Below are positions 1-64,000 of a stretch of 64,000 nucleotides of DNA, piece by piece (the stretch's first letter is position 1; every line of letters starts with the position of its first letter). The stretch is from Phycisphaera sp. (GTDB lineage: Bacteria; Planctomycetota; Phycisphaerae; Phycisphaerales; SM1A02): the NCBI GenBank assembly GCA_016124975.1, contig WGMP01000023.1:1-64000 (forward strand), written 5' to 3'. The translations under genes and the position numbers were made by a program. Below the pieces are notes generated by a model. The model ran no database searches, was not told the origin of the DNA, and worked only from the letters and a program-made list of their open reading frames with translations.

Positions 1-166
1 CGCCGCGCAGGTTCTCGCTGATGATGAGGCCCGCGGGGCTGTCCGAACCGCGGTTGATGCGGTAGCCCGTCGACAACCGCTCGAGCGTTCCCGCGAGCGA
101 GCGGTTGTTCTGGGCCGAGACGCGCTGCGCGATCATCGACGAGATGTTCGAATTGATCCGACTCAT
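1..166 (-). CDS. fliC: Flagellin, N-terminal part (cut by window edge)
   Basis: Only the first 55 residues lie inside the window. They begin MSRINSNISSMIAQ and continue LERLSTGYRINRGSDSPAGL, the conserved N-terminal D0/D1 helix of flagellin, the subunit of the flagellar filament that is exported through the flagellar secretion channel. The ATG at 166-164 has a Shine-Dalgarno site (complement of 173-178, GGAGGG) six bases upstream. This is the third flagellin in the same direction after the genes at 663 and 2525, and it has its own 496-base upstream region with two hairpins next to the ribosome site. The C-terminus, and so the size of the variable domain, cannot be seen. Confidence 0.93.
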   Translation of the reverse strand, partial: MSRINSNISSMIAQRVSAQNNRSLAGTLERLSTGYRINRGSDSPAGLIISENLRG

Positions 167-202
167 GACTTTCCCTCCATGACCCGCTGGGCTTCCAGCG
201 GG
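163..202 (-). promoter_or_regulatory. Flagellin leader hairpins, candidate CsrA site
   Basis: Two adjacent inverted repeats lie in the leader of the flagellin that starts at 166. The upstream one pairs 183-190 with 195-202 (8 bp, four-base loop; the mRNA reads CTGGAAGC across its top). The second pairs 163-167 with 178-182 (TCATG with CATGA) and would hold both the ribosome site and the start codon. A GGA at the top of an upstream hairpin plus a second GGA in the Shine-Dalgarno site is the layout of CsrA-controlled flagellin leaders such as Bacillus hag. The role is inferred. Confidence 0.45.
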
Positions 203-662
203 AACCGTGCGCCGACCGGGCAGCAACGCTGCACGGGCTTCTCGGCGACGTGTTCTCTTTGAGCCATGGCCAGATCCCTCGGCCAGGGCTCGCGTGTGTT
301 GAGGGCGCCTCCTGCACCCGTGGACTCGTCGGAGCGCGATGTTCCGACCGCGGTGGATCGGAGCCATTGCCCACGGACTTCACCGCGTCAAGACCGACAC
401 TCATGTTTGAATGTGCTACGACCGACCCGACCCGCAGCGGCGTCTCCGAGGGCGCAGGCCTCGCGCCGCGCGCACTCGTCAGAGACGGCATAGACCTCCC
501 CGTGACGCTCTGGCTGTGACAACTATGACGGATGGAGGGCCCGTCCGCGGCGGCGGTCGCATCTGGAGCGTCCGTGCGGGGAGGCGCGAGAACCTGCGCG
601 ACCGTCGGCCTCTCCAGAGTCCGCATGGCGCGCCGCGCGGACGACTTGGCGGGAGAGGATCC
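203..662. other. Intergenic region without a recognisable gene
   Basis: This stretch separates two flagellin genes. On the minus strand GCCGAGAA (complement of 239-246) resembles the GCCGATAA -10 element of flagellar sigma-28 promoters, but no TAAA sits at the expected 15-base spacing, so the promoter is only a possibility. No stem followed by a T-run was found behind the flagellin that ends at 663. Open frames here lack ribosome sites and have no recognisable protein content. Confidence 0.5.
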
Positions 663-2162
663 TCAGGCTGCGCCGAGCAGCCGCAGCACCATCTGCGGCA
701 CGGAGTTTGTCAGGGAGAGCGCCTGGACGGACGCCTCCATCAGCACCTGCTGCCTGCTCAGAAGCGCCGTGTCGCGCGCGTAGTCCGTCTCGCGGATCGC
801 GCTCTCCGCGGCCATCGTGTTCTCGAGCGTCACCTCGAGGCTTGCGATCGTCGAGCCGAGCGCGTACTTGCTGAAGCCGCCGAGGCGGCCGCGGAGGCTC
901 GAGACCTGCGAGATGGCCTCGTCGAGGATGGCCTGGGCGTCGCCGAAGTTTCCGCCCGAGATGCTCGCGGCGCCATCCGCGCGGAGCGCCGCGAGATATC
1001 CCGTGGCGCTGTTTCCGAGGTTCGAGGAGTTGACCACGGGAATCCCGATTGACACCCGCCCGAGCGCCCCGATGTCGGGCGACAGCTGGAATGCGGCGCC
1101 GCCACCTGTGATTCCAAATTGGCGCACCGCTCCCGCCTGATTGAAGGAGTTGGCGCCTCGACCGACGAGCGTCATGGCGAGGTCAAGCCCGTTCCCGACG
1201 AAGCGCGCCTCGAGCCCCTGCGTGGTGATGCTTCTGCCGTTCACCGTCAGCGTGGCGTCGCGGCCCGCGTCTGTCTGATCCTTCACGACTCCCGCGATCG
1301 CCGCGCCGTTGTCTGCGACGGCGCGGATGAAGGAGCGGCCCGTGTTGGCGTTCTCCACCTCGCGAACGCGCACGAACGCGTCGGAACCGAAGTCGGTGGA
1401 ACGGAGGACGATGAGGTTTCCGGAGAGCGAGGCGTTCACGCCCGTGAAATCGGAGACCGAGTTGATCTGGTCGCGCATGACCGCGACATCCGTGAGTTCC
1501 GCGAAGACAAGCGTCTGCGCACCGCGCGCCGTCGAGAACTCGAAGCTGACGGCGCTCTGACCCTGGTTCATCAACTGCCCGCCGGGACCGGCCGAAAGGG
1601 CGACCACGGCCTCCTGCGCAGAAGCCACGACCTGCACGGACACCTTCGCAGGCGAGGCTGCGGTGGCGGGCGGCGCACCATAGACCCGCACCGAGGCGAA
1701 TCCATCCGAAGCCGTGCCCCCGCCCGTGAGGTTGTAGTCGAACGATCCCGTGAAGATTCGCGACCCGGCGAAACTCGTGCCACCGGCGAGCCTGTCGATC
1801 GATGAGACGAGCGCGTCGATCTGCGTCTGCGCGGTCTTGACGGCGCCCTCGTCCCCTGCAGCTCCCGCAGCCTCCGTCACCAGCCCCTGGATGTCGACGA
1901 GCATTCCCGAGATCTCCTCGAGCGCTCCATCGGCCACCGTGACGAACTGGTCGGCGCGCTGCGCGTTCGCAAGCGCGGCGCTGATCGCCGCCGAGCGCGC
2001 GCGAAGGCCCTCGGATGCGATGAGCCCCGAGGGGTCGTCTCCACCTCGGTTGATGCGGTATCCCGTCGAAAGACGCTCGAGCGTCTGGTTGATCGCCTTC
2101 GTGTTGGCGGTGAAGACCCTCTGTGCGATCAGAGACGCGAGATTCGTGCCGATGCGGCTCAC
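663..2162 (-). CDS. fliC: Flagellin
   Basis: A 499-residue flagellin, the filament subunit. The N-terminus (residues 1-60, MSRIGTNLASLIAQRVFTAN then LERLSTGYRINRGGDDPSGL) and the C-terminus (last 70 residues, ending NSVPQMVLRLLGAA) are the D0/D1 helices. The middle 300 residues are a surface-exposed variable domain. The start is the GTG at 2162-2160, because AAGGAGG stands just upstream and the flagellin consensus begins exactly there; a frame extending a further 28 codons upstream is arginine-rich and not flagellin-like. It differs from the neighbour at 2525 in its middle domain, so the pair are diverged paralogues, not a recent copy. The leader carries a hairpin with the ribosome site in its loop. 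Confidence 0.95.
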   Translation of the reverse strand: MSRIGTNLASLIAQRVFTANTKAINQTLERLSTGYRINRGGDDPSGLIASEGLRARSAAISAALANAQRADQFVTVADGALEEISGMLVDIQGLVTEAAGAAGDEGAVKTAQTQIDALVSSIDRLAGGTSFAGSRIFTGSFDYNLTGGGTASDGFASVRVYGAPPATAASPAKVSVQVVASAQEAVVALSAGPGGQLMNQGQSAVSFEFSTARGAQTLVFAELTDVAVMRDQINSVSDFTGVNASLSGNLIVLRSTDFGSDAFVRVREVENANTGRSFIRAVADNGAAIAGVVKDQTDAGRDATLTVNGRSITTQGLEARFVGNGLDLAMTLVGRGANSFNQAGAVRQFGITGGGAAFQLSPDIGALGRVSIGIPVVNSSNLGNSATGYLAALRADGAASISGGNFGDAQAILDEAISQVSSLRGRLGGFSKYALGSTIASLEVTLENTMAAESAIRETDYARDTALLSRQQVLMEASVQALSLTNSVPQMVLRLLGAA

Positions 2163-2167
2163 AGGCG

Positions 2168-2183
2168 GTTCCCTCCTTGGAAC
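2168..2183 (-). promoter_or_regulatory. Hairpin with Shine-Dalgarno in the loop, candidate CsrA site
   Basis: In the mRNA of the flagellin starting at 2162, GTTCC (complement of 2179-2183) pairs with GGAAC (complement of 2168-2172), leaving the six-base loop AAGGAG. A GGA in a short hairpin loop overlapping the ribosome site is the classic CsrA target. A second hairpin with a four-base loop (2207-2222) lies just upstream. CsrA is encoded at 4022, beside the flagellins. Binding is inferred. Confidence 0.55.
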
Positions 2184-2471
2184 GCGTGGACCCGTCCTGC
2201 GACGAGTCCGCCTTCGGGCGGAATCCTCCGCCCGTGCCATGCCCACCCCGCCATCCGCCCGATTTCAGCCGCTCGCGCAGAGGACTCCGCCTCGCACGCT
2301 CGGCCCCCTGCGGATCGACCTCCGCCTACACCCGCTTGAGCACGCGGGCGCGGAACGCGTCCGACGCCCCCGTGCGCGGCCGCAAGAGGGTCACACGCCG
2401 CACGAACCTCACCCCGGGAGGGATTCCGCCCCCCGCTGAGCGGGCCGTGGCGGCGCGGAAGCGAAATGAAA

Positions 2472-2498
2472 CGCCGCCCGTCGGAGGGACGGGCGGCG
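2472..2498 (-). terminator. Rho-independent terminator after flagellin
   Basis: Perfect 11-bp stem (2472-2482 with 2488-2498, loop GGAGG). Read on the minus strand it lies 27 bases behind the stop of the flagellin at 2525 and is followed by GTTTCATTTC, a T-rich stretch. It ends the fliW-csrA-flagellin transcript before the next flagellin, which then needs its own promoter. Between this stem and 2184 no gene or clear promoter was found. Confidence 0.8.
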
Positions 2499-2524
2499 CG
2501 GAGGAGACGGAACGGAGGAGCGGG

Positions 2525-3994
2525 TTACTGCTGGAGGAGCCGCAGCACGCCCTGGGCGCTGGCGTTCGCGGTCGCAAGCACCGAAGTGCCCGCCTGCTGC
2601 AGGATCTGCGAACGGCTGAGGAGCGCGGTTTCCTGCGCGAAGTCCGCGTCGCGGATCTTCGACTCGCTCGACATGATGTTCTCGAGGCCGATCTGGAGGC
2701 TTCGCGCGTTCGTCTGCAGCGTGTTGCGCTCGAAGGCGCCGAGACGGCCGCGCAGCGACGCGATCTCGGTGATCGCGCTCGCGAGCACCGCGCTCGCCTC
2801 GCGGGTCCTGCCCGCGAGGAGCGAATTGGGCTGGCCGCTCTTGATGCTGTCGAGGAAGAAGCGGCCGTCGCTGATCGAGGTGCCACCGATGCGGCTGGCC
2901 GCGACCGACTGGATGCCGACGCCCACCTGCTGCGTGGTGTTGATGGACGGCCCGAGCTGGAAGGTCGCGCCACCTGTCACGATCGTGAAGTCGCTGAGCG
3001 CGTTCAGCGTCGTGGCGAAGTCGATCGAGAGGTCGAGGTCGACCGCGAGCGCAGGCGTGTTGATCGAAACCTTGGTTCCGTTGCCCGTCGCGAGCGCACC
3101 GTTGATGACGGCGCCGACATCGCGGCCCGTGTCGCGCTGGGTCGCCACACCGCCGGGAGCAAGGAAGGTCTCGAAGAACGCGCCCGTGTCGCCGAGCCTG
3201 CGGACTCCGACGAAGGAGTTGCTTCCGTAGGTGACCGAATTGAAGAACATGCCCGAGGTCGGGTCGGCGGAGTTCCTGAGCGAGGCGCTGATCCCGGTCG
3301 TGTCGCGCACGGTGTTGACCGCGGCGAGCACCGCGGAGAGTGCCGTGCCCGAGACGAAGCTCATGGTCTGGACGCCCGCGTTGCCGGCGATCTCGAGCGT
3401 GATCGCCGACACCAGGGTGCCCGTCGGCGCCGAGAAGAACAGCTGGCCCGTCTGCGCCGACTGGATGACCTCGACCGCGACGGGGATGTTCGAGTTCGTG
3501 CCGAACTGGACGCCGTGCACCGTGACGCCCGCGAGCGCGGAGGTGGCGATGCCGCTCGTCACATACGAGAGCGAGCCGTTCAGGAGCTGGAGGCCCGCGA
3601 AGCTCGCGGTGTTCGAGATGCGCGTGATCGACTCGATCGCGGAGTCGATCTGCAGCTGGTTCGCCGCGATCTCCTCTTCGCTGACGCCGCCTGTGTTGGC
3701 GCTGTTCACGATGAGCGAGCTGATCGAGTTGAGCAGGTCGGCGACCTCGGCGAGGTAGCCTTCGGTCGTGGAGATGACGGAGCTTGCGCGCTCGGAGTTG
3801 TCGATTGCCTGCGTCAGGCCCTTCAGCTCGGAGCGCAGGCGCTCGCTGACGATGAGGCCTGCGGGGTCGTCCGCGCCGCGGTTGATGCGAAGGCCCGTCG
3901 AGAGCCGCTGCAGGCGCACCGCCATGTTCTCGTTGGAACGGGCGAGCTTGTTCTGCGCGATGAGCGATGAAACGTTTGTATTGATGCGGGACAT
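2525..3994 (-). CDS. fliC: Flagellin
   Basis: A 489-residue flagellin. It begins MSRINTNVSSLIAQNKLARS, continues LQRLSTGLRINRGADDPAGL, and ends with the conserved C-terminal helix LATANASAQGVLRLLQQ, so both D0 helices needed for export and filament packing are intact. The ATG has AAGGAGG six bases upstream. It starts only 27 bases after csrA, so csrA and this gene very likely share a transcript, and a strong terminator follows. It is the flagellin most tightly linked to the FliW-CsrA control pair. Its leader contains the AAGGA motif but no stable hairpin was found around it, unlike the two downstream flagellins. Confidence 0.96.
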   Translation of the reverse strand: MSRINTNVSSLIAQNKLARSNENMAVRLQRLSTGLRINRGADDPAGLIVSERLRSELKGLTQAIDNSERASSVISTTEGYLAEVADLLNSISSLIVNSANTGGVSEEEIAANQLQIDSAIESITRISNTASFAGLQLLNGSLSYVTSGIATSALAGVTVHGVQFGTNSNIPVAVEVIQSAQTGQLFFSAPTGTLVSAITLEIAGNAGVQTMSFVSGTALSAVLAAVNTVRDTTGISASLRNSADPTSGMFFNSVTYGSNSFVGVRRLGDTGAFFETFLAPGGVATQRDTGRDVGAVINGALATGNGTKVSINTPALAVDLDLSIDFATTLNALSDFTIVTGGATFQLGPSINTTQQVGVGIQSVAASRIGGTSISDGRFFLDSIKSGQPNSLLAGRTREASAVLASAITEIASLRGRLGAFERNTLQTNARSLQIGLENIMSSESKIRDADFAQETALLSRSQILQQAGTSVLATANASAQGVLRLLQQ

Positions 3995-4021
3995 GGAATC
4001 CTCCTTGACTGGAATGCCCGT

Positions 4022-4333
4022 TCAGGCGGTCTCGCGCCTGCTGGTACTGCTCGCCGCGAGCTTCGCGGCCGTCGGCAGGACCACCCTGCCAGCCTGGGTC
4101 TTGCCGCCGCGCGATCCTGCGGGCGGCCTGAACGAACCGAGCTCGCCGCGGAATGAAGCGGCCTGCTGGTTCTCGTTGCGGATCGCGTCGTACACCTCCT
4201 TGCGGTGCACCGCGACCGTCGCGGGGGCCTTGATGCCGATCCGCACCTTGTCGCCTCTGATGTCCACGATCGTGAGCTCGACGTCGTCGCCGATCATGAT
4301 CGTCTCGTCTCGTTGCCTGGAGAGCACCAGCAT
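4022..4333 (-). CDS. csrA: Carbon storage regulator / translational repressor CsrA
   Basis: The first 60 residues ([20 protein letters not shown] through [14 protein letters not shown]) are CsrA, a small dimeric RNA-binding protein that blocks ribosome binding by gripping GGA motifs in leaders. The start is the ATG at 4333, preceded by AAGGAGC; upstream codons in this frame are not CsrA-like. At 103 residues it is longer than the usual 60-75: about 35 extra residues rich in R, G, K and S follow the core. It lies between fliW and flagellin, the arrangement of the FliW-CsrA-flagellin homeostasis loop, in which FliW sequesters CsrA until free flagellin competes for FliW. Confidence 0.95.
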
Positions 4334-4427
4334 GTCGCGGGCTCCTTCCTTTATGGGCTTCCGTGCCCGTTGGGTTCCTTCCGTGTGACGCCGGGCATGC
4401 CGGCACGACAATTCACCGTGCGCGGGC

Positions 4428-4874
4428 TCAGGCGATCTTCTGCGCGGCCTGCTCCGCGAGCTGCACGAGCTCGTGGCGCGTCGACCACTTCTTCTCAGCG
4501 AGGACGAGCTGCATGCCACGGCGGTTGGCCGCGTTGATGACGATCGGACCCTGCAGGTTCGCCGTCAGCGACTGCTCGCGCTTGTTCACGATCACGAGCA
4601 CCTGCGCATCGCCCATGTCGGTGATGCCGAGCTCGTCCATCTGCTCCTTGCGGATCGTGGCCTGGTACTCGGGCACCCAGAGCGCGGGGTCGGTGACCAC
4701 GAACGCGAGGTCGGGCGCCTCGACCGACTGCAGCCAGAAGAAGATGCCGTTGTCGTCGGGCTGAAGGAGCGAGAAGCTCCTGTAGCTCGAGAAGCCCAGC
4801 AGTCCCGCGGGGATCTCGATGAGGCGCGACTCGTCGATGTCGACGGGTCCGAAGCGGGTCGTTTCGATTCGCAT
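4428..4874 (-). CDS. fliW: Flagellar assembly factor FliW
   Basis: A 148-residue FliW. Visible family features are the early beta strands with [20 protein letters not shown], the block [12 protein letters not shown] and the late stretch [20 protein letters not shown]. FliW binds flagellin monomers and, allosterically, CsrA. The start chosen is MRIETTRFG at 4874, which has CGGAG ten bases upstream and matches where the family begins; an ATG 14 codons earlier lacks a ribosome site. The csrA gene starts 94 bases downstream, and flgL ends 132 bases upstream, so the three may form one unit. Confidence 0.95.
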
Positions 4875-5006
4875 GTCGTCTGCTCCGTTCGGCTTCCAAT
4901 CCTTGGAGTCCGGCATCCATGCCGGTCGGGCTCCAACCCTTCTTCCGCCGCGGAGAGCCGAGCTCCGCTGCGGGTCCGCGCACCGCGCGGACCGGTGATT
5001 CGTCTG

Positions 5007-6992
5007 CTACCTCAGGAAATCAAGCAGCGTCAGGTTCGCCGTGCGCGCAGACACGGCGAGGCTCGCCTCGAGCTGCCGCTGCAGCGCCGCGAAGCGGGTC
5101 GCCGCCTCCGCGTAGTCGAGGTCGTTGATCTCCGAGCGAAGCTTCTGGTCCATGATGTCGAGTTCCGCCTCGCGCGACGATGCGTCGATCACGCGCTGCG
5201 TTCGCACGCCGACCTCGGCGCGCGCCTCGCTGAGTCTGGTGAGGTCCCCGTCGAACTTGGCTGCGGCAAGACCGATGCCGCGCTCGTCGTTGGCGAGGAG
5301 CGCGTCGCGCAGGGCGATGAGGTGCGAGAAGACGCTGTCGACGGCCACCTTGGCGCGGTCTGTGCCGACGAGGCTCGCGCCCGCGGAACTGCCGAGGATG
5401 CCGAGGTCTTCCGCGGTGCCGCTTGCGTTCAGTTCGGCCACGGTGGTGGAGCCGGCGCCGACCGTGGAGTCGACGAGCTCGAGGCCGTTGCCGACCGAGA
5501 CCAGCCGGGCGTTGAACTCCGCGGGAAGAACGCCCGCGGCGGCGGCCGCGGCGTTGATCGAGCCGATCACATCCTGCACGGTCGCATCGCCCTCGATGTC
5601 GACGTCGAAGGTGCGTCCGTCCTTCAGCGTGACGCGGAAGTCCATGTTGCGCACGGGGTCGGGCAGGCCCGTCAGCGGATCGACAGCGCCCGAGACCTGC
5701 CTCACGCCGCGGCCTTCGTTGAAGTCGGCGAGCTGGGTGGTGGACGCGAACGAGCGGATGCCGAGTTCGCTCGCGGTCGGGTTGCCCGAGTACTCCTCGA
5801 TCGCGAGCGCGCTTCCCGAGAGTTCGTTCACCACATGGAGGCGCGTTCCATCGTCGGAGATGACGACGCGCGCCCCGATCCTGCCCGCCGCGACGGCGTT
5901 CTGCAGGTCCTCGACCGTGACGAGGGCGCCCATGTCGATGATGCGCGACTGGTTGCCGTTTCGGACGAGGATCTCGCCCATCGGCTGCGTGAGACCCGTG
6001 ATGGAATCGAGGCGCGTGAGCGGCGTGATGCGCGGATCGAGGTCAGCGCCCGTCGTCGAGACGCCTGGCGGATAGGTGCCGAGAAGACCGAGGTCGCCCG
6101 CGGTGCTCGTCGAGTTCGAGTCGCGGATGTCGATGGTGACTCCCGCGCTCGGCGTGATCGCGATGCGGTCGCCCGTCACGGGGTCGATTCCGATCGTGGC
6201 GCCCGGATCGGTCGCCTGGATCACCTGCGACAGTCGCCCGAGGATGTCGCCGATCGAGTCCGCGTCGGAGAGGTCGAGCTGGGTGACCGTGCCGTTCACA
6301 TCGATCTCGACGCTGCCAGGGCGCACGCCGAGGCCGTTCGCGCCGTTCAGCGAAGAGAGCCTCGTGCTTGCGGTGAGCGAGGGATCGAGGTCGCGGTCGC
6401 CGCGGACCCTGTTCGAGAGCGCGCCGAAGGCCTGCTCGCCGCTCATGGTCACGCGCACATCGGCGCTCATGCCGATGTCGACCTGCTGTCCGGGCCCGAC
6501 GCCCGCGTAGCGGATTCCCTGCAGGAGCGAGCCGAACGGCGCCTGCGCGTTGCGATCTCCGCCGAAGAGGTGGACGCCGTTGCGGTCGCGGTTGGCCATC
6601 GAGACCAGCGCGTTCAGCATCGAGTCGATGACGCCCGCCTGGTTGCGACGGGTGATCTCGTCGCTGCCGAAGCCGACCTGCGCGAGGCCGATCGTCTTCG
6701 CCTCCTGGATGAGTTCCGTGATGTCGTTGAGCGAGCTGTCGATCGAGTCGAGCATCGACTCGGCGGCGCTCAGGTTGCGGACCCGCTGTTCGCGGCGGCC
6801 GATCGACTCGTTGATCGAGAGGACCGCGGAGGCTCCCACCGAGTCCTCGCTCGGGCGCGAGAAGCGCTCGCCCGTCGACAACTGCACCTGCGTGCGCAGG
6901 AGTTCGCGGTTCGTGCCGGAAATGCCTCCAAGCGCAATTCTTGACGCAAGCAGGTTCGAGACACGGGCGAGATTGGCAGGAATGGCGCTCAT
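5007..6992 (-). CDS. flgL: Flagellar hook-associated protein 3 FlgL, long form
   Basis: FlgL joins the hook-filament junction (second zone, next to FlgK). The N-terminal 100 residues (ending QVQLSTGERFSRPSEDSVGA and INESIGRREQRVRNL) and the last 60 (EINDLDYAEAATRFAALQRQ, ending TLLDFLR) are the flagellin-like helices typical of FlgL. Between them lies about 450 residues of beta-rich sequence containing the domain that marks FlgL/FlgK-like proteins in several phyla. With 661 residues it is about twice the enterobacterial length. MSAIPANLARVSNLLASR at 6992 is the start of the homologous region; no clear ribosome site is seen before it. FlgK is not adjacent: its gene lies 3 kb away beyond three unrelated genes. 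Confidence 0.9.
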   Translation of the reverse strand: MSAIPANLARVSNLLASRIALGGISGTNRELLRTQVQLSTGERFSRPSEDSVGASAVLSINESIGRREQRVRNLSAAESMLDSIDSSLNDITELIQEAKTIGLAQVGFGSDEITRRNQAGVIDSMLNALVSMANRDRNGVHLFGGDRNAQAPFGSLLQGIRYAGVGPGQQVDIGMSADVRVTMSGEQAFGALSNRVRGDRDLDPSLTASTRLSSLNGANGLGVRPGSVEIDVNGTVTQLDLSDADSIGDILGRLSQVIQATDPGATIGIDPVTGDRIAITPSAGVTIDIRDSNSTSTAGDLGLLGTYPPGVSTTGADLDPRITPLTRLDSITGLTQPMGEILVRNGNQSRIIDMGALVTVEDLQNAVAAGRIGARVVISDDGTRLHVVNELSGSALAIEEYSGNPTASELGIRSFASTTQLADFNEGRGVRQVSGAVDPLTGLPDPVRNMDFRVTLKDGRTFDVDIEGDATVQDVIGSINAAAAAAGVLPAEFNARLVSVGNGLELVDSTVGAGSTTVAELNASGTAEDLGILGSSAGASLVGTDRAKVAVDSVFSHLIALRDALLANDERGIGLAAAKFDGDLTRLSEARAEVGVRTQRVIDASSREAELDIMDQKLRSEINDLDYAEAATRFAALQRQLEASLAVSARTANLTLLDFLR

Positions 6993-7172
6993 GGAAGCTG
7001 TCCGGGGGACCACGAGGCAACGGGCATGCCCGACTCCCGCGGCGGGACGCGACGCGGTCGCCAGCGAGACCTCGGCACGCCGCGGGCGCCTCGCGGGCGC
7101 GGTGCGAGGGGGCGGGAACCTCGAGAGACGCCGCCATGGCGCGAAAAGGGCGCGATTTCCCATCGCGGCGGG

Positions 7173-7200
7173 TTGATCGCAGCCGCCCTGGCGCGACAAT
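7173..7200 (+). promoter_or_regulatory. Promoter with -10 six bases before ATG
   Basis: GACAAT (7195-7200) ends six bases before the ATG at 7207, with TTGATC (7173-7178) 16 bases upstream as a -35. The transcript would start at or next to the start codon. Confidence 0.5.
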
Positions 7201-7206
7201 CGGCGC

Positions 7207-8301
7207 ATGACCGACACCCCCCAGCGCCCGGAGCGCGCCGCCGCCCGACCGTCCCTGCGCCTCGCCTCCACCTCGCTGACGACCGCCCTTCTCGCCGCCG
7301 GGTGCCTCGCGTCCCCAGCGGCCGCGCAGGATGTGCTGCTCGTCCCCGAGAGCCTCGGCGACCGCATCTGGGCGCTGAGCCCCGTCGACGGCAGCGTGCT
7401 CTCGACGAGCTTCATCGCGCCCGACGGGATCATTTCGCAGCCGATCCACGCGATCCCAAGCGGGACGGGCACGATCCTGATCGCCGACGAGGTGCGGAAG
7501 TCGATCTTCGAGTATTCGGGAAGCGGCCAGTACATCCGCACGCTCGCGGGGCCGAAGGACGGCGTGCTCGGCGCCTACAGCCTCTGCGTCCGCGACGGCT
7601 TCGTCTACTTCACGAGCGGCTCGGGCGTGAGCACCAGCGAGGGCTACATCTACAAGGTCGCCCTCTCGGGCGGGCCTGTGACCGTCTTCAGCGACTGGCT
7701 CTCGGTCGGCGCGCCGCGCGGCATCCAGCCCTTCGGAAACGGCTTCGTGGTCGGAAACTCGACCGACGACGACCTCGAGCTCGTCGGCCCGACGGGCGCG
7801 GTCGCGTCGATCCCGTTCCATGACTCGGACGGCGCGATCGGCATCGACTTCCCCCAGCAGATCAAGCGCCGCGCGAACGGCGAGTTCATGGTGGCGGGGT
7901 TCTCCGAACCGTGGGGCGTCTACTTCTACGACATCTCGGGCATCCAGGTCGGCGCCTACACCACGCCACAGGTCCCGCTCTCGGCGCGCGGCTGCCACGA
8001 ACTCGACAACGGCGACATTCTGTTCACCGCGGGAACGCTGATCCAGCGCGTGATCGTGAAGAACTCCACCACCGCGCTCATCATCAACCAGGCGGGCGCG
8101 AGCTTCCGCTTTGTCGAGCGCTTCAGCCCGCCGGCCGCCTGCGCGGGCGACATCGACGGCAGCCAGTCGGTCGACGCGGCCGACCTGAGCGCCCTGCTTG
8201 CGGCCTGGGGCGCGACATCGGGCGCGGCGGACCTCAACGGCTCTGGCTCGGTTGATGCTGCGGATCTTTCGATCCTGCTTGCCGCGTGGGGCCCCTGCTG
8301 A
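7207..8301 (+). CDS. Secreted propeller-like protein with C-terminal dockerin
   Basis: A 364-residue exported protein. Residues 1-41 form a signal peptide (basic start, hydrophobic LTTALLAAGCLAS, cleavage after PAAAQ). Residues 45-300 show repeats of the form GTILIADEVRKSIFEYS and NGDILFTAGTLIQRV, as in NHL/SMP-30-type beta-propellers. Residues 312-364 are a duplicated calcium-binding dockerin: GDIDGSQSVDAADLSALLAA, then DLNGSGSVDAADLSILLAA with two flanking cysteines. Dockerins bind cohesin modules; in planctomycetes this ending is common on surface proteins although the partner is usually unknown. No Shine-Dalgarno precedes the ATG. It converges with a PEP-CTERM protein and shares its terminator. 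Confidence 0.8.
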   Translation: MTDTPQRPERAAARPSLRLASTSLTTALLAAGCLASPAAAQDVLLVPESLGDRIWALSPVDGSVLSTSFIAPDGIISQPIHAIPSGTGTILIADEVRKSIFEYSGSGQYIRTLAGPKDGVLGAYSLCVRDGFVYFTSGSGVSTSEGYIYKVALSGGPVTVFSDWLSVGAPRGIQPFGNGFVVGNSTDDDLELVGPTGAVASIPFHDSDGAIGIDFPQQIKRRANGEFMVAGFSEPWGVYFYDISGIQVGAYTTPQVPLSARGCHELDNGDILFTAGTLIQRVIVKNSTTALIINQAGASFRFVERFSPPAACAGDIDGSQSVDAADLSALLAAWGATSGAADLNGSGSVDAADLSILLAAWGPC

Positions 8302-8347
8302 CGCTGCGGGGCCCGACAGACGCACCGAGAGACTTCACAAACGCAAA

Positions 8348-8373
8348 CGGGACCAGCCTTTCGGCTGGTCCCG
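8348..8373. terminator. Bidirectional terminator between convergent genes
   Basis: Perfect 11-bp stem (8348-8358 with 8363-8373, loop TTTC) between the dockerin gene ending at 8301 and the PEP-CTERM gene ending at 8409. On the minus strand it is followed by TTTGCGTTTGT, on the plus strand by CTGCACTTTCT, so it can serve both. Confidence 0.8.
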
Positions 8374-8408
8374 CTGCACTTTCTGGTCGGTTGGCGAACG
8401 CCCCGCGA

Positions 8409-9110
8409 TCAGCGGCGGCGACGCGCGGCGAGACCCGCGACGCCGAGGAGCGCAAGCGCGCCAGGGGTCGGGATCGAGCTGACCACGACATTGTCGATGC
8501 GGTTCGAGCCCGTGGCCGCGCCCGCGACGAGCGAGCGGAAGCGGAAGATGACGAGCGACTGGTCATTCGCGCCCGCGACGGCGACGGTCGTCGTGTAGAG
8601 CGGGTTGTAGGTCGTGGTCGACCAGGTGCCGGGGGCGCCTCCGCCGCCAGACTGCAGCACGGTGTACTCCGTGACCAAGTTGAAGGTGGTGCCGCCATCG
8701 GTGCTCATGACGAGCTCGAAGGCCGCGGGGCCCGTCGACGAGCGGGCCTGGTCCCACGAGATCTGGATGTCGGAGTAGCCGAGCGTCGAGAGACGCGCCT
8801 CGTAGTAGTCGCCGATGCCCCAGTTGTTGCTCGAGAAGGCGAACTGGGAGCCGTTTCCGGCGGGCGAGGTGTAGGTCGCGGCAGGATTCGTGTGGAAGCT
8901 GCTCAGCTCGCTTCCAGCGGTCTGGACGCCCTGGTCGGCGGCGCCGACGGAGTAGGTCTGGCCAGTGGGCACATTGCCCGTTCCCGTGGGGAACGCGGTG
9001 GTGATGGACCAGCCCGCGATGATCGTGGCGGAGGCGGACGAGGTCAGCGCGGCGCCTGCGACGAGGGCTGCGACGGAGAGGCTGCGGACGGACAGATTCC
9101 TGAGGGACAT
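8409..9110 (-). CDS. PEP-CTERM-type exported protein
   Basis: A 233-residue exported protein with a signal peptide (residues 1-28, SVAALVAGAALTSSASA), a serine/threonine/glycine-rich beta domain, and a C-terminal sorting tail: IPTPGALALLGVAGLAARRR, that is a short Pro-rich motif, a transmembrane helix and an arginine cluster. Such tails are recognised by exosortase-type machinery and lead to removal of the tail at the outer surface. The tail form with PTPGA is typical of Phycisphaerae. The central domain, with paired Trp and Asn/Gly turns, resembles a carbohydrate- or lectin-like jelly roll, but no family was recognised. GGAG lies seven bases before the ATG. No exosortase gene is in the window. 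Confidence 0.8.
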   Translation of the reverse strand: MSLRNLSVRSLSVAALVAGAALTSSASATIIAGWSITTAFPTGTGNVPTGQTYSVGAADQGVQTAGSELSSFHTNPAATYTSPAGNGSQFAFSSNNWGIGDYYEARLSTLGYSDIQISWDQARSSTGPAAFELVMSTDGGTTFNLVTEYTVLQSGGGGAPGTWSTTTYNPLYTTTVAVAGANDQSLVIFRFRSLVAGAATGSNRIDNVVVSSIPTPGALALLGVAGLAARRRR

Positions 9111-9480
9111 TCTCTACTCCGAGGGTTGTGCGAGCCAGACGCGAGGGGGCGCGGCTCCGGGGGGAACAGGACGGAGGGCGAAGCCGCTCCGCGGAACAAT
9201 GGACACTCTCGCCCGCATGGGCGCGCCGACTTCGAGGTGCCGAAGGGAACCCGAGAGACCCGGCAACGCACCCGCAGGATGCAGCGCATGGCATAACGCC
9301 AACGCCGTCCCTGCGTGCGGCCCTTGTTCGCTCCCGAGACCGAAATCTAGCCGAAGGTCGGGGTCGAGGTCGCGATGGCGCGGCGGTTCGGGCAAAAAGG
9401 CCGTCTTCGGTCGCCGATTTCGAGCGCGCACCCCCTCTCGCTGCGAAAGCGCACCCGAGAACTTGCCAATGCCGCGCGCC
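9111..9480. other. Intergenic region between divergent genes
   Basis: No gene, repeat or convincing terminator was seen in this 370-base stretch between a minus-strand PEP-CTERM gene and a plus-strand membrane-protein gene. It must carry both promoters, but no clear -35/-10 pair stands out. Confidence 0.4.
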
Positions 9481-10116
9481 ATGTCGGTCCCGCGCTACAT
9501 CTACACCGACCCGAGGGGGCTGCGCACGGGCCCTTTCAGCGAGCAGGAACTGGTGCGCCTCGCGGAGATCGGGGGGCTCGAGTTCTCGGGCTTCGTCGAG
9601 CTCGAGGGTCTGGCCGAGGTCGGGGGCATCCCGACGCGTTGGCGCGTGTCTGAGGTTCCGTGGCTTCGCAACGAACTGCTGCGCGCGAACAGGCGCACGC
9701 CGCGCGCGGTGCCTTCCCCAACGACTGAGGTTCACGCGGCCGCGATGCGAGCATCCGCTTCGGCTCCCACGGCTGAGCGACGCATGAGGCCCACGCCAAC
9801 CGCCCCCGATTCCGCGATGCCTCCGATGACCACCGCTCCAACTCCCCCCGCGATCTCGCGCGGACTGTTCGTCCTGCTCGCGCTGCTCCCCGCGTTCGTG
9901 GGGATCTTCGGCATCCACAACCTCGTCGCAGGCTATGTCGCGCGGGGCACGGTGCAGCTCGTGCTCTCGTTCTTGACGCTCGGAAGCATCTTCGGAACGA
10001 CCGTGCTGCCCCTGTGCTGCTGCATCGGGATTCCGCTCTGGCCCGTCCTCTTCGTGTGGACGCTGATCGAGGTGATCGTGGTCGTGCGCGATGCACGCGG
10101 CGTGGCCTTCGCGTAG
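9481..10116 (+). CDS. GYF-like and TM2-domain membrane protein
   Basis: A 211-residue protein. Residues 1-65 resemble a bacterial GYF_2 domain (YIYTDPRGLRTGPFSEQELV, then RWRVSEVPWLRNEL), a module thought to bind peptides. Residues 70-125 are a Pro/Thr/Ala linker. Residues 126-211 carry two or three membrane helices: a first one with FVGIFGIHNLVAGYV and a run of cysteines LPLCCCIGIPLWPVLFVW in the second, matching the TM2 domain pattern. The function is unknown. ATG 9481 is used; an in-frame ATG four codons upstream (9469) is also possible. Upstream and downstream genes are unrelated. Its 3' end faces flgK with 29 bases between the stops. Confidence 0.7.
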   Translation: MSVPRYIYTDPRGLRTGPFSEQELVRLAEIGGLEFSGFVELEGLAEVGGIPTRWRVSEVPWLRNELLRANRRTPRAVPSPTTEVHAAAMRASASAPTAERRMRPTPTAPDSAMPPMTTAPTPPAISRGLFVLLALLPAFVGIFGIHNLVAGYVARGTVQLVLSFLTLGSIFGTTVLPLCCCIGIPLWPVLFVWTLIEVIVVVRDARGVAFA

Positions 10117-10145
10117 GCCAGAGCTTGCGGAGGCGAGGCGCCTCG

Positions 10146-11837
10146 TCAGATCGCCAGCAGCGCGCGCATGGTCTCGTCGATGGTCGAGATGAAGCGCGCC
10201 GCGGCCTGGAACTGCCGCTGGTAGGAGAGCAGGTTGATCGACTCCTCGTCGATCGAGACGCCGCTGATCGACTCGATCTGCGCGTCGAGGCTCTGCCGCA
10301 CGAGCGTGGTGCTCTCTGCGCGGCTGTTCGCGGCCTCCGTTCGCACGCCGAGTTCGCTTGTGACGGCCGACCAGTAGGCGCGCAGGCTGCGTCCGCCGAG
10401 TTCGTCGACCGACGCGGTCTCGAGCGCTGCGATCTCGAGCGCGCCCTTGTTCGAACCTGCGACATGGTCGCGGCCCACCGCGAGCAGGCGCGGATCGGCG
10501 GCGATCGCCTCGTTCACGGCGATCGACGCGGCGTCGGCCCCGCCGAAGAGGCTGTTGATGCCAAGCGTGGCCAGCGCGCCCGAGGAGTCGTTTGCGAACG
10601 ACAGCTCGTATCCGCTGTTCGCGTCGAGTCGAAGCGCGCCGCTTGCGGTGACCGCCGCGGAACCCGTTCCGGCGGGCATCGCCGCGTTGATGGCGGCGGC
10701 GAGCTGGTTCAGGGTCATCGTGTTCGGATCGACCTCGATCAGCACCGTGGTGCGGAGCCCCGTGGCGAGGCTGGTGACCCCGAGCTCGAAGGAGCCGTTT
10801 CGGATCGGGAAATCGAGCCCTGCATTCGCGAGCGTGGCCGTGGGATCGACGACCTTGTTGAGCCCCGTCACCGTGGTGAGGCCGCGCGATCCCTGGCCCT
10901 GCGAGTGGATGCGGTTGACCTGGTAGATCAGCTGCGAGGCGAGGTTGTCGAGGTCTGCGATCGCGGGCTCGACGGTCTGGTCGCGCTGGCGGAGGAGCGC
11001 GCCGATCTGGCCGTCCTGCGCGGAGAGGAGCGAGCCATCCGCGTTCACGCGCACGGAGACCTCGATCGAGCCATCGACGGACAGCGTCTCCATCCGCAGG
11101 CCACGCGACTCCGCGCCGAAGACGACGGGCACCGAGTTCACGAGGAGGTCGACCGCGCCCGTCGGCTGCTCGACCACGCTCACGGGGACATACTGCGAGA
11201 TCTCCGCGATGATCGTGTCGCGGCGGTCGCGGAGGTCGTTCGCGACGCCCGCGGTGCCGCCCTGCTCGGCGACCGAGATCTGGCCGTTGATCTCGGCGAC
11301 CTGCGAGAGGAGCGAGTCGACCGCGCGCACCGCGGTCTGCAGCGAGCGGTCGATCTCGGAGCGGATGGCGACATGGTCGTTGCGCAGCGCGCGGATCGAG
11401 TTCGCGAGGCCGCTCGACTGCTGCACGACCACAGAGCGGAGCGCCTCGTCGGCGGGATTGTTCGCAAGCTCGCTGAAGCTCGAGAAGAAGGCCCCGAGAC
11501 GGTCGGAGAGGTTGCCCTCGCCGAGCGCGTTGCGCACGCTCTCGACCGAGTTCAGGAAGCGCTGGTCGATGAGCGCGGCGTTCTCCTCGCTGACCGCCGC
11601 GCGCGCCCGGCCCTGGAGCGCGACATCGACCGTGCGCATGATGCGCTCGAGCTGGACGCCCGTCCCGACGAAGTTCCCGCGGCCGATCGCCTGCACGAGC
11701 GAGGGCGACATGCGCGCGACCTGGCGGTTGTAGCCAGGCGTCGACGCATTCGCCATGTTGTTGCCCGCCACCTGCATGGCGGCCTGGCTTGTCATGATGG
11801 CGGAGCGGCCGATCTGGAGTGCGCCGTTGAAGCTCAT
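10146..11837 (-). CDS. flgK: Flagellar hook-associated protein 1 FlgK
   Basis: A 563-residue FlgK, the first zone of the hook-filament junction. The N-terminus (MSFNGALQIGRSAIMTSQ, then VAGNNMANASTPGYNRQVAR) has the signature of rod/hook/HAP proteins, and the C-terminus (GVSIDEESINLLSYQRQF, then ISTIDETMRALLAI) has the second one. The central region has the AALIDQRF and LRDRRDTIIAEISQYV stretches of FlgK. A GAGG site stands nine bases before the ATG. It is the last gene of the minus-strand group flgI, flgJ-like, flgN, flgK; FlgN, its export chaperone, is encoded 30 bases upstream. Confidence 0.95.
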   Translation of the reverse strand: MSFNGALQIGRSAIMTSQAAMQVAGNNMANASTPGYNRQVARMSPSLVQAIGRGNFVGTGVQLERIMRTVDVALQGRARAAVSEENAALIDQRFLNSVESVRNALGEGNLSDRLGAFFSSFSELANNPADEALRSVVVQQSSGLANSIRALRNDHVAIRSEIDRSLQTAVRAVDSLLSQVAEINGQISVAEQGGTAGVANDLRDRRDTIIAEISQYVPVSVVEQPTGAVDLLVNSVPVVFGAESRGLRMETLSVDGSIEVSVRVNADGSLLSAQDGQIGALLRQRDQTVEPAIADLDNLASQLIYQVNRIHSQGQGSRGLTTVTGLNKVVDPTATLANAGLDFPIRNGSFELGVTSLATGLRTTVLIEVDPNTMTLNQLAAAINAAMPAGTGSAAVTASGALRLDANSGYELSFANDSSGALATLGINSLFGGADAASIAVNEAIAADPRLLAVGRDHVAGSNKGALEIAALETASVDELGGRSLRAYWSAVTSELGVRTEAANSRAESTTLVRQSLDAQIESISGVSIDEESINLLSYQRQFQAAARFISTIDETMRALLAI

Positions 11838-11867
11838 GGAGACCTCGTGCCCGTCGGGGCGTGCGAA

Positions 11868-12413
11868 CTAGCTGCGGATGTCGAGGCTGGAGATGACATT
11901 GGCCCCCACCGCGATCTGTCCGCCGCGGGAGTAGATGTTGGCGTGTGCGAGCGCGGAGTGGACCGTCTGCGCGATGCCTGCGAGATGCGCCGAGAGCCGC
12001 TCCGCAGCCTGCGCGAGCACAGAGCTTTCGCGGCGCACCGTGAGGATGAGCTCGCGCAGCTCGCTGCGGAGGACAAGGAGCCTGCCTCCCGCGGGACCGA
12101 GGCGCTCCGCGATCTCGCCGACCGATGCGTTCGCGGCGAGGCCGAGCATCGAGGCGAGCGCGCGCGCCTCGGCGACGCGCTTCGCGTCGAGTTCCTGCAG
12201 TTCCGCCACCACGCGGCGTTCCGCGTCATCGAGCTGCGAGAAGCGCGCGAGGTCGGCCGAGCGCAGCGCCGCGCGGCGCGCACGCACGAGCTCGAGGAGC
12301 CGCGCGTAGCGCGCGGCGCTCTCCTCGAGGACGACGCGCAGCCGCTCCGCGGAACGGCGCGGGTCTGCGGGCTGCTGCGGTCGGGGCTGGGCGCGTGGGT
12401 CGGGGCGCGTCAT
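11868..12413 (-). CDS. flgN: FlgN-like flagellar export chaperone
   Basis: A 181-residue, almost entirely helical protein of the FlgN type: LVRARRAALRSADLARFSQL near residue 42, a long Arg/Glu coiled-coil middle, and a C-terminal segment with Asn and Ile (ALAHANIYSRGGQI). FlgN holds FlgK and FlgL before export, and its position just before flgK fits. The first 25 residues are Pro/Arg-rich and probably disordered. The family is weakly conserved, so the call rests partly on context. The start shown has no good ribosome site; a start within the next 20 codons cannot be excluded. Confidence 0.75.
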   Translation of the reverse strand: MTRPDPRAQPRPQQPADPRRSAERLRVVLEESAARYARLLELVRARRAALRSADLARFSQLDDAERRVVAELQELDAKRVAEARALASMLGLAANASVGEIAERLGPAGGRLLVLRSELRELILTVRRESSVLAQAAERLSAHLAGIAQTVHSALAHANIYSRGGQIAVGANVISSLDIRS

Positions 12414-12461
12414 GGGGAGATCTCAGGGGGCCTGGTCGGTTGCGCTCTGGGTGTGGAGAGG

Positions 12462-12887
12462 TCAGGTGCCGCGCGTCGGCGCTGCGGTCCTGGCGGATGG
12501 AGTGAAGGTGTCGCCGTCGCGGCCGATCGCGCGCTCGAACTGGTCGGCAACGACCTCGACGATGCCGAAGCCCGACTTCGCGACCACGGCGTCCGAAAGC
12601 GCAGCATCGAGAAGCGGGCGGAAGCGCTTCTCGGCGACGCCCGGCTTGAAGGCCTCGCTTGCGAGGCTGCCCTCGCGCAGCTGCGCGAAGATGGGCTTGA
12701 TGAACGCCTCGGAGACGAGCGTGCGCGCCGCCTCGAGGGCAAGGCCGCGCGTGTCGCCCTCTCGGGCGCGTGCGGCGAGCCTGTCGTCGGGGCGGAGAAA
12801 GCCGCGCGACGAGGCGATGTCGGTTGACGGCGTGTGCGCCGCCTGCGGAAACCTCGGTGCGAAAGACGCGGAGGAGAGCGCGTTCAT
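12462..12887 (-). CDS. flgJ: Rod-binding protein, FlgJ N-terminal domain only
   Basis: A 141-residue protein with the FlgJ rod-capping domain: the stretch EAARTLVSEAFIKPIFAQLR, then the end of the domain around AKSGFGIVEVVADQFERAIG. It has no C-terminal muramidase domain, so peptidoglycan must be opened by another enzyme, as in many non-enteric bacteria. Its ATG overlaps the flgI stop in an ATGA junction, so its translation is probably coupled to flgI. The family match is shorter than usual, so a divergent member is possible. Confidence 0.7.
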   Translation of the reverse strand: MNALSSASFAPRFPQAAHTPSTDIASSRGFLRPDDRLAARAREGDTRGLALEAARTLVSEAFIKPIFAQLREGSLASEAFKPGVAEKRFRPLLDAALSDAVVAKSGFGIVEVVADQFERAIGRDGDTFTPSARTAAPTRGT

Positions 12888-14083
12888 GACTTGATGATCT
12901 CCGCCTTCAGCGCGCCCTGGCGCGAGAGGCTCTCGATGACGGCGACCTGAGTCTCGAACGGCACATCGAGCTCGTTGAAGGCGTCGATGAGGGCGCGCAG
13001 GCGCATGCTCGGGTTCTCTGGGTCGCCCGTGCTCACGCCCGCCCACGACGAGTCTTCCGTGACGGGCGTCTGCGGCGTCGGCTCGATCGGCGGCGTGATG
13101 GTCGTGATGCGGAGGTTCGCCGTGGTGACGGCGGACGGGCGGAACTCGACGCGGTCGTCGACGGTGATGACCTTGTTCGCGGTGTCGATCACGATGCGCG
13201 CGGGCGTACGGATCAGGTCGCCCGGGATCGAGAAGGTCATGAGGCGCGCGACGAAGGAGTTCGGGTCGGCCCGCGACTCGAAGGGGATGCGCACGCGGAT
13301 CGTCTGCGCGTCCTCGACCTTCGCGGCGTCGGAGTAGCCCGAGAGCGAGAGCTCGTCGTTGATGAGGTCGGCGATGCTGGCCGCGGTCGGGTAGCCCGCG
13401 TACTGGGGGTGGAGGACGAGCGAGACCGAGTTGTCCTCGTAGGGGTTCATCACGACATCGCGCACCATGCGTGCGCCGCCGCGGACGATGCCCGTGGTGG
13501 CCGAATCGGGGTCGATCTCGACGCTGCCCTCGGCGACCGCGTACGGCACCCAGTCGGCGCGGTCGACGGGCATCACAGGACTCTTGAGGAAGCTCGTCAG
13601 CAGGACGCCGCCCTTCAGGCTGGACGCTGTCCCGATGCAGCCGACCGTGACATCGAGGCGGTCGTCCGCGCGGGCGCCGTGGCGGGGAATCTCGACCGTG
13701 ACGATGACGAGCGCGATCGAGCGCATCTTGGCAAGGCTCTCGTAGTTCGCCTGGATGTTGCCGAGGTTCGCGAGGAGCTGGCTGAAGGGCTGGCCCGTGA
13801 CGGGCGAGTCCTTCAGGCTGTCGCCCGTCTTGTTGAGGCCGTAGACGAGACCGATTCCGACGAATCGGTCGCCCTCGAGGCCGCGGAGGCGCGCATACTC
13901 CTGCAGCTCGCCCGCGTGGGCGCGGGGTGCGCTGAGAAGCGCGAGCAGGGTCACGAGCAGCGCGAAGAGGACACCCGCGAGAACGGGACGGGCAAAAAGC
14001 GCGCGACCACGGGGAGTCTCCACCCCCTGGATCGTGCGGGAATCGGCAATGCCTGCGGCTTTCGTGCGGGAGACGCGTGTCAT
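12884..14083 (-). CDS. flgI: Flagellar P-ring protein FlgI
   Basis: A 399-residue FlgI, which forms the periplasmic P-ring bushing around the rod in the peptidoglycan. Family landmarks are FVGIGLVYGLNKTGDSLKDS, NIQANYESLAKMRSIALVIV, the GCIGTASSLKGGVLLTSFLK block and the C-terminal LRALIDAFNELDVPFETQ. A signal peptide lies at residues 33-56 (LFALLVTLLALLSAPRAHA) behind an unusually long 32-residue N-terminal extension. An AGGAGGT site precedes the ATG. It is the first gene of the group ending with flgK. The L-ring partner FlgH is not in the window. A P-ring indicates a diderm envelope. Confidence 0.95.
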   Translation of the reverse strand: MTRVSRTKAAGIADSRTIQGVETPRGRALFARPVLAGVLFALLVTLLALLSAPRAHAGELQEYARLRGLEGDRFVGIGLVYGLNKTGDSLKDSPVTGQPFSQLLANLGNIQANYESLAKMRSIALVIVTVEIPRHGARADDRLDVTVGCIGTASSLKGGVLLTSFLKSPVMPVDRADWVPYAVAEGSVEIDPDSATTGIVRGGARMVRDVVMNPYEDNSVSLVLHPQYAGYPTAASIADLINDELSLSGYSDAAKVEDAQTIRVRIPFESRADPNSFVARLMTFSIPGDLIRTPARIVIDTANKVITVDDRVEFRPSAVTTANLRITTITPPIEPTPQTPVTEDSSWAGVSTGDPENPSMRLRALIDAFNELDVPFETQVAVIESLSRQGALKAEIIKS

Positions 14084-14116
14084 GTCGGTGGACCTCCTGT
14101 CCGTCGGCGACGGAGG

Positions 14117-14131
14117 GCAAGCGCCGTTCCT
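14117..14131 (-). promoter_or_regulatory. Possible sigma-54 promoter of the flgI group
   Basis: On the minus strand the sequence reads AGGAAC, five bases, TTGC, compared with the sigma-54 consensus TGGCAC-N5-TTGC. The GG and GC are at the exact spacing, and the element ends 33 bases before the flgI ATG. Two positions of the -24 half differ, so this is a candidate only. Confidence 0.4.
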
Positions 14132-14180
14132 GCACGCCCCTCCCGAGGAGCGTTCCCGCAGCGACGGCGGCGGAGCGGCC

Positions 14181-14186
14181 GATACT
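14181..14186 (+). promoter_or_regulatory. -10 element seven bases before ATG
   Basis: GATACT followed by GGGGGCG and the ATG at 14194 of the glycosyltransferase gene; no Shine-Dalgarno is present. A second in-frame ATG follows two codons later. Confidence 0.4.
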
Positions 14187-14193
14187 GGGGGCG

Positions 14194-16467
14194 ATGCCCA
14201 TGCTCCTGAGACGGGTCGCCCTTCCCGCCGCCATCTTTCTGGTCACGCTGGCGATCGTGACCTCGTGGACGATTCCCGGCGACGCGGGTCGGTTCGCGCC
14301 TGCGCTGGCGTCGCTTGGCCAGAACGGCGGGATCGCGCTTCTCTGGTGGGTGGGCGCCGCCGGGCTCGGGCTTTGGATCGACCGCCGATGGTTGCGCGCG
14401 GGGGGCGAGGCGGGCGATGGGCTTGGCGAGGCGCGCGAGCGATGGTGGCGCGTCGCGGCGGCGCTCCCGATGGGTGCGGCGGCGCTCCTGTCAATCACGC
14501 ATGCGCTTGGCTCGCTCGGCCTTCTCACGGCGGCGGGAGGTGTCCTCAACTGGCTGCCGATTGCCGTCGGGCTCTATCTCCTCGTGCGGATTCTCCGCGA
14601 CGACTTCGGCGCGGGGCCTGTCGACCGCGCGGCGGAGGCGAGCGTGTGGACCGACACGGTCGCACCCGCGCTGGCGGCTGCGCTCGCGGCGCTCTACGCC
14701 GCCGCTGCGGCAAGCGCGCCAGAGTGGCTCTGGTCGAGCGAGTTCGGCGGCTACGACGCGGTCAGCTACCACCTTGAGCTTCCCAAGGAGTGGATCACGG
14801 CGGGCGGAGCCATCGGCCCCGTGGAGGGAAATGTCTACTCCGCGCTTCCGTCGTTCGTCGAGGCGACCTTCATGCAGCTCATCCTGATGCGCGGGAGCAT
14901 CGTCGAGGGCGCGCTCGTGTGCCAGTACTGGGCGATGGGCGCTGCGCTGGCGACCGCGGCGGCCACCGCGCAACTCGCGGCGCGCGTGGCGGGCGACGCA
15001 GCGCGACCGATCGCGGGTCTTGTGCTTCTGTCGCTGCCGTGGGCGCTTGTCACGGGATCGCTTGCCTACAACGACCTCGCGCCGTGCCTCTTCCTGGCGG
15101 GCGCCTGGCTCGTGATCGAGCGCGGCGCGGGCGGCCATGACGCGGTGGATGCGCCGAGCCGCGCATCACGGCCGCTCGACATGCGGCACGCCGCGGCGCT
15201 CGCGCTCCTCGCAGCGGCCGCGGTCGGGGCCAAGCCGACGGCCTTTCTCTTCGTGGCGCTGCCGCTCCTCGCGATCGTCATCCTGCGACGGGGCGCGCGC
15301 GTGCTGCGGCTGGCGCCGCTTGTGGTCGCCGTGGCGCTCGCTGTGCTCTCGCCGTGGCTCGTCCGAAACTTGGTGGCGTACGGAAACCCGCTCTTTCCCT
15401 TCGCACATGGAGTCTTTGGGAACGGACCTTGGACCACCGAGCAGTTCACCGTCTTCGCTGCGGGGCACGGGCCCGACCGCGCGCTCGCCGACCGCCCTGC
15501 CCTGCTCTGGTCGCAATGGCTCGCGCATGGCCTCGGCGCCCCTCCCGCACAGGGCGAACCGTGGTTTCCGCAATGGGGAATCCTGCCGATCGCAGGTCTC
15601 CTCGGACTTCTGCTCGAACTTGCGTCGGACGCGCGTCGGCGCGGGGTGGCTGCCGCGGCGCTCGCTGCGATCGCGATCGCGCTTCTCGGCTGGATGCTCG
15701 CCACGCACCTCAAGAGCCGCTTCCTGCTTCCGACCGCGGTGCCGCTTGCGCTCGGCGCTGCGTTCCTCGCGCAGCGCGCCGCGCGCGCCACGCAGCCTGT
15801 GGTCGCGCCACTTGTCGCGGCGCTCTTCATTCCGCTCCCCTTCCTCGTCTACTGGCGCGAGCCTGCGCGCGTGTTCCCGTCGCAGCCGGACACGCCGCTC
15901 GCGGCGCCCGCAGCGTTCATCGGAGGCGCAGGCTTCAGGACGGGCGAGGTCGCGGCGCGTGATCTGGCGATGGCCTCGACGAACGACGAGCGCGCGGCGA
16001 TCCTCGCGCAGGCGCCGACCGCATACTTCATCAACTTCGCGCTGTCGAAGGAGGCGCGCATCCTCGCGGTCGGTCACGCCACGCCGTTCTACTTCGCGCG
16101 GCCCGTCGCATGGAACACGGTGTGGGACAGAGGCGCGCTCGACCGCGTCGCCGACGAGGCACCCGGCACGCCCGAAGCGTGGGGGCCGCGGCTTGCGGCG
16201 CTCGGGTTCACGCATGTCCTCATCAACCCGACCATGCTCGCGCGTTGGCAGGCGAGCGGCTGGCTGAACCCACAGCTCGCGCCCGAGCGGTGGATCGGAG
16301 TGTTCGTGCGGGCAAACCGGGCGATCGCGACGGCGGACGGGTCGATCATCGTCGAGATCGCGCCCGCGCCCGCGCCCGCCTCTAGCGCCGCGGCGCCTCG
16401 GGAGGCCGCGCCGTCGTCGGCGGAGACGGAGGCTCCGCAGGAAGCTGCACCGCGCCCGACTTCGTGA
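14194..16467 (+). CDS. Multi-pass membrane glycosyltransferase (GT-C type)
   Basis: A 757-residue integral membrane protein with about 12-13 predicted helices. After two helices and a short cytoplasmic stretch, the loop at residues 180-200 reads EFGGYDAVSYHLELPKEW, the acidic Asp plus YH motif of the first outer loop in polyprenol-phosphate-dependent GT-C enzymes (ArnT/PMT-like). The C-terminal 180 residues are soluble and end in a Pro/Ala/Glu tail. Such enzymes transfer sugars from lipid carriers at the outer face of the inner membrane. The acceptor is unknown. The last 86 bases overlap the 3' end of the convergent gene. Confidence 0.7.
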   Translation: MPMLLRRVALPAAIFLVTLAIVTSWTIPGDAGRFAPALASLGQNGGIALLWWVGAAGLGLWIDRRWLRAGGEAGDGLGEARERWWRVAAALPMGAAALLSITHALGSLGLLTAAGGVLNWLPIAVGLYLLVRILRDDFGAGPVDRAAEASVWTDTVAPALAAALAALYAAAAASAPEWLWSSEFGGYDAVSYHLELPKEWITAGGAIGPVEGNVYSALPSFVEATFMQLILMRGSIVEGALVCQYWAMGAALATAAATAQLAARVAGDAARPIAGLVLLSLPWALVTGSLAYNDLAPCLFLAGAWLVIERGAGGHDAVDAPSRASRPLDMRHAAALALLAAAAVGAKPTAFLFVALPLLAIVILRRGARVLRLAPLVVAVALAVLSPWLVRNLVAYGNPLFPFAHGVFGNGPWTTEQFTVFAAGHGPDRALADRPALLWSQWLAHGLGAPPAQGEPWFPQWGILPIAGLLGLLLELASDARRRGVAAAALAAIAIALLGWMLATHLKSRFLLPTAVPLALGAAFLAQRAARATQPVVAPLVAALFIPLPFLVYWREPARVFPSQPDTPLAAPAAFIGGAGFRTGEVAARDLAMASTNDERAAILAQAPTAYFINFALSKEARILAVGHATPFYFARPVAWNTVWDRGALDRVADEAPGTPEAWGPRLAALGFTHVLINPTMLARWQASGWLNPQLAPERWIGVFVRANRAIATADGSIIVEIAPAPAPASSAAAPREAAPSSAETEAPQEAAPRPTS

Positions 16468-17356
16468 CTGGCTCGGCTCGCTCGAATTCGGCGCGCACCT
16501 CGGCGATCGCCTTCGCGCGAGCCTCCGCGAGCTCGCTCGATCGCGCATCGCGCAAAATGACATAGGCGCCGCCGAGAATGAGCGCGCTTGCGGAGACGAG
16601 GATCGTCGCCACGAGAAGCATGCGGTTGAGCCGCGTGAGATCGCGCACGCGCTCGGAGAGCCCTCGGTCGATCGCAGGCGAAGTCACGCGCTCGGTGCGC
16701 ACAGGGTCGGCGACGCTTGGAGCGACGGGCGCGGACGGCGCCGAGGAAACGGCGGCCACCTGGGCCGGCGCGGGAGCGGGCGGGTCCACCGCGACGGGCG
16801 CGGGCGGCTGAACGCGCACGACCGAACGCTCGGGCGGCGGCAGCGGCGTGACGCGCACGAAGAACATGTCGCCCTCTGGTGCGAACGCTGTCTTCACGAG
16901 CGCGAGCGGATCAACGGGCTGCGACTGCGGCGGAACGACCGTCTCGATCGGCCCGATGCCGAAGTGGCTGCGGTCGGTCGCGTCGTGCGGCGCCGCGCCG
17001 CAGGCGCCGCAGACGGGCGACTCGATCGTCACGGGGCCTTGGCAGGCGTGGCATCGTCCGAAGAGATGCGCCAGCCCCGCCGCGCGGCGCGCAACCGTCC
17101 AGAACTGCCGCGTCGACGGCCCGCGCACGACCGTGTCGCGCCCGACCTCGCCCGCGCGGACGAGGGCGAGCAGCGTGGCGTAGGAGCAGCCCACGAAGTG
17201 CGGACGCGCGGCGTTGCGCACGAACCACGGGCCCATGTCGTTCTGGGTGGCCTGGAGGCTCCATGCGTCGAACCGGCCGCGGCACTCCCCGCACGCGGGC
17301 GCGAGGGGCTGCGTGTGGCCGCAGTATGGGCAGAGGATCGCGGCTGGCTCGCTCAT
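16382..17356 (-). CDS. Zinc-ribbon, GYF-like, single-pass membrane protein
   Basis: A 324-residue protein. Residues 9-25 form a zinc ribbon (CPYCGH, then CGEC), residues 38-100 resemble a GYF_2 domain (WFVRNAARPHFVGCSYATL, then TVVRGPSTRQFWTVARRAAG), and residues 107-125 contain a second ribbon (CHAC, then CGAC). After a long Pro/Ala/Val linker comes one membrane helix near residue 255 (MLLVATILVSASALILGGAY), and a helical, then Pro-rich tail. The gene lies alone on its strand. Its last 86 bases overlap the glycosyltransferase gene antiparallel. It shares the GYF-plus-membrane layout with the gene at 9481. The role is unknown. Confidence 0.6.
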   Translation of the reverse strand: MSEPAAILCPYCGHTQPLAPACGECRGRFDAWSLQATQNDMGPWFVRNAARPHFVGCSYATLLALVRAGEVGRDTVVRGPSTRQFWTVARRAAGLAHLFGRCHACQGPVTIESPVCGACGAAPHDATDRSHFGIGPIETVVPPQSQPVDPLALVKTAFAPEGDMFFVRVTPLPPPERSVVRVQPPAPVAVDPPAPAPAQVAAVSSAPSAPVAPSVADPVRTERVTSPAIDRGLSERVRDLTRLNRMLLVATILVSASALILGGAYVILRDARSSELAEARAKAIAEVRAEFERAEPVTKSGAVQLPAEPPSPPTTARPPEAPRR

Positions 17357-17363
17357 CGGAGGG

Positions 17364-17369
17364 AAGATA
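17364..17369 (-). promoter_or_regulatory. -10 element seven bases before ATG
   Basis: Complement reads TATCTT, then CCCTCCG and the ATG at 17356. The pyrimidine-rich spacer cannot act as a Shine-Dalgarno. Confidence 0.5.
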
Positions 17370-17431
17370 CGCCAACGGCTCCGCGCACGATGCATCAAGC
17401 GCGGCCACGACGCGCGAGTCGACCGATCGGC

Positions 17432-17437
17432 TACCTT
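17432..17437 (+). promoter_or_regulatory. -10 element seven bases before ATG
   Basis: GGCTACCTT, with TACCTT at 17432-17437, then TCGCGCC and the ATG at 17445. No Shine-Dalgarno. Confidence 0.55.
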
Positions 17438-17444
17438 TCGCGCC

Positions 17445-18464
17445 ATGCAACCCCGACCGCGCTGCGATCACACGAGCCCTCGCGATGGCGCCCGGCGCCT
17501 CGCGGCTGTCCGCTGCGGGTCGATCGTTCTGGCGGCGGGCGCGCTTGCGGCGTGCGCGAGCGGCGGCGCGGCGCGGGCGCCGCGGGAGGCCGACGCGCCG
17601 CCTGCGAATCCGGCGCAGGCGCAGCAGCGCTCTTCCGCGCGCAGCGACCTCGTCGCCATTGTCGATGGCGCGGCGATCGAGTGGAGCGCGCTGCGCGCGC
17701 CGATCGTGGAGGCCGCAGGCTCGACGGTCCTTCGTGACGCCGTGCTCGACGCGCGGCTGGCGCGGCGGCTTGCCGCGGACGGAAGGTCGGTGACGACGGA
17801 CATGGTCGACCGCGAACGCGAGCTCTTGCTCGACACGCTCAGCGCGGATCGCGTGCGGGCGCTCGACCTGCTGGCCGAGCTTCGCGCGCGTCAGGGGCTC
17901 GGCCCTTCGCGATTCGAGGCGCTCGTGCGCCGAAACGCGGGGCTGCGCGCCCTCGTCGAGCGCTCGGTCGAGATCGACGACGCGGGAGTGGCCAGCATCT
18001 ACGACATGCGGCACGGGCCGAAGCGCGTGGCACGCGTGGCGGTGCTCGCATCGCTCTCCGAGGCGGAGCGGTTCCGCGCCGATCTTGCGGCGGGCGGAAG
18101 CACGGGCGGGTTCGCGCGTCTTGCGGTCGAGCGCTCGCTCGACGAAAGCGCAGCGCGCGGCGGGCTTCTTTCGCCGATCGCGCGGCGCGATCCGAGCTAT
18201 CCAGAGAGCCTGCGCGCCGCGATCTATGCGACGAAGGTCGGCGCCGTGTCGGAACCCGTGCTCGACGGAGCGCGCTTCTTCGTCGTCGAGGTGCTCGAGG
18301 AACGGGAAGGCGACGGAACAGATCCGGCCGCTGCGCGCGCCGAGTGCGAGCGCTACCTGCGGCTCTCACGCGAGCGGCTCCTGATGGACGCGCTTGCGCG
18401 CGAGCTCTCGTCGCTCGACGGCGTCACCGTATTCGACCGCGCGTTCGACGCGGGGCGCCCGTGA
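17445..18464 (+). CDS. Lipoprotein with PpiC/SurA-like peptidyl-prolyl isomerase region
   Basis: A 339-residue lipoprotein: the signal (residues 20-37) ends in the lipobox LAAC. Residues 65-170 resemble the helical chaperone part of SurA/PrsA-type proteins (AIVDGAAIEWSALR, then LDARLARRLAADGRSVTTDM). Residues 185-290 look like a parvulin domain (VARVAVLASLSEAERFR, ESAARGGLLSPIARRDPSYP, KVGAVSEPVLDGARFFVVEV). Such proteins help fold envelope proteins. No genes of a shared transcript flank it. The isomerase call rests on pattern, as the active-site residues are not clearly conserved. Confidence 0.65.
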   Translation: MQPRPRCDHTSPRDGARRLAAVRCGSIVLAAGALAACASGGAARAPREADAPPANPAQAQQRSSARSDLVAIVDGAAIEWSALRAPIVEAAGSTVLRDAVLDARLARRLAADGRSVTTDMVDRERELLLDTLSADRVRALDLLAELRARQGLGPSRFEALVRRNAGLRALVERSVEIDDAGVASIYDMRHGPKRVARVAVLASLSEAERFRADLAAGGSTGGFARLAVERSLDESAARGGLLSPIARRDPSYPESLRAAIYATKVGAVSEPVLDGARFFVVEVLEEREGDGTDPAAARAECERYLRLSRERLLMDALARELSSLDGVTVFDRAFDAGRP

Positions 18465-18870
18465 GTCTTCGGAAGGCGTGCGTTGTCGGTTCCGCGGACT
18501 GAAGTCTGCGGAACGCAAGCCGTCGGAGTCGACGGCTGACATCATCCGTTCCGCGGACTGAAGTCCACGGGCACCCCTGATTTTCGTGTCGCACGATTCA
18601 GATCGTCGGAGTCCCCAGCCAGGGGTGCCCGCATGCTTCAGCATGCGGAACGACACGCGTCGGAGTCGAAGGCTGACACCATCCGTTCCGCGGACTGAAG
18701 TCCACGGGCACCCGTGATTTGAGCGGTCGCCGCTGCGGCGGCTTCCTTTGGCGTGGATGACACGCGTCGGAGTCCCCAGCCAGGTCCAGGGGGCCCCAAG
18801 TGTTCGTGTCGCGCAGGTCCGCATGCCGTGCTGCGAACGATGCCGCGCGCACCGCGCGCGTGCGATCCAC
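18465..18870. repeat. Cluster of palindromic intergenic repeats
   Basis: No gene is present. The region is built from repeated hairpins: GTTCCGCGGACTGAAGTCTG at 18489 closes a 12-bp stem through 18514; 18519-18525 pairs with 18530-18536; the CCGCGGACTGAAGTCCACGG motif recurs at about 18551 and 18688; a CATGCTTCAGCATG palindrome lies near 18633-18646; and CGTCGGAGTCCCCAGCCAGG occurs twice, near 18605 and 18768. At about 18718 a copy of the TTTGAGCG hairpin element is embedded. Parts are in inverted orientation to each other, as in REP/BIME clusters. No transposase is nearby. Confidence 0.75.
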
Positions 18871-18876
18871 TACACT
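18871..18876 (+). promoter_or_regulatory. -10 element six bases before ATG
   Basis: TACACT then CGCCGC and the ATG at 18883 of the HIT-nadC-birA operon. No Shine-Dalgarno and no obvious -35. Confidence 0.6.
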
Positions 18877-18882
18877 CGCCGC

Positions 18883-19293
18883 ATGACGATCTTCGCGAAG
18901 ATCCTGCGCGGCGAGATTCCGTGCCACCGCGTCTACGAGGACGAGCACGTCCTCGCGTTCCTCGACATCGGGCCGTTGTCCGACGGCCACCTGCTCGTCA
19001 TCCCCAAGGAGGCGAAGGCGCACATCCATGAGCTTTCCGACGACAGCGCCGCTGCGATCGGCCGCGTGCTGCCGCGCCTCGCGCGCGCCGTGATGGCTGT
19101 CACGGGTGCGACGGCCTACAACATCCTGCAGAACAACGGCGCCGCCGCGCACCAGGCCGTGATGCATGTGCACTTCCACATCATTCCGAAGCTCGGATCC
19201 GCTGGGCTTGGCGTCGGTTGGAACGCAGGATCGCTCGATGCGGCGCGCGCGGCGGAGCTCGTGAAGTCCATGCAGGCCGCGCTTTCCCGATGA
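18883..19293 (+). CDS. HIT family nucleotide-binding hydrolase
   Basis: A 136-residue histidine-triad protein: the catalytic motif is MHVHFHIIPK near residue 88-97, preceded by the family stretch EDEHVLAFLDIGPLSDGHLL. HIT hydrolases cleave nucleoside phosphoramidates and similar adenylylated compounds. It is the first gene of a three-gene operon with nadC and birA, joined by ATGA overlaps. BirA makes an adenylated intermediate, so a scavenging role for HIT is conceivable but unproven. The start is fixed by the family N-terminus MTIFAKILRGEIP and by the -10 element that ends six bases before it. Confidence 0.9.
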   Translation: MTIFAKILRGEIPCHRVYEDEHVLAFLDIGPLSDGHLLVIPKEAKAHIHELSDDSAAAIGRVLPRLARAVMAVTGATAYNILQNNGAAAHQAVMHVHFHIIPKLGSAGLGVGWNAGSLDAARAAELVKSMQAALSR

Positions 19294-20270
19294 CGAACCC
19301 AAGCCGACGACCCGACTGGAACGCGCTGCCGCTTCCCGAGCTCTTCGACGCGCTCGCGCGCGCCGACGCGGAGCGCGCCATCGCCGCCGCCCTGGCCGAG
19401 GATCTCGGCGACGCAGGGGATGTGACGACCGCTGCGTGCTTCGGCGACGACGCCCGCGGCCGCGCCCGCATCGTCAGCCGCGCGGAGGGCGTCCTCGCGG
19501 GCGTGCGCGTGGCCGAGATGGTCGCCGCGCGCGCGGGGCTCTCGTTCCGCGTGCTCGTCGAGGACGGGTCGCCGATCGGCCGAGGAACGCCCGTCGCGGC
19601 GGTCGAGGGCCCGCTTCGCGCGCTGCTGTCGCACGAGCGAACGATGCTCAACTTCCTGACGCTGCTCTCGGGAAACGCCACGCTTGCGGCGCAGTTCGTC
19701 GCCGCCGTGCGGGGCACGCGCGCGCGGATCTGCGACACGCGCAAGACGGTTCCCGGCCTGCGCACGCTGCAGAAGTACGCCACGCGCTGCGGGGGCGCCA
19801 CGCTGCATCGCATAGGCCTCTTCGACGGCGTGATCCTGAAGGACAACCACCTCGCCGCCTTCGCGGGCATCTCGCTGGCCGGCCGCGTGCGCGCGGCGGC
19901 CGAGCGGGCGCGGTCGCTCGCGCCCGTCGCGTTCATCGAGTGCGAGGTCGACGATCTCTCGCAGCTCGACGCGCTCCTCTCGCTTGAACGCGGCGTGCTC
20001 GACCTGATCCTCCTCGACAACATGGATGCGGGCATGCTCACCGAGGCCGTGCGTCGGCGCGACCGCGCGCAGGCTGCGGTCGAGCTCGAGGCCTCGGGCG
20101 GCGTGCGCCTCGACACGGTGCGGCGCATCGCGTCGAGCGGCGTGGAGCGCATCTCGGTGGGCGCGATCACGCACTCGGCGGGCGCGCTCGATCTCGGGCT
20201 CGATCTCGAGATCGATGTTCCCGCGATAGATGTTCCCCCGATCGATGTTCCACGGGACCATCCCCGATGA
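19290..20270 (+). CDS. nadC: Nicotinate-nucleotide pyrophosphorylase (carboxylating) NadC
   Basis: A 326-residue quinolinate phosphoribosyltransferase, which converts quinolinate and PRPP to nicotinate mononucleotide in NAD synthesis. Motifs are LSHERTMLNFLTLLSGNAT, CDTRKTVPGLRTLQKYA, HRIGLFDGVILKDNHLAAF and the C-terminal ASGGVRLDTVRRIASSGVER with GAITHS. The ATG overlaps the HIT stop (ATGA). The partner nadA lies 11 kb away at 31054. The last 20 residues carry an odd triple IDVP repeat encoded by three tandem 15-bp units (20211-20255), beyond the normal end of the fold; this looks like a recent tandem duplication at the 3' end. Confidence 0.95.
   Translation: MTNPSRRPDWNALPLPELFDALARADAERAIAAALAEDLGDAGDVTTAACFGDDARGRARIVSRAEGVLAGVRVAEMVAARAGLSFRVLVEDGSPIGRGTPVAAVEGPLRALLSHERTMLNFLTLLSGNATLAAQFVAAVRGTRARICDTRKTVPGLRTLQKYATRCGGATLHRIGLFDGVILKDNHLAAFAGISLAGRVRAAAERARSLAPVAFIECEVDDLSQLDALLSLERGVLDLILLDNMDAGMLTEAVRRRDRAQAAVELEASGGVRLDTVRRIASSGVERISVGAITHSAGALDLGLDLEIDVPAIDVPPIDVPRDHPR
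20211..20255 (+). repeat. Three tandem 15-bp units in the nadC 3' end
   Basis: Units begin at 20211, 20226 and 20241, each close to ATCGATGTTCCCGCG. They encode IDVPA, IDVPP and IDVPR, keeping the frame. Confidence 0.8.
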
Positions 20271-21091
20271 CAGGCGCATGGCGCGCCTCGGTCGACGACT
20301 GGCGATGGCGCCTCGCGCACGGCTGCACGGGCCTCCGCTCGATCCACAGCGTTGTCGTGCTCGCAGAGACCGAGTCGACGCAGGACGCGCCCGAGACGCG
20401 CGCGGCAGCGGCGGGAACCCTCGTGACCGCATGGCGTCAGACCGCGGGGCGCGGCCGCTTCGGCAGGCACTGGGCCGACACGGGCGAGGAAGGCGTCGCG
20501 GCGAGCTTCGTGGTCGCCGCGCAGGCGCCCGAGCGGCTTGCGCTCATCGGCGCCGTGGCGGCCGCGGAGGCGTGCGCGTCGGTGCTCGACTCGCGCGCCG
20601 ATGAAGTCGGCATCAAATGGCCGAACGACACCGTCGTCGGCGGCAAGAAACTCGCGGGCGTGCTCGTCGAGCGGCGCGGCGACCTCGCCGTGATCGGGAT
20701 CGGCATCAATGTGGCGCAGCGCGCCTTCGCGGGCGACCTTGCCGCGCGCGCGACGAGCCTCGCGATCCTCGGCACGACGCCCGACCGCATGGATGTGCTG
20801 CTTGCGCTGATGCGCGCGCTCGATGACGCGCTCGACGCAAGCGACGCCCATCTCGCGGCGCGTTTCGCGCGGCGCGACGCGCTGCGCGGCACACGGGCCC
20901 TGTTCTCGACCCCCGAAGGCCCCGTCGAGGGCGAGGTCGTCTCGCTCGAACCGATGCGCGGGCTCGTCGTACGCACGGATTCAGGGGAACGGTTCCTGCC
21001 CGCCCTGACCACCAGCGTGGCAGAGTGGGGGGTGTTCCGCCGCGCGTCCGTCGATGGTCGCCTCAAGACGACCGACTCCGAGCGCCGATAG
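20267..21091 (+). CDS. birA: Biotin--[acetyl-CoA-carboxylase] ligase BirA, catalytic domain only
   Basis: A 274-residue biotin protein ligase. The motifs are ETESTQD, the biotinyl-AMP loop GRGRFGR, GIKWPNDTVVGGKKLAGVLV with the catalytic lysine region, and GIGINV. It attaches biotin to the carboxyl carrier protein of acetyl-CoA carboxylase. There is no N-terminal winged-helix repressor domain, so it should not regulate transcription. The ATG overlaps the nadC stop (ATGA). The C-terminal SH3-like domain is present (EGPVEGEVVSLEPMRGLVVR). Confidence 0.94.
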   Translation: MTGAWRASVDDWRWRLAHGCTGLRSIHSVVVLAETESTQDAPETRAAAAGTLVTAWRQTAGRGRFGRHWADTGEEGVAASFVVAAQAPERLALIGAVAAAEACASVLDSRADEVGIKWPNDTVVGGKKLAGVLVERRGDLAVIGIGINVAQRAFAGDLAARATSLAILGTTPDRMDVLLALMRALDDALDASDAHLAARFARRDALRGTRALFSTPEGPVEGEVVSLEPMRGLVVRTDSGERFLPALTTSVAEWGVFRRASVDGRLKTTDSERR

Positions 21092-21093
21092 CC

Positions 21094-21099
21094 GATTCT
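21094..21099 (+). promoter_or_regulatory. Possible -10 element eight bases before ATG
   Basis: GATTCT, then eight bases and the ATG at 21108. Weaker than the other examples; the gene could also be read from the birA transcript 16 bases upstream. Confidence 0.3.
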
Positions 21100-21107
21100 G
21101 AGCGTCC

Positions 21108-21809
21108 ATGATCGCGTTGACCGCCATCCTCCTCGCGTTGCAGGCGCCGCCTGCGGTTGCGCCTGTGAAGTCGGTGCAGGAGGGTTCGCCCGTACGCGAG
21201 GGTTCACCCGTGCGGCGGGTTGAGGCGACTGCGGCTGCGGGGCCGATGCGCGACCCACTCGTCCTCGTCGACCAAGGCCGCGAGGATGTTGGCGCGCTCG
21301 GCGCAAGCCTTCGCCTCGAAGGCGTCGACATGCGGCTTCCGACGGGATTCCAGCGCGTCTACCGCGTGCCTGGGCGCGACGACCTCCTGATGCGCGGCAA
21401 CGGCGCGCTCTTCGCGATCTTCCCCGAGAGCGTCTATCGCGCCACCCGCAACGGCCGCGTCGCGGTCGCGCCGCCAGGGACCGTGTATTCGATCGGTATG
21501 CCCGGCGTGCTGCACACGCAGCCCGTCGCGCCGCCGCAACCCGTCTTCGCGCCTGGGCAGTTCGATGGCCGCGTCGACGGCGCCGTCCGTGCGCAGGTCG
21601 ACGGCAGCGTGGCGCGGATCGACGCGCGCATCGACGGCCGACAGGCGGAGGAGACGGGTACACCCGCCGCGCCCGCCCGTGCCGCGTCGACGCGCACGCA
21701 GGCCGAGCCGCGTCGCGGCATCCTCTTCGACGAAGTGATTCCTGCGCCCGACGCTGCGAATCCGTACGCGCGGCTCAGGCTCGGTGCGCCGCGCGTCGAG
21801 CGCGAGTGA
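21108..21809 (+). CDS. Exported protein of unknown function
   Basis: A 233-residue protein with an N-terminal hydrophobic signal (IALTAILLALQAPPAVAP). Residues 50-135 form the most ordered part (GASLRLEGVDMRLPTGFQRV, YRVPGRDDLLMRGNGALFAI, VAVAPPGTVYSIG). After it come low-complexity stretches, including a DGRVDGAVRAQVDGSVARID repeat. No family was recognised. It follows birA by 16 bases and may be its last operon member. Confidence 0.6.
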   Translation: MIALTAILLALQAPPAVAPVKSVQEGSPVREGSPVRRVEATAAAGPMRDPLVLVDQGREDVGALGASLRLEGVDMRLPTGFQRVYRVPGRDDLLMRGNGALFAIFPESVYRATRNGRVAVAPPGTVYSIGMPGVLHTQPVAPPQPVFAPGQFDGRVDGAVRAQVDGSVARIDARIDGRQAEETGTPAAPARAASTRTQAEPRRGILFDEVIPAPDAANPYARLRLGAPRVERE

Positions 21810-21844
21810 GGCGGCGCGGGTCGCCGCGCGGGCCCATCCGCGCG

Positions 21845-22327
21845 TCACTCGCTCCAGCGACGGTCGCGCTTCTTCTCGCCTTCGCGCTTCTTTGCATCGA
21901 GACGGCGCTCCTTCGAGCCGCGCGTCGGCTTCGTGGCGCGGCGCACCTTCGGTCGCTTCGCGGCCATCGCGACGAGCGTCTTCAGCCGCACGAGGCACGC
22001 TTCGCGGTTGTCCGCCTGCGAGCGCGTCGAATGGTCCGCGATGAGGATCGCCTCGTCGTCGCCTTCGCCGACGAGATGCGACGCCGCGAGCGCGCGGAGC
22101 CTGTCCATCGCATCGGGGTGGAGGCCGTGCAGGTCGCGCAGGAAGACGCGCAGCTGCGCCTTCGTGCTCGTCTTGTTGACATGCTGCCCGCCGGGCCCGC
22201 CGCCGCGCGCGAAGGTGAAGACGAGCGCGCGCGGGTCGACCGCGCAGCCGCCGCCGAGGCGCACCGCGCCCGCGGGAAGCGCGGGCCTGCGCGGGGGCTC
22301 TGGCGATGGGCCGTTCGCTGGAAGCAT
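21845..22327 (-). CDS. arfB: Ribosome-rescue peptidyl-tRNA hydrolase ArfB
   Basis: A 160-residue protein with the release-factor catalytic motif GGQ in ARGGGPGGQHVNKTSTKAQL (residues 40-59) and a basic C-terminal tail (KKREGEKKRDRRW). ArfB hydrolyses peptidyl-tRNA on stalled ribosomes, with the tail entering the empty mRNA channel. It lacks the stop-codon recognition domain of RF1/RF2, which fits. It is the last gene of the minus-strand run from 25618 and starts 19 bases after the outer-membrane gene. Confidence 0.9.
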   Translation of the reverse strand: MLPANGPSPEPPRRPALPAGAVRLGGGCAVDPRALVFTFARGGGPGGQHVNKTSTKAQLRVFLRDLHGLHPDAMDRLRALAASHLVGEGDDEAILIADHSTRSQADNREACLVRLKTLVAMAAKRPKVRRATKPTRGSKERRLDAKKREGEKKRDRRWSE

Positions 22328-22346
22328 GGTTTCCGTTCTTCGCGCG

Positions 22347-23213
22347 TCAGAACTCGATGTGGATGCCGCCGCGGATGCCCTGCAGGCTTCCCTCGAGCGT
22401 CATGTCCTCGCCCTCGAAGCCGCCGCCCGAGTAGCGGTAGCCGAAGTAGGCCGCGACATGCTCGCTGAAGTGGGCGCGGATGTCCGCCTCGATGCGCGCA
22501 CCGACGCCGAAGTCGCCTCCGCCGAGCGGCAGGTGCGCGCCGAGCGCGGCCTTCGCGCCGAGGTCGATGCGGCGGATGAGCGGCATGCTCGGCTTCGTGT
22601 CGAACGAGAGGCGGAAGCCGACTCCGACGGCGAGGCTCGCGAAGGTCTCGTTCGCATCGGTCGAGAGGCCCGTGTCGAGGTTTGCGAGCGTGCGCTCGAA
22701 CTGGTTGAGGTCCGCCGACACGAGCGCGAACACGGCGAGGTCCGTCGCGTTCGCGGCGGGCTTCCAGCCGTCGCGCGCGTCGCTCCACGGCGTCGGTCGC
22801 TCCGCGAGCGGGCGGTAGAAGTCGTAGGTGACCTCAGCGCCGACCGACCACCACGAGAAGTCCGCCGTGAAGGCGTCGCCCGCGTCGACCGCGAGGCCGC
22901 CGAGCTCGAAGGCCGCGTCGGCAGCGCCGCCGCCGTCGGTCGCGAAGGCGAAGCCGCGCAGCGCGACTTCGAGGCGGTCGCGTCGCAGCGCGAGCGCACC
23001 CGCGAAGCTCGGCTCCGAGTCGTGGAGGTCGGGCGTGCGGACATCGACATCGGCGGGGCCGTCGGTGAACTCGCCCTCGAGGCGCGGGAACCACGCCTCG
23101 AGCGAGAGCGAGAGCCTGAAGGGCTCGGGTTCGCCGAGGGGCGCCTCGGAGAGCGCTGGGTTGGCTGCGAACGCGGATGCGGCGAGAAGCGATGAGGCGA
23201 GCACGGCGGGCAT
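22347..23213 (-). CDS. Outer-membrane beta-barrel-like protein
   Basis: A 288-residue protein with a signal peptide (residues 1-17, LASSLLAASAFA) and alternating hydrophobic strands with many aromatic ends (LSLSLEAWFPRLEGEF, AALGAHLPLGGGDFGVGARI, VAAYFGYRYSGGG). It ends in Phe, the usual outer-membrane assembly signal. No specific family was recognised. Its -10 element (complement of 23220-23225) begins directly at the base after the stop codon of the phosphoesterase upstream, so it can be transcribed separately from that gene. Confidence 0.65.
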   Translation of the reverse strand: MPAVLASSLLAASAFAANPALSEAPLGEPEPFRLSLSLEAWFPRLEGEFTDGPADVDVRTPDLHDSEPSFAGALALRRDRLEVALRGFAFATDGGGAADAAFELGGLAVDAGDAFTADFSWWSVGAEVTYDFYRPLAERPTPWSDARDGWKPAANATDLAVFALVSADLNQFERTLANLDTGLSTDANETFASLAVGVGFRLSFDTKPSMPLIRRIDLGAKAALGAHLPLGGGDFGVGARIEADIRAHFSEHVAAYFGYRYSGGGFEGEDMTLEGSLQGIRGGIHIEF

Positions 23214-23219
23214 TCGCGC

Positions 23220-23225
23220 AGCGTA
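23220..23225 (-). promoter_or_regulatory. -10 element six bases before ATG
   Basis: Complement TACGCT, spacer GCGCGA, then the ATG at 23213. It directly follows the TGA of the gene at 23226, so the whole promoter core lies in the upstream gene's 3' end. Confidence 0.6.
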
Positions 23226-24095
23226 TCAGCGCGCGCGCATCTCGATGACCGCGATCTCGGGCGGGCAGTTCACGCGAAGCGGGAACCACGCGCCCACGCC
23301 GTTCGTGACATAGAGGTGGCAGTCGCCCTGCTGGTAGTGGCCCGCGCTGAGCCGCTGCGTGAAGACGAGGTTGTGGCGGCGGTTCGCGCGCCGCGCCACC
23401 TGCCCGCCGTGGGTGTGGCCCGAGAGCGTGAGCGGGATCTCACGGTCGACCGCGCCGACGAACGCCTTCGGGTTGTGCGCGAGAAGGAGGTCCGAGCGCG
23501 CCATGCCGCAGCGGCGTAGGCGCTCGATGCAGCCTGGGATCGACTTCGACCAGTCGATTCCAGCGACGAGGAGACCGTTGCGGCCGCCCGCGCGGACCGA
23601 CTCGTCTGTGAGCGGGATGAGCCCCGCGTCGCGCGCTCCGCGCACGATCGAGCGCGGGTGGTCGAGGTGGTCGTGGTTTCCGAGCACGACGAAGACGCCG
23701 AGCGAGGCCTTGAGGAGCGAGAGATGCTCGAAGAGAAGCGGCGACTCGTCGGCGGAGAGGTCGACGAGGTCGCCCGTGATGGCGATGAGGTCGGGCCGCA
23801 CCGCCCGCACGGCGTCGACCGCCTGCATGAGGCGCTCGGGGCCGAGCAGGTGGCCAAAGTGGATGTCGGAGAGGTGGGCGATGCGCAGGCCGTCGAAGGC
23901 CTTCGGCCAGTTCGCGCTTGCGAGCGTGCGCTCTGCGATCTCGATCGGCTGCACGATGTGCCGCGCGCGGAGCCTGCCGCCGAGGAGCGCGTCTGGGAAC
24001 TTCGTCACGATCGCGTTGCGCACGGACGCGGTGTGGTAGCTGATCGAGCGGCGCCGCTTCGATGGCTGCGCGGGCTTTGCTGCGTCGTCGCTCAT
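23226..24095 (-). CDS. Calcineurin-like metallophosphoesterase
   Basis: A 289-residue phosphoesterase with the binuclear metal-site motifs in order: LSDIHFG (DxH, near residue 73), ITGDLVD (GDxxD), VLGNHDH (GNHD) and LSGHTHGGQ (GHxH). The layout matches the YkuE/YaeI group, some of which act on UDP-diacylglucosamine or other lipid-linked phosphates. There is no clear signal peptide or membrane helix. The ATG overlaps the decarboxylase stop (ATGA). The substrate is not predictable from context. Confidence 0.88.
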   Translation of the reverse strand: MSDDAAKPAQPSKRRRSISYHTASVRNAIVTKFPDALLGGRLRARHIVQPIEIAERTLASANWPKAFDGLRIAHLSDIHFGHLLGPERLMQAVDAVRAVRPDLIAITGDLVDLSADESPLLFEHLSLLKASLGVFVVLGNHDHLDHPRSIVRGARDAGLIPLTDESVRAGGRNGLLVAGIDWSKSIPGCIERLRRCGMARSDLLLAHNPKAFVGAVDREIPLTLSGHTHGGQVARRANRRHNLVFTQRLSAGHYQQGDCHLYVTNGVGAWFPLRVNCPPEIAVIEMRAR

Positions 24096-25618
24096 GGGCG
24101 CGTGGCCTCCGCGAGAAGGAGTTCCGTGAACGCCTCGACATGCGCGGGCGTCGTCGCGAGCGCGCCGATCGAGACGCGCAGGACGAGCCTGCCGTGGAAG
24201 CGGCAGTGCGACACGAAGAAGCGGCCGTCGCGGTTGACGGCGTCGATGAGCCGCTGCGTATGCGCGTCGCCCGAGCGGTGCGCGACGGCGACAAGGTTGA
24301 GCGCCGGCTCGACCACGAGCTCGAGCGACGGATGCGCGCGCACGCGCGCGGCGAGCGCCTGCGCCATCGCCACATGCGAACGGATGAGCGCGCGCAGCCC
24401 CTCGAGGCCGTAGGAGCGCAGCACGAACCAGAGCTTCAGCGCGCGGAAGCGCCGCCCGAGCGGGACCTGCCAGTCGCGGTAGTCGATCACCTTGCCGGAC
24501 TCGGTGGCGGCGTTGCGGAGATACTCGGGCAGCACGCTCAGCGCGCGGACGAGCGCCGCGCGGTCGGCGACCCAGAGCACATCGCAGTCGAAGTTGACGG
24601 GCATCCACTTGTGCGGGTTGAAGCACCAGCTGTCCGCGTGCGCGGCGCCCGCGTTCACGAAGCGGAACTCCTCGCAGAGCGCGGCGGTCCCGCTCATCGC
24701 GGCGTCGACATGGAGCCAGAGGTTTTCCGTACGGCAGACTTCCGCGATCTCGTCGACGGGGTCGATCGCGTTCACGCCCGTCGTGCCCACGGTCGCCGAG
24801 ACGAACGCGGGGAGGTGGCCGAGCGCGCGGTCGCGCGCGACTTCCGCTGCGAGGAGATCGACGCGCATGCGGCCCGCCGCGTCGACGGGGACGAGCCGCA
24901 CGAACTCGCGGCCGATGCCCGCGATGCGCGCCGACTTCTCGATCGACGAGTGCGCCTGGTCGCTCGTGTAGCAGACGACCGCGCGCGCGCCTTGGCCGAG
25001 GCCGTGCGCGTCGCTCGCGAAGCCCGTGGCGCGCTCGCGGGCCGCGACGATGGCCACGAGCGCCGCGGAGCTCGCTGTGTCCTGCAGCGCGCCGCCGCCC
25101 GCGGAGGTCGAGAGGAAGCGCTCGGGAAGCCCCATCGCGTGGACGAGCCAGTCGAGGACATGCGTCTCGACCTCGGTGCATGCGGGGCTCGTCGACCAGA
25201 GCATGCCCTGCACGCCGAGGCCTGCGCTTGCGAGCTCGCCGAGGATCGACTCGTAGCTCGAGTTCGCGGGGAAGTAGGCGAACCATCCGGGGTGCTGCCA
25301 GTGGACGACGCCTCGCATGACGATTTCATCAAGGTCCGCGAGGATGCGCGCGATCGGCTCGCCCGACTCGGGCGCGCGCGCGGGAAGCCGCGCGCGGATC
25401 GCGCCGGGCGGCGGCAACTCGACCACGCGCCGTGTGGCGATGCCCTCGCGGTAGTCTGCGATCCAATCGATGAGGGCGTGCCCCGCCTTGCGGAAGGTGT
25501 CGGCGTCGATCGCGCCCTGCCGTCCCCCGAACGGGGACTCGATGGGGCGCACCTCCGCAGAGGGCGGCGCAGAAACTGCTTCGGCGGTCGAGGGATCGTG
25601 GACGCGAGGCGCGGACAT
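24092..25618 (-). CDS. Pyridoxal-phosphate group II amino-acid decarboxylase
   Basis: A 508-residue PLP enzyme of the aromatic-L-amino-acid/glutamate decarboxylase superfamily. Landmarks are HWQHPGWFAYFPANSSYESI, TSPACTEVETHVLDWL, TSAGGGALQDTASSAALVAI, the substrate-binding YTSDQAHSSIEKSARIAGIG, LHVDAAMSGTAALC and the PLP-lysine motif FNPHKWMPVNFDC. The HPGWFAY and HKW features resemble DOPA/tryptophan decarboxylases more than GadB. Start MSAPRVHDP at 25618 is set by the -10 element seven bases upstream. It heads the minus-strand run that ends at arfB. Confidence 0.92.
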   Translation of the reverse strand: MSAPRVHDPSTAEAVSAPPSAEVRPIESPFGGRQGAIDADTFRKAGHALIDWIADYREGIATRRVVELPPPGAIRARLPARAPESGEPIARILADLDEIVMRGVVHWQHPGWFAYFPANSSYESILGELASAGLGVQGMLWSTSPACTEVETHVLDWLVHAMGLPERFLSTSAGGGALQDTASSAALVAIVAARERATGFASDAHGLGQGARAVVCYTSDQAHSSIEKSARIAGIGREFVRLVPVDAAGRMRVDLLAAEVARDRALGHLPAFVSATVGTTGVNAIDPVDEIAEVCRTENLWLHVDAAMSGTAALCEEFRFVNAGAAHADSWCFNPHKWMPVNFDCDVLWVADRAALVRALSVLPEYLRNAATESGKVIDYRDWQVPLGRRFRALKLWFVLRSYGLEGLRALIRSHVAMAQALAARVRAHPSLELVVEPALNLVAVAHRSGDAHTQRLIDAVNRDGRFFVSHCRFHGRLVLRVSIGALATTPAHVEAFTELLLAEATRP

Positions 25619-25625
25619 GAAGGAA

Positions 25626-25648
25626 AGCGTAGCCCCTTCGGGTAGCAT
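25626..25648. promoter_or_regulatory. Divergent pair of -10 elements
   Basis: The complement of 25626-25631 is TACGCT (in GGGCTACGCT), seven bases from the decarboxylase ATG. TAGCAT at 25643-25648 on the plus strand is six bases from the acetyltransferase GTG. The two cores are 11 bases apart, so the polymerases must exclude each other. Confidence 0.6.
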
Positions 25649-25654
25649 CGTCGC

Positions 25655-26170
25655 GTGCGATTCATCGGGGTTTCGCTCTTGACCGAAAGGCTTCTGCTTC
25701 GGCCCGTGCGTGAGGGCGACGAAGCGGCGCTCGTGTCGGGGCTCGACGACCCCGAGGTCGCGCGGTGGCTCGAGAGCGTGCCGTCGCCATACACGCTGCG
25801 CGATGCGCGCGCATGGATCGAGCGCTGCGCCCGCGAGCGCGAGGCTGGCTTCATGCAGGATTTCGCCATCACGCTTGCCGAGCGGGGGGAGCTTGTCGGC
25901 GGCATCTCGATCACGCCCTCGCGCGTCGAGCCATTCGCCGAGATCGGCTATTGGATCGCCCGCGCCCACTGGAGCAACGGCTACGGCGGCGAGGCGCTCG
26001 CGCGCGTGGTGCGCCATGCAAGCGAGGAATGTTCCCCGCGCTTCGAGCGCCTGCGCGCGCGCGTCGACCCTGCGAACACGCCGTCGCGGCGCATGCTCGA
26101 GCGCGCAGGCTTCGTCGAGCGCGGCGTCTCCGTCGACAACGGCGTCGAGCGGGTGCGATACGAGCGGTGA
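25655..26170 (+). CDS. GNAT acetyltransferase, RimJ/RimL type
   Basis: A 171-residue N-acetyltransferase: LLTERLLLRPVREGDEAAL at the start, EIGYWIARAHWSNGYGGEAL for the acetyl-CoA loop region, and RVDPANTPSRRMLERAGFVE near the end. Members acetylate ribosomal protein N-termini or small amines; the substrate cannot be told. The GTG at 25655 is preferred because TAGCAT ends exactly six bases before it and the family begins there. The gene stands alone, divergent from the decarboxylase. Confidence 0.88.
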   Translation: MRFIGVSLLTERLLLRPVREGDEAALVSGLDDPEVARWLESVPSPYTLRDARAWIERCAREREAGFMQDFAITLAERGELVGGISITPSRVEPFAEIGYWIARAHWSNGYGGEALARVVRHASEECSPRFERLRARVDPANTPSRRMLERAGFVERGVSVDNGVERVRYER

Positions 26171-26335
26171 GCGGAAGAGGGGTTGGGTGGTGGAATCGCG
26201 CCTCGTGGGTCGAGCTTCGGTCGCACATGGCGCGTGGCGATTGAGTATTGTGTGTGTTCCGATTGCGAGCGATTGACTTCACGAGGTCTCGCGTGAGAGC
26301 GTCCCTTCAACGCTCGAGGCGAGTCGGAGGAATCC
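26171..26335 (+). other. Leader region of the exported unknown gene
   Basis: An island less GC-rich than its surroundings (about 26238-26275, including TTGAGTATTGTGTGTG) lies upstream of a clear GGAGGAA ribosome site at 26325-26331. The gene at 26336 is thus leadered, unlike its neighbours. Confidence 0.4.
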
Positions 26336-28273
26336 ATGCAGACATCGCCTTCATCGAGCCGCGCGCGCCTTGCGATTGTCGTCGCAGCCGCGACGCTCGT
26401 CGCGCCGACCTGGCCCTGCGTTGCGCAGGCGCTGAACGACTCGCGAGCGGATTCGACGCAGGCGGAACCGACGCAGGCCGGGTCGACGAAAGGCGAGCCG
26501 AGAGACGCGAAGAACGCCGCGACCGCGGGTGTGGTGCGGGAGGCGGTGGGCGCGCCAGCGCAGGGCTCGTCCTACGTCCGCGTCGTCGCGCAGCTTGATC
26601 GGCTCACGCTCGACGAGCTCCTCGCGGGCGTGAAGATCGCAGGCCCAACGCTCGTCAGGCTCGTTCGAGCCGACGGAGGCGCCGAGCTCGGCGTCGTGCT
26701 GAATCCGATCCGGTCGGAGCAGGGGCTCGAGTATTCCTGCGGTCCTGCGTGGGTCTCGTGGTTGTCGGGGGACGAGCCGAAGTTCGACCCCGAGCTCCTG
26801 GCGCTTCCGTTCGCGAGGATCCGCATGGGCGCGGACGGCCTTCCTACGGCAGTCGTCGGCGGCGGCCCCGCGGCGAAGTTCGTCCGTTCCGAAGAAGGTG
26901 GCGAAGAGCCGAGCGACGAGCACGCGGGCGCAGCCCCTTCCTCTCCGAACGGCGCTGCGCCATGCGTGCCGACCCAGCCTCTTGCGCCGACGGGAGAGGA
27001 ACGCGATGTGCCCGTGTGGGGGCATCCTTCTCGCGTCGCCCAGATCCACCGTTCGGCGCTCGCCGGCTTTGAGATCGCCTCCAAGGTCGAGGCGGGCAAG
27101 CCTGAGATCGCGGACGCGACCGAGGAAGAGCGTGCGGAGATCGACGCCGCATGGGATGCGCTCGAGGCGCGCGCGAAGCGCTGGCTCGGTCGAAGGGTCG
27201 ACGCGCCGCCGCCCTATGGCAGCGCCTCGATCGCATGGATCGAGTGGATGGACGCGCGGCAGGCGCTCCTTCGGGTGCGCGGCGAGGTCGAGGAGGCCGA
27301 CCGTGTGGTGCAGGCGATCGCGGGACACCTTCGAAGATCGGGGATTCCACAGCTCGACGCGCTTCTTTCGGCCCGCGTGCCGCGCGGCGTGCGGGGCTTC
27401 CACTCCTTGTGCTGGACGCCGTGCTGGGCCGCGGAGGCGGGCGAGGTGCGGGCGGCGACGATGCGGCTCGCGGCCGAACAGCAGGACTTCCATCAGGAAG
27501 TGGTCGAGGCCGTGCGTCGGGCGAAGCCTTGCCGTGCAGCGTTCGTCGAGGATGCTTCGCGGCCGCTCGGTTGGCTCGTCGGGCAGCTTCCGAACGGCGC
27601 ACGCGTCGACGAGGCCATGCGGGAGGCGATCTCGAGGCGCGTGGAGGAGTACTGCGACCGCGACGAGGTCTTCATTCATTACCCTGTGATCATCGGGGAC
27701 TACGCAGCGACCCTGGCCCTCGAGGTGTGGACGCTCGCCTGGAGGAACGCGCTGGAGGATTGCCCCGAGCACCGTGCGGCCATGAAGCGGTGGCGGGACG
27801 AGCTCCTCGCGATGTTCCTGCGTGTCATCGAGGACACGGAGGACATCGCGAAGGCGATCCCCGATCCGCGCATCGATCCGACCTCTCGGCGCGACGAGGT
27901 CATGCAGGGGCTCGCCGAGTTCATCGACACCTTCATGGGCATGCGGGAGAACTACCTCTTCGCGTTCCCGGGCGACGACGTCACGCTGAACAGGATCGAG
28001 CGCCAGCTCAGGCACAACCTCGGGCGTCGCCAGGACAGCTATCCCTATGTGCTGGAGGAAGTCGACTACCCCGCCCATTATCCACCGGAGATCGTCGAGG
28101 CCGGCAGGAAGTTCGTCTTGCGATCATTCGTGAACCTGCTGCGGAACGACCTGACCTTCGCGATGTACGAGGCGTGCACGGAAGGGGACGCGTGGAAGAC
28201 CTATCCGCAGCCCTTTTCGATGCGCTACGCGAGCTATGGAGGCGTCTGGCGCTGGCGCATCGGACTTCAGTGA
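26336..28273 (+). CDS. Large exported protein of unknown function
   Basis: A 645-residue protein with a signal peptide (LAIVVAAATLVAPTWPCVAQ) and a low-complexity Thr/Gln/Ala/Glu linker (residues 35-75). Residues 85-200 are a beta-rich module (LDRLTLDELLAGVKIAGPTL, EYSCGPAWVSWL). The rest is mostly helical with many Trp, Tyr and acidic residues (DEVFIHYPVIIGDYAATLAL, VTLNRIERQLRHNLGRRQD), ending RYASYGGVWRWRIGLQ. No catalytic motif was recognised. A strong GGAGGAA Shine-Dalgarno marks the start. Codon use is slightly less GC-biased than in housekeeping neighbours. It resembles the exported proteins at 61054-64000 only in general style. Confidence 0.6.
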   Translation: MQTSPSSSRARLAIVVAAATLVAPTWPCVAQALNDSRADSTQAEPTQAGSTKGEPRDAKNAATAGVVREAVGAPAQGSSYVRVVAQLDRLTLDELLAGVKIAGPTLVRLVRADGGAELGVVLNPIRSEQGLEYSCGPAWVSWLSGDEPKFDPELLALPFARIRMGADGLPTAVVGGGPAAKFVRSEEGGEEPSDEHAGAAPSSPNGAAPCVPTQPLAPTGEERDVPVWGHPSRVAQIHRSALAGFEIASKVEAGKPEIADATEEERAEIDAAWDALEARAKRWLGRRVDAPPPYGSASIAWIEWMDARQALLRVRGEVEEADRVVQAIAGHLRRSGIPQLDALLSARVPRGVRGFHSLCWTPCWAAEAGEVRAATMRLAAEQQDFHQEVVEAVRRAKPCRAAFVEDASRPLGWLVGQLPNGARVDEAMREAISRRVEEYCDRDEVFIHYPVIIGDYAATLALEVWTLAWRNALEDCPEHRAAMKRWRDELLAMFLRVIEDTEDIAKAIPDPRIDPTSRRDEVMQGLAEFIDTFMGMRENYLFAFPGDDVTLNRIERQLRHNLGRRQDSYPYVLEEVDYPAHYPPEIVEAGRKFVLRSFVNLLRNDLTFAMYEACTEGDAWKTYPQPFSMRYASYGGVWRWRIGLQ

Positions 28274-28297
28274 ATGCGCGGCGCGTCGCCGCGCCCG

Positions 28298-30001
28298 TCA
28301 GGCCGAGACCATCTCGCGCGACAGCTCGCCGTCGACTTCGCGCGCGAGTTCCGCCATGAGCCCTGCGCCGAGGTCGAGCCTGAGGCCCGCCGCCGCGAAG
28401 AGCTCGGGCAGGGGCCGCGAGCCGCCGAGGGCGAGGCCCTTGCGGTAGTCGGCGAGCGCGCGCTTCGCGTCGCGGCGCGCGTTGAGCCACATCTGGATGG
28501 CGCCCGTCTCGGCGATGCCGTACTCGATGTAGTAGAAGGGCATCCCGAAGAGGTGGAGCTGGCGCTGCCACTGCGCGTCGCGCGCGGCCTCGCAGCCTTC
28601 CCACGAGAGATCGTTCCCGAAGCGCTTCATCAGCGCGCGCCAGGCGTCGGTGCGCGCGGCGCGCGTATGGCCCGGGTTCGTGTAGATCCAGTGCTGGAAC
28701 GCGTCGATCGTGGCGATCCAGGTCATGATCGTGGGGAACTTCTCGAGGCGCTCGCGCTCGGCGCGGCGGCACTCGTCCTCCGAGTAGAACTCGCCGTGGT
28801 AGGGGAGCGTGAGGAGCTCCATCGACATCGACGCGACCTCGCTGAACTCGGTCGGCGCGCCGCGGTACTCGACGAGCGGATCCTCCTTCGAGAGGAGCGA
28901 GTGGAACGCGTGGCCCGCCTCGTGCACCATCGTCACGAGGTCGCGGTGCATGCCGGCCGCGTTCATGAAGATGAAGGGCCTGCGCGAGTGCTGGCGCTGG
29001 TACTGGTATCCGCCGGGCGCCTTCGCGGGCCGCGACTCGAGGTCGAGGCAGTCGCCGTCTTTCATCGAGTCGAACATCGCGCCGAGCTCGGCGTCCATCG
29101 CGTGGAACATGCGCGAGCAGCCGTCGACGAGCTGCGTCGCGCCGTCGAAGGGGCGAAGCGGCTTGCGGCCCTTCACATCGACCGCGAGGTCCCACGGCCG
29201 CAGCGGCGACGCGCCGAGCGCCTGCGCGCGCTCGCGGTCGAGCCTGCGCTGGATCGGCACGAGGTGCGTCTCGATCGCCGCGTGCATGCGCATGCAGTCG
29301 TCGGGCGTGTAGTCGAACCGCTTCATGCGGCGGTGCTGGAAGTCGCGGAAGTTGTCGAAGCCCGCGTTCAGGGCGATCTTGTGGCGCAGCGCGAGCATCT
29401 GGTCGTAGATGTCGTCGATCGCGTCGCGGTCGGCGAGGCGGCGGTCGGCGATCGCCTTCCACGCGCGCTCGCGCAGGCCGCGGTTGGTCTCCTCGAGATG
29501 GCGCGCCATCTGCGGCATCGTCTGCGTCTTGCCGTCGAACTCGACGGTCATGCGGCCGATGATCTGGTTGTACTTCTGGTCAAGCTCCGCGAGCTCGGTC
29601 TCGAGCGGGATGTTCGCCTCGCGGAAGAGCTCGATGTCGACGCGCATGCCGCGCAGGAGGACCTCGTAGCGCGCCTTCGGCAGCGCGTCGGCGAACGCGC
29701 TCGTTGCGATCTTCTTGTCGAGTTCGCTTGCGATCGGCTTCAGCTTCGGGTCCACCTCGCGCACGAAGCCGAGGAACGCGGCCTCCGCGGCCTTGTCCTC
29801 GGTGTTGCGGGTCGTGGCGATGTAGAGGTTCGCGGCCTTCTCCGAGACGAGCGCGTCGAGGTCGCTGCGGTCGAGGATCAGCTGCTCGAGGTCGTCGGCA
29901 GACGCGAGCGGGCGTCCGAGGAGGTCGCGGTAGAAGGGCTCGACCGCGGCGAAATCAGCGGCGTCGAGCGTCGTGGGGGCGAAGGCGCGTGCGTGAGCCA
30001 T
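28298..30001 (-). CDS. M3 family oligoendopeptidase
   Basis: A 567-residue zinc peptidase of the M3/PepF type. The zinc motif is MVHEAGHAFHSLLSKEDPLV (HExxH), and the third ligand lies in EFSEVASMSMELL about 25 residues on. Typical C-terminal features are WIYTNPGHTRAARTDAWRAL and FYYIEYGIAETGAIQMW. There is no signal peptide, so it should degrade oligopeptides in the cytoplasm. The start is the ATG at 30001, with a -10 element six bases upstream and no Shine-Dalgarno. It is divergent from ispE; the two starts are only 69 bases apart. Confidence 0.92.
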   Translation of the reverse strand: MAHARAFAPTTLDAADFAAVEPFYRDLLGRPLASADDLEQLILDRSDLDALVSEKAANLYIATTRNTEDKAAEAAFLGFVREVDPKLKPIASELDKKIATSAFADALPKARYEVLLRGMRVDIELFREANIPLETELAELDQKYNQIIGRMTVEFDGKTQTMPQMARHLEETNRGLRERAWKAIADRRLADRDAIDDIYDQMLALRHKIALNAGFDNFRDFQHRRMKRFDYTPDDCMRMHAAIETHLVPIQRRLDRERAQALGASPLRPWDLAVDVKGRKPLRPFDGATQLVDGCSRMFHAMDAELGAMFDSMKDGDCLDLESRPAKAPGGYQYQRQHSRRPFIFMNAAGMHRDLVTMVHEAGHAFHSLLSKEDPLVEYRGAPTEFSEVASMSMELLTLPYHGEFYSEDECRRAERERLEKFPTIMTWIATIDAFQHWIYTNPGHTRAARTDAWRALMKRFGNDLSWEGCEAARDAQWQRQLHLFGMPFYYIEYGIAETGAIQMWLNARRDAKRALADYRKGLALGGSRPLPELFAAAGLRLDLGAGLMAELAREVDGELSREMVSA

Positions 30002-30007
30002 GGGGAG

Positions 30008-30013
30008 AGAATA
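30008..30013 (-). promoter_or_regulatory. -10 element six bases before ATG
   Basis: Complement TATTCT (in CGCTATTCT), spacer CTCCCC, then the ATG at 30001. Confidence 0.6.
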
Positions 30014-30058
30014 GCGGCGTGGCGCGAGGGCGCGCGAAGCCCGCGCGGCGGCGTTGGT

Positions 30059-30064
30059 TATCCT
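30059..30064 (+). promoter_or_regulatory. -10 element six bases before ATG
   Basis: TATCCT, spacer CCCGCC, then the ispE ATG at 30071. The opposite-strand element of the peptidase gene lies 45 bases away. Confidence 0.55.
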
Positions 30065-30070
30065 CCCGCC

Positions 30071-31033
30071 ATGAGTTCGGTCGTCGTCAGCATCGCGCCC
30101 GCGAAGGTCAATCTCGCGCTCTCCGTGTCCCCGCCGATCGAGGGCGGCATGCACGAGATCGCGAGCTGGATGGTGACGACCGCATTCGGGGACGAGCTCG
30201 AGGTGAAGCGCCTGCCCGCCGATCGCCCGAGCCGCTTCTCGATCGACTGGCACGACGACGCGCGGCGCCGCAGCGACATCGACTGGCTGATCCGCAAGGA
30301 CCTCGCCGTGCGCGCGCATGCGTTGCTCGAGGCGAAGATCGGCTGCGCGCTGCCGATCCAGCTGCGCCTGCGCAAGCGCATTCCCGTGGGCGGCGGCCTC
30401 GGCGGCGGCTCGTCGAACGCGGCGGCGATGCTGCGGGCGCTCGACGCCCTGTTCGACCTGCGTCTGCGCGCGGAGTACCTCGAGGCGATCTCGCGCGAAC
30501 TCGGAAGCGATGTGCCGTTTCTCGTGCGCGGCGGAAGCGCGCTCGTCGAGGGAACGGGCGAGCGGTTGACGCGCATGGCGATGCCGCTTGTGCATCTCGT
30601 GCTCGTCTTCCCGTCGGTCGCGTGCCCGACGGGGCCCGTCTACCAGGCGTTCGACCGCCTGCGGAGCGACGCGCGCCTCGACGCGCCGCGCGTGCGCGCG
30701 CTCGTCGACGCGGCCGACGGCGGCTTTCTGCGTGCGGACCTGCCGTTCAACGATCTCGCCGAGGCGGCGATCGCGGTGGCGCCTGCGCTCGGCGAACTGC
30801 GCGCGCGCATCGAGGCAATCGCACAGTCGCCCGTCCATGTGAGCGGCTCTGGGTCGACGCTCTTCATCGTGTGCGATTCGCCGATCCACGCGGAGGCGCT
30901 CGCGGGGGCGATCGAGCGCGACGCCGGCGTGCCCGCCGTCGCCACCGTCACCGCGTCGACGCCGCTCGAGGAGGTCGACGGCGAGCCGCGCGCGATCGGG
31001 ATGCCTGCGCCGTTCGCCGACGACGAGGATTGA
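30071..31033 (+). CDS. ispE: 4-diphosphocytidyl-2-C-methyl-D-erythritol kinase IspE
   Basis: A 320-residue GHMP kinase of the MEP isoprenoid pathway, which phosphorylates the 2-hydroxyl of CDP-methylerythritol. Motifs are APAKVNLALSV at the N-terminus, the ATP-binding PVGGGLGGGSSNAAAMLRAL, LGSDVPFLVRGGSALVEGTG and the C-terminal VHVSGSGSTLF. The substrate loop keeps the early His (EIASWMVT replaces the usual HExxS). The -10 element six bases before the ATG and the lack of a Shine-Dalgarno support this start. nadA follows by 20 bases but has its own -10 overlapping the ispE stop region. Confidence 0.92.
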   Translation: MSSVVVSIAPAKVNLALSVSPPIEGGMHEIASWMVTTAFGDELEVKRLPADRPSRFSIDWHDDARRRSDIDWLIRKDLAVRAHALLEAKIGCALPIQLRLRKRIPVGGGLGGGSSNAAAMLRALDALFDLRLRAEYLEAISRELGSDVPFLVRGGSALVEGTGERLTRMAMPLVHLVLVFPSVACPTGPVYQAFDRLRSDARLDAPRVRALVDAADGGFLRADLPFNDLAEAAIAVAPALGELRARIEAIAQSPVHVSGSGSTLFIVCDSPIHAEALAGAIERDAGVPAVATVTASTPLEEVDGEPRAIGMPAPFADDED

Positions 31034-31038
31034 TCGCC

Positions 31039-31044
31039 TACACT
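31039..31044 (+). promoter_or_regulatory. -10 element nine bases before ATG
   Basis: GCCTACACT begins three bases after the ispE stop; TACACT is followed by nine bases and the nadA ATG. Confidence 0.5.
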
Positions 31045-31053
31045 CCGTCCCCC

Positions 31054-32253
31054 ATGCTCTGGCAGCCGTCCCTTCCCGACCGCTATCTGAACGCGACCGA
31101 AGACGAACTCGGCGCGCAGATCGCGGCGCGACGCGCGGAACTCGGCTCGAAGCTCCTCGTCCTCGGGCACCACTACCAGCAGGATGATGTGATCCGCCAC
31201 GCGGATCTCGTGGGCGACAGCCTCAAGCTCTCGCAGATGGCGGCCGCCGAGGCACCGCGGCGCGGCGCGAGGTACATCGTCTTCTGCGGCGTCCACTTCA
31301 TGGCCGAGACCGCGGACATCCTGACGGCGGACGATGTCGAAGTGATCCTGCCCGACCTCTCCGCGGGCTGCTCGATGGCCGACATGGCGGCCTACGACGA
31401 CACGGTCGACGCGTGGGACGCCATCCACGAGGCGATCGCGGGAACGAGCCAGCGCGTCATCCCGATCACCTATGTCAACTCGACCGCCGCGATCAAGGCG
31501 TTCGTCGGCGAGCATGGCGGCGCATGCTGCACGAGCTCGAACGCGTCGCGCGTCTTCGAATGGGCGCTCGCGGGCGGCACGAAGCCCCTCGCGCGCGGCG
31601 AGGAGATCAAGATCCTCTTCCTTCCCGACCAGCATCTGGGCCGCAACACAGCGAAGCGCCACGGCTCGACGACCGAGGTCGATGTCGCGGCGGGCGCGAC
31701 CGGCCCCGCGGACACCGCGCTCTGGAACCCGAAGCGCGATTCGGGCGGGCTCTCGGCCGAGGAGATCCGCCGCGCGAAGGTCCTGCTCTGGGCGGGCCAC
31801 TGCAGCGTGCACAAGCTCTTCCGCCCCGAGCATGTGGCGGACGCGCGCGCCGACCGACGCACCGTGCTCGTCCACCCCGAGTGCGCGCAGGAAGTGGTCG
31901 ACATCGCCGACCTCGCTGGCTCGACCGAGTTCATCATCGACGCGATCGAGCGCGCCGAGCCCGGCTCGCGCTGGGCGATCGGCACCGAGGTCCACCTCGT
32001 GAACCGCATCGCCCGCGCCGCGCGCGAACGCGGCGTCGACGCGCGGATCCTCAGCGACTGCCAGTGCCTCTGCACGACGATGTATCGGATCGACCAGGCG
32101 CATCTGGCGTGGTGCCTCGACCACCTCGCGGCGGGCAAGGTCGTGAACAGGATCAGCGTCCATCCCGAGGCGAAGTCGCGGGCGCGGCTTGCGCTCGAGA
32201 GGATGCTGCGGCTCGTGCCCACGCGCGGCGCCGCGGCCGTCGCCGTCGACTGA
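31054..32253 (+). CDS. nadA: Quinolinate synthase NadA
   Basis: A 399-residue NadA, which condenses iminoaspartate with dihydroxyacetone phosphate to quinolinate using a 4Fe-4S cluster. Landmarks: LVLGHHYQQDDVIRHADLVG, IVFCGVHFMAETADIL with the first cluster cysteine, YVNSTAAIKAFVGEHGGACC, FLPDQHLGRNTAKR, VHPECAQEVVDIAD with the second cysteine, and ILSDCQCLCTTMYRID near the C-terminus for the third. NadC, the next enzyme, is at 19290, and no nadB is seen. The -10 element lies between the ispE stop and this ATG. Confidence 0.94.
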   Translation: MLWQPSLPDRYLNATEDELGAQIAARRAELGSKLLVLGHHYQQDDVIRHADLVGDSLKLSQMAAAEAPRRGARYIVFCGVHFMAETADILTADDVEVILPDLSAGCSMADMAAYDDTVDAWDAIHEAIAGTSQRVIPITYVNSTAAIKAFVGEHGGACCTSSNASRVFEWALAGGTKPLARGEEIKILFLPDQHLGRNTAKRHGSTTEVDVAAGATGPADTALWNPKRDSGGLSAEEIRRAKVLLWAGHCSVHKLFRPEHVADARADRRTVLVHPECAQEVVDIADLAGSTEFIIDAIERAEPGSRWAIGTEVHLVNRIARAARERGVDARILSDCQCLCTTMYRIDQAHLAWCLDHLAAGKVVNRISVHPEAKSRARLALERMLRLVPTRGAAAVAVD

Positions 32254-32351
32254 CCGCGACGCCCCGCCCCCACGGAGCCGCTCGCTCGGACGGGGAATGC
32301 TCCCTGATCGGGGAATGCGCTTTCCGCGGCGTCCGACCTTGCGCGCGCTGC

Positions 32352-32357
32352 TACCGT
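32352..32357 (+). promoter_or_regulatory. -10 element with a short leader
   Basis: GCTACCGT (TACCGT at 32352-32357) lies 24 bases before the ATG at 32382, leaving a leader of about 18 bases that holds a weak CGGAG ribosome site. The same box is thus also used for leadered genes. Confidence 0.4.
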
Positions 32358-32381
32358 TTCCGCTCCCTCACGGAGTCACGC

Positions 32382-35300
32382 ATGCCTCTCTCGCGCTGGA
32401 AGAAGTCGTTGATCGTGGTCGGTGCGACCGTGTCGCTTGGTGTCGCGGCCGTTGCGTTCGCGCCCGTCTATCTGCGTGGCTACGCGCGCGGACTGATCGA
32501 GCGCGAGGTCGGCGCGAGTGTGAACGGCACGGTGAAGGTCGGGGGCGTGAGCCTCGGCTGGTTCTCGCCGCAGCGCGTCGAGGCGCTTGCGATCGACGGC
32601 GGCGCCGAGGCGGGCTCCGTCACCGTGAACGCGGAGGTTGCGCAGGGAATCCTTGCGCTTGCGACGGGCGACGAGGTGACGGTGAGCGTTTCGGGGCGCG
32701 CGCAGACGCCGATCGACGCGGAGGGAAGGCTCGGACTTGCGAAGCTCGCACGCGCGCGCGGCGAAGCGGCGCCGTCGGGCGGCGCGGCGATGCCCGCGCC
32801 AGGCGGCGTGCAGCGGACCACGCCTCTCGGCGGCCGCACGATCCGCGTGGAGCTCGCGGGCATCGACCTCTCGGTCACCGAGGCGGGTGCCCCGCGCTAC
32901 TCGGTCGACGGGCTCTCTGGCTCGATCGTGGCGAAGGAGGCGGGCTCCGGCGCAGCCGGCCTCGCCATCGACGGTGCGCTGAAGGCCGCGACGGGAATCA
33001 CGCAGGATGGTGCCGTCGAGAAGGGTGCGTTCGAGTCGTCCTTCGCGGCGGTTCTTCCGCAGAAGAAGGACGACGGATCGCTCGATGTGCGCGCCGCGAC
33101 GGGCTCCGCGACGATCTCGGCCACGAGTCTTCCGCTGCCCGCGGCAGCGGGCGAGCGCATCATGGCGGAGAGCGTGCGCGTTCGCGCCAGCGTGCTCGCG
33201 ACGGGCGCCACGCTCGATGCAAGCGCCTCGATTCGCGCGGGCGATGCGCAGCCATCCGCCGTCACGGCGACCGTGGCCACGGGCGCGCTCTTCGACGCGG
33301 GCGGCGCCTTCGCGCCGGACCCCGCCGCGATCACCGCCGATGTGACGATCACGGCGCTGCCGACGGCGCTCTTTGCGCCCTATGCGCCCGAGCTTCGCAA
33401 CGGCGTGCGGCTCGACTTCGCGAACGACCTCGGCCCGACCGCGGACCTGCGCGTCGCGAAGACGGAGGGCGCGCGCGCAAGCGTCGTCCTCGACTCGCAG
33501 CGCGTGAAGCTCGCGTTCGACGGCATGGTGTCGGCGAGCGGCGCGCGGATCGAGGGCGGAGTTCTCGAGGATGGCAAGCTTGAGGCAAGCGTCTCCGTGC
33601 GGCCCGAGCTCCTGCGCGCGTTCGACCTCGACGCGGCGGGGCCGCTCGTCGCACGGATCGATGGCTCGAACATCGAGTGGAGCAAGCCCGAGCGCGAGGG
33701 AACTCCGTGGTCGGACGCGTTCGGCGGCGCATTCGCAGTCGAGCTTGCGCGGCCGCTCGCGCTGCGCGGCGTGGCGCAGGATGTCGATGTGCGCGCAGAC
33801 AGCGCGCGCGCCGCGATCGCGAAGCCCCGCGGCGCTGGCAAGGCGCGGGCCGAAGTCGCGCTTGAGGGCGCGTATGGCGCGGATCGCGCCCTGCGGCTCT
33901 CGACGCGGGGCGACATCGACCTCGCCGCGCGCACCGTGACCGCCGGAGTCGCCGAGCTGCGCGCGGCGCTCGACCCCGCGCTTCTCTCGAAGTGGACCAA
34001 CGGCGCCGTCGCACCCGCGCGCGACGGCGCGACCGTCGCGATCGAGCTCGCAGAGCTCGCGTATTCGCCTGGGGAAGGGCGCAGCGCGCTCCAGTCGCTT
34101 GCGCTGCGCGGAAGCATGCGCGTCGAGGGCGACCTCTCCGTGACGGGCGGCGAGAGCAGCGCGGTCGTGCGCGCGGTCGATGCGGCGTTCGCGCTCCCGA
34201 CCGCGGCCGCGCCCGGCACGCTTGCGCTCTCGGCGCGTGTCGATGGCGCTGAGACGCGCATCTCGCAGCGATTCGCGGCGATTCCTTCGTCGTTCGACGA
34301 CCTCGCGGCGCTCGGACTCGAGGGAACGATCGATGTGCGCGGGCTCGATCCCTCGATCGTCGCGCGCTTCGCCCCCGCCGCGAAGGACGCGCTCGGCGCG
34401 CTCGGCGCGGGGCCGATGACGCTCTCCGCGCGGAACCGCACCGATGCGGGTGCGCTTGTCGCGGACTTCACGCTTGACGCTGCGTCGCTCGACGCCTCGG
34501 GCAGCGCGCGCTATTCGAAGGACGCGATCGCCGCACGCGACATCGTGTGCGAGGCGGCGCTCACGCCCGAACTTCTTGCGGTGGCCAAGGTGCCCGACAC
34601 GGTGGCCGTTGCCCGCGGCGCGCGCGCGTCGGTGCGGGTTCCCGTGTTCGCGCTTGCGAAGGGCGCGGCAGGCTGGGCGCCTTCGGGCGACCTTGCCGCG
34701 CGCGTCGCGATCAGCGGATTGCGGCTCGAGCGCGCGCCAGGTCTCTCCGCGGCGCTCGATGTGCCGGCGTTCGAGGCGGACGCGACCTATGCGCTGAAGG
34801 ATGAACGCGCGACCGCGAAGGGCTTCGCCACGCTCGGCGCGGGTGGCGCTGCGGGACGCGTCGGCTACGACCTCGTGTGGAGGAAGCCCGCGGATGCGAA
34901 GCTCTTCCGCGGCGTCGAGGGGACGCTTGCGCTCTCGCAGTTCGACCTCGCGCGGCTTGAGGGAGCGCTTGGGCTCGAGGCGGGGTCGTACTCTGGAGTC
35001 CTCGGCGGCGCGGGCGGCGCGAACATCGAGCTGCGCGAGCGGGACGCCGCGCAGGCGAAGCTCGCGCTCGACTTCCCGAAGACGCGCGGCGCCGTCACGG
35101 TCGATGTCGTCGAGGAGGCGAACCAGCGCATCGCCCGCGCCACGGGCGCGGTCGAGGCCGAGATCGCGGCGAAGGCGTTTGCGGCGCTCGCGGGGCTCGG
35201 CGACGATCCGAAGCGTCGCGTCACGGCGCCCGTGTCGGCCGTCGTGACGATCAAGTCGGCGCGCGTGCCCCTCGACGCCGAGCTCAAGCCTGTCGTGGCG

Positions 35301-36482
35301 GACGCATCGCTTGAGATCGCAGGCACGCTGTCGCCCGTATCGATCGAGATCACGGGCGCCGATCGCCGCACGGAGACCGTGTCGACCGGCGCGCTCGCGC
35401 TTGCCGTCTCGAGCGCGAGGCTGTCGGACGAGGTCGCCGTGCGCATCACAGGCGCCGATGCGCGCGACGCGGCGAAGGGCGCGCTCGAGGTCGACGCGCG
35501 CGTGCGCGGCGCAGTCGCGCGGTCGACCGATGCGGCTGCGGCTCCCGTCGTCGACGCCACGATCAAGGCCACGAAGTTCCCGGCTGCGACGATCGATGCG
35601 TTCGCAGCGACGGGCGGCGCCGCGGGGCGCTACCTCGGCGACGCGATCGACGCGGACATCGTGGCGCGTGGGCTTTCGAAGACGCAGGGCACGCTTTCTG
35701 CGGTGCTCTCGTCACCGTTCGCCTCGGTCGAGGCGCCCGCGCTCTCGATCGCCGACGGATTCCTCCGTTCGGGCGCCGAGAAGCCGATGCGGGCGAACTT
35801 CACGCTGTCGCCCGAGGTGCGCGAGCAGCTTCTCACGCCGATCAACCCGGTCTTCGCCGACATCACCTCGAAGGAGCGCGCGCGCTTCACGCTCACGAAC
35901 CTCGCGTGGCCGATGGATGGCGACAGGCGCAGGTTCGACGCCGCGTTCACGCTCGAGACGGGCGAGATCGCGCTGACGAACTCGGGGCCGCTCTCGTTCC
36001 TCCTCTCGGCTCTCCAGGCCAGCCGCACGGAGGGCTTCGAGGCGCAGATCGATCCGCTGCGCGTCACGGTCTCGAAGGGCAGGCTCACCTACCGCGACTT
36101 CACGCTGCGCGCGGGGAAGACGCAGCAGGGCGCATGGCGCAACTCGCTCGTCTTCTCGGGCGATGTGGATCTCGCGTCGGTTCCGATGCGCGCCAACGAG
36201 ATCAAGACGGCGATCCCGCTCTCGGACGCTGCGAACTGGTCGAGCGACGCGCGCGGCGTGTTCGAGGCGATCGGCGCGGCGAGCCCCGAGCTCCTCAAGT
36301 CGCTGACGGTCGGCCTCAAGCTGAGCGGTCCGCTCTTCGACGCGAACGGCAAGCCCGCGAAGCTGAAGCAGGAGCTCGCGCTCCCCGATGTCGGGCAGGT
36401 GCTGCGCGACAACCCAGGCGCGGTGATCGACGCCGTCGGCGACATCTTCGACGCCTTCCGCAAGCGGGACAAGAAGAAGTAG
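32382..36482 (+). CDS. Giant AsmA/TamB-like membrane-anchored protein
   Basis: A 1366-residue protein with one N-terminal membrane helix (residues 9-30, LIVVGATVSLGVAAVAFAPV) followed by a continuous array of beta-strand segments rich in Ala, Val, Asp and Gly. The first segment (GTVKVGGVSLGWFSPQRVEA) matches the start of AsmA-type domains; repeats such as LDIDG/VDVRG-like strands continue to the end (FTLRAGKTQQGAWRNSLVFS). The family forms long periplasmic beta-groove bridges proposed to carry phospholipids between membranes. The overall match is one of architecture; no exact family name is offered. The end, RKRDKKK, is basic. It is alone on its strand. Confidence 0.65.
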   Translation: MPLSRWKKSLIVVGATVSLGVAAVAFAPVYLRGYARGLIEREVGASVNGTVKVGGVSLGWFSPQRVEALAIDGGAEAGSVTVNAEVAQGILALATGDEVTVSVSGRAQTPIDAEGRLGLAKLARARGEAAPSGGAAMPAPGGVQRTTPLGGRTIRVELAGIDLSVTEAGAPRYSVDGLSGSIVAKEAGSGAAGLAIDGALKAATGITQDGAVEKGAFESSFAAVLPQKKDDGSLDVRAATGSATISATSLPLPAAAGERIMAESVRVRASVLATGATLDASASIRAGDAQPSAVTATVATGALFDAGGAFAPDPAAITADVTITALPTALFAPYAPELRNGVRLDFANDLGPTADLRVAKTEGARASVVLDSQRVKLAFDGMVSASGARIEGGVLEDGKLEASVSVRPELLRAFDLDAAGPLVARIDGSNIEWSKPEREGTPWSDAFGGAFAVELARPLALRGVAQDVDVRADSARAAIAKPRGAGKARAEVALEGAYGADRALRLSTRGDIDLAARTVTAGVAELRAALDPALLSKWTNGAVAPARDGATVAIELAELAYSPGEGRSALQSLALRGSMRVEGDLSVTGGESSAVVRAVDAAFALPTAAAPGTLALSARVDGAETRISQRFAAIPSSFDDLAALGLEGTIDVRGLDPSIVARFAPAAKDALGALGAGPMTLSARNRTDAGALVADFTLDAASLDASGSARYSKDAIAARDIVCEAALTPELLAVAKVPDTVAVARGARASVRVPVFALAKGAAGWAPSGDLAARVAISGLRLERAPGLSAALDVPAFEADATYALKDERATAKGFATLGAGGAAGRVGYDLVWRKPADAKLFRGVEGTLALSQFDLARLEGALGLEAGSYSGVLGGAGGANIELRERDAAQAKLALDFPKTRGAVTVDVVEEANQRIARATGAVEAEIAAKAFAALAGLGDDPKRRVTAPVSAVVTIKSARVPLDAELKPVVADASLEIAGTLSPVSIEITGADRRTETVSTGALALAVSSARLSDEVAVRITGADARDAAKGALEVDARVRGAVARSTDAAAAPVVDATIKATKFPAATIDAFAATGGAAGRYLGDAIDADIVARGLSKTQGTLSAVLSSPFASVEAPALSIADGFLRSGAEKPMRANFTLSPEVREQLLTPINPVFADITSKERARFTLTNLAWPMDGDRRRFDAAFTLETGEIALTNSGPLSFLLSALQASRTEGFEAQIDPLRVTVSKGRLTYRDFTLRAGKTQQGAWRNSLVFSGDVDLASVPMRANEIKTAIPLSDAANWSSDARGVFEAIGAASPELLKSLTVGLKLSGPLFDANGKPAKLKQELALPDVGQVLRDNPGAVIDAVGDIFDAFRKRDKKK

Positions 36483-36894
36483 CGCCGGCGCGGAGCATCG
36501 CCGAGCGCTCAAACACGCTTCCCAGCACCAAAGCGAGCCGCCGCAGCGGCGAGCGCTCAAACTCCTGTGGCATCACCTCTGGTGATGGCGGCCGCGAACG
36601 CACTGAACGCCTTCCGCCTGCATGCTGAACGCCCAGCCTGCGTGCGCGGCCGCCACTACCCCTGCTGCGCAGGGGGATAGTGCCACACGGCACGGCATGC
36701 GACTCCTGCGCCGATCGCTCCGACTTCGCTGCGCTCCGTCGTCGTGGGCGCTTCAAGCAGCGCCCCAGCACCAACGCCAGCCGCCGCAGCGGCGCGCGCT
36801 CAAACACGCTTCCCAGCACCAAAGTGAGCCGCCGCAGCGGCGAGCGCTCAAACCACTCGCGCTCAAACCACTCGCGCTCAAACCACTCGCGCCC
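36483..36894. repeat. TTTGAGCG hairpin elements, minus orientation
   Basis: No gene. On the minus strand, sense to nuoI, the TTTGAGCGCTCGCC hairpin element occurs at 36535-36562, 36778-36806 and 36829-36857, with a part copy at 36502-36514. Two of the copies belong to a 49-bp direct repeat (36506-36554 and 36803-36850). The 15-bp unit GCGCTCAAACCACTC is repeated three times (36849-36894), directly behind the nuoI stop. Outside them, 36571-36587 is a small hairpin (CATCACC with GGTGATG). Confidence 0.75.
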
Positions 36895-37452
36895 TTACAT
36901 CGGCTTCTCACCGACCGTCTCGTCATACACCTGCAGCAGCTTCGTCTTGTCGAAGATGAGCTCCTGGCGCGACAGGCCTGTCACCTCGTAGTGGGGCGTC
37001 AGTTCGATCGCGTCGCAGGGGCAGGCTTCCTCGCACATGCCGCAGTAGATGCAGCGCAGCTCGTCGATGTCGAACTGCTTCGGGTACTTCTCACGGTCGC
37101 TCCACGGCGACTCCTCGGCGACGATGTGGATGCAGTTCGCAGGGCACGCTGTCGCGCACATGAAGCACGCCACGCAGCGGACGCGGCCGTCCTCGTCCTT
37201 GTTGAGGCGATGGACGCCGCGGAAGTAGGGGCGGTACTGGCCGCCCTCCTCGACGGGGCGGTCGTCGCGCTTCTGCTCGGGGTACTGGAGCACCCAGATG
37301 TTCTTCTTGTTCGACCCGCCGCGGCCGATGTTCTCGAAGGCGTGTCGCAGGGTCGTCCCGAGGCCCTTGAAGATCGAGGGCAGGAACAGGCTCTCGCCGC
37401 GGGTGAGGCGGGTGGGGGTCACGTCGATGACGTCTTCGTCTCGGGTCGCCAT
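36895..37452 (-). CDS. nuoI: Complex I-type ferredoxin subunit NuoI
   Basis: A 185-residue NuoI-like protein with two 4Fe-4S motifs: CVACFMCATACPANC and CIYCGMCEEACPCDA. The N-terminus has the usual GLGTTLRHAFENI helix and YRPYFRGVHRLNKDEDG lead. It would carry clusters N6a/N6b in NADH:quinone oxidoreductase. The other nuo genes are absent nearby, which is unusual. It is divergent from the atp operon with overlapping promoters, and its 3' end carries TTTGAGCG repeats. A different 4Fe-4S complex as partner is also possible. Confidence 0.88.
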   Translation of the reverse strand: MATRDEDVIDVTPTRLTRGESLFLPSIFKGLGTTLRHAFENIGRGGSNKKNIWVLQYPEQKRDDRPVEEGGQYRPYFRGVHRLNKDEDGRVRCVACFMCATACPANCIHIVAEESPWSDREKYPKQFDIDELRCIYCGMCEEACPCDAIELTPHYEVTGLSRQELIFDKTKLLQVYDETVGEKPM

Positions 37453-37461
37453 AGGGCAGGG

Positions 37462-37471
37462 ATGGTACGGT
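37462..37471. promoter_or_regulatory. Overlapping divergent -10 elements of nuoI and the atp operon
   Basis: ATGGTACGGT holds TACGGT (37466-37471, six bases from the atpZ GTG at 37478) and, on the complement, TACCAT (37467-37462, nine bases from the nuoI ATG). The two -10 boxes share the same TA pair, so only one promoter can be occupied at a time. Confidence 0.6.
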
Positions 37472-37477
37472 GTCGGG

Positions 37478-37801
37478 GTGCAGGGCGAAAGCGAACCCGA
37501 ACCTCCGCGCGAGACGGCGCCGCAGATCGCGCGGAAGCCAAGCGGCCTTCGCAGCGGCGACGCGTCGTTGCTCGGACTGGGCACGCAGATGATGAGCGAG
37601 GTCGCGGCGGGCGTCCTGCTCGGTCTTGGCGTCGACTACCTTCTCGACACGAAGAACCGATGGGTGGTCGTCGGCTCGATCACAGGGGTCGTCGTCGCGA
37701 TGTGGACGCTCGTCCGCATGGCGATGAGGCTGCAGCGCGCCGATCCGATGCTGCGCAAGGGCGGCAGACGGGACGCCGGTTCGAAGGAGCGAGACGCATG
37801 A
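37478..37801 (+). CDS. atpZ: AtpZ/AtpI-type ATP synthase accessory protein
   Basis: A 107-residue protein with two membrane helices (GTQMMSEVAAGVLLGLGVDY, then WVVVGSITGVVVAMWTLVRM), matching the small AtpZ family found at the start of atp operons, linked to Mg2+ or assembly of the Fo ring. The GTG at 37478 is chosen because a -10 element ends six bases before it and the frame is not conserved further upstream. The stop overlaps the next start by ATGA. The first 35 residues are polar. Confidence 0.75.
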   Translation: MQGESEPEPPRETAPQIARKPSGLRSGDASLLGLGTQMMSEVAAGVLLGLGVDYLLDTKNRWVVVGSITGVVVAMWTLVRMAMRLQRADPMLRKGGRRDAGSKERDA

Positions 37802-38304
37802 ACCGAGATCCCGCAGAGGAACGCCTCCCCGAAGACGAGTCCCGCCCTGCAGAGAAGCCCCGCCCAGAGGGCCGCCTCCCCGCGCGCGCGACCTACCCCA
37901 CCAAGCGCCTTCTCCTGTCGGTCGTCTCGACCGCGGCCGCACTATTTGTCCTCTGGCTCATGCTCGGCGTAGGCGCCGGGCTCACGGAGGCCGTCATTCG
38001 TGGCGGAGTTCTCGGACTCTTGTCCGCGACCGCCTCGCATCTACTCGGCACGCTCGCGGGCGAGCGGTTCAGTTCGATCGGTTCCGGGCCGACCGCGCCG
38101 CTTTCCGCCTACCTCGCCTCGAGCACGCTGCGATTCATCTGCACACCCGCCTTCGCGGTCTCGTTATACTTTGCCCTCCCTCAAGCGCCCGCACCCCTCC
38201 TGATCGGAGCGGCCGCGGGTCACGCACTCATCATGATCGTCGATGTGTCGGTCTTGCTGAAGGCGCAGGGAGGTGCAGGTTCGCGACCCACGCCAGGCGC
38301 GTGA
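37798..38304 (+). CDS. atpI: AtpI-like ATP synthase assembly protein
   Basis: A 168-residue protein with a charged, Pro/Glu-rich N-terminal 35 residues and four membrane helices (VVSTAAALFVLWLMLGVGAG, EAVIRGGVLGLLSATASHLL, FICTPAFAVSLYFAL, LLIGAAAGHALIMIVDVSVL). Position between atpZ and atpB and the topology fit AtpI, a chaperone for c-ring assembly. Sequence similarity to AtpI is weak. The start overlaps atpZ, and the stop overlaps a candidate small frame. Confidence 0.65.
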   Translation: MNRDPAEERLPEDESRPAEKPRPEGRLPARATYPTKRLLLSVVSTAAALFVLWLMLGVGAGLTEAVIRGGVLGLLSATASHLLGTLAGERFSSIGSGPTAPLSAYLASSTLRFICTPAFAVSLYFALPQAPAPLLIGAAAGHALIMIVDVSVLLKAQGGAGSRPTPGA

Positions 38305-38489
38305 TCGGTTCAGGCACCGTGTGGATGAGGGAAGGCTTCCGCTTGCCCGACAGGCAGCCGCGTCGCCTCCCTCGACAGGTCGGACTTTGTGACGGATTTC
38401 ACGAGCCCTCGACGATCGCGCCCAAGCGACGCGCGGCGAAGGCTCCGCAGGCAGCGCGACCCCCAACGCAAGCGATGAGCGACGCATGA
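38301..38489 (+). CDS. Candidate 62-codon frame bridging atpI and atpB
   Basis: A GTG at 38301 overlaps the atpI stop (GTGA), and the frame's own stop overlaps the atpB start (ATGA). The peptide is basic, with no membrane segment, and has no recognised family. atpB has no clear Shine-Dalgarno, so translation of this frame could feed ribosomes to atpB by coupling. The overlaps could be chance in a 180-base spacer; no upstream ribosome site marks the GTG itself. Confidence 0.3.
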   Translation: MIGSGTVWMREGFRLPDRQPRRLPRQVGLCDGFHEPSTIAPKRRAAKAPQAARPPTQAMSDA

Positions 38490-39544
38490 GCATCTCAGCC
38501 CAACTCGCACCCGTCTTCGAATCCGTGCTCAGCGGCGTGCCGTCCGTGCTCGCGGGCTCAAGCCCCCTCGACCACGCGCTCGACAAGAAGTCGGCGCTCG
38601 GACCGCTCCTCGGCATCGACGGCCTCAAGCTGAGCATCGTGAGCCTCGTCGTCGGCGGAACCCTGTCCTTCCTCCTGCTCGTCCTCGCCTCGCGCAGCAT
38701 CGCCACGGGCCCCGCGTCGCAGGGCACCGACCGCTACCTCACCAAGGGCCGACTCGCGCAGATCGTCGAGGTCATCGTCCAGGGCCTTCGTCAGGGCGTG
38801 CTCGAGCCGCTCCTCGGGAAGAAGACCTCGGACTACTTCCTGCCGTTCCTGCTCTCGGTCTTCTTCTTCGTCCTGACGATGAACCTCCTCGGTCTCATCC
38901 CCTTCTACGACATGCAGAAGCTGGTGATGAAGCTGACGACGGGCGCCACGGACCCCGACACGGGCGAGGCCAAGAAGGTCTTCTTCGGCGGAACCGCCAC
39001 GGTGTCGCTCTCGGTCACGGCGGGTCTCGCGGTGGTGTCGTTCTTCGCGATCCTGTTCCAGTCGGCCCGCGACCTCGGCGTCAAGGGCTTCCTCGAGCAC
39101 ATGTGCGGCGGCAAGGAGCTGCTGACGGGTCCGAAGGGGCTCCTCCTCGTCGTCCCGATCATCTTCGTCGTCGAGATCCTCGGCCTCTTCATCAAGCCCG
39201 GCGCGCTTGCCATTCGTCTCTTCGCGAACATGCTCGCAGGCCACACGCTGATGGCCACGATCTTCATGTTCACGGGCATGGCGCTCGCCGCGGGCGGCTG
39301 GATCGTCGCGGGCCCCGTCGGCATCGTCTCGGTGCTCTTCGCCGTCGCCATCTACTTCCTCGAGCTCTTCGTCGCCTTCCTCCAGGCGTTCGTCTTCATG
39401 TTCCTCACCGCGGTGTTCATCGGCATGATGAGCCACCACGGAGACCATGGCCACGACCATGGCCACGAGCATGGCGATGGACATCATGCGGACGGCCACG
39501 GGGAGTCGCACGGCCACGGCCACGCCGCGGCGCATGCGCACTGA
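38486..39544 (+). CDS. atpB: ATP synthase Fo subunit a with His-rich tail
   Basis: A 352-residue subunit a, the stator half-channel of proton flow. Helices occur at about residues 50-68, 118-135, 170-190, 210-232 and 250-310. The essential arginine is in the helix AIRLFANMLAGHTLMATIFM. The last 36 residues are an extension with about 16 His (HHGDHGHDHGHEHGDGHH and more), not part of the usual fold and looking like a metal-binding tail. atpE follows after 113 bases. Confidence 0.93.
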   Translation: MSISAQLAPVFESVLSGVPSVLAGSSPLDHALDKKSALGPLLGIDGLKLSIVSLVVGGTLSFLLLVLASRSIATGPASQGTDRYLTKGRLAQIVEVIVQGLRQGVLEPLLGKKTSDYFLPFLLSVFFFVLTMNLLGLIPFYDMQKLVMKLTTGATDPDTGEAKKVFFGGTATVSLSVTAGLAVVSFFAILFQSARDLGVKGFLEHMCGGKELLTGPKGLLLVVPIIFVVEILGLFIKPGALAIRLFANMLAGHTLMATIFMFTGMALAAGGWIVAGPVGIVSVLFAVAIYFLELFVAFLQAFVFMFLTAVFIGMMSHHGDHGHDHGHEHGDGHHADGHGESHGHGHAAAHAH

Positions 39545-39657
39545 CAGCGTCTCGTTCCGGGCCCGTGGGAGGCCCGGCTGAATGGTTCCCATCCATCCAC
39601 CGGCGCATCCCACGGCGTCCGACTCAGAAGTCTCACCCTTTGGAGCACAGTTCGAAA

Positions 39658-39969
39658 ATGAGCAAGTTCGCCAAGTTCATCCCCGTCGCCATCGCCGCCT
39701 TCATCGCCAGCCCCGCACTCGCGCAGGGCGCTGAGGCCGCCGCCACGACCGGCAAGCCGCTCTCGGCTGGTCTCGCCGCGATCGGCGCCAGCATCGCGGT
39801 GCTCGGCGCCGGCCTCGGCATCGGCCGCATCGGTGGTTCCGCCGTCGAGGCGACCGCCCGCCAGCCCGAGATGGCGTCCGCGATCCAGACCCAGATGATC
39901 CTCACCGCCGCCCTCATCGAAGGCGTCGCGCTCTTCGCGGTCGTCGTCGGCCTGCTCGCCGCGCTCTGA
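39658..39969 (+). CDS. atpE: ATP synthase Fo subunit c with N-terminal presequence
   Basis: A 103-residue c subunit. The two hairpin helices are GLAAIGASIAVLGAGLGIGR and ILTAALIEGVALFAVVVGLL, joined by the polar loop ARQPEMASAIQT. The ion-binding Glu is in LIEGVALF; the Gln and Ser/Thr-Tyr ligands of Na+ synthases are absent, so proton coupling is likely. The first 24 residues (FIPVAIAAFIASPALAQ) form a signal-peptide-like leader, which some bacterial c subunits have. A stable hairpin with a GAAA loop follows the gene. Confidence 0.93.
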   Translation: MSKFAKFIPVAIAAFIASPALAQGAEAAATTGKPLSAGLAAIGASIAVLGAGLGIGRIGGSAVEATARQPEMASAIQTQMILTAALIEGVALFAVVVGLLAAL

Positions 39970-40056
39970 TGGAGAGCCGCGTGCAGGATCGTTCCGATCC
40001 CGCGCGCGATGCACGGATCCAGCGTTCCAATCAGGTTCGCTGAGAGAGAGAACCCC

Positions 40057-40086
40057 TGCCTGCGTCGGGGAAACCCGACGCAGGCA
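40057..40086 (+). promoter_or_regulatory. GNRA-loop hairpin between atpE and atpF
   Basis: A 13-bp perfect stem (40057-40069 with 40074-40086) closed by a GAAA tetraloop. It is not followed by a T-run, so it is unlikely to terminate fully. It may protect the atpE 3' end or favour atpE over downstream genes; c is needed in 10-15 copies per enzyme. The spacer from 39970 to 40137 otherwise holds nothing recognised. Confidence 0.55.
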
Positions 40087-40137
40087 CTTCGCCCCCGGCT
40101 CGTGCGCGAGCCGATGGCCAACCGACAGGAACACACC

Positions 40138-40650
40138 ATGTTGACCCTTGCAGCAGGCCCGCTCGACACCAGCATCGTCGACATCGTCGTCGCGATCGTC
40201 GTGTTCGCGATCTTCTTCACCCTCCTCCGCGTTCTCGTGTGGCCGAAGGTCATCGGGGGACTCGACGCGCGCTACGCGAAGATCAGGAGCGAGATCGATG
40301 CCGCCGAGAAGGCCCGCCACGAGGCAGAGAGCGCGCAGAAGAAGTTCGAGCTGAAGCTGCGCGAGGCGCAGGAAGAGGCCACCCGCACGATCGCGGAGGC
40401 GCAGGCCACCGCGCGCAAGGTCGCAGACGAGCTCCGCGCCAAGAACGACGCGGAGCTGTCCGACATGAAGGCGCGTGCGCTCGCCGACATCCAGTCGGCG
40501 CGCGAGAGCGCGGTGCGCGAGCTCAATGAGCATGCGGTCGCGCTCGCGGCCACCATGGCGGGCAAGATCCTCCGCCGCGAGGTCGGCGCGTCCGACCAGT
40601 CGCGGCTTGTCGCGGAGAGCCTCGCAGAGCTCGCGCGCGCACGGAACTGA
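40138..40650 (+). CDS. atpF: ATP synthase Fo subunit b
   Basis: A 170-residue b subunit: one N-terminal membrane helix (IVDIVVAIVVFAIFFTLLRV), then the cytoplasmic stalk, a charged, Ala-rich coiled coil (SEIDAAEKARHEAESAQKKF) that ends near the delta-binding C-terminus. The ATG at 40138 has an AGGA site 7 bases upstream; an ATG ten codons earlier has none. Only one b gene is present, so the stalk is probably a b homodimer. Confidence 0.92.
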   Translation: MLTLAAGPLDTSIVDIVVAIVVFAIFFTLLRVLVWPKVIGGLDARYAKIRSEIDAAEKARHEAESAQKKFELKLREAQEEATRTIAEAQATARKVADELRAKNDAELSDMKARALADIQSARESAVRELNEHAVALAATMAGKILRREVGASDQSRLVAESLAELARARN

Positions 40651-40737
40651 CGGCGCGCCCGAGGCCGCCCCGACGCGGCAGGGCCCGAAGCCGCAAGACT
40701 CGACACCGCCAGCTCGACACCGCAGGAACCTCCCTTC

Positions 40738-41343
40738 ATGGCCAGCATCAAGCACATCGACGAGATCGCGAGCGTCTACGCGCAGAGCCTGCTCGAGGTC
40801 TGCGAGCGTCAGGGCGGCATCGCCCTCGCGGAGTCGTGCTCGTCCGAGCTCAACGGTCTCGCGGAGATCGTCCGTTCCGACAGGCGCTTCGCGGAGTTCC
40901 TCAAGACTCCGATCGTCGGCGCCTCTGCGCGCCGCGCGTCGCTCGACCGCATCGTGCGGGGCAAGGTCTCCGACCTTGTCTACCGCTTCGTGATGGTCGT
41001 CGCAGCGCATGGTCGCGCGGGCCGCATCGCCGACATCGCCGACGCCTTCGACGGCCTGCTCCAGGCCCGGCTCGGCCGCGTCGAGGTCGACATGTTCACC
41101 GTCAGCGGCGAGGCGACTCCCGATGTCATCGCCACCGTCAAGGGTGGCGTGAAGGAAGCGTTCGGCAAGGACGCCGTGATCCACCAGTACCGAGACCCCG
41201 ACATGATCGGCGGCGTCAAGCTCCGCATCGGCGACCAGCTGATCGACGGCTCGATCGCCACCAAGCTGCGCAACATGCGCGAAACGGTCGCTGCACGCGG
41301 CTCGAGCGCCATGCGCTCGCGCCTCGGCGACTTCCTCGCATAA
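40738..41343 (+). CDS. atpH: ATP synthase F1 subunit delta
   Basis: A 201-residue delta (OSCP) subunit connecting the b stalk to the top of F1. The helical N-terminal domain begins VYAQSLLEVCERQGGI, and the C-terminal domain has the family signature DPDMIGGVKLRIGDQLIDGS. It lies 87 bases after atpF and 84 before atpA in the standard order. Confidence 0.92.
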   Translation: MASIKHIDEIASVYAQSLLEVCERQGGIALAESCSSELNGLAEIVRSDRRFAEFLKTPIVGASARRASLDRIVRGKVSDLVYRFVMVVAAHGRAGRIADIADAFDGLLQARLGRVEVDMFTVSGEATPDVIATVKGGVKEAFGKDAVIHQYRDPDMIGGVKLRIGDQLIDGSIATKLRNMRETVAARGSSAMRSRLGDFLA

Positions 41344-41427
41344 GGCCGCGCAGAACCAGCACCGAACCGAACCAGCACCACGCCATTCCACGCCGGGCCA
41401 GCGCCCCGCACCCCAGAGGACCCACCC

Positions 41428-42975
41428 GTGAAGATCAAGAGCGACGAGATCACGACAGTCATCCGCCAGGAAATCGAGCAGTACTCGGGCAAGCTCGAGA
41501 TCTCCGAAGTCGGCCAGGTGGTCGAGGTCGGTGACGGCATCGCCCGCGTGTACGGCCTGTCGAAGGCGATGGCGGGCGAGCTCATCGAGTTCCAGGGCGC
41601 GGGCGGCCGCGTCATGGGCCAGGTGATGAACCTCGAGCTCGACACCGTCGGCTGCGTGCTCTACGGCGACTCGACCGCGATCCGCGAAGGCGACACCGCC
41701 CGCGCGACCGGCAACCTCCTCGAGGTGCCCGTCGGCCCTGAGCTCCTCGGCCGCGTCGTCGACCCGCTCGGCAACGCCATCGACGGCGGCCCCGCGATCA
41801 ACGCGTCGGGCCGCCAGAAGGTCGACATCGTCGCCCCCGGCATCGCCGCGCGTCAGCCCGTCAAGGAGCCGCTTCAGTTCGGCATCAAGGCCGTCGACTC
41901 GATGGTCCCCGTCGGTCGCGGCCAGCGCGAGCTCGTCATCGGCGACCGCAAGACCGGCAAGACCGCCGTCTGCCTCGACGCGATCATCAACCAGAAGCAG
42001 TACTGGGGCACCGAGGATGCGGTCGTCTGCATCTATGTCGCCGTCGGCCAGAAGGACTCGACCGTGGCGGGCGTCGTCGAGACGCTCCGCAAGAACGGTG
42101 CGATGGACTACACCATCGTCGTGAACGCCGGCGCGTCGGCTGCTGCGCCGCTCCAGTACATCGCCCCCTACGCGGGCTGCGCGATGGGCGAGTACTTCAT
42201 GTGGCAGGGCAAGCACGGCGCCACGCCGAAGCATGTCCTCTGCGTCTACGACGACCTCTCGAAGCAGGCCGTCGCCTACCGCGAGCTTTCGCTCCTCCTC
42301 CGCCGTCCGCCCGGACGCGAGGCGTACCCCGGCGACGTCTTCTATCTGCACTCCCGCCTCCTCGAGCGCGCCACCAAGCTCTCGAAGGAGAACGGCGGCG
42401 GCTCGCTCACCGCGCTCCCGATCATCGAGACGCAGGAAGGCGACGTGTCGGCGTACATCCCGACGAACGTGATCTCGATCACCGACGGCCAGATCTACCT
42501 CCAGCCGGAGCTCTTCGCCGCCGGCATCCGCCCCGCGATCAATGTCGGCATCTCGGTGTCGCGCGTCGGTGGCAACGCCCAGATCAAGGCGATGAAGGAA
42601 GTCGCGGGCTCGCTACGACTCGACCTCGCGGCCTACCGCGAGCTCGAGGCGTTCGCGCAGCTCGGCACCGACCTCGACGCAGCGTCGAAGCGCCAGCTCG
42701 ATCGCGGCGCGCGCATGGTCGAGCTCCTCAAGCAGGGCCAGTACAAGCCGTTCGATGTGATCGACCAGTGCATCTCGATCTTCGCTGCGTCGCGCGGCTT
42801 CCTCGACGACATCCCCGTTCCCGCGGTGTCGAAGTTCGAGGACGGGCTGCTGTCCTACTTCCGCGCCCAGAAGGCCGATCTCCGCGCGAAGCTCGCGACG
42901 GCGAAGAGCTTCAAGGGCATCGAGGACGAGTTCAAGGCGGCGGTCGGCGCGTACAAGGCGTCGTTCAAGGCCTGA
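41428..42975 (+). CDS. atpA: ATP synthase F1 subunit alpha
   Basis: A 515-residue alpha subunit, the non-catalytic nucleotide-binding subunit of the F1 hexamer. Walker A is [14 protein letters not shown]; other blocks are [30 protein letters not shown], and [16 protein letters not shown] with [20 protein letters not shown]. The start is a GTG with AGAGGA ten bases upstream. It is the last gene: a terminator stands 60 bases beyond the stop and the next gene is on the other strand, so gamma, beta and epsilon (atpG, atpD, atpC) must be elsewhere. Confidence 0.96.
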
Positions 42976-43034
42976 TTCGCGGGAGGTGCCGCCCAGCGGC
43001 GTCCTTCGAACCCGGTTCACAAGCACTGAAACAC

Positions 43035-43062
43035 ACGACGGGCGCCGCGAGGCGCCCGTCGT
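43035..43062 (+). terminator. Terminator after atpA
   Basis: Perfect 12-bp GC-rich stem (43035-43046 with 43051-43062, loop GCGA) followed by TCGTTT. It ends the atp transcript immediately after atpA. Confidence 0.75.
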
Positions 43063-43147
43063 TCGTTTGGCCCGCGTTCGGCATGTTCCGTCGGGCAACC
43101 GTGCGCCGCACGAGGGAGTGCGGAGTGCGGAGCGCGGTGCGGTCCGT

Positions 43148-43654
43148 TCAGTCCGACTTCGGCCGCGGCTTCGGCTGCGGCTGCGGCGCGCCGCGCGCCA
43201 CCGATGCGCCGAGCGCTGTGCCGACGACGCCGATTCCCACGTTCACCCACTCGCACCAGTTCGGGGTCTCGCTCCAGCCCGCCGCCTGGATGATGCCAAG
43301 CTCCGCGGGCCGCGTCTCGGGTCGGTCGGCGAATCGCGCGTCGTCGGCGGGCTTCGTGAGTCCGAGCGCGCCCGCCGTTCCGAGCAGCGCCACGAAGAGG
43401 CAGAGGATCACGATCGCGCCCGTCCCGCCGATGCGCATGGCGACGAAGCCGCCCGCGAAGGCCGCGACGATCCCGACGAAGAAGGCCGTGAAGCAGAACT
43501 CGCGCGACGCGACCCACGAGCTCCCCTCGTAGCAGAAGTCGAGCCCCGCGAGCGTCATGATCGCGCCGAGGCCAAGGAAGATCAGGATCATCGTGACGAG
43601 ATAGCCGAGGACGACGCCGACGGGGATCCGAATGAGCTTGGAGAGGCATCCCAT
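43148..43654 (-). CDS. Small multi-pass membrane protein, unknown
   Basis: A 168-residue protein with about four membrane helices ([75 protein letters not shown]) and a Pro/Lys tail [17 protein letters not shown] lies 8 bases before the ATG. No family was recognised. It ends facing the atp terminator. It may be the last member of the helicase-deaminase-peptidase run, as it starts 72 bases after the peptidase stop. Confidence 0.6.
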
Positions 43655-43726
43655 GATCTGGCTCCGTTTCTTGGCGGTGCTGGACGAACTTCGGCGGGGC
43701 GCGGGGCCGCGTGGCGCGCAGCGCGG

Positions 43727-44350
43727 TCAGAGGAGCGTAGCAAGCGACTCAAGCGCGGCATGCACGCCCGCGGCGGCTGTGGCCGCGTCCATCGACGGGC
43801 CGCCTCGTTCGGCGGACTGCTCGGGGAGTTGCGGCACATGGATGAACCCTGCGCTCGGAACGCGCGGGTCCGCGAGTAGGCGGTACATCACTTCGTTGCA
43901 GAGGAAGGTCCCTGCGGAGAGCGACAGCGTGGCGGGAACGCCCGCGCCGTCGCAGGCCGCCGCGAGCGCACGCAGGGGAAGCGTGGCGAAGATCGCGTCC
44001 CGGCCGCCCGCGACGACGGGCTCGTCGACCGCGCGGACGCCCGCGTTGTCGGCGATGCGGCTGTCGCGAAGGTTGACGGCGATGCGCTCAAAGGTGATCG
44101 CCTCGGCGCGGGCGCTCTCGCCGAGGGCGACGACGGCGTCGGGGCGGAGCGACGCGAGGAGCGGCTCGAGCGCAGCCCACGCGCTTCCAGCGCCCGTTCC
44201 GCCGACGACGGGGAGCGTGGCGAACGCGCGCGAGCCGCGCGCGCACGGCATCGCGGCAAGGAGCTGCGCGATCAGCATGGTCGGGTTCACGCCGCTTCCG
44301 CCGAACGGTTCGAACGCCGTCACGAGGACGAGCGGGCGCGCGGCGCTCAT
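43727..44350 (-). CDS. pcp: Pyroglutamyl-peptidase I-like cysteine peptidase (C15)
   Basis: A 207-residue C15 family protein, which removes N-terminal pyroglutamate. The start VLVTAFEPFGGSGVNP is the family signature. The catalytic triad is visible: Glu in ITFERIAVNLRDSRIADNAG, Cys in LSAGTFLCNEVMYRLL, and His in GFIHVPQLPEQ. It has no signal peptide and should act in the cytoplasm. The ATG overlaps the deaminase stop (ATGA). Confidence 0.9.
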   Translation of the reverse strand: MSAARPLVLVTAFEPFGGSGVNPTMLIAQLLAAMPCARGSRAFATLPVVGGTGAGSAWAALEPLLASLRPDAVVALGESARAEAITFERIAVNLRDSRIADNAGVRAVDEPVVAGGRDAIFATLPLRALAAACDGAGVPATLSLSAGTFLCNEVMYRLLADPRVPSAGFIHVPQLPEQSAERGGPSMDAATAAAGVHAALESLATLL

Positions 44351-44802
44351 TCGCCGATGTCCTCGGCCCAGAGGTCGGGCTTCTCGCGCTTCATCCGCTC
44401 CATGAGCGCGACGCAGCGCGGGTCATCGACGAGGGTGAGCGCGATGCCCTCGTGGCGCATCCACTCCTCGGCACCCATGAAGGTGCGGTTCTCGCCGATC
44501 ACGACGCGGGGGATCTTGAAGAGGATCGCGGTGCCCGAGCACATGGGGCAGGGGGAGAGCGTCGAGACGAGCGTGAGCGCGCGCCAGTCGCGGCGTCGGC
44601 CCGCGCTGCGGATGCAGTCGACCTCCGCGTGCGCCGTCGGGTCGCCCGACTGGACGCGCTGGTTGTGGCCCGCGGCGACGATGTGGCCGCGCGCGTCGAG
44701 AAGCGAGCTTCCGATCGGGATGCCGCCCTCGCTCCAGCCCTTCTCGGCCATCTCGATGGCGACATCGAGGCCGCGCCGGATCCAATCGGGGTCGATGTTC
44801 AT
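44347..44802 (-). CDS. Yeast-type cytosine deaminase
   Basis: A 151-residue zinc deaminase. Zinc ligands are in TAHAEVDCIRSAG (HAE with the catalytic Glu) and TLSPCPMCSGTAILF (PCxxC). It matches fungal cytosine deaminase (FCY1) more than tRNA deaminase TadA: VVIGENRTFMGAEEW, LVDDPRCVALMERM and the exact ending EDIGE are FCY1 features. Cytosine to uracil conversion is thus the likely reaction; a guanine or other base deaminase is possible. The ATG at 44802 has GGAAG upstream; a GTG seven codons earlier overlaps the helicase stop (GTGA) and is an alternative start. Confidence 0.85.
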   Translation of the reverse strand: MNIDPDWIRRGLDVAIEMAEKGWSEGGIPIGSSLLDARGHIVAAGHNQRVQSGDPTAHAEVDCIRSAGRRRDWRALTLVSTLSPCPMCSGTAILFKIPRVVIGENRTFMGAEEWMRHEGIALTLVDDPRCVALMERMKREKPDLWAEDIGE

Positions 44803-44819
44803 GCCGCTTCCATCGGCGT

Positions 44820-46604
44820 TCACGGCAGCGTGCCTTGCACGGGGAGCCGCGCGGGGCCCGCGTAGTCGGTCGAGCGCAGGACATAGAGCGCGTGCTGCGC
44901 GCGGCTGCACGCGGTGAGGATCGCCTCGTAGGACACGTTCTCCGCAGCGCCGCGCACATCGTGGAGGATGACGGCAGGCGCCTCGAGGCCCTTGAAGCGG
45001 TGGAGGGTCTCCCAGCGGAAGCAGTAGGCGCCGAACTGATCGCCCGCGAGCGAGTCCGCCAGCGTCACGACGGGGATCCCGCACAGCGTCTCGACGCCCG
45101 CGAGGCATCCGCGGTCGCGGCGGAACGGAGAGAGGATCGCGACATCCTCGGGGCGCACGGCCTCGCTGTTCACGAGGTGCCTGAGGATCCTGCCGATCGC
45201 GGCGCGCTGGCCCTCGGCGTCGTCGGGCGCGAACTCAGCGACCACGACAGGCTGCCCCTCGCGCACGGAGGGCGGGGCCTCGATCCCCTCGAGCCGCGAG
45301 GGGTCAAGCGCGCGCAGGAACGCCGTGATCGAGACCGAGTTGCGGAGGTTCTCGCGAAGCACGAGCGGCGGGCCGAACCGGCGTTCGATCGCGGCGGGGT
45401 CGCTGCGGTGGTAGATGGCCTGGTTCGGATCGTGGAAGAACGCGATGCGCGCCGACGGGCCCGCGAGCGCATCGAGCGCGTCGAGCATCGCGGGACTGAA
45501 GTCCTGCCCTTCGTCGATCACGATCGAGTCGAAGGAACCGAGCTCACCCGCGCGCGCAGCCGAAGCGAGGGTCGCGATCATCGCGTCGTAGCGCTCGCTC
45601 GCGGCGAGCGACGATGGCGGCGTGCGGCCGAGGCTGTTCGTCACGCTCTCAGCGAGCGCGTGAAGATTCGCGACCACGGCCCGGTCGGCGCGGATCGCGC
45701 GGAGCGGAGTGGTGTTGTCGACGGGCCGCGCGCGGCAGGCGCGCCCGAGCACCGTCGCGAGCGGCTCGTTGAAGCATGTCACGAGCGTGCGGCGGCCATC
45801 GGCGATCTCGCGTCGGGCGCGATAGAGCGCGGCGTAGGTCTTGCCCGTGCCCGCGAAGCCCTCGATCTGCACGCGGTCGAGGCGATGCGTGGCGTCGACG
45901 ATCCCGCGCACGGGCCGCATCACGTCGTGCTCGACGACGCGGGCGTTCATGATCTCGTCGCGCACGAAGAGCGCCGACTTCATCGTGGGCAGGATGTGCC
46001 GGTCGACGATGCGCCGCATGGGCGACCGCTCGCCCTGCGGGACCTCGGGGTACTTCGCGGCGAGCGCCTCGAACATGTCGTCGAGCTCGCGCCGCAGCTT
46101 CACGGGGTTCCTGCACTGGGCCGCGCCGAGGATGTGGTTGCGGGCGCTGATCGGAACGGTGCCGAAGTCGACATGGGCGTCGACAAGCGCGAGGAACCAG
46201 CCGTGGAGATAGGGGGGGTGCCGCTCGTCGTGGCTGCCGTAGCTCGCGAGGGCGCGGACGAGGGCGTACATCGCGCTGATCGCCTGCTGCGGCGGCTCGC
46301 GGTCTCCGACGCGGATCTCGCCGCGCACGACGCGGTGCCACGCGTGCTCGGGCGAGTAGCGGTAGTCGCCGCCCTTCACCTCGATGATGATGAGCCCGCG
46401 ATCGGGGTCGATGACGACGAAGTCGAGTTCGCGGGTGCCGACGGCGTCGGGGTCCTGCACCAGCAGGTTCTGGACGACGATCCACGGCTTGTCGGCGAGC
46501 GCGTCCTCGAGGCACTTGCGCATGACGAGCTCTGGCTCGTTCGAGGCGCGCTCGTCGCCTTCGCCGCGGATCTCGTAGGGGACGCTCGGGAAGAAACTCG
46601 CCAT
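44820..46604 (-). CDS. NERD nuclease-domain SF1 helicase
   Basis: A 594-residue protein. Residues 25-130 form a NERD domain, related to restriction-type nucleases, with the core GTRELDFVVIDPDRGLIIIE followed by VKGGDY. Residues 265-590 are a UvrD/Rep-like helicase: Walker A QIEGFAGTGKTYAALY, Walker B SIVIDEGQDFSP, motif III AFFHDPNQAIYH, motif IV LRENLRNS, motif V/VI HRFKGLEAPAVILHDV and LTACSRAQHALYVL. It would process DNA ends or stalled replication structures; NERD-helicases also occur in phage defence. It heads a run with the deaminase and peptidase. Confidence 0.88.
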   Translation of the reverse strand: MASFFPSVPYEIRGEGDERASNEPELVMRKCLEDALADKPWIVVQNLLVQDPDAVGTRELDFVVIDPDRGLIIIEVKGGDYRYSPEHAWHRVVRGEIRVGDREPPQQAISAMYALVRALASYGSHDERHPPYLHGWFLALVDAHVDFGTVPISARNHILGAAQCRNPVKLRRELDDMFEALAAKYPEVPQGERSPMRRIVDRHILPTMKSALFVRDEIMNARVVEHDVMRPVRGIVDATHRLDRVQIEGFAGTGKTYAALYRARREIADGRRTLVTCFNEPLATVLGRACRARPVDNTTPLRAIRADRAVVANLHALAESVTNSLGRTPPSSLAASERYDAMIATLASAARAGELGSFDSIVIDEGQDFSPAMLDALDALAGPSARIAFFHDPNQAIYHRSDPAAIERRFGPPLVLRENLRNSVSITAFLRALDPSRLEGIEAPPSVREGQPVVVAEFAPDDAEGQRAAIGRILRHLVNSEAVRPEDVAILSPFRRDRGCLAGVETLCGIPVVTLADSLAGDQFGAYCFRWETLHRFKGLEAPAVILHDVRGAAENVSYEAILTACSRAQHALYVLRSTDYAGPARLPVQGTLP

Positions 46605-46614
46605 GCGGGCTCGA

Positions 46615-46620
46615 AGTGTA
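46615..46620 (-). promoter_or_regulatory. -10 element ten bases before ATG
   Basis: Complement TACACT (in TTCTACACT), then ten bases and the helicase ATG at 46604. Confidence 0.45.
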
Positions 46621-46625
46621 GAAAC

Positions 46626-46830
46626 GGTGCCAGGCACGTGCCGTCTGGTGCCGGGAGGTGCCAAGCACGTACCAGGCACCTTCACTCGACGCCGCAATCC
46701 CCAATGCGCGAGGGACTTGCGTCAACTCCACCCCGTGCCTGACACGTGCCGCCCAGTGCACGGCACCTCACGGCACGTGCCAGGCACCCTTTCCGAGCCG
46801 CCGCAGCGGCGAGCGCTCAAACCCGAGCGC
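46626..46830. repeat. GTGCC-AGGCAC repeats and a TTTGAGCG element
   Basis: Between 46626 and 46792 at least six variants of the palindromic word GGTGCCAGGCAC / GTGCCTGACAC occur, partly as inverted pairs around CACGTGCC. From 46795 to 46833, in minus orientation, lies a TTTGAGCG hairpin copy; its first bases make up the ftsK stop codon region. No gene is present. Confidence 0.7.
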
Positions 46831-49482
46831 TCAATCCTCGTCATGGAACCGCAGCGCCTCGCTCTCCGCATCCGAGTTGTCGTAGTGCTTCTGGAAGATG
46901 GTCCCCGAGGCCTCCGCCTCGTCGCGCATCTCCTTCATGCGCGCCCAATCCTCCATCGTCACCACGACCTCGCGCGCGACCGAGCCCTTGTGCTCGCCGA
47001 GGATTCCTGCGTTGCCCATCTGGTCGACGAGCCGCGACGCGCGTCCATAGCCGATCGCGAGGCGACGCTGCAGGAGCGACACGCTTCCACGGCCCGACTC
47101 GATCATGATCTCGACGGCCTTGTCGAACAGCGGATCGCGCTCGCCGTCCGCGTCGCCGCCGCCCTCGCCGCCGTCGCCACCGCCGCCGTTCGCGACCTGG
47201 CCCGACCGGATCGTCAGCAGCTGGCGCTCGAAGCTCGGCGCAGCGACCGTCTTGAGGAACTTGGTGACCGCGCGGGCCTCCTTGTCCTCGACGAGCGTGC
47301 CCTGCGAGCGGCGCGCATCGGTCTGGCTCGGCGTGACGACCAGCATGTCGCCCTGCCCGAGCAGGAGTTCTGCGCCCTTCTGGTCGAGCACGATGCGGCT
47401 GTCGGTGCCCGACGCCACCTTGAAGCTGACGCGGCACGGCATGTTCGACTTGATGAGGCCCGTGACCACCGTCGCCTGCGGACGCTGCGTCGCGAGGATC
47501 AGGTGGATGCCGACCGCGCGCGCCTTCTGTGCGATGCGCACGATCGACTGCTCGACCTCCTTGTTCGTCATCATGAGGTCGGCGAGCTCGTCGATCACGA
47601 AGACCATGTAGTGCATCTTCTTCGGGATCTTGGCCCATTCGACGTCGTCGGCCGGGCTCAGCCGCTCGCGCAGCTCGGCCTCGCCGAGGTCGTTGAAGCT
47701 GCGGATGTCGCGGACGCCCGCCTCCTTCAGGAGCTCGTACCGCTCCTCCATCTTGGTGACGGCCCACTCGAGGATCGCCGCCGCCTTCGACATCTCGGTG
47801 ACGACGGGGCACGCGAGGTGCGGGATCTCGCTGAACTGCGCCATCTCGACCATCTTCGGGTCGACGAGCACGAGCTTCAGCTCGTCGGGGCGCTTCGTGT
47901 AGAGCCACGACATGATGATCGTGTTCATGCACACGCTCTTGCCCGAGCCCGTCGTGCCCGCGATCAGCATGTGCGGCATCTTCGCGAGGTCGAGGACGAG
48001 CGGCTCGCCCGCCGAGTCCTTGCCGAGGAACATCGGGAGCATCATGTTCGCAGCGTGGCCGCTCGACATGAGCTCCTTCAGGCGCACCTTCTCCTTCTGC
48101 TTGTTCGGCACCTCGATGCCGACCGCGGTGCGGCCGACGAGGTTGGGGATGATGCGGACATTCGGCGCCTGCAGCGCGCGGGCGATGTCCTTCGCAATCG
48201 TCTCAAGCCGCGCGACGCGCGTGCCCGCGGCGAGCTCGACCGAGTAGAGCGTGACCACCGGGCCCGACTCGATGTGGGTGATCTCGCCCTCGAGGCCGTA
48301 CTCCGACAGCGTGCGCGTCAGCAGGCCGGCCTGCTCGCGGACATACGCCTCCATCTTGGTCGAGTAGTTGCCCTCTGGCTCCTCGAGGAGGTCGAGCGTC
48401 GGGAACTGGTAGCCCGAGTAGTCGACCGCGCGCGGGATGTCCTCGTCGCGCAGCTGCGCGGTGGGCGCCTTCGCGGTCATCTTGATCGGAAGCTTCTCGA
48501 TCTTGGCGCGGAGCTCGTCCTCGCTCAGCGCGGTGCGCGAGTTCGTCGGGGCGGGCTCGGGCGCCGCGGGCGTGGGAATGGTCGCAGCGTCGACCGCGCG
48601 GCCTTCGTCGATCTCGTCGCTCTCGGAGTCTCCGGAGAGGTCCTCGATCTCCGCCTGCGCGATGTCCTCCTCGTCGATTCCGTCTTCCTCATTCTCCTCC
48701 GCGTCCGTCGCGTCGACGGCCGTGGCGGGCTTCGCGGCCGCCGCACGCGCGGGCGACCGCCGTGCGCGGCCCGCCGTCGCGCCCGCGACCGCAGGCTGCG
48801 GGAACATCGCGCCCATGCGCTCGCGCAGCGCGCCGAAGTGCGCGCGCCAGTCGGTCTCCCAGAGCGGCGAGAGGAACGAGAACGCGCGCGCGCAGACGCC
48901 TGGCAGCATGAAGACGATCGCATCCGCGGCCACGATCGCGCCGACCGCGAGGCCCGCCGTGAAGATCAGCGACGCGCCGACAGGGCCGAAGCGCGCATGC
49001 ATCTCGTCTGCGAACCACATCGGAACGATGCCCGCGTCGACGCCCGTCAGCGGGCCGAGCGCGGGGAACCACTCCGCGTGGAGCGAGCCGATGGCACCCA
49101 TCGCGATCAGGCAGCCCACGAAGCGCACGAACGGATGGCTGATGCGTCGGCCCATGGCGATTGCCACGAGCAGCACGCCGAGGTAGACGGTGGGGATCCA
49201 CACGCCGAAGCCGAGCGTGAAGTAGAGCCAGTAGGAAGTGGCGGCGCCGAAGCGGCCGCACAGGTTGAGCGGCGGGTCGGTCGGCATGGCCACGACATGC
49301 GTGGGCCAGTCGGTCGAGCGGAAGCTCGCGAGGCTCACCACGAGCAGCGTCCAAAGCGCCGCCCCGACGAGCCAGAGAATCCGCAGCCGAGTCAGCCTCG
49401 AGCCAGCGAGCGCGGTGTCGACATCCGAACCATCCTCCGACGCGCTGCTGCGCGTGGGGGCCTTCCGAGCGGTCTTTGCCAT
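46831..49482 (-). CDS. ftsK: DNA translocase FtsK/SpoIIIE
   Basis: An 883-residue FtsK. Four membrane helices lie in residues 35-215 (ILWLVGAALWTLLVVSLASF, FGVWIPTVYLGVLLVAIAMG, FVGCLIAMGAIGSL, FTAGLAVGAIVAADAIVFML), then an acidic linker (ENEEDGIDEEDIAQAEIEDL). The motor has Walker A MLIAGTTGSGKSVCMNTIIM and Walker B HYMVFVIDELADLMM with ATQRP. Residues 780-850 are the winged-helix gamma domain (MIESGRGSVSLLQRRLAIGY) that reads polar DNA signals. FtsK pumps terminus DNA across the septum at division. Start 49482 is preferred over an ATG ten codons upstream. Confidence 0.95.
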   Translation of the reverse strand: MAKTARKAPTRSSASEDGSDVDTALAGSRLTRLRILWLVGAALWTLLVVSLASFRSTDWPTHVVAMPTDPPLNLCGRFGAATSYWLYFTLGFGVWIPTVYLGVLLVAIAMGRRISHPFVRFVGCLIAMGAIGSLHAEWFPALGPLTGVDAGIVPMWFADEMHARFGPVGASLIFTAGLAVGAIVAADAIVFMLPGVCARAFSFLSPLWETDWRAHFGALRERMGAMFPQPAVAGATAGRARRSPARAAAAKPATAVDATDAEENEEDGIDEEDIAQAEIEDLSGDSESDEIDEGRAVDAATIPTPAAPEPAPTNSRTALSEDELRAKIEKLPIKMTAKAPTAQLRDEDIPRAVDYSGYQFPTLDLLEEPEGNYSTKMEAYVREQAGLLTRTLSEYGLEGEITHIESGPVVTLYSVELAAGTRVARLETIAKDIARALQAPNVRIIPNLVGRTAVGIEVPNKQKEKVRLKELMSSGHAANMMLPMFLGKDSAGEPLVLDLAKMPHMLIAGTTGSGKSVCMNTIIMSWLYTKRPDELKLVLVDPKMVEMAQFSEIPHLACPVVTEMSKAAAILEWAVTKMEERYELLKEAGVRDIRSFNDLGEAELRERLSPADDVEWAKIPKKMHYMVFVIDELADLMMTNKEVEQSIVRIAQKARAVGIHLILATQRPQATVVTGLIKSNMPCRVSFKVASGTDSRIVLDQKGAELLLGQGDMLVVTPSQTDARRSQGTLVEDKEARAVTKFLKTVAAPSFERQLLTIRSGQVANGGGGDGGEGGGDADGERDPLFDKAVEIMIESGRGSVSLLQRRLAIGYGRASRLVDQMGNAGILGEHKGSVAREVVVTMEDWARMKEMRDEAEASGTIFQKHYDNSDAESEALRFHDED

Positions 49483-49552
49483 GGTCCCGATATCGGCTCG
49501 GAGGCCTTGCATTCCGCAGCGAACGGACGCTGCGCGCGGCCGCGTCCGCCGC

Positions 49553-49558
49553 TACCTT
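49553..49558 (+). promoter_or_regulatory. -10 element eight bases before ATG
   Basis: CGCTACCTT (TACCTT at 49553-49558), then eight bases and the fabZ ATG at 49567. The ftsK start lies 84 bases away on the other strand. Confidence 0.5.
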
Positions 49559-49566
49559 GCCGACCC

Positions 49567-49968
49567 ATGCACTTCCGCCTCGTCGACCGCTTCCTCGAGC
49601 TGACCGACCAGTCCGCCGTCGCGATCAAGAGCGTCACGGCGGCGGAGGAGTACCTCCAGGATCACTTCCCGGGCTTCCCTGTCCTCCCCGGGGTCTTCAT
49701 GGTCGAGGCGCTCACCCAGGCGGCCCGTGCCGTCCTCGAGAAGCGGGGGGTCCCGCGCGCGGTTCTCGGCGAGGTCAAGGCGCTGCGCTACGGCAGTTTC
49801 GTGCGCCCGGGCGAGACCCTGCGGGTCGAGGTGAGCCTCGAGAAGCTGCGAGACGACGGTTCCGCCGTCTTCAAGGCCCAAGGGACGGTCCTGCGCCCCG
49901 CGGATCCCTCTGCGGCCGCCGAGACAGCCGTCGCGGGGCGACTTATACTCCGTCCCTTGCGGACCTGA
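49567..49968 (+). CDS. fabZ: FabZ-like 3-hydroxyacyl-ACP dehydratase
   Basis: A 133-residue hotdog-fold protein. The catalytic His motif is LQDHFPGFPVLPGVFMVEAL (residues 31-50, with the acidic partner in VEALTQ). Family blocks GEVKALRYGSFVRPGETLRV follow. It dehydrates 3-hydroxyacyl-ACP in fatty-acid or related lipid synthesis. It is followed by acpP and a second FabZ-like gene. A promoter for acpP lies inside its 3' end. Confidence 0.88.
   Translation: MHFRLVDRFLELTDQSAVAIKSVTAAEEYLQDHFPGFPVLPGVFMVEALTQAARAVLEKRGVPRAVLGEVKALRYGSFVRPGETLRVEVSLEKLRDDGSAVFKAQGTVLRPADPSAAAETAVAGRLILRPLRT
49921..49949 (+). promoter_or_regulatory. acpP promoter inside the fabZ 3' end
   Basis: GAGACA (49921-49926), 17 bases, then TATACT (49944-49949), the best full -35/-10 match in the window. 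It would start transcription near 49956 and give acpP an 86-base leader. Confidence 0.5.
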
Positions 49969-50000
49969 GCGGTCTGCGCTGCATGCCTTTTTGACCGATT

Positions 50001-50026
50001 GGGGTGGCTTCAGCCGAAGTCACCCC
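50001..50026 (+). promoter_or_regulatory. Hairpin in the acpP leader
   Basis: 11-bp stem with one G-U pair (50001-50011 with 50016-50026, loop AGCC), directly upstream of the GGAGA ribosome site at 50032. It might stabilise the mRNA or tune initiation. Confidence 0.45.
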
Positions 50027-50041
50027 GCTATGGAGAACCTC

Positions 50042-50443
50042 ATGGCCAAGAGCCGAGCCGAGATCGAAGCCGATGTGAAGGATGTTCTTGTCGATGCCCT
50101 GGGTGTCGACGAGGACGATGTCGTTCCGACCGCCACCCTGAAGGGAGACCTCGGAGCGGAGAGCATCGACTATCTCGACATCGTGTTCCGCCTCGAGAAG
50201 AAGTTCTCGACCCCCGAGAAGCCGTTCAAGATCGCGCAGGGCGAGCTCTTCCCCGAGAACCTGATGACCGATCCGTCGCTCGTCGAGAACGGCAAGGTCA
50301 CCGCCAAGGGCATCGCGCTCCTCAAGGAGAAGGTGCCGCATGTCTCGCTCGGCGACTTCGAGAGCGACCCGCAGGTGACGAAGCTGTCGGGGCTGTTCAC
50401 GGTGAAGAGCCTGTGCGACTTCGTGGAGCGGAAGCTGGGGTGA
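50042..50443 (+). CDS. acpP: Acyl carrier protein
   Basis: A 133-residue acyl carrier protein, longer than the usual 77. The phosphopantetheine site is Ser in LKGDLGAESIDYLDIVFRLE (about residues 35-54), with E-S-I instead of the usual D-S-L. An insertion of about 50 residues (KPFKIAQGELFPENLMTDPS and on) lies before the final helix SLCDFVERKLG. The ATG at 50042 has GGAGA nine bases upstream. Being flanked by two FabZ-like genes, it probably serves a dedicated lipid pathway. The stop codon is part of the first of three 32-bp repeats. Confidence 0.85.
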   Translation: MAKSRAEIEADVKDVLVDALGVDEDDVVPTATLKGDLGAESIDYLDIVFRLEKKFSTPEKPFKIAQGELFPENLMTDPSLVENGKVTAKGIALLKEKVPHVSLGDFESDPQVTKLSGLFTVKSLCDFVERKLG

Positions 50444-50536
50444 TTTGAGCGGTCGCAGCTGCGGCTGCTTCGTGATTTGAGCGGTCGCAGCTGCGGCTGC
50501 TTCGTGATTTGAGCGGTCGCAGCTGCGGCTGCTCCC
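50441..50536 (+). repeat. Three tandem TTTGAGCG hairpin elements, 32-bp unit
   Basis: Units at 50441, 50473 and 50505, each TGATTTGAGCGGTCGCAGCT followed by GCGGCTGCTTCG. Each folds as GCAGC-TGCG-GCTGC. The first unit contains the acpP stop codon; the last ends as GCTCCCTC. Confidence 0.9.
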
Positions 50537-50549
50537 TCTGGTGCTAGGT

Positions 50550-50693
50550 GGGCTCTTGGTGCTCGTCGGGCTCTTGGTGCTCGTCGGGCTCTTGGTGCTC
50601 GTCGGGCTCTTGGTGCTCGTCGGGCTCTTGGTGCTCGTCGGGCTCTTGGTGCTCGTCGGGCTCTTGGTGCTCGGTGGGCGCGTGGTGCTGGGG
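50550..50693 (+). repeat. 18-bp minisatellite
   Basis: Six perfect copies of GGGCTCTTGGTGCTCGTC (50550-50657) followed by two diverged units (50658-50693). There are no spacers, so it is not a CRISPR. In the reading frame of the downstream FabZ-like gene it would encode LLVLVG repeats with no stop until that gene. Confidence 0.95.
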
Positions 50694-50705
50694 TGGCTTT
50701 GGTGC

Positions 50706-50711
50706 TACAAC
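50706..50711 (+). promoter_or_regulatory. -10-like element six bases before ATG
   Basis: GGTGCTACAAC (TACAAC at 50706-50711) then GCCCGC and the ATG at 50718. The last base of the hexamer is C, not T. Confidence 0.4.
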
Positions 50712-50717
50712 GCCCGC

Positions 50718-51254
50718 ATGCGATGGATGTGGATCGACAAGGTCGTCACCTTCGAGCCGCGGAAGCGGCTTGTCGCCGTGAAGTGCGTGTCGCTTGCGGA
50801 GGAGCACCTTCACCAGCACTTTGGGCCACAGGTCCTCGCCTCGGGGGGCGTGCTTCCCGCGTGCCCCGTCATGCCGAGTTCGCTCATCCTCGAGGGGATG
50901 GCGCAGACGGCGGGCATCCTCGTCGGCAGCGTGCATGACTTCCGCGAGAAGGTCGTGCTTGCGAAGGTGGTCTCCGCCACCTTCGAGCGCGATGTCCAGC
51001 CGGGTGAAGTGATCCGCTACGACGCCACGCTCGAGCGCATGGACGACATGGGCGCGAGCACTGTGGGCGTGGTCGAGCGCTTCTCGTTCGTCGACGGCGC
51101 CTGGGCGCCCGTCGGACGGATCGAGCTCATGTTCAGCCACCTCGACCAGAACCGCGCGGGAACCGAGTTCCCCGAAGAGAACTTCGTCTTCGGCGAGAAC
51201 TTCCGCACGCTGCTCGAGGGCGCGGGCCTTCGCAAGGCGGGCGTGGGCGGCTGA
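50718..51254 (+). CDS. FabZ/FabA-like hotdog dehydratase
   Basis: A 178-residue hotdog protein related to FabZ. The catalytic region is EHLHQHFGPQVLASGGVLPA followed by CPVMPSSLILEGMAQTAGIL, so several residues are inserted between the His and the PVMP motif compared with FabZ. Further blocks are RDVQPGEVIRYDATLERMDD and VGRIELMFSHLD. The start at 50718 is favoured by the -10-like box, yet the frame is open upstream through the 18-bp repeats to 50541, giving a possible hydrophobic LLVLVG extension. It follows acpP; a terminator lies downstream. Confidence 0.8.
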   Translation: MRWMWIDKVVTFEPRKRLVAVKCVSLAEEHLHQHFGPQVLASGGVLPACPVMPSSLILEGMAQTAGILVGSVHDFREKVVLAKVVSATFERDVQPGEVIRYDATLERMDDMGASTVGVVERFSFVDGAWAPVGRIELMFSHLDQNRAGTEFPEENFVFGENFRTLLEGAGLRKAGVGG

Positions 51255-51292
51255 GCCGTGCGGCTGCGCGCGCGGCGTCGAGATCGAAAAAC

Positions 51293-51324
51293 GCAAACCG
51301 CCAGCCGTTCGGCTGGCGGTTTGC
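51293..51324 (+). terminator. Terminator after the second dehydratase gene
   Basis: Perfect 14-bp stem (51293-51306 with 51311-51324, loop GTTC), 38 bases behind the stop at 51254. Its stem ends in GGTTTGC, and an A-tract precedes it (GAAAAAC), so it could also act on the minus strand. Confidence 0.8.
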
Positions 51325-51608
51325 CTTACTCCATCGGCCCGGCGCGCTCCTCGCAGCGCCGAACCGCACTCCGTTTGGGGACCCCGATCGGGGAGGCGAT
51401 CCGATGCGGGGTCTGTCCAAGTTCGGATCCGCGGAAGCGAGTCCCAGCGGATCCGAGGGGGTTGCCGGTCGCGGAGTCCCTTACGCGACGGGCAACACCA
51501 ACACTGTGGCTTTCAGCCGCGAAGACGCAAGCTCCTTCGGCAGGTTTCGCCCGTTCCCACGGGGGTCTGCGCGCTCTGCGCGGGCTGTGCGGGCCAACAG
51601 GCCTCCCG
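51325..51608. ncRNA. Structured intergenic region, possible RNA
   Basis: There is no gene in this stretch. It holds several strong inverted repeats: 51380-51385 with 51408-51413, the palindrome 51382-51393, 51424-51432 with 51447-51455 (9 bp), and 51461-51473 with 51484-51496 (12 bp with one mismatch). Their density exceeds that of other spacers here. coaD downstream appears to have its own start-proximal -10, so the structured part is not simply its leader. It does not match tmRNA, RNase P RNA or SRP RNA by eye. Confidence 0.3.
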
Positions 51609-51614
51609 TACGAT
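51609..51614 (+). promoter_or_regulatory. -10 element six bases before GTG
   Basis: CCGTACGAT (TACGAT at 51609-51614) then GCCCGC and the coaD GTG at 51621. Confidence 0.55.
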
Positions 51615-51620
51615 GCCCGC

Positions 51621-52178
51621 GTGGCGCACCACCTCGCGATCTACACCGGTTCCTTTGACCCGATCACCCTCGGGCACCTCGATGTCCTTGCGCGGGCCCG
51701 CGGGCTCTTTGACGAGGTGATCCTTGCGATCGGCCGCAACCCGAACAAGGAGGCGCTCTTCACCTTCGACGAGCGGCTCGAGCTTGCGCGCGCCCTGGTC
51801 GCGGAGATGCAGGAGACGACCCCCGCGGGGGCGCGCATCCGCGTCGAGCACTACACGGGCCTCACCGTCGACTACGCGAAGGCCGTCGGCGCCTGCGCCA
51901 TCGTGCGCGGCATCCGCAACATCACAGACCTCGCGAGCGAGTGCCAGCTGGCGATCACGAACCGCCAGGTCGCCGCCATCGAGACGGTCTTCATCGTCAC
52001 GGGCGAGAACTTCGCCTACACGAGCTCGAGCCTCATCAAGCAGATCGCGGCGCTCGGCGGCTCGCTCGACTCTCTCGCGACGCTCGTGCCGCCACGCGTG
52101 ATCGAGGCGCTGCGCAGGAAGCGCGGCGACCGCACGAACCCGCTCGGCAGGCTCGCGGTCGACGGGCTTGTGGAATAG
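51621..52178 (+). CDS. coaD: Pantetheine-phosphate adenylyltransferase CoaD
   Basis: A 185-residue CoaD, the fourth step of CoA synthesis (ATP + 4'-phosphopantetheine). Motifs are IYTGSFDPITLGHLDVLARA with the GH site, KEALFTFDERLELAR, VDYAKAVGACAIVRGIRN and YTSSSLIKQIAALGG. Start MAHHLAIYTGSF uses the GTG at 51621, where both the -10 box and the family start agree. About 20 residues extend past the usual C-terminus. panB, another pantothenate/CoA gene, is 800 bases downstream. Confidence 0.94.
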   Translation: MAHHLAIYTGSFDPITLGHLDVLARARGLFDEVILAIGRNPNKEALFTFDERLELARALVAEMQETTPAGARIRVEHYTGLTVDYAKAVGACAIVRGIRNITDLASECQLAITNRQVAAIETVFIVTGENFAYTSSSLIKQIAALGGSLDSLATLVPPRVIEALRRKRGDRTNPLGRLAVDGLVE

Positions 52179-52242
52179 CGGCGGCACGCCTGCAGCACGC
52201 GCGTCGGCAAGCCTGCACACCAAGCCCCACGGGCCACGCTGC

Positions 52243-52248
52243 TACGCT
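52243..52248 (+). promoter_or_regulatory. -10 element six bases before ATG
   Basis: GCTACGCT (TACGCT at 52243-52248) then GCGCCC and the ATG at 52255. Confidence 0.6.
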
Positions 52249-52254
52249 GCGCCC

Positions 52255-52929
52255 ATGTCCGTTCAGTTCCGCGTCATCTCGATCGGCACCCTCGCCGCGA
52301 ACCCCCACTGGGGCGAGCGCGGCGCGGTTCGCCCAGCCCACGCCACCACGACCCTGATCACCGCAGGCCGCGCCCGCATCCTGGTCGACCCGTCGCTGCC
52401 CCAGCAGGTGCTCGTTCCGCGGCTCGTCGAGCGCGCAGGCATCGGCCCCGACGAGATCACGCATGTCTTCCTCACCTGCCTGAGCCCCGTGCACCGCAGG
52501 GGGCTCCTCGCCTTCGAGCGGGCGCAGTGGCTCGTCGGCGAGCGCGAGCGCGAGGCGATCGGCGTGCAGTTGGTCGCATCGATCAAGGAGGCGCACGCAG
52601 CGGGCGACGCGGACCTCGTGAAGACCCTCGGACACGAGGTCGCCGTCGTCGAGCGGACGGTCGCGGCGCCCGACAAGCTCGAGCGCGGCGTCGACCTCTT
52701 CCCGCTGCCCGGTGTGACGCCCGGCCTCACGGGCCTGCTGCTGCCCGGACCGAGCATGACGACGCTGGTCGCGGGCGACGCCGTGGCCACGGTCGAGCAC
52801 CTCGCGGCGGGGCAAGTGATCACGCCGTGCTTCGACCTCGAGCTGGCGCGCGAGAGCTTCTCGGAGGCGATCGAGATCGCGGACTGGATCGTGTGCGGAC
52901 GGGACAACATCGTGCCTGCGCGCGCCTGA
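52255..52929 (+). CDS. Metallo-beta-lactamase-fold protein with degenerate metal site
   Basis: A 224-residue protein with the layout of the metallo-beta-lactamase fold: strand TTLITAGRARILVDPSLPQ, then the position of the HxHxDH loop, here HVFLTCLSPVHRRGLLAF, in which the first His residues and Asp are replaced. The later TPGH site reads GVTPGLTG, with His lost, while the Asp in TLVAGDAVATVEH is kept. It therefore probably does not bind two metals and may be a structural or regulatory homologue. The start is set by the -10 box six bases upstream. Distant from known families. Confidence 0.65.
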   Translation: MSVQFRVISIGTLAANPHWGERGAVRPAHATTTLITAGRARILVDPSLPQQVLVPRLVERAGIGPDEITHVFLTCLSPVHRRGLLAFERAQWLVGEREREAIGVQLVASIKEAHAAGDADLVKTLGHEVAVVERTVAAPDKLERGVDLFPLPGVTPGLTGLLLPGPSMTTLVAGDAVATVEHLAAGQVITPCFDLELARESFSEAIEIADWIVCGRDNIVPARA

Positions 52930-52982
52930 GCGGACCCCGTCGGCGCGGAGGCGCCTCCCCGACGCGGGGGGAGGCCGCCATC

Positions 52983-52988
52983 TATCAT
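52983..52988 (+). promoter_or_regulatory. -10 element eight bases before ATG
   Basis: TATCAT, then CCACCCCC and the panB ATG at 52997. Confidence 0.5.
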
Positions 52989-52996
52989 CCACCCCC

Positions 52997-53941
52997 ATGC
53001 AGCCGACGCGCCCCCTGAGCGGCTCCGAGCCGAAGCCCGCTGGATCCGACGGAGCCCCGTGGCCAGGCCCTGACCCGACCGTCGCGCCCGTGACGATCCG
53101 CACCCTGCAGCGGGCGATGCGCGAGCGCAAGACCTTCGCGGCGCTCACCTGCTACGACGCGACCACAGCCCGCTGGCTCGAGCGCGCGGGGGTCCCCGTC
53201 CTCCTCGTCGGCGACACGGCCGCGGAGGTCATCCTCGGCCACCCGAACACGCTCCATGCGCCCATGGACTTCCTCGTCGCGCTCACGGCCGCCGTGCGCC
53301 GCGGCGCGCCGCGCGCGCTCGTGATGGCCGACATGCCGTTCCTCAGCTACCAGGCGAGCGACGAGGAGGGCGTCCGCAACGCAGGCCGCTTCATGACCGA
53401 GGGCTTCGCAGACTGCGTCAAGCTCGAGGTCGACGCCTCGTTCGCGCCGCTCGTCGCGCGCATGAGCCGCGCGGGAATCCCCGTGGTCGCCCACATCGGT
53501 TCGCGGCCGCAGCATGCGAAGCAGGCGGGCGGCTACTCGGCGGCGGGCAAGACCGCGACCGACGCCGCGCGCATCGTGGCAGACGCCGACGCAATGCTTG
53601 CCGCGGGCGCCACCATGCTCCTCGTCGAGGCGACCCCCGTCGAGGTGACCGAGGAGATCGTCTCGCGCTCGACCGTTCCCGTGATCGGGTGCGGCGCAGG
53701 GCCCGCCTGCCACGGGCAGGTGGTGGTCACGCACGACCTTCTCGGGCTCACCGACCGGCAGCCGCCGTTCGCGCTGCCGATTGTCCATCTCGGGAAGCAG
53801 ATCGCCGAGATGGCGGAGGCGTGGAAGTCAAAGGTGCGTTCCGGCAACCTCGGAGAGCATCCGTACGCGCTTTCGGACGAACAAAGGGCCGCCTTCCTGG
53901 CGGGAATCGCCCGCAGGGAGCCGCGCGCGGGTTCGCAGTGA
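52997..53941 (+). CDS. panB: 3-methyl-2-oxobutanoate hydroxymethyltransferase PanB
   Basis: A 314-residue PanB, making ketopantoate from ketoisovalerate and methylene-tetrahydrofolate. Metal and substrate motifs: PVLLVGDTAAEVILG (Asp), LVMADMPFLSYQAS (Asp), VKLEVDASFAPLV (Lys and Glu), MLLVEATPVEVTEEI (catalytic Glu) and VIGCGAGPACHGQVVVTHDL. The first 30 residues are a Pro-rich extension before the core begins at TIRTLQRAM. Close to coaD. htrA follows 29 bases after with its own ribosome site. Confidence 0.94.
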   Translation: MQPTRPLSGSEPKPAGSDGAPWPGPDPTVAPVTIRTLQRAMRERKTFAALTCYDATTARWLERAGVPVLLVGDTAAEVILGHPNTLHAPMDFLVALTAAVRRGAPRALVMADMPFLSYQASDEEGVRNAGRFMTEGFADCVKLEVDASFAPLVARMSRAGIPVVAHIGSRPQHAKQAGGYSAAGKTATDAARIVADADAMLAAGATMLLVEATPVEVTEEIVSRSTVPVIGCGAGPACHGQVVVTHDLLGLTDRQPPFALPIVHLGKQIAEMAEAWKSKVRSGNLGEHPYALSDEQRAAFLAGIARREPRAGSQ

Positions 53942-53970
53942 TCCCGCCGAGCGGAACAGAGGAGCATCGC

Positions 53971-55545
53971 ATGCGTTCGCGCAACTTCCCCTTCATCGGC
54001 CCCGGTCTTGTCGTCCTTGCTGCAGCGGCGGTCACGCTGGTCGCGGCGCCTCTTGCGATCCGTCGCGCGCACGATGCGCAGGCCACCGCGAACATCACGC
54101 GTGCGTCGCGCATCCTCGCCGAGCCCGTGCCCATGCAGGCGGGGAGCGGCGGCGGAAAGGTCGATGGCCAGAAGGGCGGCGTCGGTGAAGAGGTCTACGA
54201 GCCGATCCTCGAGCAGCTCAACCGCGCGCACCGCGCCGTGGCGAAGCTCGTCGAGCCGAGCGTCGTCCATGTGAGCACCCTGAGCACGATGCAGCGGCGC
54301 ATGTTCACGGCGCCCTATGCCTCGAGCGGCTCGGGCTGGATCTGGGACGAGGACGGCCACATCGTCACGAACGCGCATGTCGTCGAGTCGAGCGAGCGCG
54401 TGCAGGTGCAGTTCTTCGACGGCGAGCTGCGCGAGGCGGAGGTCGTCGGACTTGACCTCCGCGCCGACATCGCCGTCCTCAAGGTCGCGCCGGGCGGGCT
54501 TCATCCTGCGCTGCGCGGCGATTCCGACACCGTCGCGCAGGGCGACATGGTGTTCGCCTTCGGTTCGCCCTTTGACTTCCGCTTCTCGATGTCGTCTGGA
54601 ATCGTCTCGGGCCTCGGCCGCAGCGCGGGCCTCGCGGACATCGACTACGAGAACTTCATTCAGACCGACGCTGCGATCAACCCGGGCAACTCGGGTGGAC
54701 CGCTCACGAACATCCGCGGCCGCGTGATCGGCATGAACACCGCCATCGCGACGGGCCGCGGGAACTCGGTGGGGCAGGGACAGTTCGCAGGCATCGGCCT
54801 CGCGATTCCGATGTCGATGATCGAGTCGATCGTGACGCAGATCATCGAGACGGGCGAGGTGCGCAAGGGCTTCCTTGGCGTCGCAGTGATGTCGCTCGAC
54901 GCGGCGCGCGGCTTCGCCATGCGCGGCAACGAGCAGCTTGCGGTGGTCGTCGATGGCTTCCGCGGCGAAGGCGCCGTGGTGAGCGAGGTCACGCAGGACT
55001 CGCCCGCCGCGCGCGCGGGGTTCCAGTTCGGCGATGTCATCACCGCGATCGACGGGCAGCGCGTCGCGAGCGACGCTGCGGTGCCTGCGATCGTCAGCTC
55101 GAAGCGCCCCGGCGCCGAGGTCCGCTTCACGCTCTGGCGCGTCGCCGAGGACGGCGCCGCGGCGAGCACGCTCGAGGTCGTCGCCACGCTCGATGAGCTC
55201 GACACCGCGCGGCGCCTCGCGCCCTATCTCCCCGCGGCGCTCCGCAGCGTGGGCATCCTCGAGTTCTCGACCTCCACCGAGCCGCGCGCGCGGGCGCTCG
55301 GCGTTCCGTTCCGCCGAGGCGTCCTCATCGAGGCGATCCGCGGGGGCACCCCGATCGCGGAAGACATCCCCGTGGGCAGCACCATCACCGCCGTCTTCGG
55401 CCAGCCCGTTGGCTCGCTCGACGAGTTCTACACGCGCGTGAACCGCGCCGTGACGGGCATGGGCCGCGTCAGCCGCTTCGAGATGCCGCTCACGATCGTT
55501 CTTCCCGACGGGCAGGCCGTGCAGATCGCCATCAATGTGCGCTGA
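53971..55545 (+). CDS. Periplasmic HtrA/DegP-type serine protease
   Basis: A 524-residue trypsin-like protease with PDZ domains. An N-terminal hydrophobic helix (residues 9-29, IGPGLVVLAAAAVTLVAAPL) anchors or exports it. The triad is His in IVTNAHVVESS, Asp in LRADIAVLKV, and Ser in AAINPGNSGGPLTNIRG. PDZ1 covers about residues 300-400 (KGFLGVAVMSLDAARG; SPAARAGFQFGDVITAIDGQ), and PDZ2 residues 420-520 (RRGVLIEAIRGGTPIAEDIP). It degrades or refolds damaged envelope proteins. A clear AGAGGAG site precedes the ATG. It may be cotranscribed with panB. Confidence 0.92.
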   Translation: MRSRNFPFIGPGLVVLAAAAVTLVAAPLAIRRAHDAQATANITRASRILAEPVPMQAGSGGGKVDGQKGGVGEEVYEPILEQLNRAHRAVAKLVEPSVVHVSTLSTMQRRMFTAPYASSGSGWIWDEDGHIVTNAHVVESSERVQVQFFDGELREAEVVGLDLRADIAVLKVAPGGLHPALRGDSDTVAQGDMVFAFGSPFDFRFSMSSGIVSGLGRSAGLADIDYENFIQTDAAINPGNSGGPLTNIRGRVIGMNTAIATGRGNSVGQGQFAGIGLAIPMSMIESIVTQIIETGEVRKGFLGVAVMSLDAARGFAMRGNEQLAVVVDGFRGEGAVVSEVTQDSPAARAGFQFGDVITAIDGQRVASDAAVPAIVSSKRPGAEVRFTLWRVAEDGAAASTLEVVATLDELDTARRLAPYLPAALRSVGILEFSTSTEPRARALGVPFRRGVLIEAIRGGTPIAEDIPVGSTITAVFGQPVGSLDEFYTRVNRAVTGMGRVSRFEMPLTIVLPDGQAVQIAINVR

Positions 55546-55564
55546 GCGGGGCGGGTCGCTCCGC

Positions 55565-55570
55565 TACCAT
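55565..55570 (+). promoter_or_regulatory. -10 element with a short leader
   Basis: CGCTACCAT (TACCAT at 55565-55570) stands 17 bases before the ABC ATPase ATG; a CGGAG site lies in between, so the gene is leadered. Confidence 0.4.
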
Positions 55571-55587
55571 GGCCGCGGAGCAATCCG

Positions 55588-56463
55588 ATGACGAACACCG
55601 CAGCACCGACGAAGTCGAAGAGCGACCAGCCGATCCTCCTTGAGGTGAAGAACCTCAAGACCTGGTTCCCCATCCGTCGCGGCATCCTCCAGCGCACGGT
55701 CGGCCATGTGAAGGCGGTCGACGACGTGAGCTTCTTCGTCCGCCGCGGCGAGACGCTCGGGCTCGTCGGCGAGTCGGGCTGCGGCAAGACGACCGTCGGG
55801 CGCACCATCCTGCGCCTGATCCCGAACTCGGGCGGCAGCGTGCGCTTTGACGGCCGCGATGTCCTGGCCGCGGGCGCGCTCGACCTGCGGAAGCTCCGCC
55901 GCGAGATGCAGATCATCTTCCAGGATCCGGGCGGCAGCCTGAACCCGCGCATGCGCGTCGGCCGCATCATCGGCGAGCCGCTCGAGGTGCACGGCCTCAC
56001 GAAGTCGCCCGACGAGACGCGCGCGCGTGTCGAGGAACTGCTCGTCAAGTGCGGCCTGTGGAAGCAGGCTGCAGACCGCTACCCACACGAGTTCAGCGGC
56101 GGCCAGCGCCAGCGCATCGGAATCGCCCGCGCGCTGAGCCTCGAGCCGCGCCTCATCGTCTGCGACGAGCCGACGAGCGCGCTCGATGTCTCGATCCAGT
56201 CGCAGATCCTCAACCTCCTCGGCGACCTGCAGGAGGAGATGGGGCTTGCGTACCTCTTCATCTCGCACGACATGGCCGTCATCCACCACATCTGCGACCG
56301 CATCGCGGTGATGTACAACGGCAAGATCGTCGAAGAGGGCTCGCGCGACGAGATCATCAACGCGCCGAAGCACGAGTACACGCAGGCGCTGCTCTCCGCG
56401 GTGCCCGAGGCGGACCCGCGCCGAAAGAAGCAGCGCATCAAGCTCGCGAACGCGCGGATGTAG
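55588..56463 (+). CDS. Oligopeptide-type ABC transporter ATP-binding protein
   Basis: A 291-residue ATPase of the OppF/DppF type. Walker [18 protein letters not shown], the Q-loop in [19 protein letters not shown] (typical of peptide/nickel importers), signature [16 protein letters not shown], Walker [15 protein letters not shown] and the H-loop FISHDMAV. The C-terminal end [15 protein letters not shown] matches the oligopeptide-transporter extension. The partners (OppA/B/C/D) are not adjacent, so it must serve a transporter encoded elsewhere. Confidence 0.92.
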
Positions 56464-56510
56464 GCCCTCTCTGGCGGACGCCGTGCCGCGCCGCGACGCG
56501 GGACCTCGGC

Positions 56511-56516
56511 TACGCT
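56511..56516 (+). promoter_or_regulatory. -10 element six bases before ATG
   Basis: GGCTACGCT (TACGCT at 56511-56516), spacer TGCGCC, ATG 56523. Confidence 0.6.
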
Positions 56517-56522
56517 TGCGCC

Positions 56523-57050
56523 ATGCCAGCATCGAACCGCGGCCGCCGGATCTTCCTCCTCATCGTCGCCGTCTTCGTGACGGCGATGGTGGCCACCGTA
56601 TTCTGGTCCTGGAGCGTGGTCGGAGGCGTGCGCGGGCAGGCTGCGACGACCGATGCGCGCCTGCGCGACCTCGCGTGGGCGGTGCTCGCCTACGCGGACA
56701 GGAACGACGCGTTTCCCACGAGCGAGGCCGAGCTGCGCGCCTTTGCGGAGGGCGGCGTTCCCGATGCGCTCTCGCAGCCGCCGCTTGCGATCGGCGGGCG
56801 CGTCTATCCGATGACGCGGAGCGAGCTCGCGCCCGCCCTTCCAGAGGGCGAGGAAGGGGTCGAGCGCCCCCGCGAGGTTCCGCCGAGCACGCTCGACGAG
56901 TGCTTCGCGGTGATCGAGGTCGAGTGGGGGATCCTCCGCGACGTGCAGCCGATCCTGCGGCCGAAGGGCCTCCCCACGCTGCAGGGCACGGTTCCCACGG
57001 TCGGTGGCTGGCTCTACGCGATGACGGAGCGGATCCGCGGCGAGAAGTAG
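56523..57050 (+). CDS. Single-pass membrane protein of unknown function
   Basis: A 175-residue protein: one N-terminal membrane helix (IFLLIVAVFVTAMVATVFWS) and an exposed domain with LRDLAWAVLAYADRNDAFPT and VGGWLYAMTERIRGEK. The arrangement recalls pseudopilin-like proteins of planctomycetes (helix, then a globular domain with W..AYA.RN...P), but no prepilin peptidase site is seen. The role is unknown. Confidence 0.6.
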   Translation: MPASNRGRRIFLLIVAVFVTAMVATVFWSWSVVGGVRGQAATTDARLRDLAWAVLAYADRNDAFPTSEAELRAFAEGGVPDALSQPPLAIGGRVYPMTRSELAPALPEGEEGVERPREVPPSTLDECFAVIEVEWGILRDVQPILRPKGLPTLQGTVPTVGGWLYAMTERIRGEK

Positions 57051-57073
57051 GGGCGGCTTGGGCGCCTTTTCGC

Positions 57074-57079
57074 TAGATT
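57074..57079 (+). promoter_or_regulatory. -10 element eight bases before ATG
   Basis: CGCTAGATT (TAGATT at 57074-57079), then eight bases and the thyX ATG at 57088. Confidence 0.5.
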
Positions 57080-57087
57080 TGCGCGCT

Positions 57088-58002
57088 ATGTCCGACCTCG
57101 TCGCCATGCCCGCAGCCGCTCCCGCGCCCATCGAGAAGTCGCTCCCGGAGACGCCCTTCCGCGATGTGATGGGCGGCGCAAGCCGTTGGTCGATCCCGAT
57201 CCACGAGCATGGCTTCATCGCGCTCGTCGACGCGATGCCTCGGCTCGTCCCCGAGGGGCAGACCGCAGACAGCGCGATCGTCCAGTCTGCGCGCGTCAGC
57301 TATGGGCAGGGCACCAAGCAGGTCAGCGAGGACCGCGGGCTCGTCCGCTACCTCATGCGCCACCGCCACTCGACGCCGTTCGAGATGGTCGAGTTCAAGT
57401 TCCACATCGCGATGCCGATCTTCATCGCGCGCCAGTGGATCCGCCACCGCACCGCGAATGTGAACGAGTACAGCGCGCGCTACTCGATCATGCCCGACCG
57501 CTTCTACCGGCCCGACATCGAGAACGTGCGCAAGCAGTCGAAGTCGAACCGCCAGGGCGGCGATGGCCCGATCGACGCAGGCACGGCCGAGGAGTTCCTC
57601 AAGCTTCTCGAGGGCGCTGAGGCGAACTACGCGAAGTACCTCGACCTCACCGAGCGCGGCGTGGCGCGCGAACTTGCCCGCGCGGTGCTGCCTGTCAGCG
57701 TCTACACCGAGTGGTACTGGAAGTGCGACCTCCACAACATCTTCCACTTCCTCTCGCTGCGCATGGATCCGCACGCGCAGATCGAGATCCAGGACTACGC
57801 GAAGGCGATGTACGAGCTCATCAAGCCGATCGTGCCCGTGGCGTGCGAGGCGTTCGAGGACTATCGCCTGAACGCGATGCACCTGACGGGCCTCGAGATC
57901 GACGCGATCCGCACGGGGAAGCCGCTCGCGACGGAGAACAAGCGCGAGACCGCGGAGTGGGAGGCGAAGAAGGCGCGGCTTGGTTTGAGCGCTCGCGACT
58001 GA
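57088..58002 (+). CDS. thyX: Flavin-dependent thymidylate synthase ThyX
   Basis: A 304-residue ThyX, methylating dUMP with methylene-tetrahydrofolate and FAD. The motif RHRTANVNEYSARYS is the ThyX signature (RHRxxSxNExSxRYS, with one Ser replaced by Ala/Asn context), preceded by RHRHSTPFEMVEFKFHIAMP and followed by LPVSVYTEWYWKCDLHN. This replaces ThyA in the genome region seen. The last codons (GLSARD) are spelled by the start of a TTTGAGCG repeat, so the C-terminus seems to have been captured from it. Confidence 0.94.
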   Translation: MSDLVAMPAAAPAPIEKSLPETPFRDVMGGASRWSIPIHEHGFIALVDAMPRLVPEGQTADSAIVQSARVSYGQGTKQVSEDRGLVRYLMRHRHSTPFEMVEFKFHIAMPIFIARQWIRHRTANVNEYSARYSIMPDRFYRPDIENVRKQSKSNRQGGDGPIDAGTAEEFLKLLEGAEANYAKYLDLTERGVARELARAVLPVSVYTEWYWKCDLHNIFHFLSLRMDPHAQIEIQDYAKAMYELIKPIVPVACEAFEDYRLNAMHLTGLEIDAIRTGKPLATENKRETAEWEAKKARLGLSARD

Positions 58003-58010
58003 CCTGAGGG

Positions 58011-58027
58011 CTGAGGCTTTGCCTCAG
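58011..58027 (+). terminator. Possible terminator after thyX
   Basis: CTGAGGC (58011-58017) pairs with GCCTCAG (58021-58027), loop TTT. A second CCTCAGG follows. The tail is only moderately T-rich (TCTTCGCTCGCTTTGG). Behind it, GCTTTGGTGCTG at about 58045 belongs to the repeat family seen at 36.5 kb. Confidence 0.4.
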
Positions 58028-58096
58028 GTCCTCAGGTCTTCGCTCGCTTTGGTGCTGCTGGCACGAATGGGCGGCGCGACCCCCGGGCGGCGCGAC

Positions 58097-59629
58097 TCAC
58101 CGCCGCTTGCGGCTTCCGTGCTTCTGGTACACAGCCTTCGCGTCGGCGCGCGCTTCGCTCGTCGCGCGCAGGCCGTACAGACGCTCCTGCGCGAAGCGGT
58201 ACGCCGCGCGGTGTTCGACGATGGGCGCGGGGTAGTCGACGCCGATGCGGCACCGAATCATCTCCTGCAGGAGCGGCGGCATCGTCTCGGGCTCGGCCAG
58301 ATGCTCGTCGGGCACCGCCGCGAGCTCGGGAACCCATCGGCGGATGAAGGCGCCGCTCGGATCGTGGTCCTCGACCTGCTTGCGCGGCGAGTAGATCCGC
58401 AGCGTGTTGATCCCCGTCGTGCCCGACTGCATCTGGATCTGCGGATAGTGGATCCCCGGCTCATAGTCGAGGAACTGCCGCCCGAGCCACGGCGCGAACG
58501 AGCGCCAGTCGAGCCAGAGGTGGTGGCTTGCGAAGCTCACGAGCATGGCACGCATGCGGAAGTTGATCCACCCCGTGGCGACGAGCGCGCGCATGCACGC
58601 GTCGACCATCGGGTAGCCCGTGCGTCCTTGCTGCCACGCCGGAAGCCGCGCGGCCGCGATGTCGGCATCGAGCCCGTCGCGCAGCCCCTCGCACGACCGC
58701 GCCATGCACATCGACTCGATCGCAGGCTCGTCCTCGAGCTTCTGGATGAAGTGGCAGTGCCATGAGAGCCGCGAGAGGAAGCTCTTGATCGACCCGCGCC
58801 AGAGCGCGACATCCTCGGGCGACAGCCCTTCGGTGGCGACCCGCGCGGGCTCGCCGAGCTGCGCGAGCCGCCGCCGCGCGCCCTGGTACGCGCGCCGCAC
58901 CGACATCGTTCCCCACGCGAGGTGTGGCGAGAGCCGCGAGCACGACTCCCACGCGAGGACGGGCGAACCCATCGTCTGGCGATACTCGCGGCCGCGCGCA
59001 AGCAGGAAGGAGTTGAGGAGCGCGCCCGCCTCGCGCTCGCCGCCGCGTTGGCGGAGCACCGCGCGCGTGTCGGGGCCGAGGCCAAGTTCGTCGACGACCT
59101 CCGCCGAGCGCCGCGGGATGCGCGATTCATCGGGCGCGCGAAGGCGCTCGGGCGCCGCGAAGCGCGGCCGCTCCATGTGCGCCTCCCAGCGCGCGGCCCA
59201 TCCGTCGCGGCCGGGGTTTGGCCGAAGCACGCCGTGCTGGCGGAACTCGCGGAACGCGATGCCGCGCTTCCTGCACCACCGCGCTACGCGCAGGTCGCGC
59301 GCATAGGTGACGGCGTTCCCCGTCTCCTCATGCGCGAGGAGCGCCGTGATCGGCTCGCGCGCGTGAAGCTCGCCGAGGATGTCGGTGATCTCGCCGACGC
59401 GGTACGCGACCACGCCGCCGCGCGCGCGGATCGCCTCGTCGAGCTCCGCGAGCGACTCGAGGTAGAACCCGAGATGCGACGCATCCGCATCGGGCGCCTG
59501 CCAGACCTCTGGCTCGAACGCAGCGAGCGCGATCATCGGCGTGCCGTCGAGCGCGCACGCCGCCGCCGCATGCGCGAGCGGCGCATGGTCATCGAGCCTG
59601 AGGTCGCGCTTGAGCCACACCACGATCAT
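58097..59629 (-). CDS. Deoxyribodipyrimidine photolyase / cryptochrome
   Basis: A 510-residue photolyase. The N-terminal alpha/beta antenna domain starts [20 protein letters not shown]. The FAD-binding domain has [58 protein letters not shown] and [20 protein letters not shown], with the family's Trp and His residues. It repairs UV cyclobutane dimers with blue light, or acts as a light sensor. The ATG has no good Shine-Dalgarno or -10 box. The C-terminus is basic (HGSRKRR). Confidence 0.93.
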
Positions 59630-59733
59630 GGCGCACGCTTCGCGTGCGGGGCGCGAACCGATGCGCGCATCGAAGCCGCGTCGCGCTTGCCGTCGTGCCC
59701 GGCTCGTCCCTCGCGCATTCCTCGCTCGTCGCG

Positions 59734-60204
59734 CTACTCGTCGTCCTTCAGCCGCGCCGCATCGAGCTCCCGCTCCGTCGGGATCGCCAGGAACCCGACG
59801 AACGGCGCGTCGGGCGCCGTCTGCACCTGCACGAGACGGATCGGCGTCGGCGGGTAGTAGCGCAGCAGGCCGCCCGGGAAGGGGCCCTCGCCGCGGACAT
59901 CCCAGAACTCGCCGAGCGGAATCCGCAGCGTCGCGCCCGGCTCGATCGCCTCGACGCGCCGCAGGTAGCGCTGGTTCAGCCAGAGGTCGACATTCGCCCA
60001 CCGCTCCACGGTCGCGTTGACGATGAGCATCTCGTCGCCTTCGTTGAAGACCTGCACCTCGGCCACGCGCTCCTGCGGGAGATACGCGGGATAGGCGCGC
60101 GTCGCCTTCTCAGGCTCGTAGCGCACGGTCTCGCAGCCCGCGAGAAGGGCGGTCGCGGCCAGGGCGACGAGAGCGAAGCGTGGGGCGCGGGTCATGAGTC
60201 GCAT
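59734..60204 (-). CDS. Small lipoprotein, YcfL/DUF1425-like
   Basis: A 156-residue lipoprotein: signal with lipobox LLAGC at about residue 23. Mature domain: [58 protein letters not shown], an Ig-like beta sandwich, ending in a helix [10 protein letters not shown]. It resembles small periplasmic lipoproteins of the YcfL type only in fold pattern. The start is set by the -10 element six bases upstream. It lies 104 bases upstream of the photolyase gene. Confidence 0.6.
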
Positions 60205-60210
60205 GGCGGC

Positions 60211-60216
60211 AATGTA
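60211..60216 (-). promoter_or_regulatory. -10 element six bases before ATG
   Basis: Complement TACATT (in GTGCTACATT), spacer GCCGCC, then the ATG at 60204. Confidence 0.6.
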
Positions 60217-60257
60217 GCACCGCGAGCGGGAGGACCTCGGCTCCTCGGCCGCGGGGT

Positions 60258-60461
60258 TCACAGCCCCGCCGCCTTCCCGCACATCGCGATGAGTTCCTGC
60301 GCGCGGGCCGCGGTGGGGGCCTCTGCGATGATGCGGGCGATCGGCTCGGTGTTTGAGGCGCGCAGGTGGACCCAGCCGTCCGCGAAGTCGACGCGGACGC
60401 CGTCCGAGTCGTTGATGCGCTCGCCTGCGAAGGCCTGCTTCATGCGCGCAAGCGCGGGCGA
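60258..60461 (-). pseudogene. C-terminal remnant of a phosphohexomutase
   Basis: The last 67 codons of an alpha-D-phosphohexomutase (phosphomannomutase/phosphoglucosamine mutase family) are present: INDSDGVRVDFADGWVHLRA then SNTEPIARIIAEAPTAARAQ, which is the C-terminal phosphate-binding domain. Upstream of about 60467 the frame turns into Arg-rich sequence without homology, and no earlier domain of the enzyme was found in other frames. About 85% of the gene is therefore missing at the 5' side, marking a breakpoint. Confidence 0.8.
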
Positions 60462-60469
60462 CGGTAGGT

Positions 60470-61053
60470 CGGAGCCGCGTTCTCGCGGCGAGCGTGCCTT
60501 GCGGCGTACTCGCGGGACCCGGGCCGCTCGTACCCTGGCGCGAACGCGGGCGCTTGGCTGCTCGCGGCCGGGCAGCGCGTGAATCGTCACGTGAAGGAAC
60601 GGGAAGGACAAGAATATCAAAAATGGCATCGCGATCACTTGCGAAAATGCGGGGGGGGCTACATTGCAGTCGCAAAGGCCGTGCGCGATGCGTGCGTCAT
60701 GCGTCGCGGTGCGTGTTTGAGTGGATGGCTTGATCGCCCGAGCGGCCGGCTTGGGCTTCGGCGAGAGACTGGAAGCCAACGCGAAGGGAAGACCCATGAG
60801 AAGCTTCGGAAGCGCGTCGTGGTGCGTGGTCGCGGGACTCTGCGTGGCGGCGCACGGCATGCTCGGCATGGACGGGCAGGACTCGGGGCCGTCGGTGACG
60901 AAGCCCGGGCACCGCAAGCCCACGCTCGGGCGGTCCGTGCTTCCCGAATGCCGGCTTCGCAAGGGTTGTACGGGACCCAAGTCGGGAACGCGCGCATCGA
61001 TCAGCTGGTTGCGCGCCCGCCGACGCTGGGAAGCCTGGGAGGAGGAGCGCGCG
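60470..61053 (+). other. Region upstream of the exported-protein cluster
   Basis: The sequence begins at the phosphohexomutase breakpoint. At 60600-60650 it is less GC-rich, and GCTACATT (TACATT at 60660-60665) with TTGCGA 15 bases upstream could be a promoter. An ATG at 60796 with AGGGA upstream opens a frame that runs into the gene at 61054; its first residues (WCVVAGLCVAAHG) look like a signal peptide and resemble the leader of the gene at 62429. It may be the true start of that gene, or a remnant of a paralogue. Confidence 0.4.
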
Positions 61054-62319
61054 ATGCGAGTTCCTGGAGCGCGTTGGCTGCGAGCGGGCGCAAAGCTCGC
61101 GCGCGCCTTCCTGGTCGCGGTGGGTGCGGGCGGCGCGTCCGTGGCAGCCGCACAGGAAACGCTTGATGCGTCGCGGCTGGTGCGGGTCGCGTTGACGGAT
61201 TCCGAGGATGCAGTGGGCGCGTTGGTCGCGGTCTCGGAAGTCGCCATTGAGCTCGAAGGCTGGCGATACAAGGCGTTGTATCGCGGCGCTGGCGGCGAGG
61301 TCGATGTCATCGGATTCCTCGCGGTCCGTACAGCGGTCTCCCAATCGCCCGCCTCGATCGAATGCGTGTGGTATTGCGCCCCTGCGGCTTCCGGGGGCGA
61401 GTGGATCAGCGAGGCGTTTCCCGACATGCCTCCACAAGTCGCTGCCGCGATCCTGAAGGCTCGGTACGCCGTGCCCGACATCCAGGACGAACTTTGGGAA
61501 GTCGGCACGCTGCCCTCCGCGGCGGACCTCCCGTCTTCGATGATGGGGGTAGAGCCGCTCAGCGACGGCCTCCTCGCCGGTGATTCGCTTTCGGAGTTGC
61601 TTGCGCCGCTCGCACCTGACTCGAAGTCGATCATGCTCTCGGCCCTGGCGGGGATCGGCTATCCCGCAGTCGACGCAAAGCCGCAGTCCGTGGGTGATTC
61701 CGAGCGATTCCACATGCTCGAGGTCCTGCGTTCCGTGTTCTCGAACTGGATGTCGACTTGGGTGCCGATGACCGGTGCCGACCACCTTCTCGTGCAGGCG
61801 CCTGCTCCTCGATCACTCGACATCGCCGCGCTTGCCGGGCTGTGGAGCGGCCCTGTGGCGACGGGCTGCCCGCCCGCCTACTACGGACCATGGGAACCGG
61901 TCGCCGACGAACCGTGTGGATGTAGCACCATGGGACCGCGCAGGCACTGCGTGCAGGTGTCGTTCGGGGGAAGCGCCGAGATCGAGATCACCGTGCCATG
62001 GCCTCCGCCGAGTGGGTCCCGCGTGAAGGTTCACGGCTCGGCGAACGCCACTGCGGCGGTCCAGGTCTGTGCGTGGCGGCGGCAGTGCAGGTCGATGATG
62101 CATCGGCTCTTCACGCAGCATGTGCCTCCCGATTGCGCTCCGATCGAGCGATCCGAGTTTCGAAACTTCACGCTCGAGAGGTGGGAGTGGTGGCCGCCAG
62201 AGGTCAACCCGACGTGTGCGGAGATGCAGTCGTGCGTCGATGAGCCAATGAGTCTTCCGCCGGACGACGAGCCCTGTGGCATGGGAGATCCAGTGATTCC
62301 ATGGCCGCCGCAGCCATGA
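61054..62319 (+). CDS. Exported protein with Cys-rich C-terminal region
   Basis: A 421-residue protein with a signal peptide (residues 12-34, AKLARAFLVAVGAGGASVAA, cleaved before ETL). Residues 40-300 are a mixed domain (AVGALVAVSEVAIELEGWRY, FPDMPPQVAAAILKARYAVP). The last 130 residues are rich in Cys and Pro (VATGCPPAYYGPWEPVADEP, CGCSTMGPRRHC, NPTCAEMQSCVDEPMSLPPD), suggesting disulphide bonds in the envelope. A GGAGGAGGAG site precedes ATG 61054; an in-frame start at 60796 is an alternative that would give 507 residues. No family recognised. Confidence 0.6.
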   Translation: MRVPGARWLRAGAKLARAFLVAVGAGGASVAAAQETLDASRLVRVALTDSEDAVGALVAVSEVAIELEGWRYKALYRGAGGEVDVIGFLAVRTAVSQSPASIECVWYCAPAASGGEWISEAFPDMPPQVAAAILKARYAVPDIQDELWEVGTLPSAADLPSSMMGVEPLSDGLLAGDSLSELLAPLAPDSKSIMLSALAGIGYPAVDAKPQSVGDSERFHMLEVLRSVFSNWMSTWVPMTGADHLLVQAPAPRSLDIAALAGLWSGPVATGCPPAYYGPWEPVADEPCGCSTMGPRRHCVQVSFGGSAEIEITVPWPPPSGSRVKVHGSANATAAVQVCAWRRQCRSMMHRLFTQHVPPDCAPIERSEFRNFTLERWEWWPPEVNPTCAEMQSCVDEPMSLPPDDEPCGMGDPVIPWPPQP

Positions 62320-62428
62320 AGGTCGCTCGAGTCACGGGGCGCGCGTGGCGCCTCGCATGGGTGTTTCGGGTGCTGGGCATGCTGGATCGGACAAACGACT
62401 CGAGACGAGTCGACGAAAGGAGGCTGTC

Positions 62429-62968
62429 ATGACGAGTCGTGCAGGCGTCTTGCGGTGTGCGATCGTGGGGTTCTGCGTCGCGGCGAAGATCGCGGCGGTC
62501 GAGATCGGCTCGCCCAGTGCCTCGGTCCTTGCTCCCGCCCGAGCTGCTCCTCCTCCGCTGCCGCTTCCCGATGTCGGCGACGCGATGTCTTGCCTCAACC
62601 TGATCACCCAGGATTCCTGCTGCGCGCCGCAGATCGGGGACGAGATCACCGAGGTCTGCTGCCCAGACATGCCGCGGCCTGACGGCGCGGAGTGGTGCTG
62701 CCCGTGGGCAGTGCATGACTCGATCTGGCGGGCCGCTCGACCGTATACGCGCGGTTGGGCACCGGGGACAGACTTCCCGCTCGATGAGCGCGTCGCGTGC
62801 AGGTGGTGGATTCCGATCTGTGGACTCGCGCCTGGAGTCTGCGAGTACGACGACTTTCCCTCGGGCGAGTCGCTCTGCGACAGCGTGCGCACCCCGATCG
62901 ATGGAGCACCGTGCGATGGAGCGGTCGATGGTGTGAGTTCGGCTGACGAGGGTGCGACCGATGCGTGA
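62429..62968 (+). CDS. Exported Cys-rich protein
   Basis: A 179-residue protein with a signal peptide (LRCAIVGFCVAAKIAAVEIG) and about 14 cysteines in the mature part, in clusters such as SCLNLITQDSCCAPQ, VCCPDM, WCCPW, CRWWIPICG and LCDS. The CC pairs suggest a compact disulphide-bonded domain. The stop overlaps the next gene's start region by eight bases. An AAAGGAGG site lies five bases before the ATG. No family was recognised. Confidence 0.6.
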   Translation: MTSRAGVLRCAIVGFCVAAKIAAVEIGSPSASVLAPARAAPPPLPLPDVGDAMSCLNLITQDSCCAPQIGDEITEVCCPDMPRPDGAEWCCPWAVHDSIWRAARPYTRGWAPGTDFPLDERVACRWWIPICGLAPGVCEYDDFPSGESLCDSVRTPIDGAPCDGAVDGVSSADEGATDA

Positions 62969-64000
62969 CCATCAGGGCATGCCGACACGCATGAAGTCGC
63001 TGGCCGGGGGAGTCGTGTCCTTTGCCGCAGCGTCGATATGGGCGCTGGCCGCACATGATGCATCGGGATCGACACGGGTGCTTCAGGCGCTACAGGACGC
63101 TGCGAGAGAGTTGCGGCCTGCGACGAACTGGACGAGTGGCTATCCATCGCGCCTCTCGCGTGAAGACATCGCATTGTGCGGTTGGATTCACCGATGGCCC
63201 GATGCCCTCGAGGAAACGGCGATGCAGCTCGTCGAGGAGCCGGACATGGTGGCCGATCCTGCGCTCGCCGCGCGACTGGCGGAGATCGAGTCTCGTCTTC
63301 AGTCGGCTCTCGGCGATGGAACGGAGGGAGACCCGATCGTGCGAGCCGACTCGCGTGCCAGCGCGTTCCGAGAACGCGAGGAGCTCGCCGACCGAATGCT
63401 CGGGAGAGAATTGGAGCTGTTGCGTGCGGCGTTGCTTGGCCGAGGCGTGACGGAGGACGATGTCTTTCTTGCCACGAGCACGCTGCTGGAGGAGCGTAAG
63501 TCGGCCCTAGGACGGGCTTGTGCGCCGCCCCTCGCGGGCGCAGGCGACTGCGACATCCGTCCCACGCTGTTGCGCTGCGTGAATCGAGTCGCGGATCCCG
63601 AGGCGCGTCTTCGGCTCGATGAACTCGCTGCAGAGACCTTGCCCAACCTCGAGAGCCTTCTCAGGGAGCGAAGGAGGATCGTGCGTCGCGTGGTTCCGCA
63701 GTCGACGGTGCTGTTCGCGCGCATGCGCGCTGCCTCGCCTTCGGAGCGGCAGTCGCTTCGCGAGGCGCGCGAGGCCCTGCGAAGCCCGCTTGCGAGCATC
63801 GAGCGGCGTCTCGTCGAGTCGAGTCTGCTCGTGTTGCAGCGCTTCCAGGAGACGGCGCCGGAGGATCATGCGCGGCGCCTGAGGCAGGAGGTCCTTGCGG
63901 CGATGTTTGGGTCGCTCGCGGATGATCCATGGGATCCCACGGCGCTCGTCGAGGTCGCGCGGGATCGGGCTGCCGCCGACGAGGAACTTGAGGCGCTCGC
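62961..64000 (+). CDS. Exported helical protein, runs off the window
   Basis: An open frame of 346 codons that continues past the window end. It starts at ATG 62961 (GAGGG eight bases before), overlapping the previous stop; in-frame ATGs at 62979 and 62991 are alternatives. Residues 12-34 are a signal peptide (SLAGGVVSFAAASIWALAAH). The rest is predominantly helical with many Arg, Glu and Leu (SRLQSALGDGTEGDPIV, LLRAALLGRGVTEDDVFLAT, RRIVRRVVPQSTVLFARMRA), and three cysteines in the middle. No family recognised. Probably cotranscribed with the two genes before it. Confidence 0.6.
   Translation, partial: MRDHQGMPTRMKSLAGGVVSFAAASIWALAAHDASGSTRVLQALQDAARELRPATNWTSGYPSRLSREDIALCGWIHRWPDALEETAMQLVEEPDMVADPALAARLAEIESRLQSALGDGTEGDPIVRADSRASAFREREELADRMLGRELELLRAALLGRGVTEDDVFLATSTLLEERKSALGRACAPPLAGAGDCDIRPTLLRCVNRVADPEARLRLDELAAETLPNLESLLRERRRIVRRVVPQSTVLFARMRAASPSERQSLREAREALRSPLASIERRLVESSLLVLQRFQETAPEDHARRLRQEVLAAMFGSLADDPWDPTALVEVARDRAAADEELEAL

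Follow-up and report, generated by a model that had tools for sequence, protein, structure and literature searches.

In Campylobacter jejuni, the leader of the flagellin gene flaA was reported to form two stem-loops (SL1 and SL2) with ANGGA loops, the second of which lies over the ribosome site; CsrA binds and represses this leader, and compensatory changes were described between species (PMC4894983). In Bacillus subtilis, the leader of hag has two CsrA sites, with an overlap between CsrA site and ribosome site, FliW is the antagonist of CsrA, and flagellin acts as the sensor of the Hag-FliW-CsrA switch (PMC7652899). The same review describes CsrA-type sites in the csrA leader of Escherichia coli, together with the sponge RNAs CsrB/C, and gives an ANGGAN hexaloop hairpin as the high-affinity target of RsmE (PMC7652899). 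Planctomycetes have been listed among the groups that may use FliW (PMC4682653), and a search of the open-licence full-text literature found no work connecting CsrA with flagellins of planctomycetes, and none describing CsrA sites in fliW.

The locus described here resembles that of flaA in having ANGGA motifs in hairpin loops, one of them on the ribosome site, in its compensatory stem changes and in the presence of both CsrA and FliW. It differs from the published description of flaA in that there is usually one hairpin, placed exactly on the ribosome site, in that fliW, csrA and flagellin are adjacent, and in that sites are also found on the leaders of csrA and, in some cases, of fliW. Judged by its sequence, the element closely matches the flaA leader and would be of the same kind, in another phylum. 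The overlap of the CsrA site with the ribosome site and the FliW antagonist are shared with hag as reviewed, and flagellin would presumably be the sensor here too; unlike the single hag gene with its two sites, several flagellin genes are present, in a different phylum (PMC7652899). The E. coli system, as covered in that review, is comparable in its csrA leader with CsrA-type sites, and a multi-hairpin GGA RNA candidate was found here on contig C34; unlike in E. coli, these elements are combined with FliW, and the sponge is only a candidate (PMC7652899).

The fliW-csrA-flagellin locus and its leader hairpins

The window, as the whole 64,000-nt stretch analyzed is called here, opens contig C7 of a draft assembly of 3.61 Mb. 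Its minus strand carries, in this order, flgL (5007-6992; name inferred, with flagellin-like ends in Pfam), fliW (4428-4874; PF02623, 8e-37; PDB 5dmb_A), csrA (4022-4333, 103 aa; PF02599, 9.7e-24; PDB 5dmb_D) and three flagellin genes, which were ranked from csrA onward. F1 (2525-3994; Pfam match and tree) lies 27 nt from the end of csrA and has a terminator-like hairpin on its 3' side (2471-2499, minus strand). F2 (663-2162; GTG start at 2162) is of a divergent rank-2 type according to Pfam and the tree, and F3 (1-166; ATG at 166; identified by the tree) is cut by the contig end, the first base of the contig being inside the gene. The csrA and fliW genes that the first-pass annotation placed upstream of the flagellins were confirmed by these Pfam families. 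The Rfam scan of the window gave no match at gathering score, and no sigma-70-like site was detected in a promoter scan of positions 1-7200. Beyond the cluster, positions 7207-8301 of the plus strand encode a protein whose C-terminal end consists of a similar pair of DxxGSxxVDAADLSxLLAAWG stretches that look dockerin-like by eye.

In the tree, F2, F3 and a flagellin from contig C11 of the same genome clustered within the rank-2 type, and these three genes may represent a local expansion, although the placement of F2 and F3 was unsure because the branch of F2 is long and the F3 sequence short. Both C7 (window 1-166) and C11 (L059 1-1041) begin within flagellin genes, and a single longer flagellin array may have been broken in the assembly, leaving one of its ends on each contig. 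The nearest named relative found was an uncultured bacterium bin (L117), with 83% identity to F1, and the more distant relatives were labeled Phycisphaerae, Sedimentisphaerales and Planctomycetaceae. The organism itself probably belongs to the class Phycisphaerae.

The CsrA of the window has L4 and R44, which we take to be RNA-binding residues, as well as N55 and a long C-terminal extension. L4, R44 and N55 were found in 77 of the 77 CsrA proteins of the order loci, whose lengths ranged from 79 to 153 aa. N55 and the C-terminal extension have been described as the contact with FliW (PMC13407953), and the closest solved structures of both proteins came from the entry 5dmb (chain D for CsrA, chain A for FliW), with 1vpz scoring nearly equally for CsrA. 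This protein, with a fliW gene beside it, has the sequence features of a FliW-regulated CsrA. A second, divergent CsrA of 77 aa is encoded on contig C19 (L074 1896-2126, G000:C19); it is 42% identical, has a four-residue insertion and keeps R44, and its residue aligned to N55 is not N. At least two CsrA matches were found in 125 of the 151 genomes of the order, the copy on C19 being the only second copy that was aligned.

Hairpins with an ANGGAN hexaloop were found in the leaders of F1, F2, csrA and fliW, and in F1 and F2, as in most of the rank-1 leaders of the order, the hairpin overlaps the ribosome-binding site. F1 had been annotated as lacking a hairpin, which was wrong, since AGUC[AAGGAG]GAUU lies at 3997-4010 (minus strand), with 4 bp, one of them G-U, and the ribosome site as its hexaloop; this hairpin is orthologous to the order-wide rank-1 element, and L117 has the same core. 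The F2 hairpin, GUUCC[AAGGAG]GGAAC (2168-2183, minus strand), had been described exactly, its 5-bp stem enclosing the ribosome site as a six-base loop. It is one of just three ANGGAN hexaloop hairpins of at least 5 bp in the 64 kb, both strands considered. Further upstream of F2, a GC-rich hairpin (2215-2234, minus strand) has a GGAU tetraloop and is not of the ANGGAN type. Both hairpins previously noticed at F3 are present, one (UCAUG...CAUGA, 163-182, minus strand) enclosing the ribosome site and start codon and the other (8 bp, 183-202, minus strand) just upstream, but neither is an ANGGAN hexaloop, because the former has a loop of 8-10 nt and the latter an AAGC tetraloop with the GG of its GGA paired in the stem. 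The hairpin at 183-202 was rejected as a CsrA site for this pairing. In the csrA leader the hairpin is GGGC[ACGGAA]GCCC (4355-4368, minus strand, 4 bp), and in the fliW leader it is CCGGC[AUGGAU]GCCGG (4910-4925, minus strand, 5 bp), the top match in the window of R2, a model made from csrA-leader hairpins.

The conservation in close relatives on which the earlier reading depended was found for the hairpins of F1, csrA and fliW, but not for those of the distal flagellins. The csrA and fliW hairpins were kept in 3/3 same-genus genomes and both were readable in L117; across the genus of the window (4/4 genomes) the csrA stem is 4 bp long and that of fliW 5-6 bp, L040 showing a paired change in the latter. 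The F2 hairpin was absent from the second flagellin leaders of L117 and of three same-genus genomes, and the start-codon hairpin of F3 was reduced in the third flagellin of L117 to CATG/CATG (4 bp, by eye). The conserved sites of the window are those of F1, csrA and fliW; the F2 stem would be either a lineage-specific strengthening or chance, and F3 would have at most a minimal site. When the leaders were folded in context (-60 to +20), the closing probability was 0.20 for the F1 loop, 0.12 for the F2 loop and 0.0 for F3, compared with a median of 0.84 for the rank-1 leaders of the order. Left of position 469 in L118 (Sedimentisphaerales), a flagellin ribosome site was seen by eye within the stem of a CCTCCAT...ATGGAGG hairpin, which is another means of hiding a ribosome site.

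The rank-1 hairpin in the order and beyond

The leaders of 77 first-, 50 second- and 13 third-ranked flagellins were compared. One rank-1 row, L059, was the C11 flagellin of the window genome itself, placed by the tree in rank 2; it was dropped from the rank-1 counts, leaving 76, and is still among the 75 rows of the re-pairing null. Two leaders without GGAG (L043 and L105) were scored as misses among the 76. The gene order fliW-csrA-flagellin was found in 76 of the 77 csrA-anchored loci of the order, which were taken from flagellin-bearing genomes, and the exception (L076) is cut by its own contig end. The strong hairpin sits on the first flagellin, directly after csrA, with the consensus CAAUC[AMGGAG]GAUUG.

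A stem of at least 5 bp (G-U allowed) round a GGAG hexaloop was observed in 53 of the 76 rank-1 leaders. Re-pairing of the arms gave a mean of 34.8 in 2000 trials and never more than 42, so the pairing exceeds what the shared sequence gives. Stems of this length were found in 2/50 rank-2 leaders, where re-pairing leads to an expectation of 0.8/50 by chance; the 5 bp of F2 taken alone are therefore modest evidence, and the hairpin family as a whole is far beyond chance. At the other ribosome sites of these loci, for which starts were picked mechanically, 5 bp were reached in 4 of 168, or in 2 of 166 once two mis-started flagellins were removed. The rank-1 stems are rich in A-U pairs, and the first base of the loop is A in 70/74 rank-1 and 49/50 rank-2 leaders, the second base being variable, in agreement with ANGGAN.

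Furthermore, the stem showed covariation. The alignment has 74 rows (57 distinct); 75.2% of its cells pair, versus 66.9% after shuffling, and for each of the seven pairs both partners have changed in some row. The covariation score was reached by none of 500 shuffles, a control inflated by relatedness, and it peaked at zero slide and was lower at every other slide, a control that preserves relatedness. Similar covariation was observed in a second set, A4, in which 59 rows lie beyond the order and 18, hand-picked for variety, belong to its 74. Clear paired changes can be seen in AAAC[AAGGAG]GUUU, ACAAC[AGGGAG]GUUGU and CAGUC[AAGGAG]GACUG.

A covariance model, R1, was made from the 68 rows of alignment A2, which omits six loci present in A1 (L047, L048, L050, L054, L056 and L100). 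It matched 115 of the 151 order genomes at E 0.01, and in 104 of these the match lies 144-399 nt downstream of csrA on the same strand; 38 of these 104 genomes had contributed no row to the model. Away from csrA, 25 of the 129 matches in the order were found; among the 19 of these that were looked at, 12 precede an open frame of at least 200 aa at the expected distance, which in four cases is murA-like and belongs to a single genus. R1 thus also matches the ribosome sites of unrelated genes, and part of its signal is therefore that of a strong ribosome site. In the window genome, six matches were obtained up to E 10, with F1 as the only flagellin (E 0.18); of the other five, one precedes a 500-aa frame with a TTG start and the rest no frame longer than 100 aa.

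Outside the order, all 53 genomes of the class with a strong FliW match were used, leaving out 12 weak matches. A flagellin was found in 49 of these 53 fliW-anchored loci (four have none in the stretch), with a stem of at least 5 bp in 30/49. Outside the class, 27 of 63 loci were taken, 17 of them had no flagellin in the stretch, and the element was found in 1/10; R1 gave six matches outside the class across the phylum, two of them at flagellin-like genes. Among the 30 best-scoring flagellin loci of the class, which are not a random draw, an ANGGAN hairpin within 150 nt was found in 6/7 leaders from genomes with FliW and in 0/24 from genomes without it, a contrast confounded with ancestry because the FliW-less flagellins are of a different type.

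Additionally, the ribosome site of a gene judged murA-like by eye carries the similar hairpin GCGATC[AAGGAG]GATCGC in 4/5 genomes of one genus (L127-L130); this genus is flagellin-less and has only a lower-scoring CsrA. Four family members (G002, G013, G018 and G023) have fliW and a canonical-scoring csrA yet no Flagellin_N match, and their fliW-csrA pair may have a role besides flagellin.

Hairpins in other leaders and a candidate sponge RNA

ANGGAN hairpins were found in 34 of the 77 csrA leaders of the order, compared with a mean of 0.43 and a maximum of 4 in shuffles, and were distributed over f1 to f6; 31 of the 77 csrA leaders had none even at 4 bp. When the loop was permuted, A.GGA. was at the top with 34, the next permutation reached 9 and the complementary loop 0, and the interiors of genes had three ANGGAN hairpins in 236 kb. 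The csrA leaders of the class outside the order had such hairpins in 19/53 cases, and those outside the class in 0/24. Given this enrichment, csrA is probably also subject to repression by its own product.

Hairpins of this type were also present in 10 of the 77 fliW leaders (shuffles: mean 0.6, maximum 3), eight of the ten coming from two genera, and upstream of the ribosome site in 12/50 rank-2 leaders (mean 0.19, maximum 2), with eight of the twelve again from two genera. The upstream hairpins have the same loop and unrelated stems. Among the rank-1 leaders, 9/76 have an upstream ANGGAN hairpin, and F1-F3 have none. The comparison with hag-like two-site targets made in the first-pass annotation did not extend to a second site upstream; since upstream sites are few, the element was considered to work like those of hag and flaA but was not filed as a two-site leader.

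In a search with R2 over 15 selected genomes, 30 of the 54 matches were looked at, and 8/30 precede csrA or flagellar genes; one of the eight (L289) is at a row of the model, and L293 and L294 are two members of one genus. Absences from this search carry little meaning, because only 150 candidates were scored in its first step. In relatives of the window genome (L293, L294, L297, L302, L305 and L308), ANGGAN hairpins were seen upstream of genes for a sigma factor of the flagellar type (in two genomes from the same genus), fliJ, a flgA-like chaperone, fliM and flgM, and a wider CsrA flagellar regulon is possible.

In the window genome, four R2 matches were obtained up to E 2, and two of them lie 177 nt apart on contig C34, in a GC-rich, intergenic, multi-hairpin region (L307 1280-1655, about 85,950-86,330 of G000:C34). 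Six ANGGA motifs were counted in L307 1280-1619, where shuffles had a mean of 1.2 and 0/2000 reached this number, as well as three ANGGAN hexaloop hairpins of at least 5 bp, where 2000 shuffles never had more than one; a fourth ANGGA hairpin has a 7-nt loop. The region had no codon-position signal, its folding (1290-1560) was 3.8 sd below that of shuffles, and at 1620-1652 lies a terminator-like hairpin of 13 bp with a run of T. The Rfam search of L307 found no family up to E 5. Since the region was chosen by a genome search, the shuffle odds cover the region alone and not all the places searched, and the proximity of two of the four genome-wide matches seems the stronger point. The region has the features of a sponge-type RNA (multiple ANGGA hairpin loops, intergenic position and terminator), and we tentatively consider it possible, on this pattern of motifs, that this bacterium, besides FliW, produces a sponge RNA of the CsrB/RsmZ type from C34.

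Explanations for the hairpins and their meaning

The hairpins are very probably CsrA targets of a FliW-CsrA flagellin checkpoint. This reading of the locus, already put forward in the first-pass annotation, was well supported by the comparison, which placed ANGGAN hairpins on the flagellin ribosome site behind fliW-csrA across the order and in further orders of the class. All results come from sequence comparison, and the binding, the repression and the role of FliW in this organism we infer from homology. According to the proposed mechanism, free CsrA would hold the hexaloop and block ribosome binding, and FliW would hold CsrA, so that the flagellin mRNA is freed. When export stalls, flagellin would take FliW away and CsrA would then repress flagellin; CsrA would probably also repress the translation of its own gene and of fliW, allowing the circuit to settle. 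The weak points in the window are the F1 stem of just 4 bp, the low closing probabilities of the F1 and F2 loops and the E value of the R1 match.

That the hairpin by itself tunes the access of the ribosome, as a thermometer or standby structure in which CsrA takes no part, is very improbable. The position of the ribosome site in the loop, the A-U-rich rank-1 stems and the similar hairpins on unrelated ribosome sites, such as those of murA-like genes in a genus without canonical CsrA, would agree with it. Nevertheless, ANGGAN hairpins are also enriched far upstream of the ribosome site, on unrelated stems, in the leaders of csrA, fliW and rank-2 flagellins, neither the loop permutations nor the complementary loop showed enrichment, and the 24 leaders compared from FliW-less genomes of the class had none, with the confounding by flagellin type noted above. 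The reading of the hairpins as accidents without regulatory function, whether by chance or particular to the lineage, applies to F2 and F3, for which it has slightly less than an even chance. The absence of the F2 stem from the rank-2 leaders of the nearest relatives, the rarity of 5-bp stems in that rank and the low closing probabilities speak for it; against it, few ANGGAN hairpins of this length exist in the window and that of F2 falls exactly on the ribosome site, and the rank-2 leaders retain A-N-GGAG, almost all of them with the A.

The first-pass annotation had predicted a graded control in which F2 and F3 are repressed more strongly than F1, and this is improbable. In its favor, the F2 stem (5 bp) is longer than that of F1 (4 bp), but this holds in the window genome alone: in the 49 genomes with two flagellins, the rank-1 stem was longer in 39, equal in nine and shorter in one, the window genome, which owes this exception to its weak F1 stem together with the longer F2 stem. 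Moreover, F1 does have a hairpin and F3 has no ANGGAN hexaloop hairpin. The prediction was thus contradicted, and the distal flagellins were rejected as main targets given the opposite order in 39/49 genomes and the nine ties. If stem length is a measure of CsrA affinity, CsrA would act mainly on the proximal flagellin in this order, contrary to the prediction.

Taken in this sense, the flagellin checkpoint of CsrA and FliW that was shown in Firmicutes and Campylobacter would be extended to a class of Planctomycetota, where a covarying and easily recognized RNA element would predict which flagellin falls under CsrA. Feedback would likewise be predicted for csrA and, in some lineages, for fliW. 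According to the 2020 review, the joint action of FliW and small RNAs in any species "remains to be determined" (PMC7652899), and the C34 region is a candidate for such a joint action. If the sponge is true, CsrA would be held by a protein, a small RNA and its own leader in one cell.
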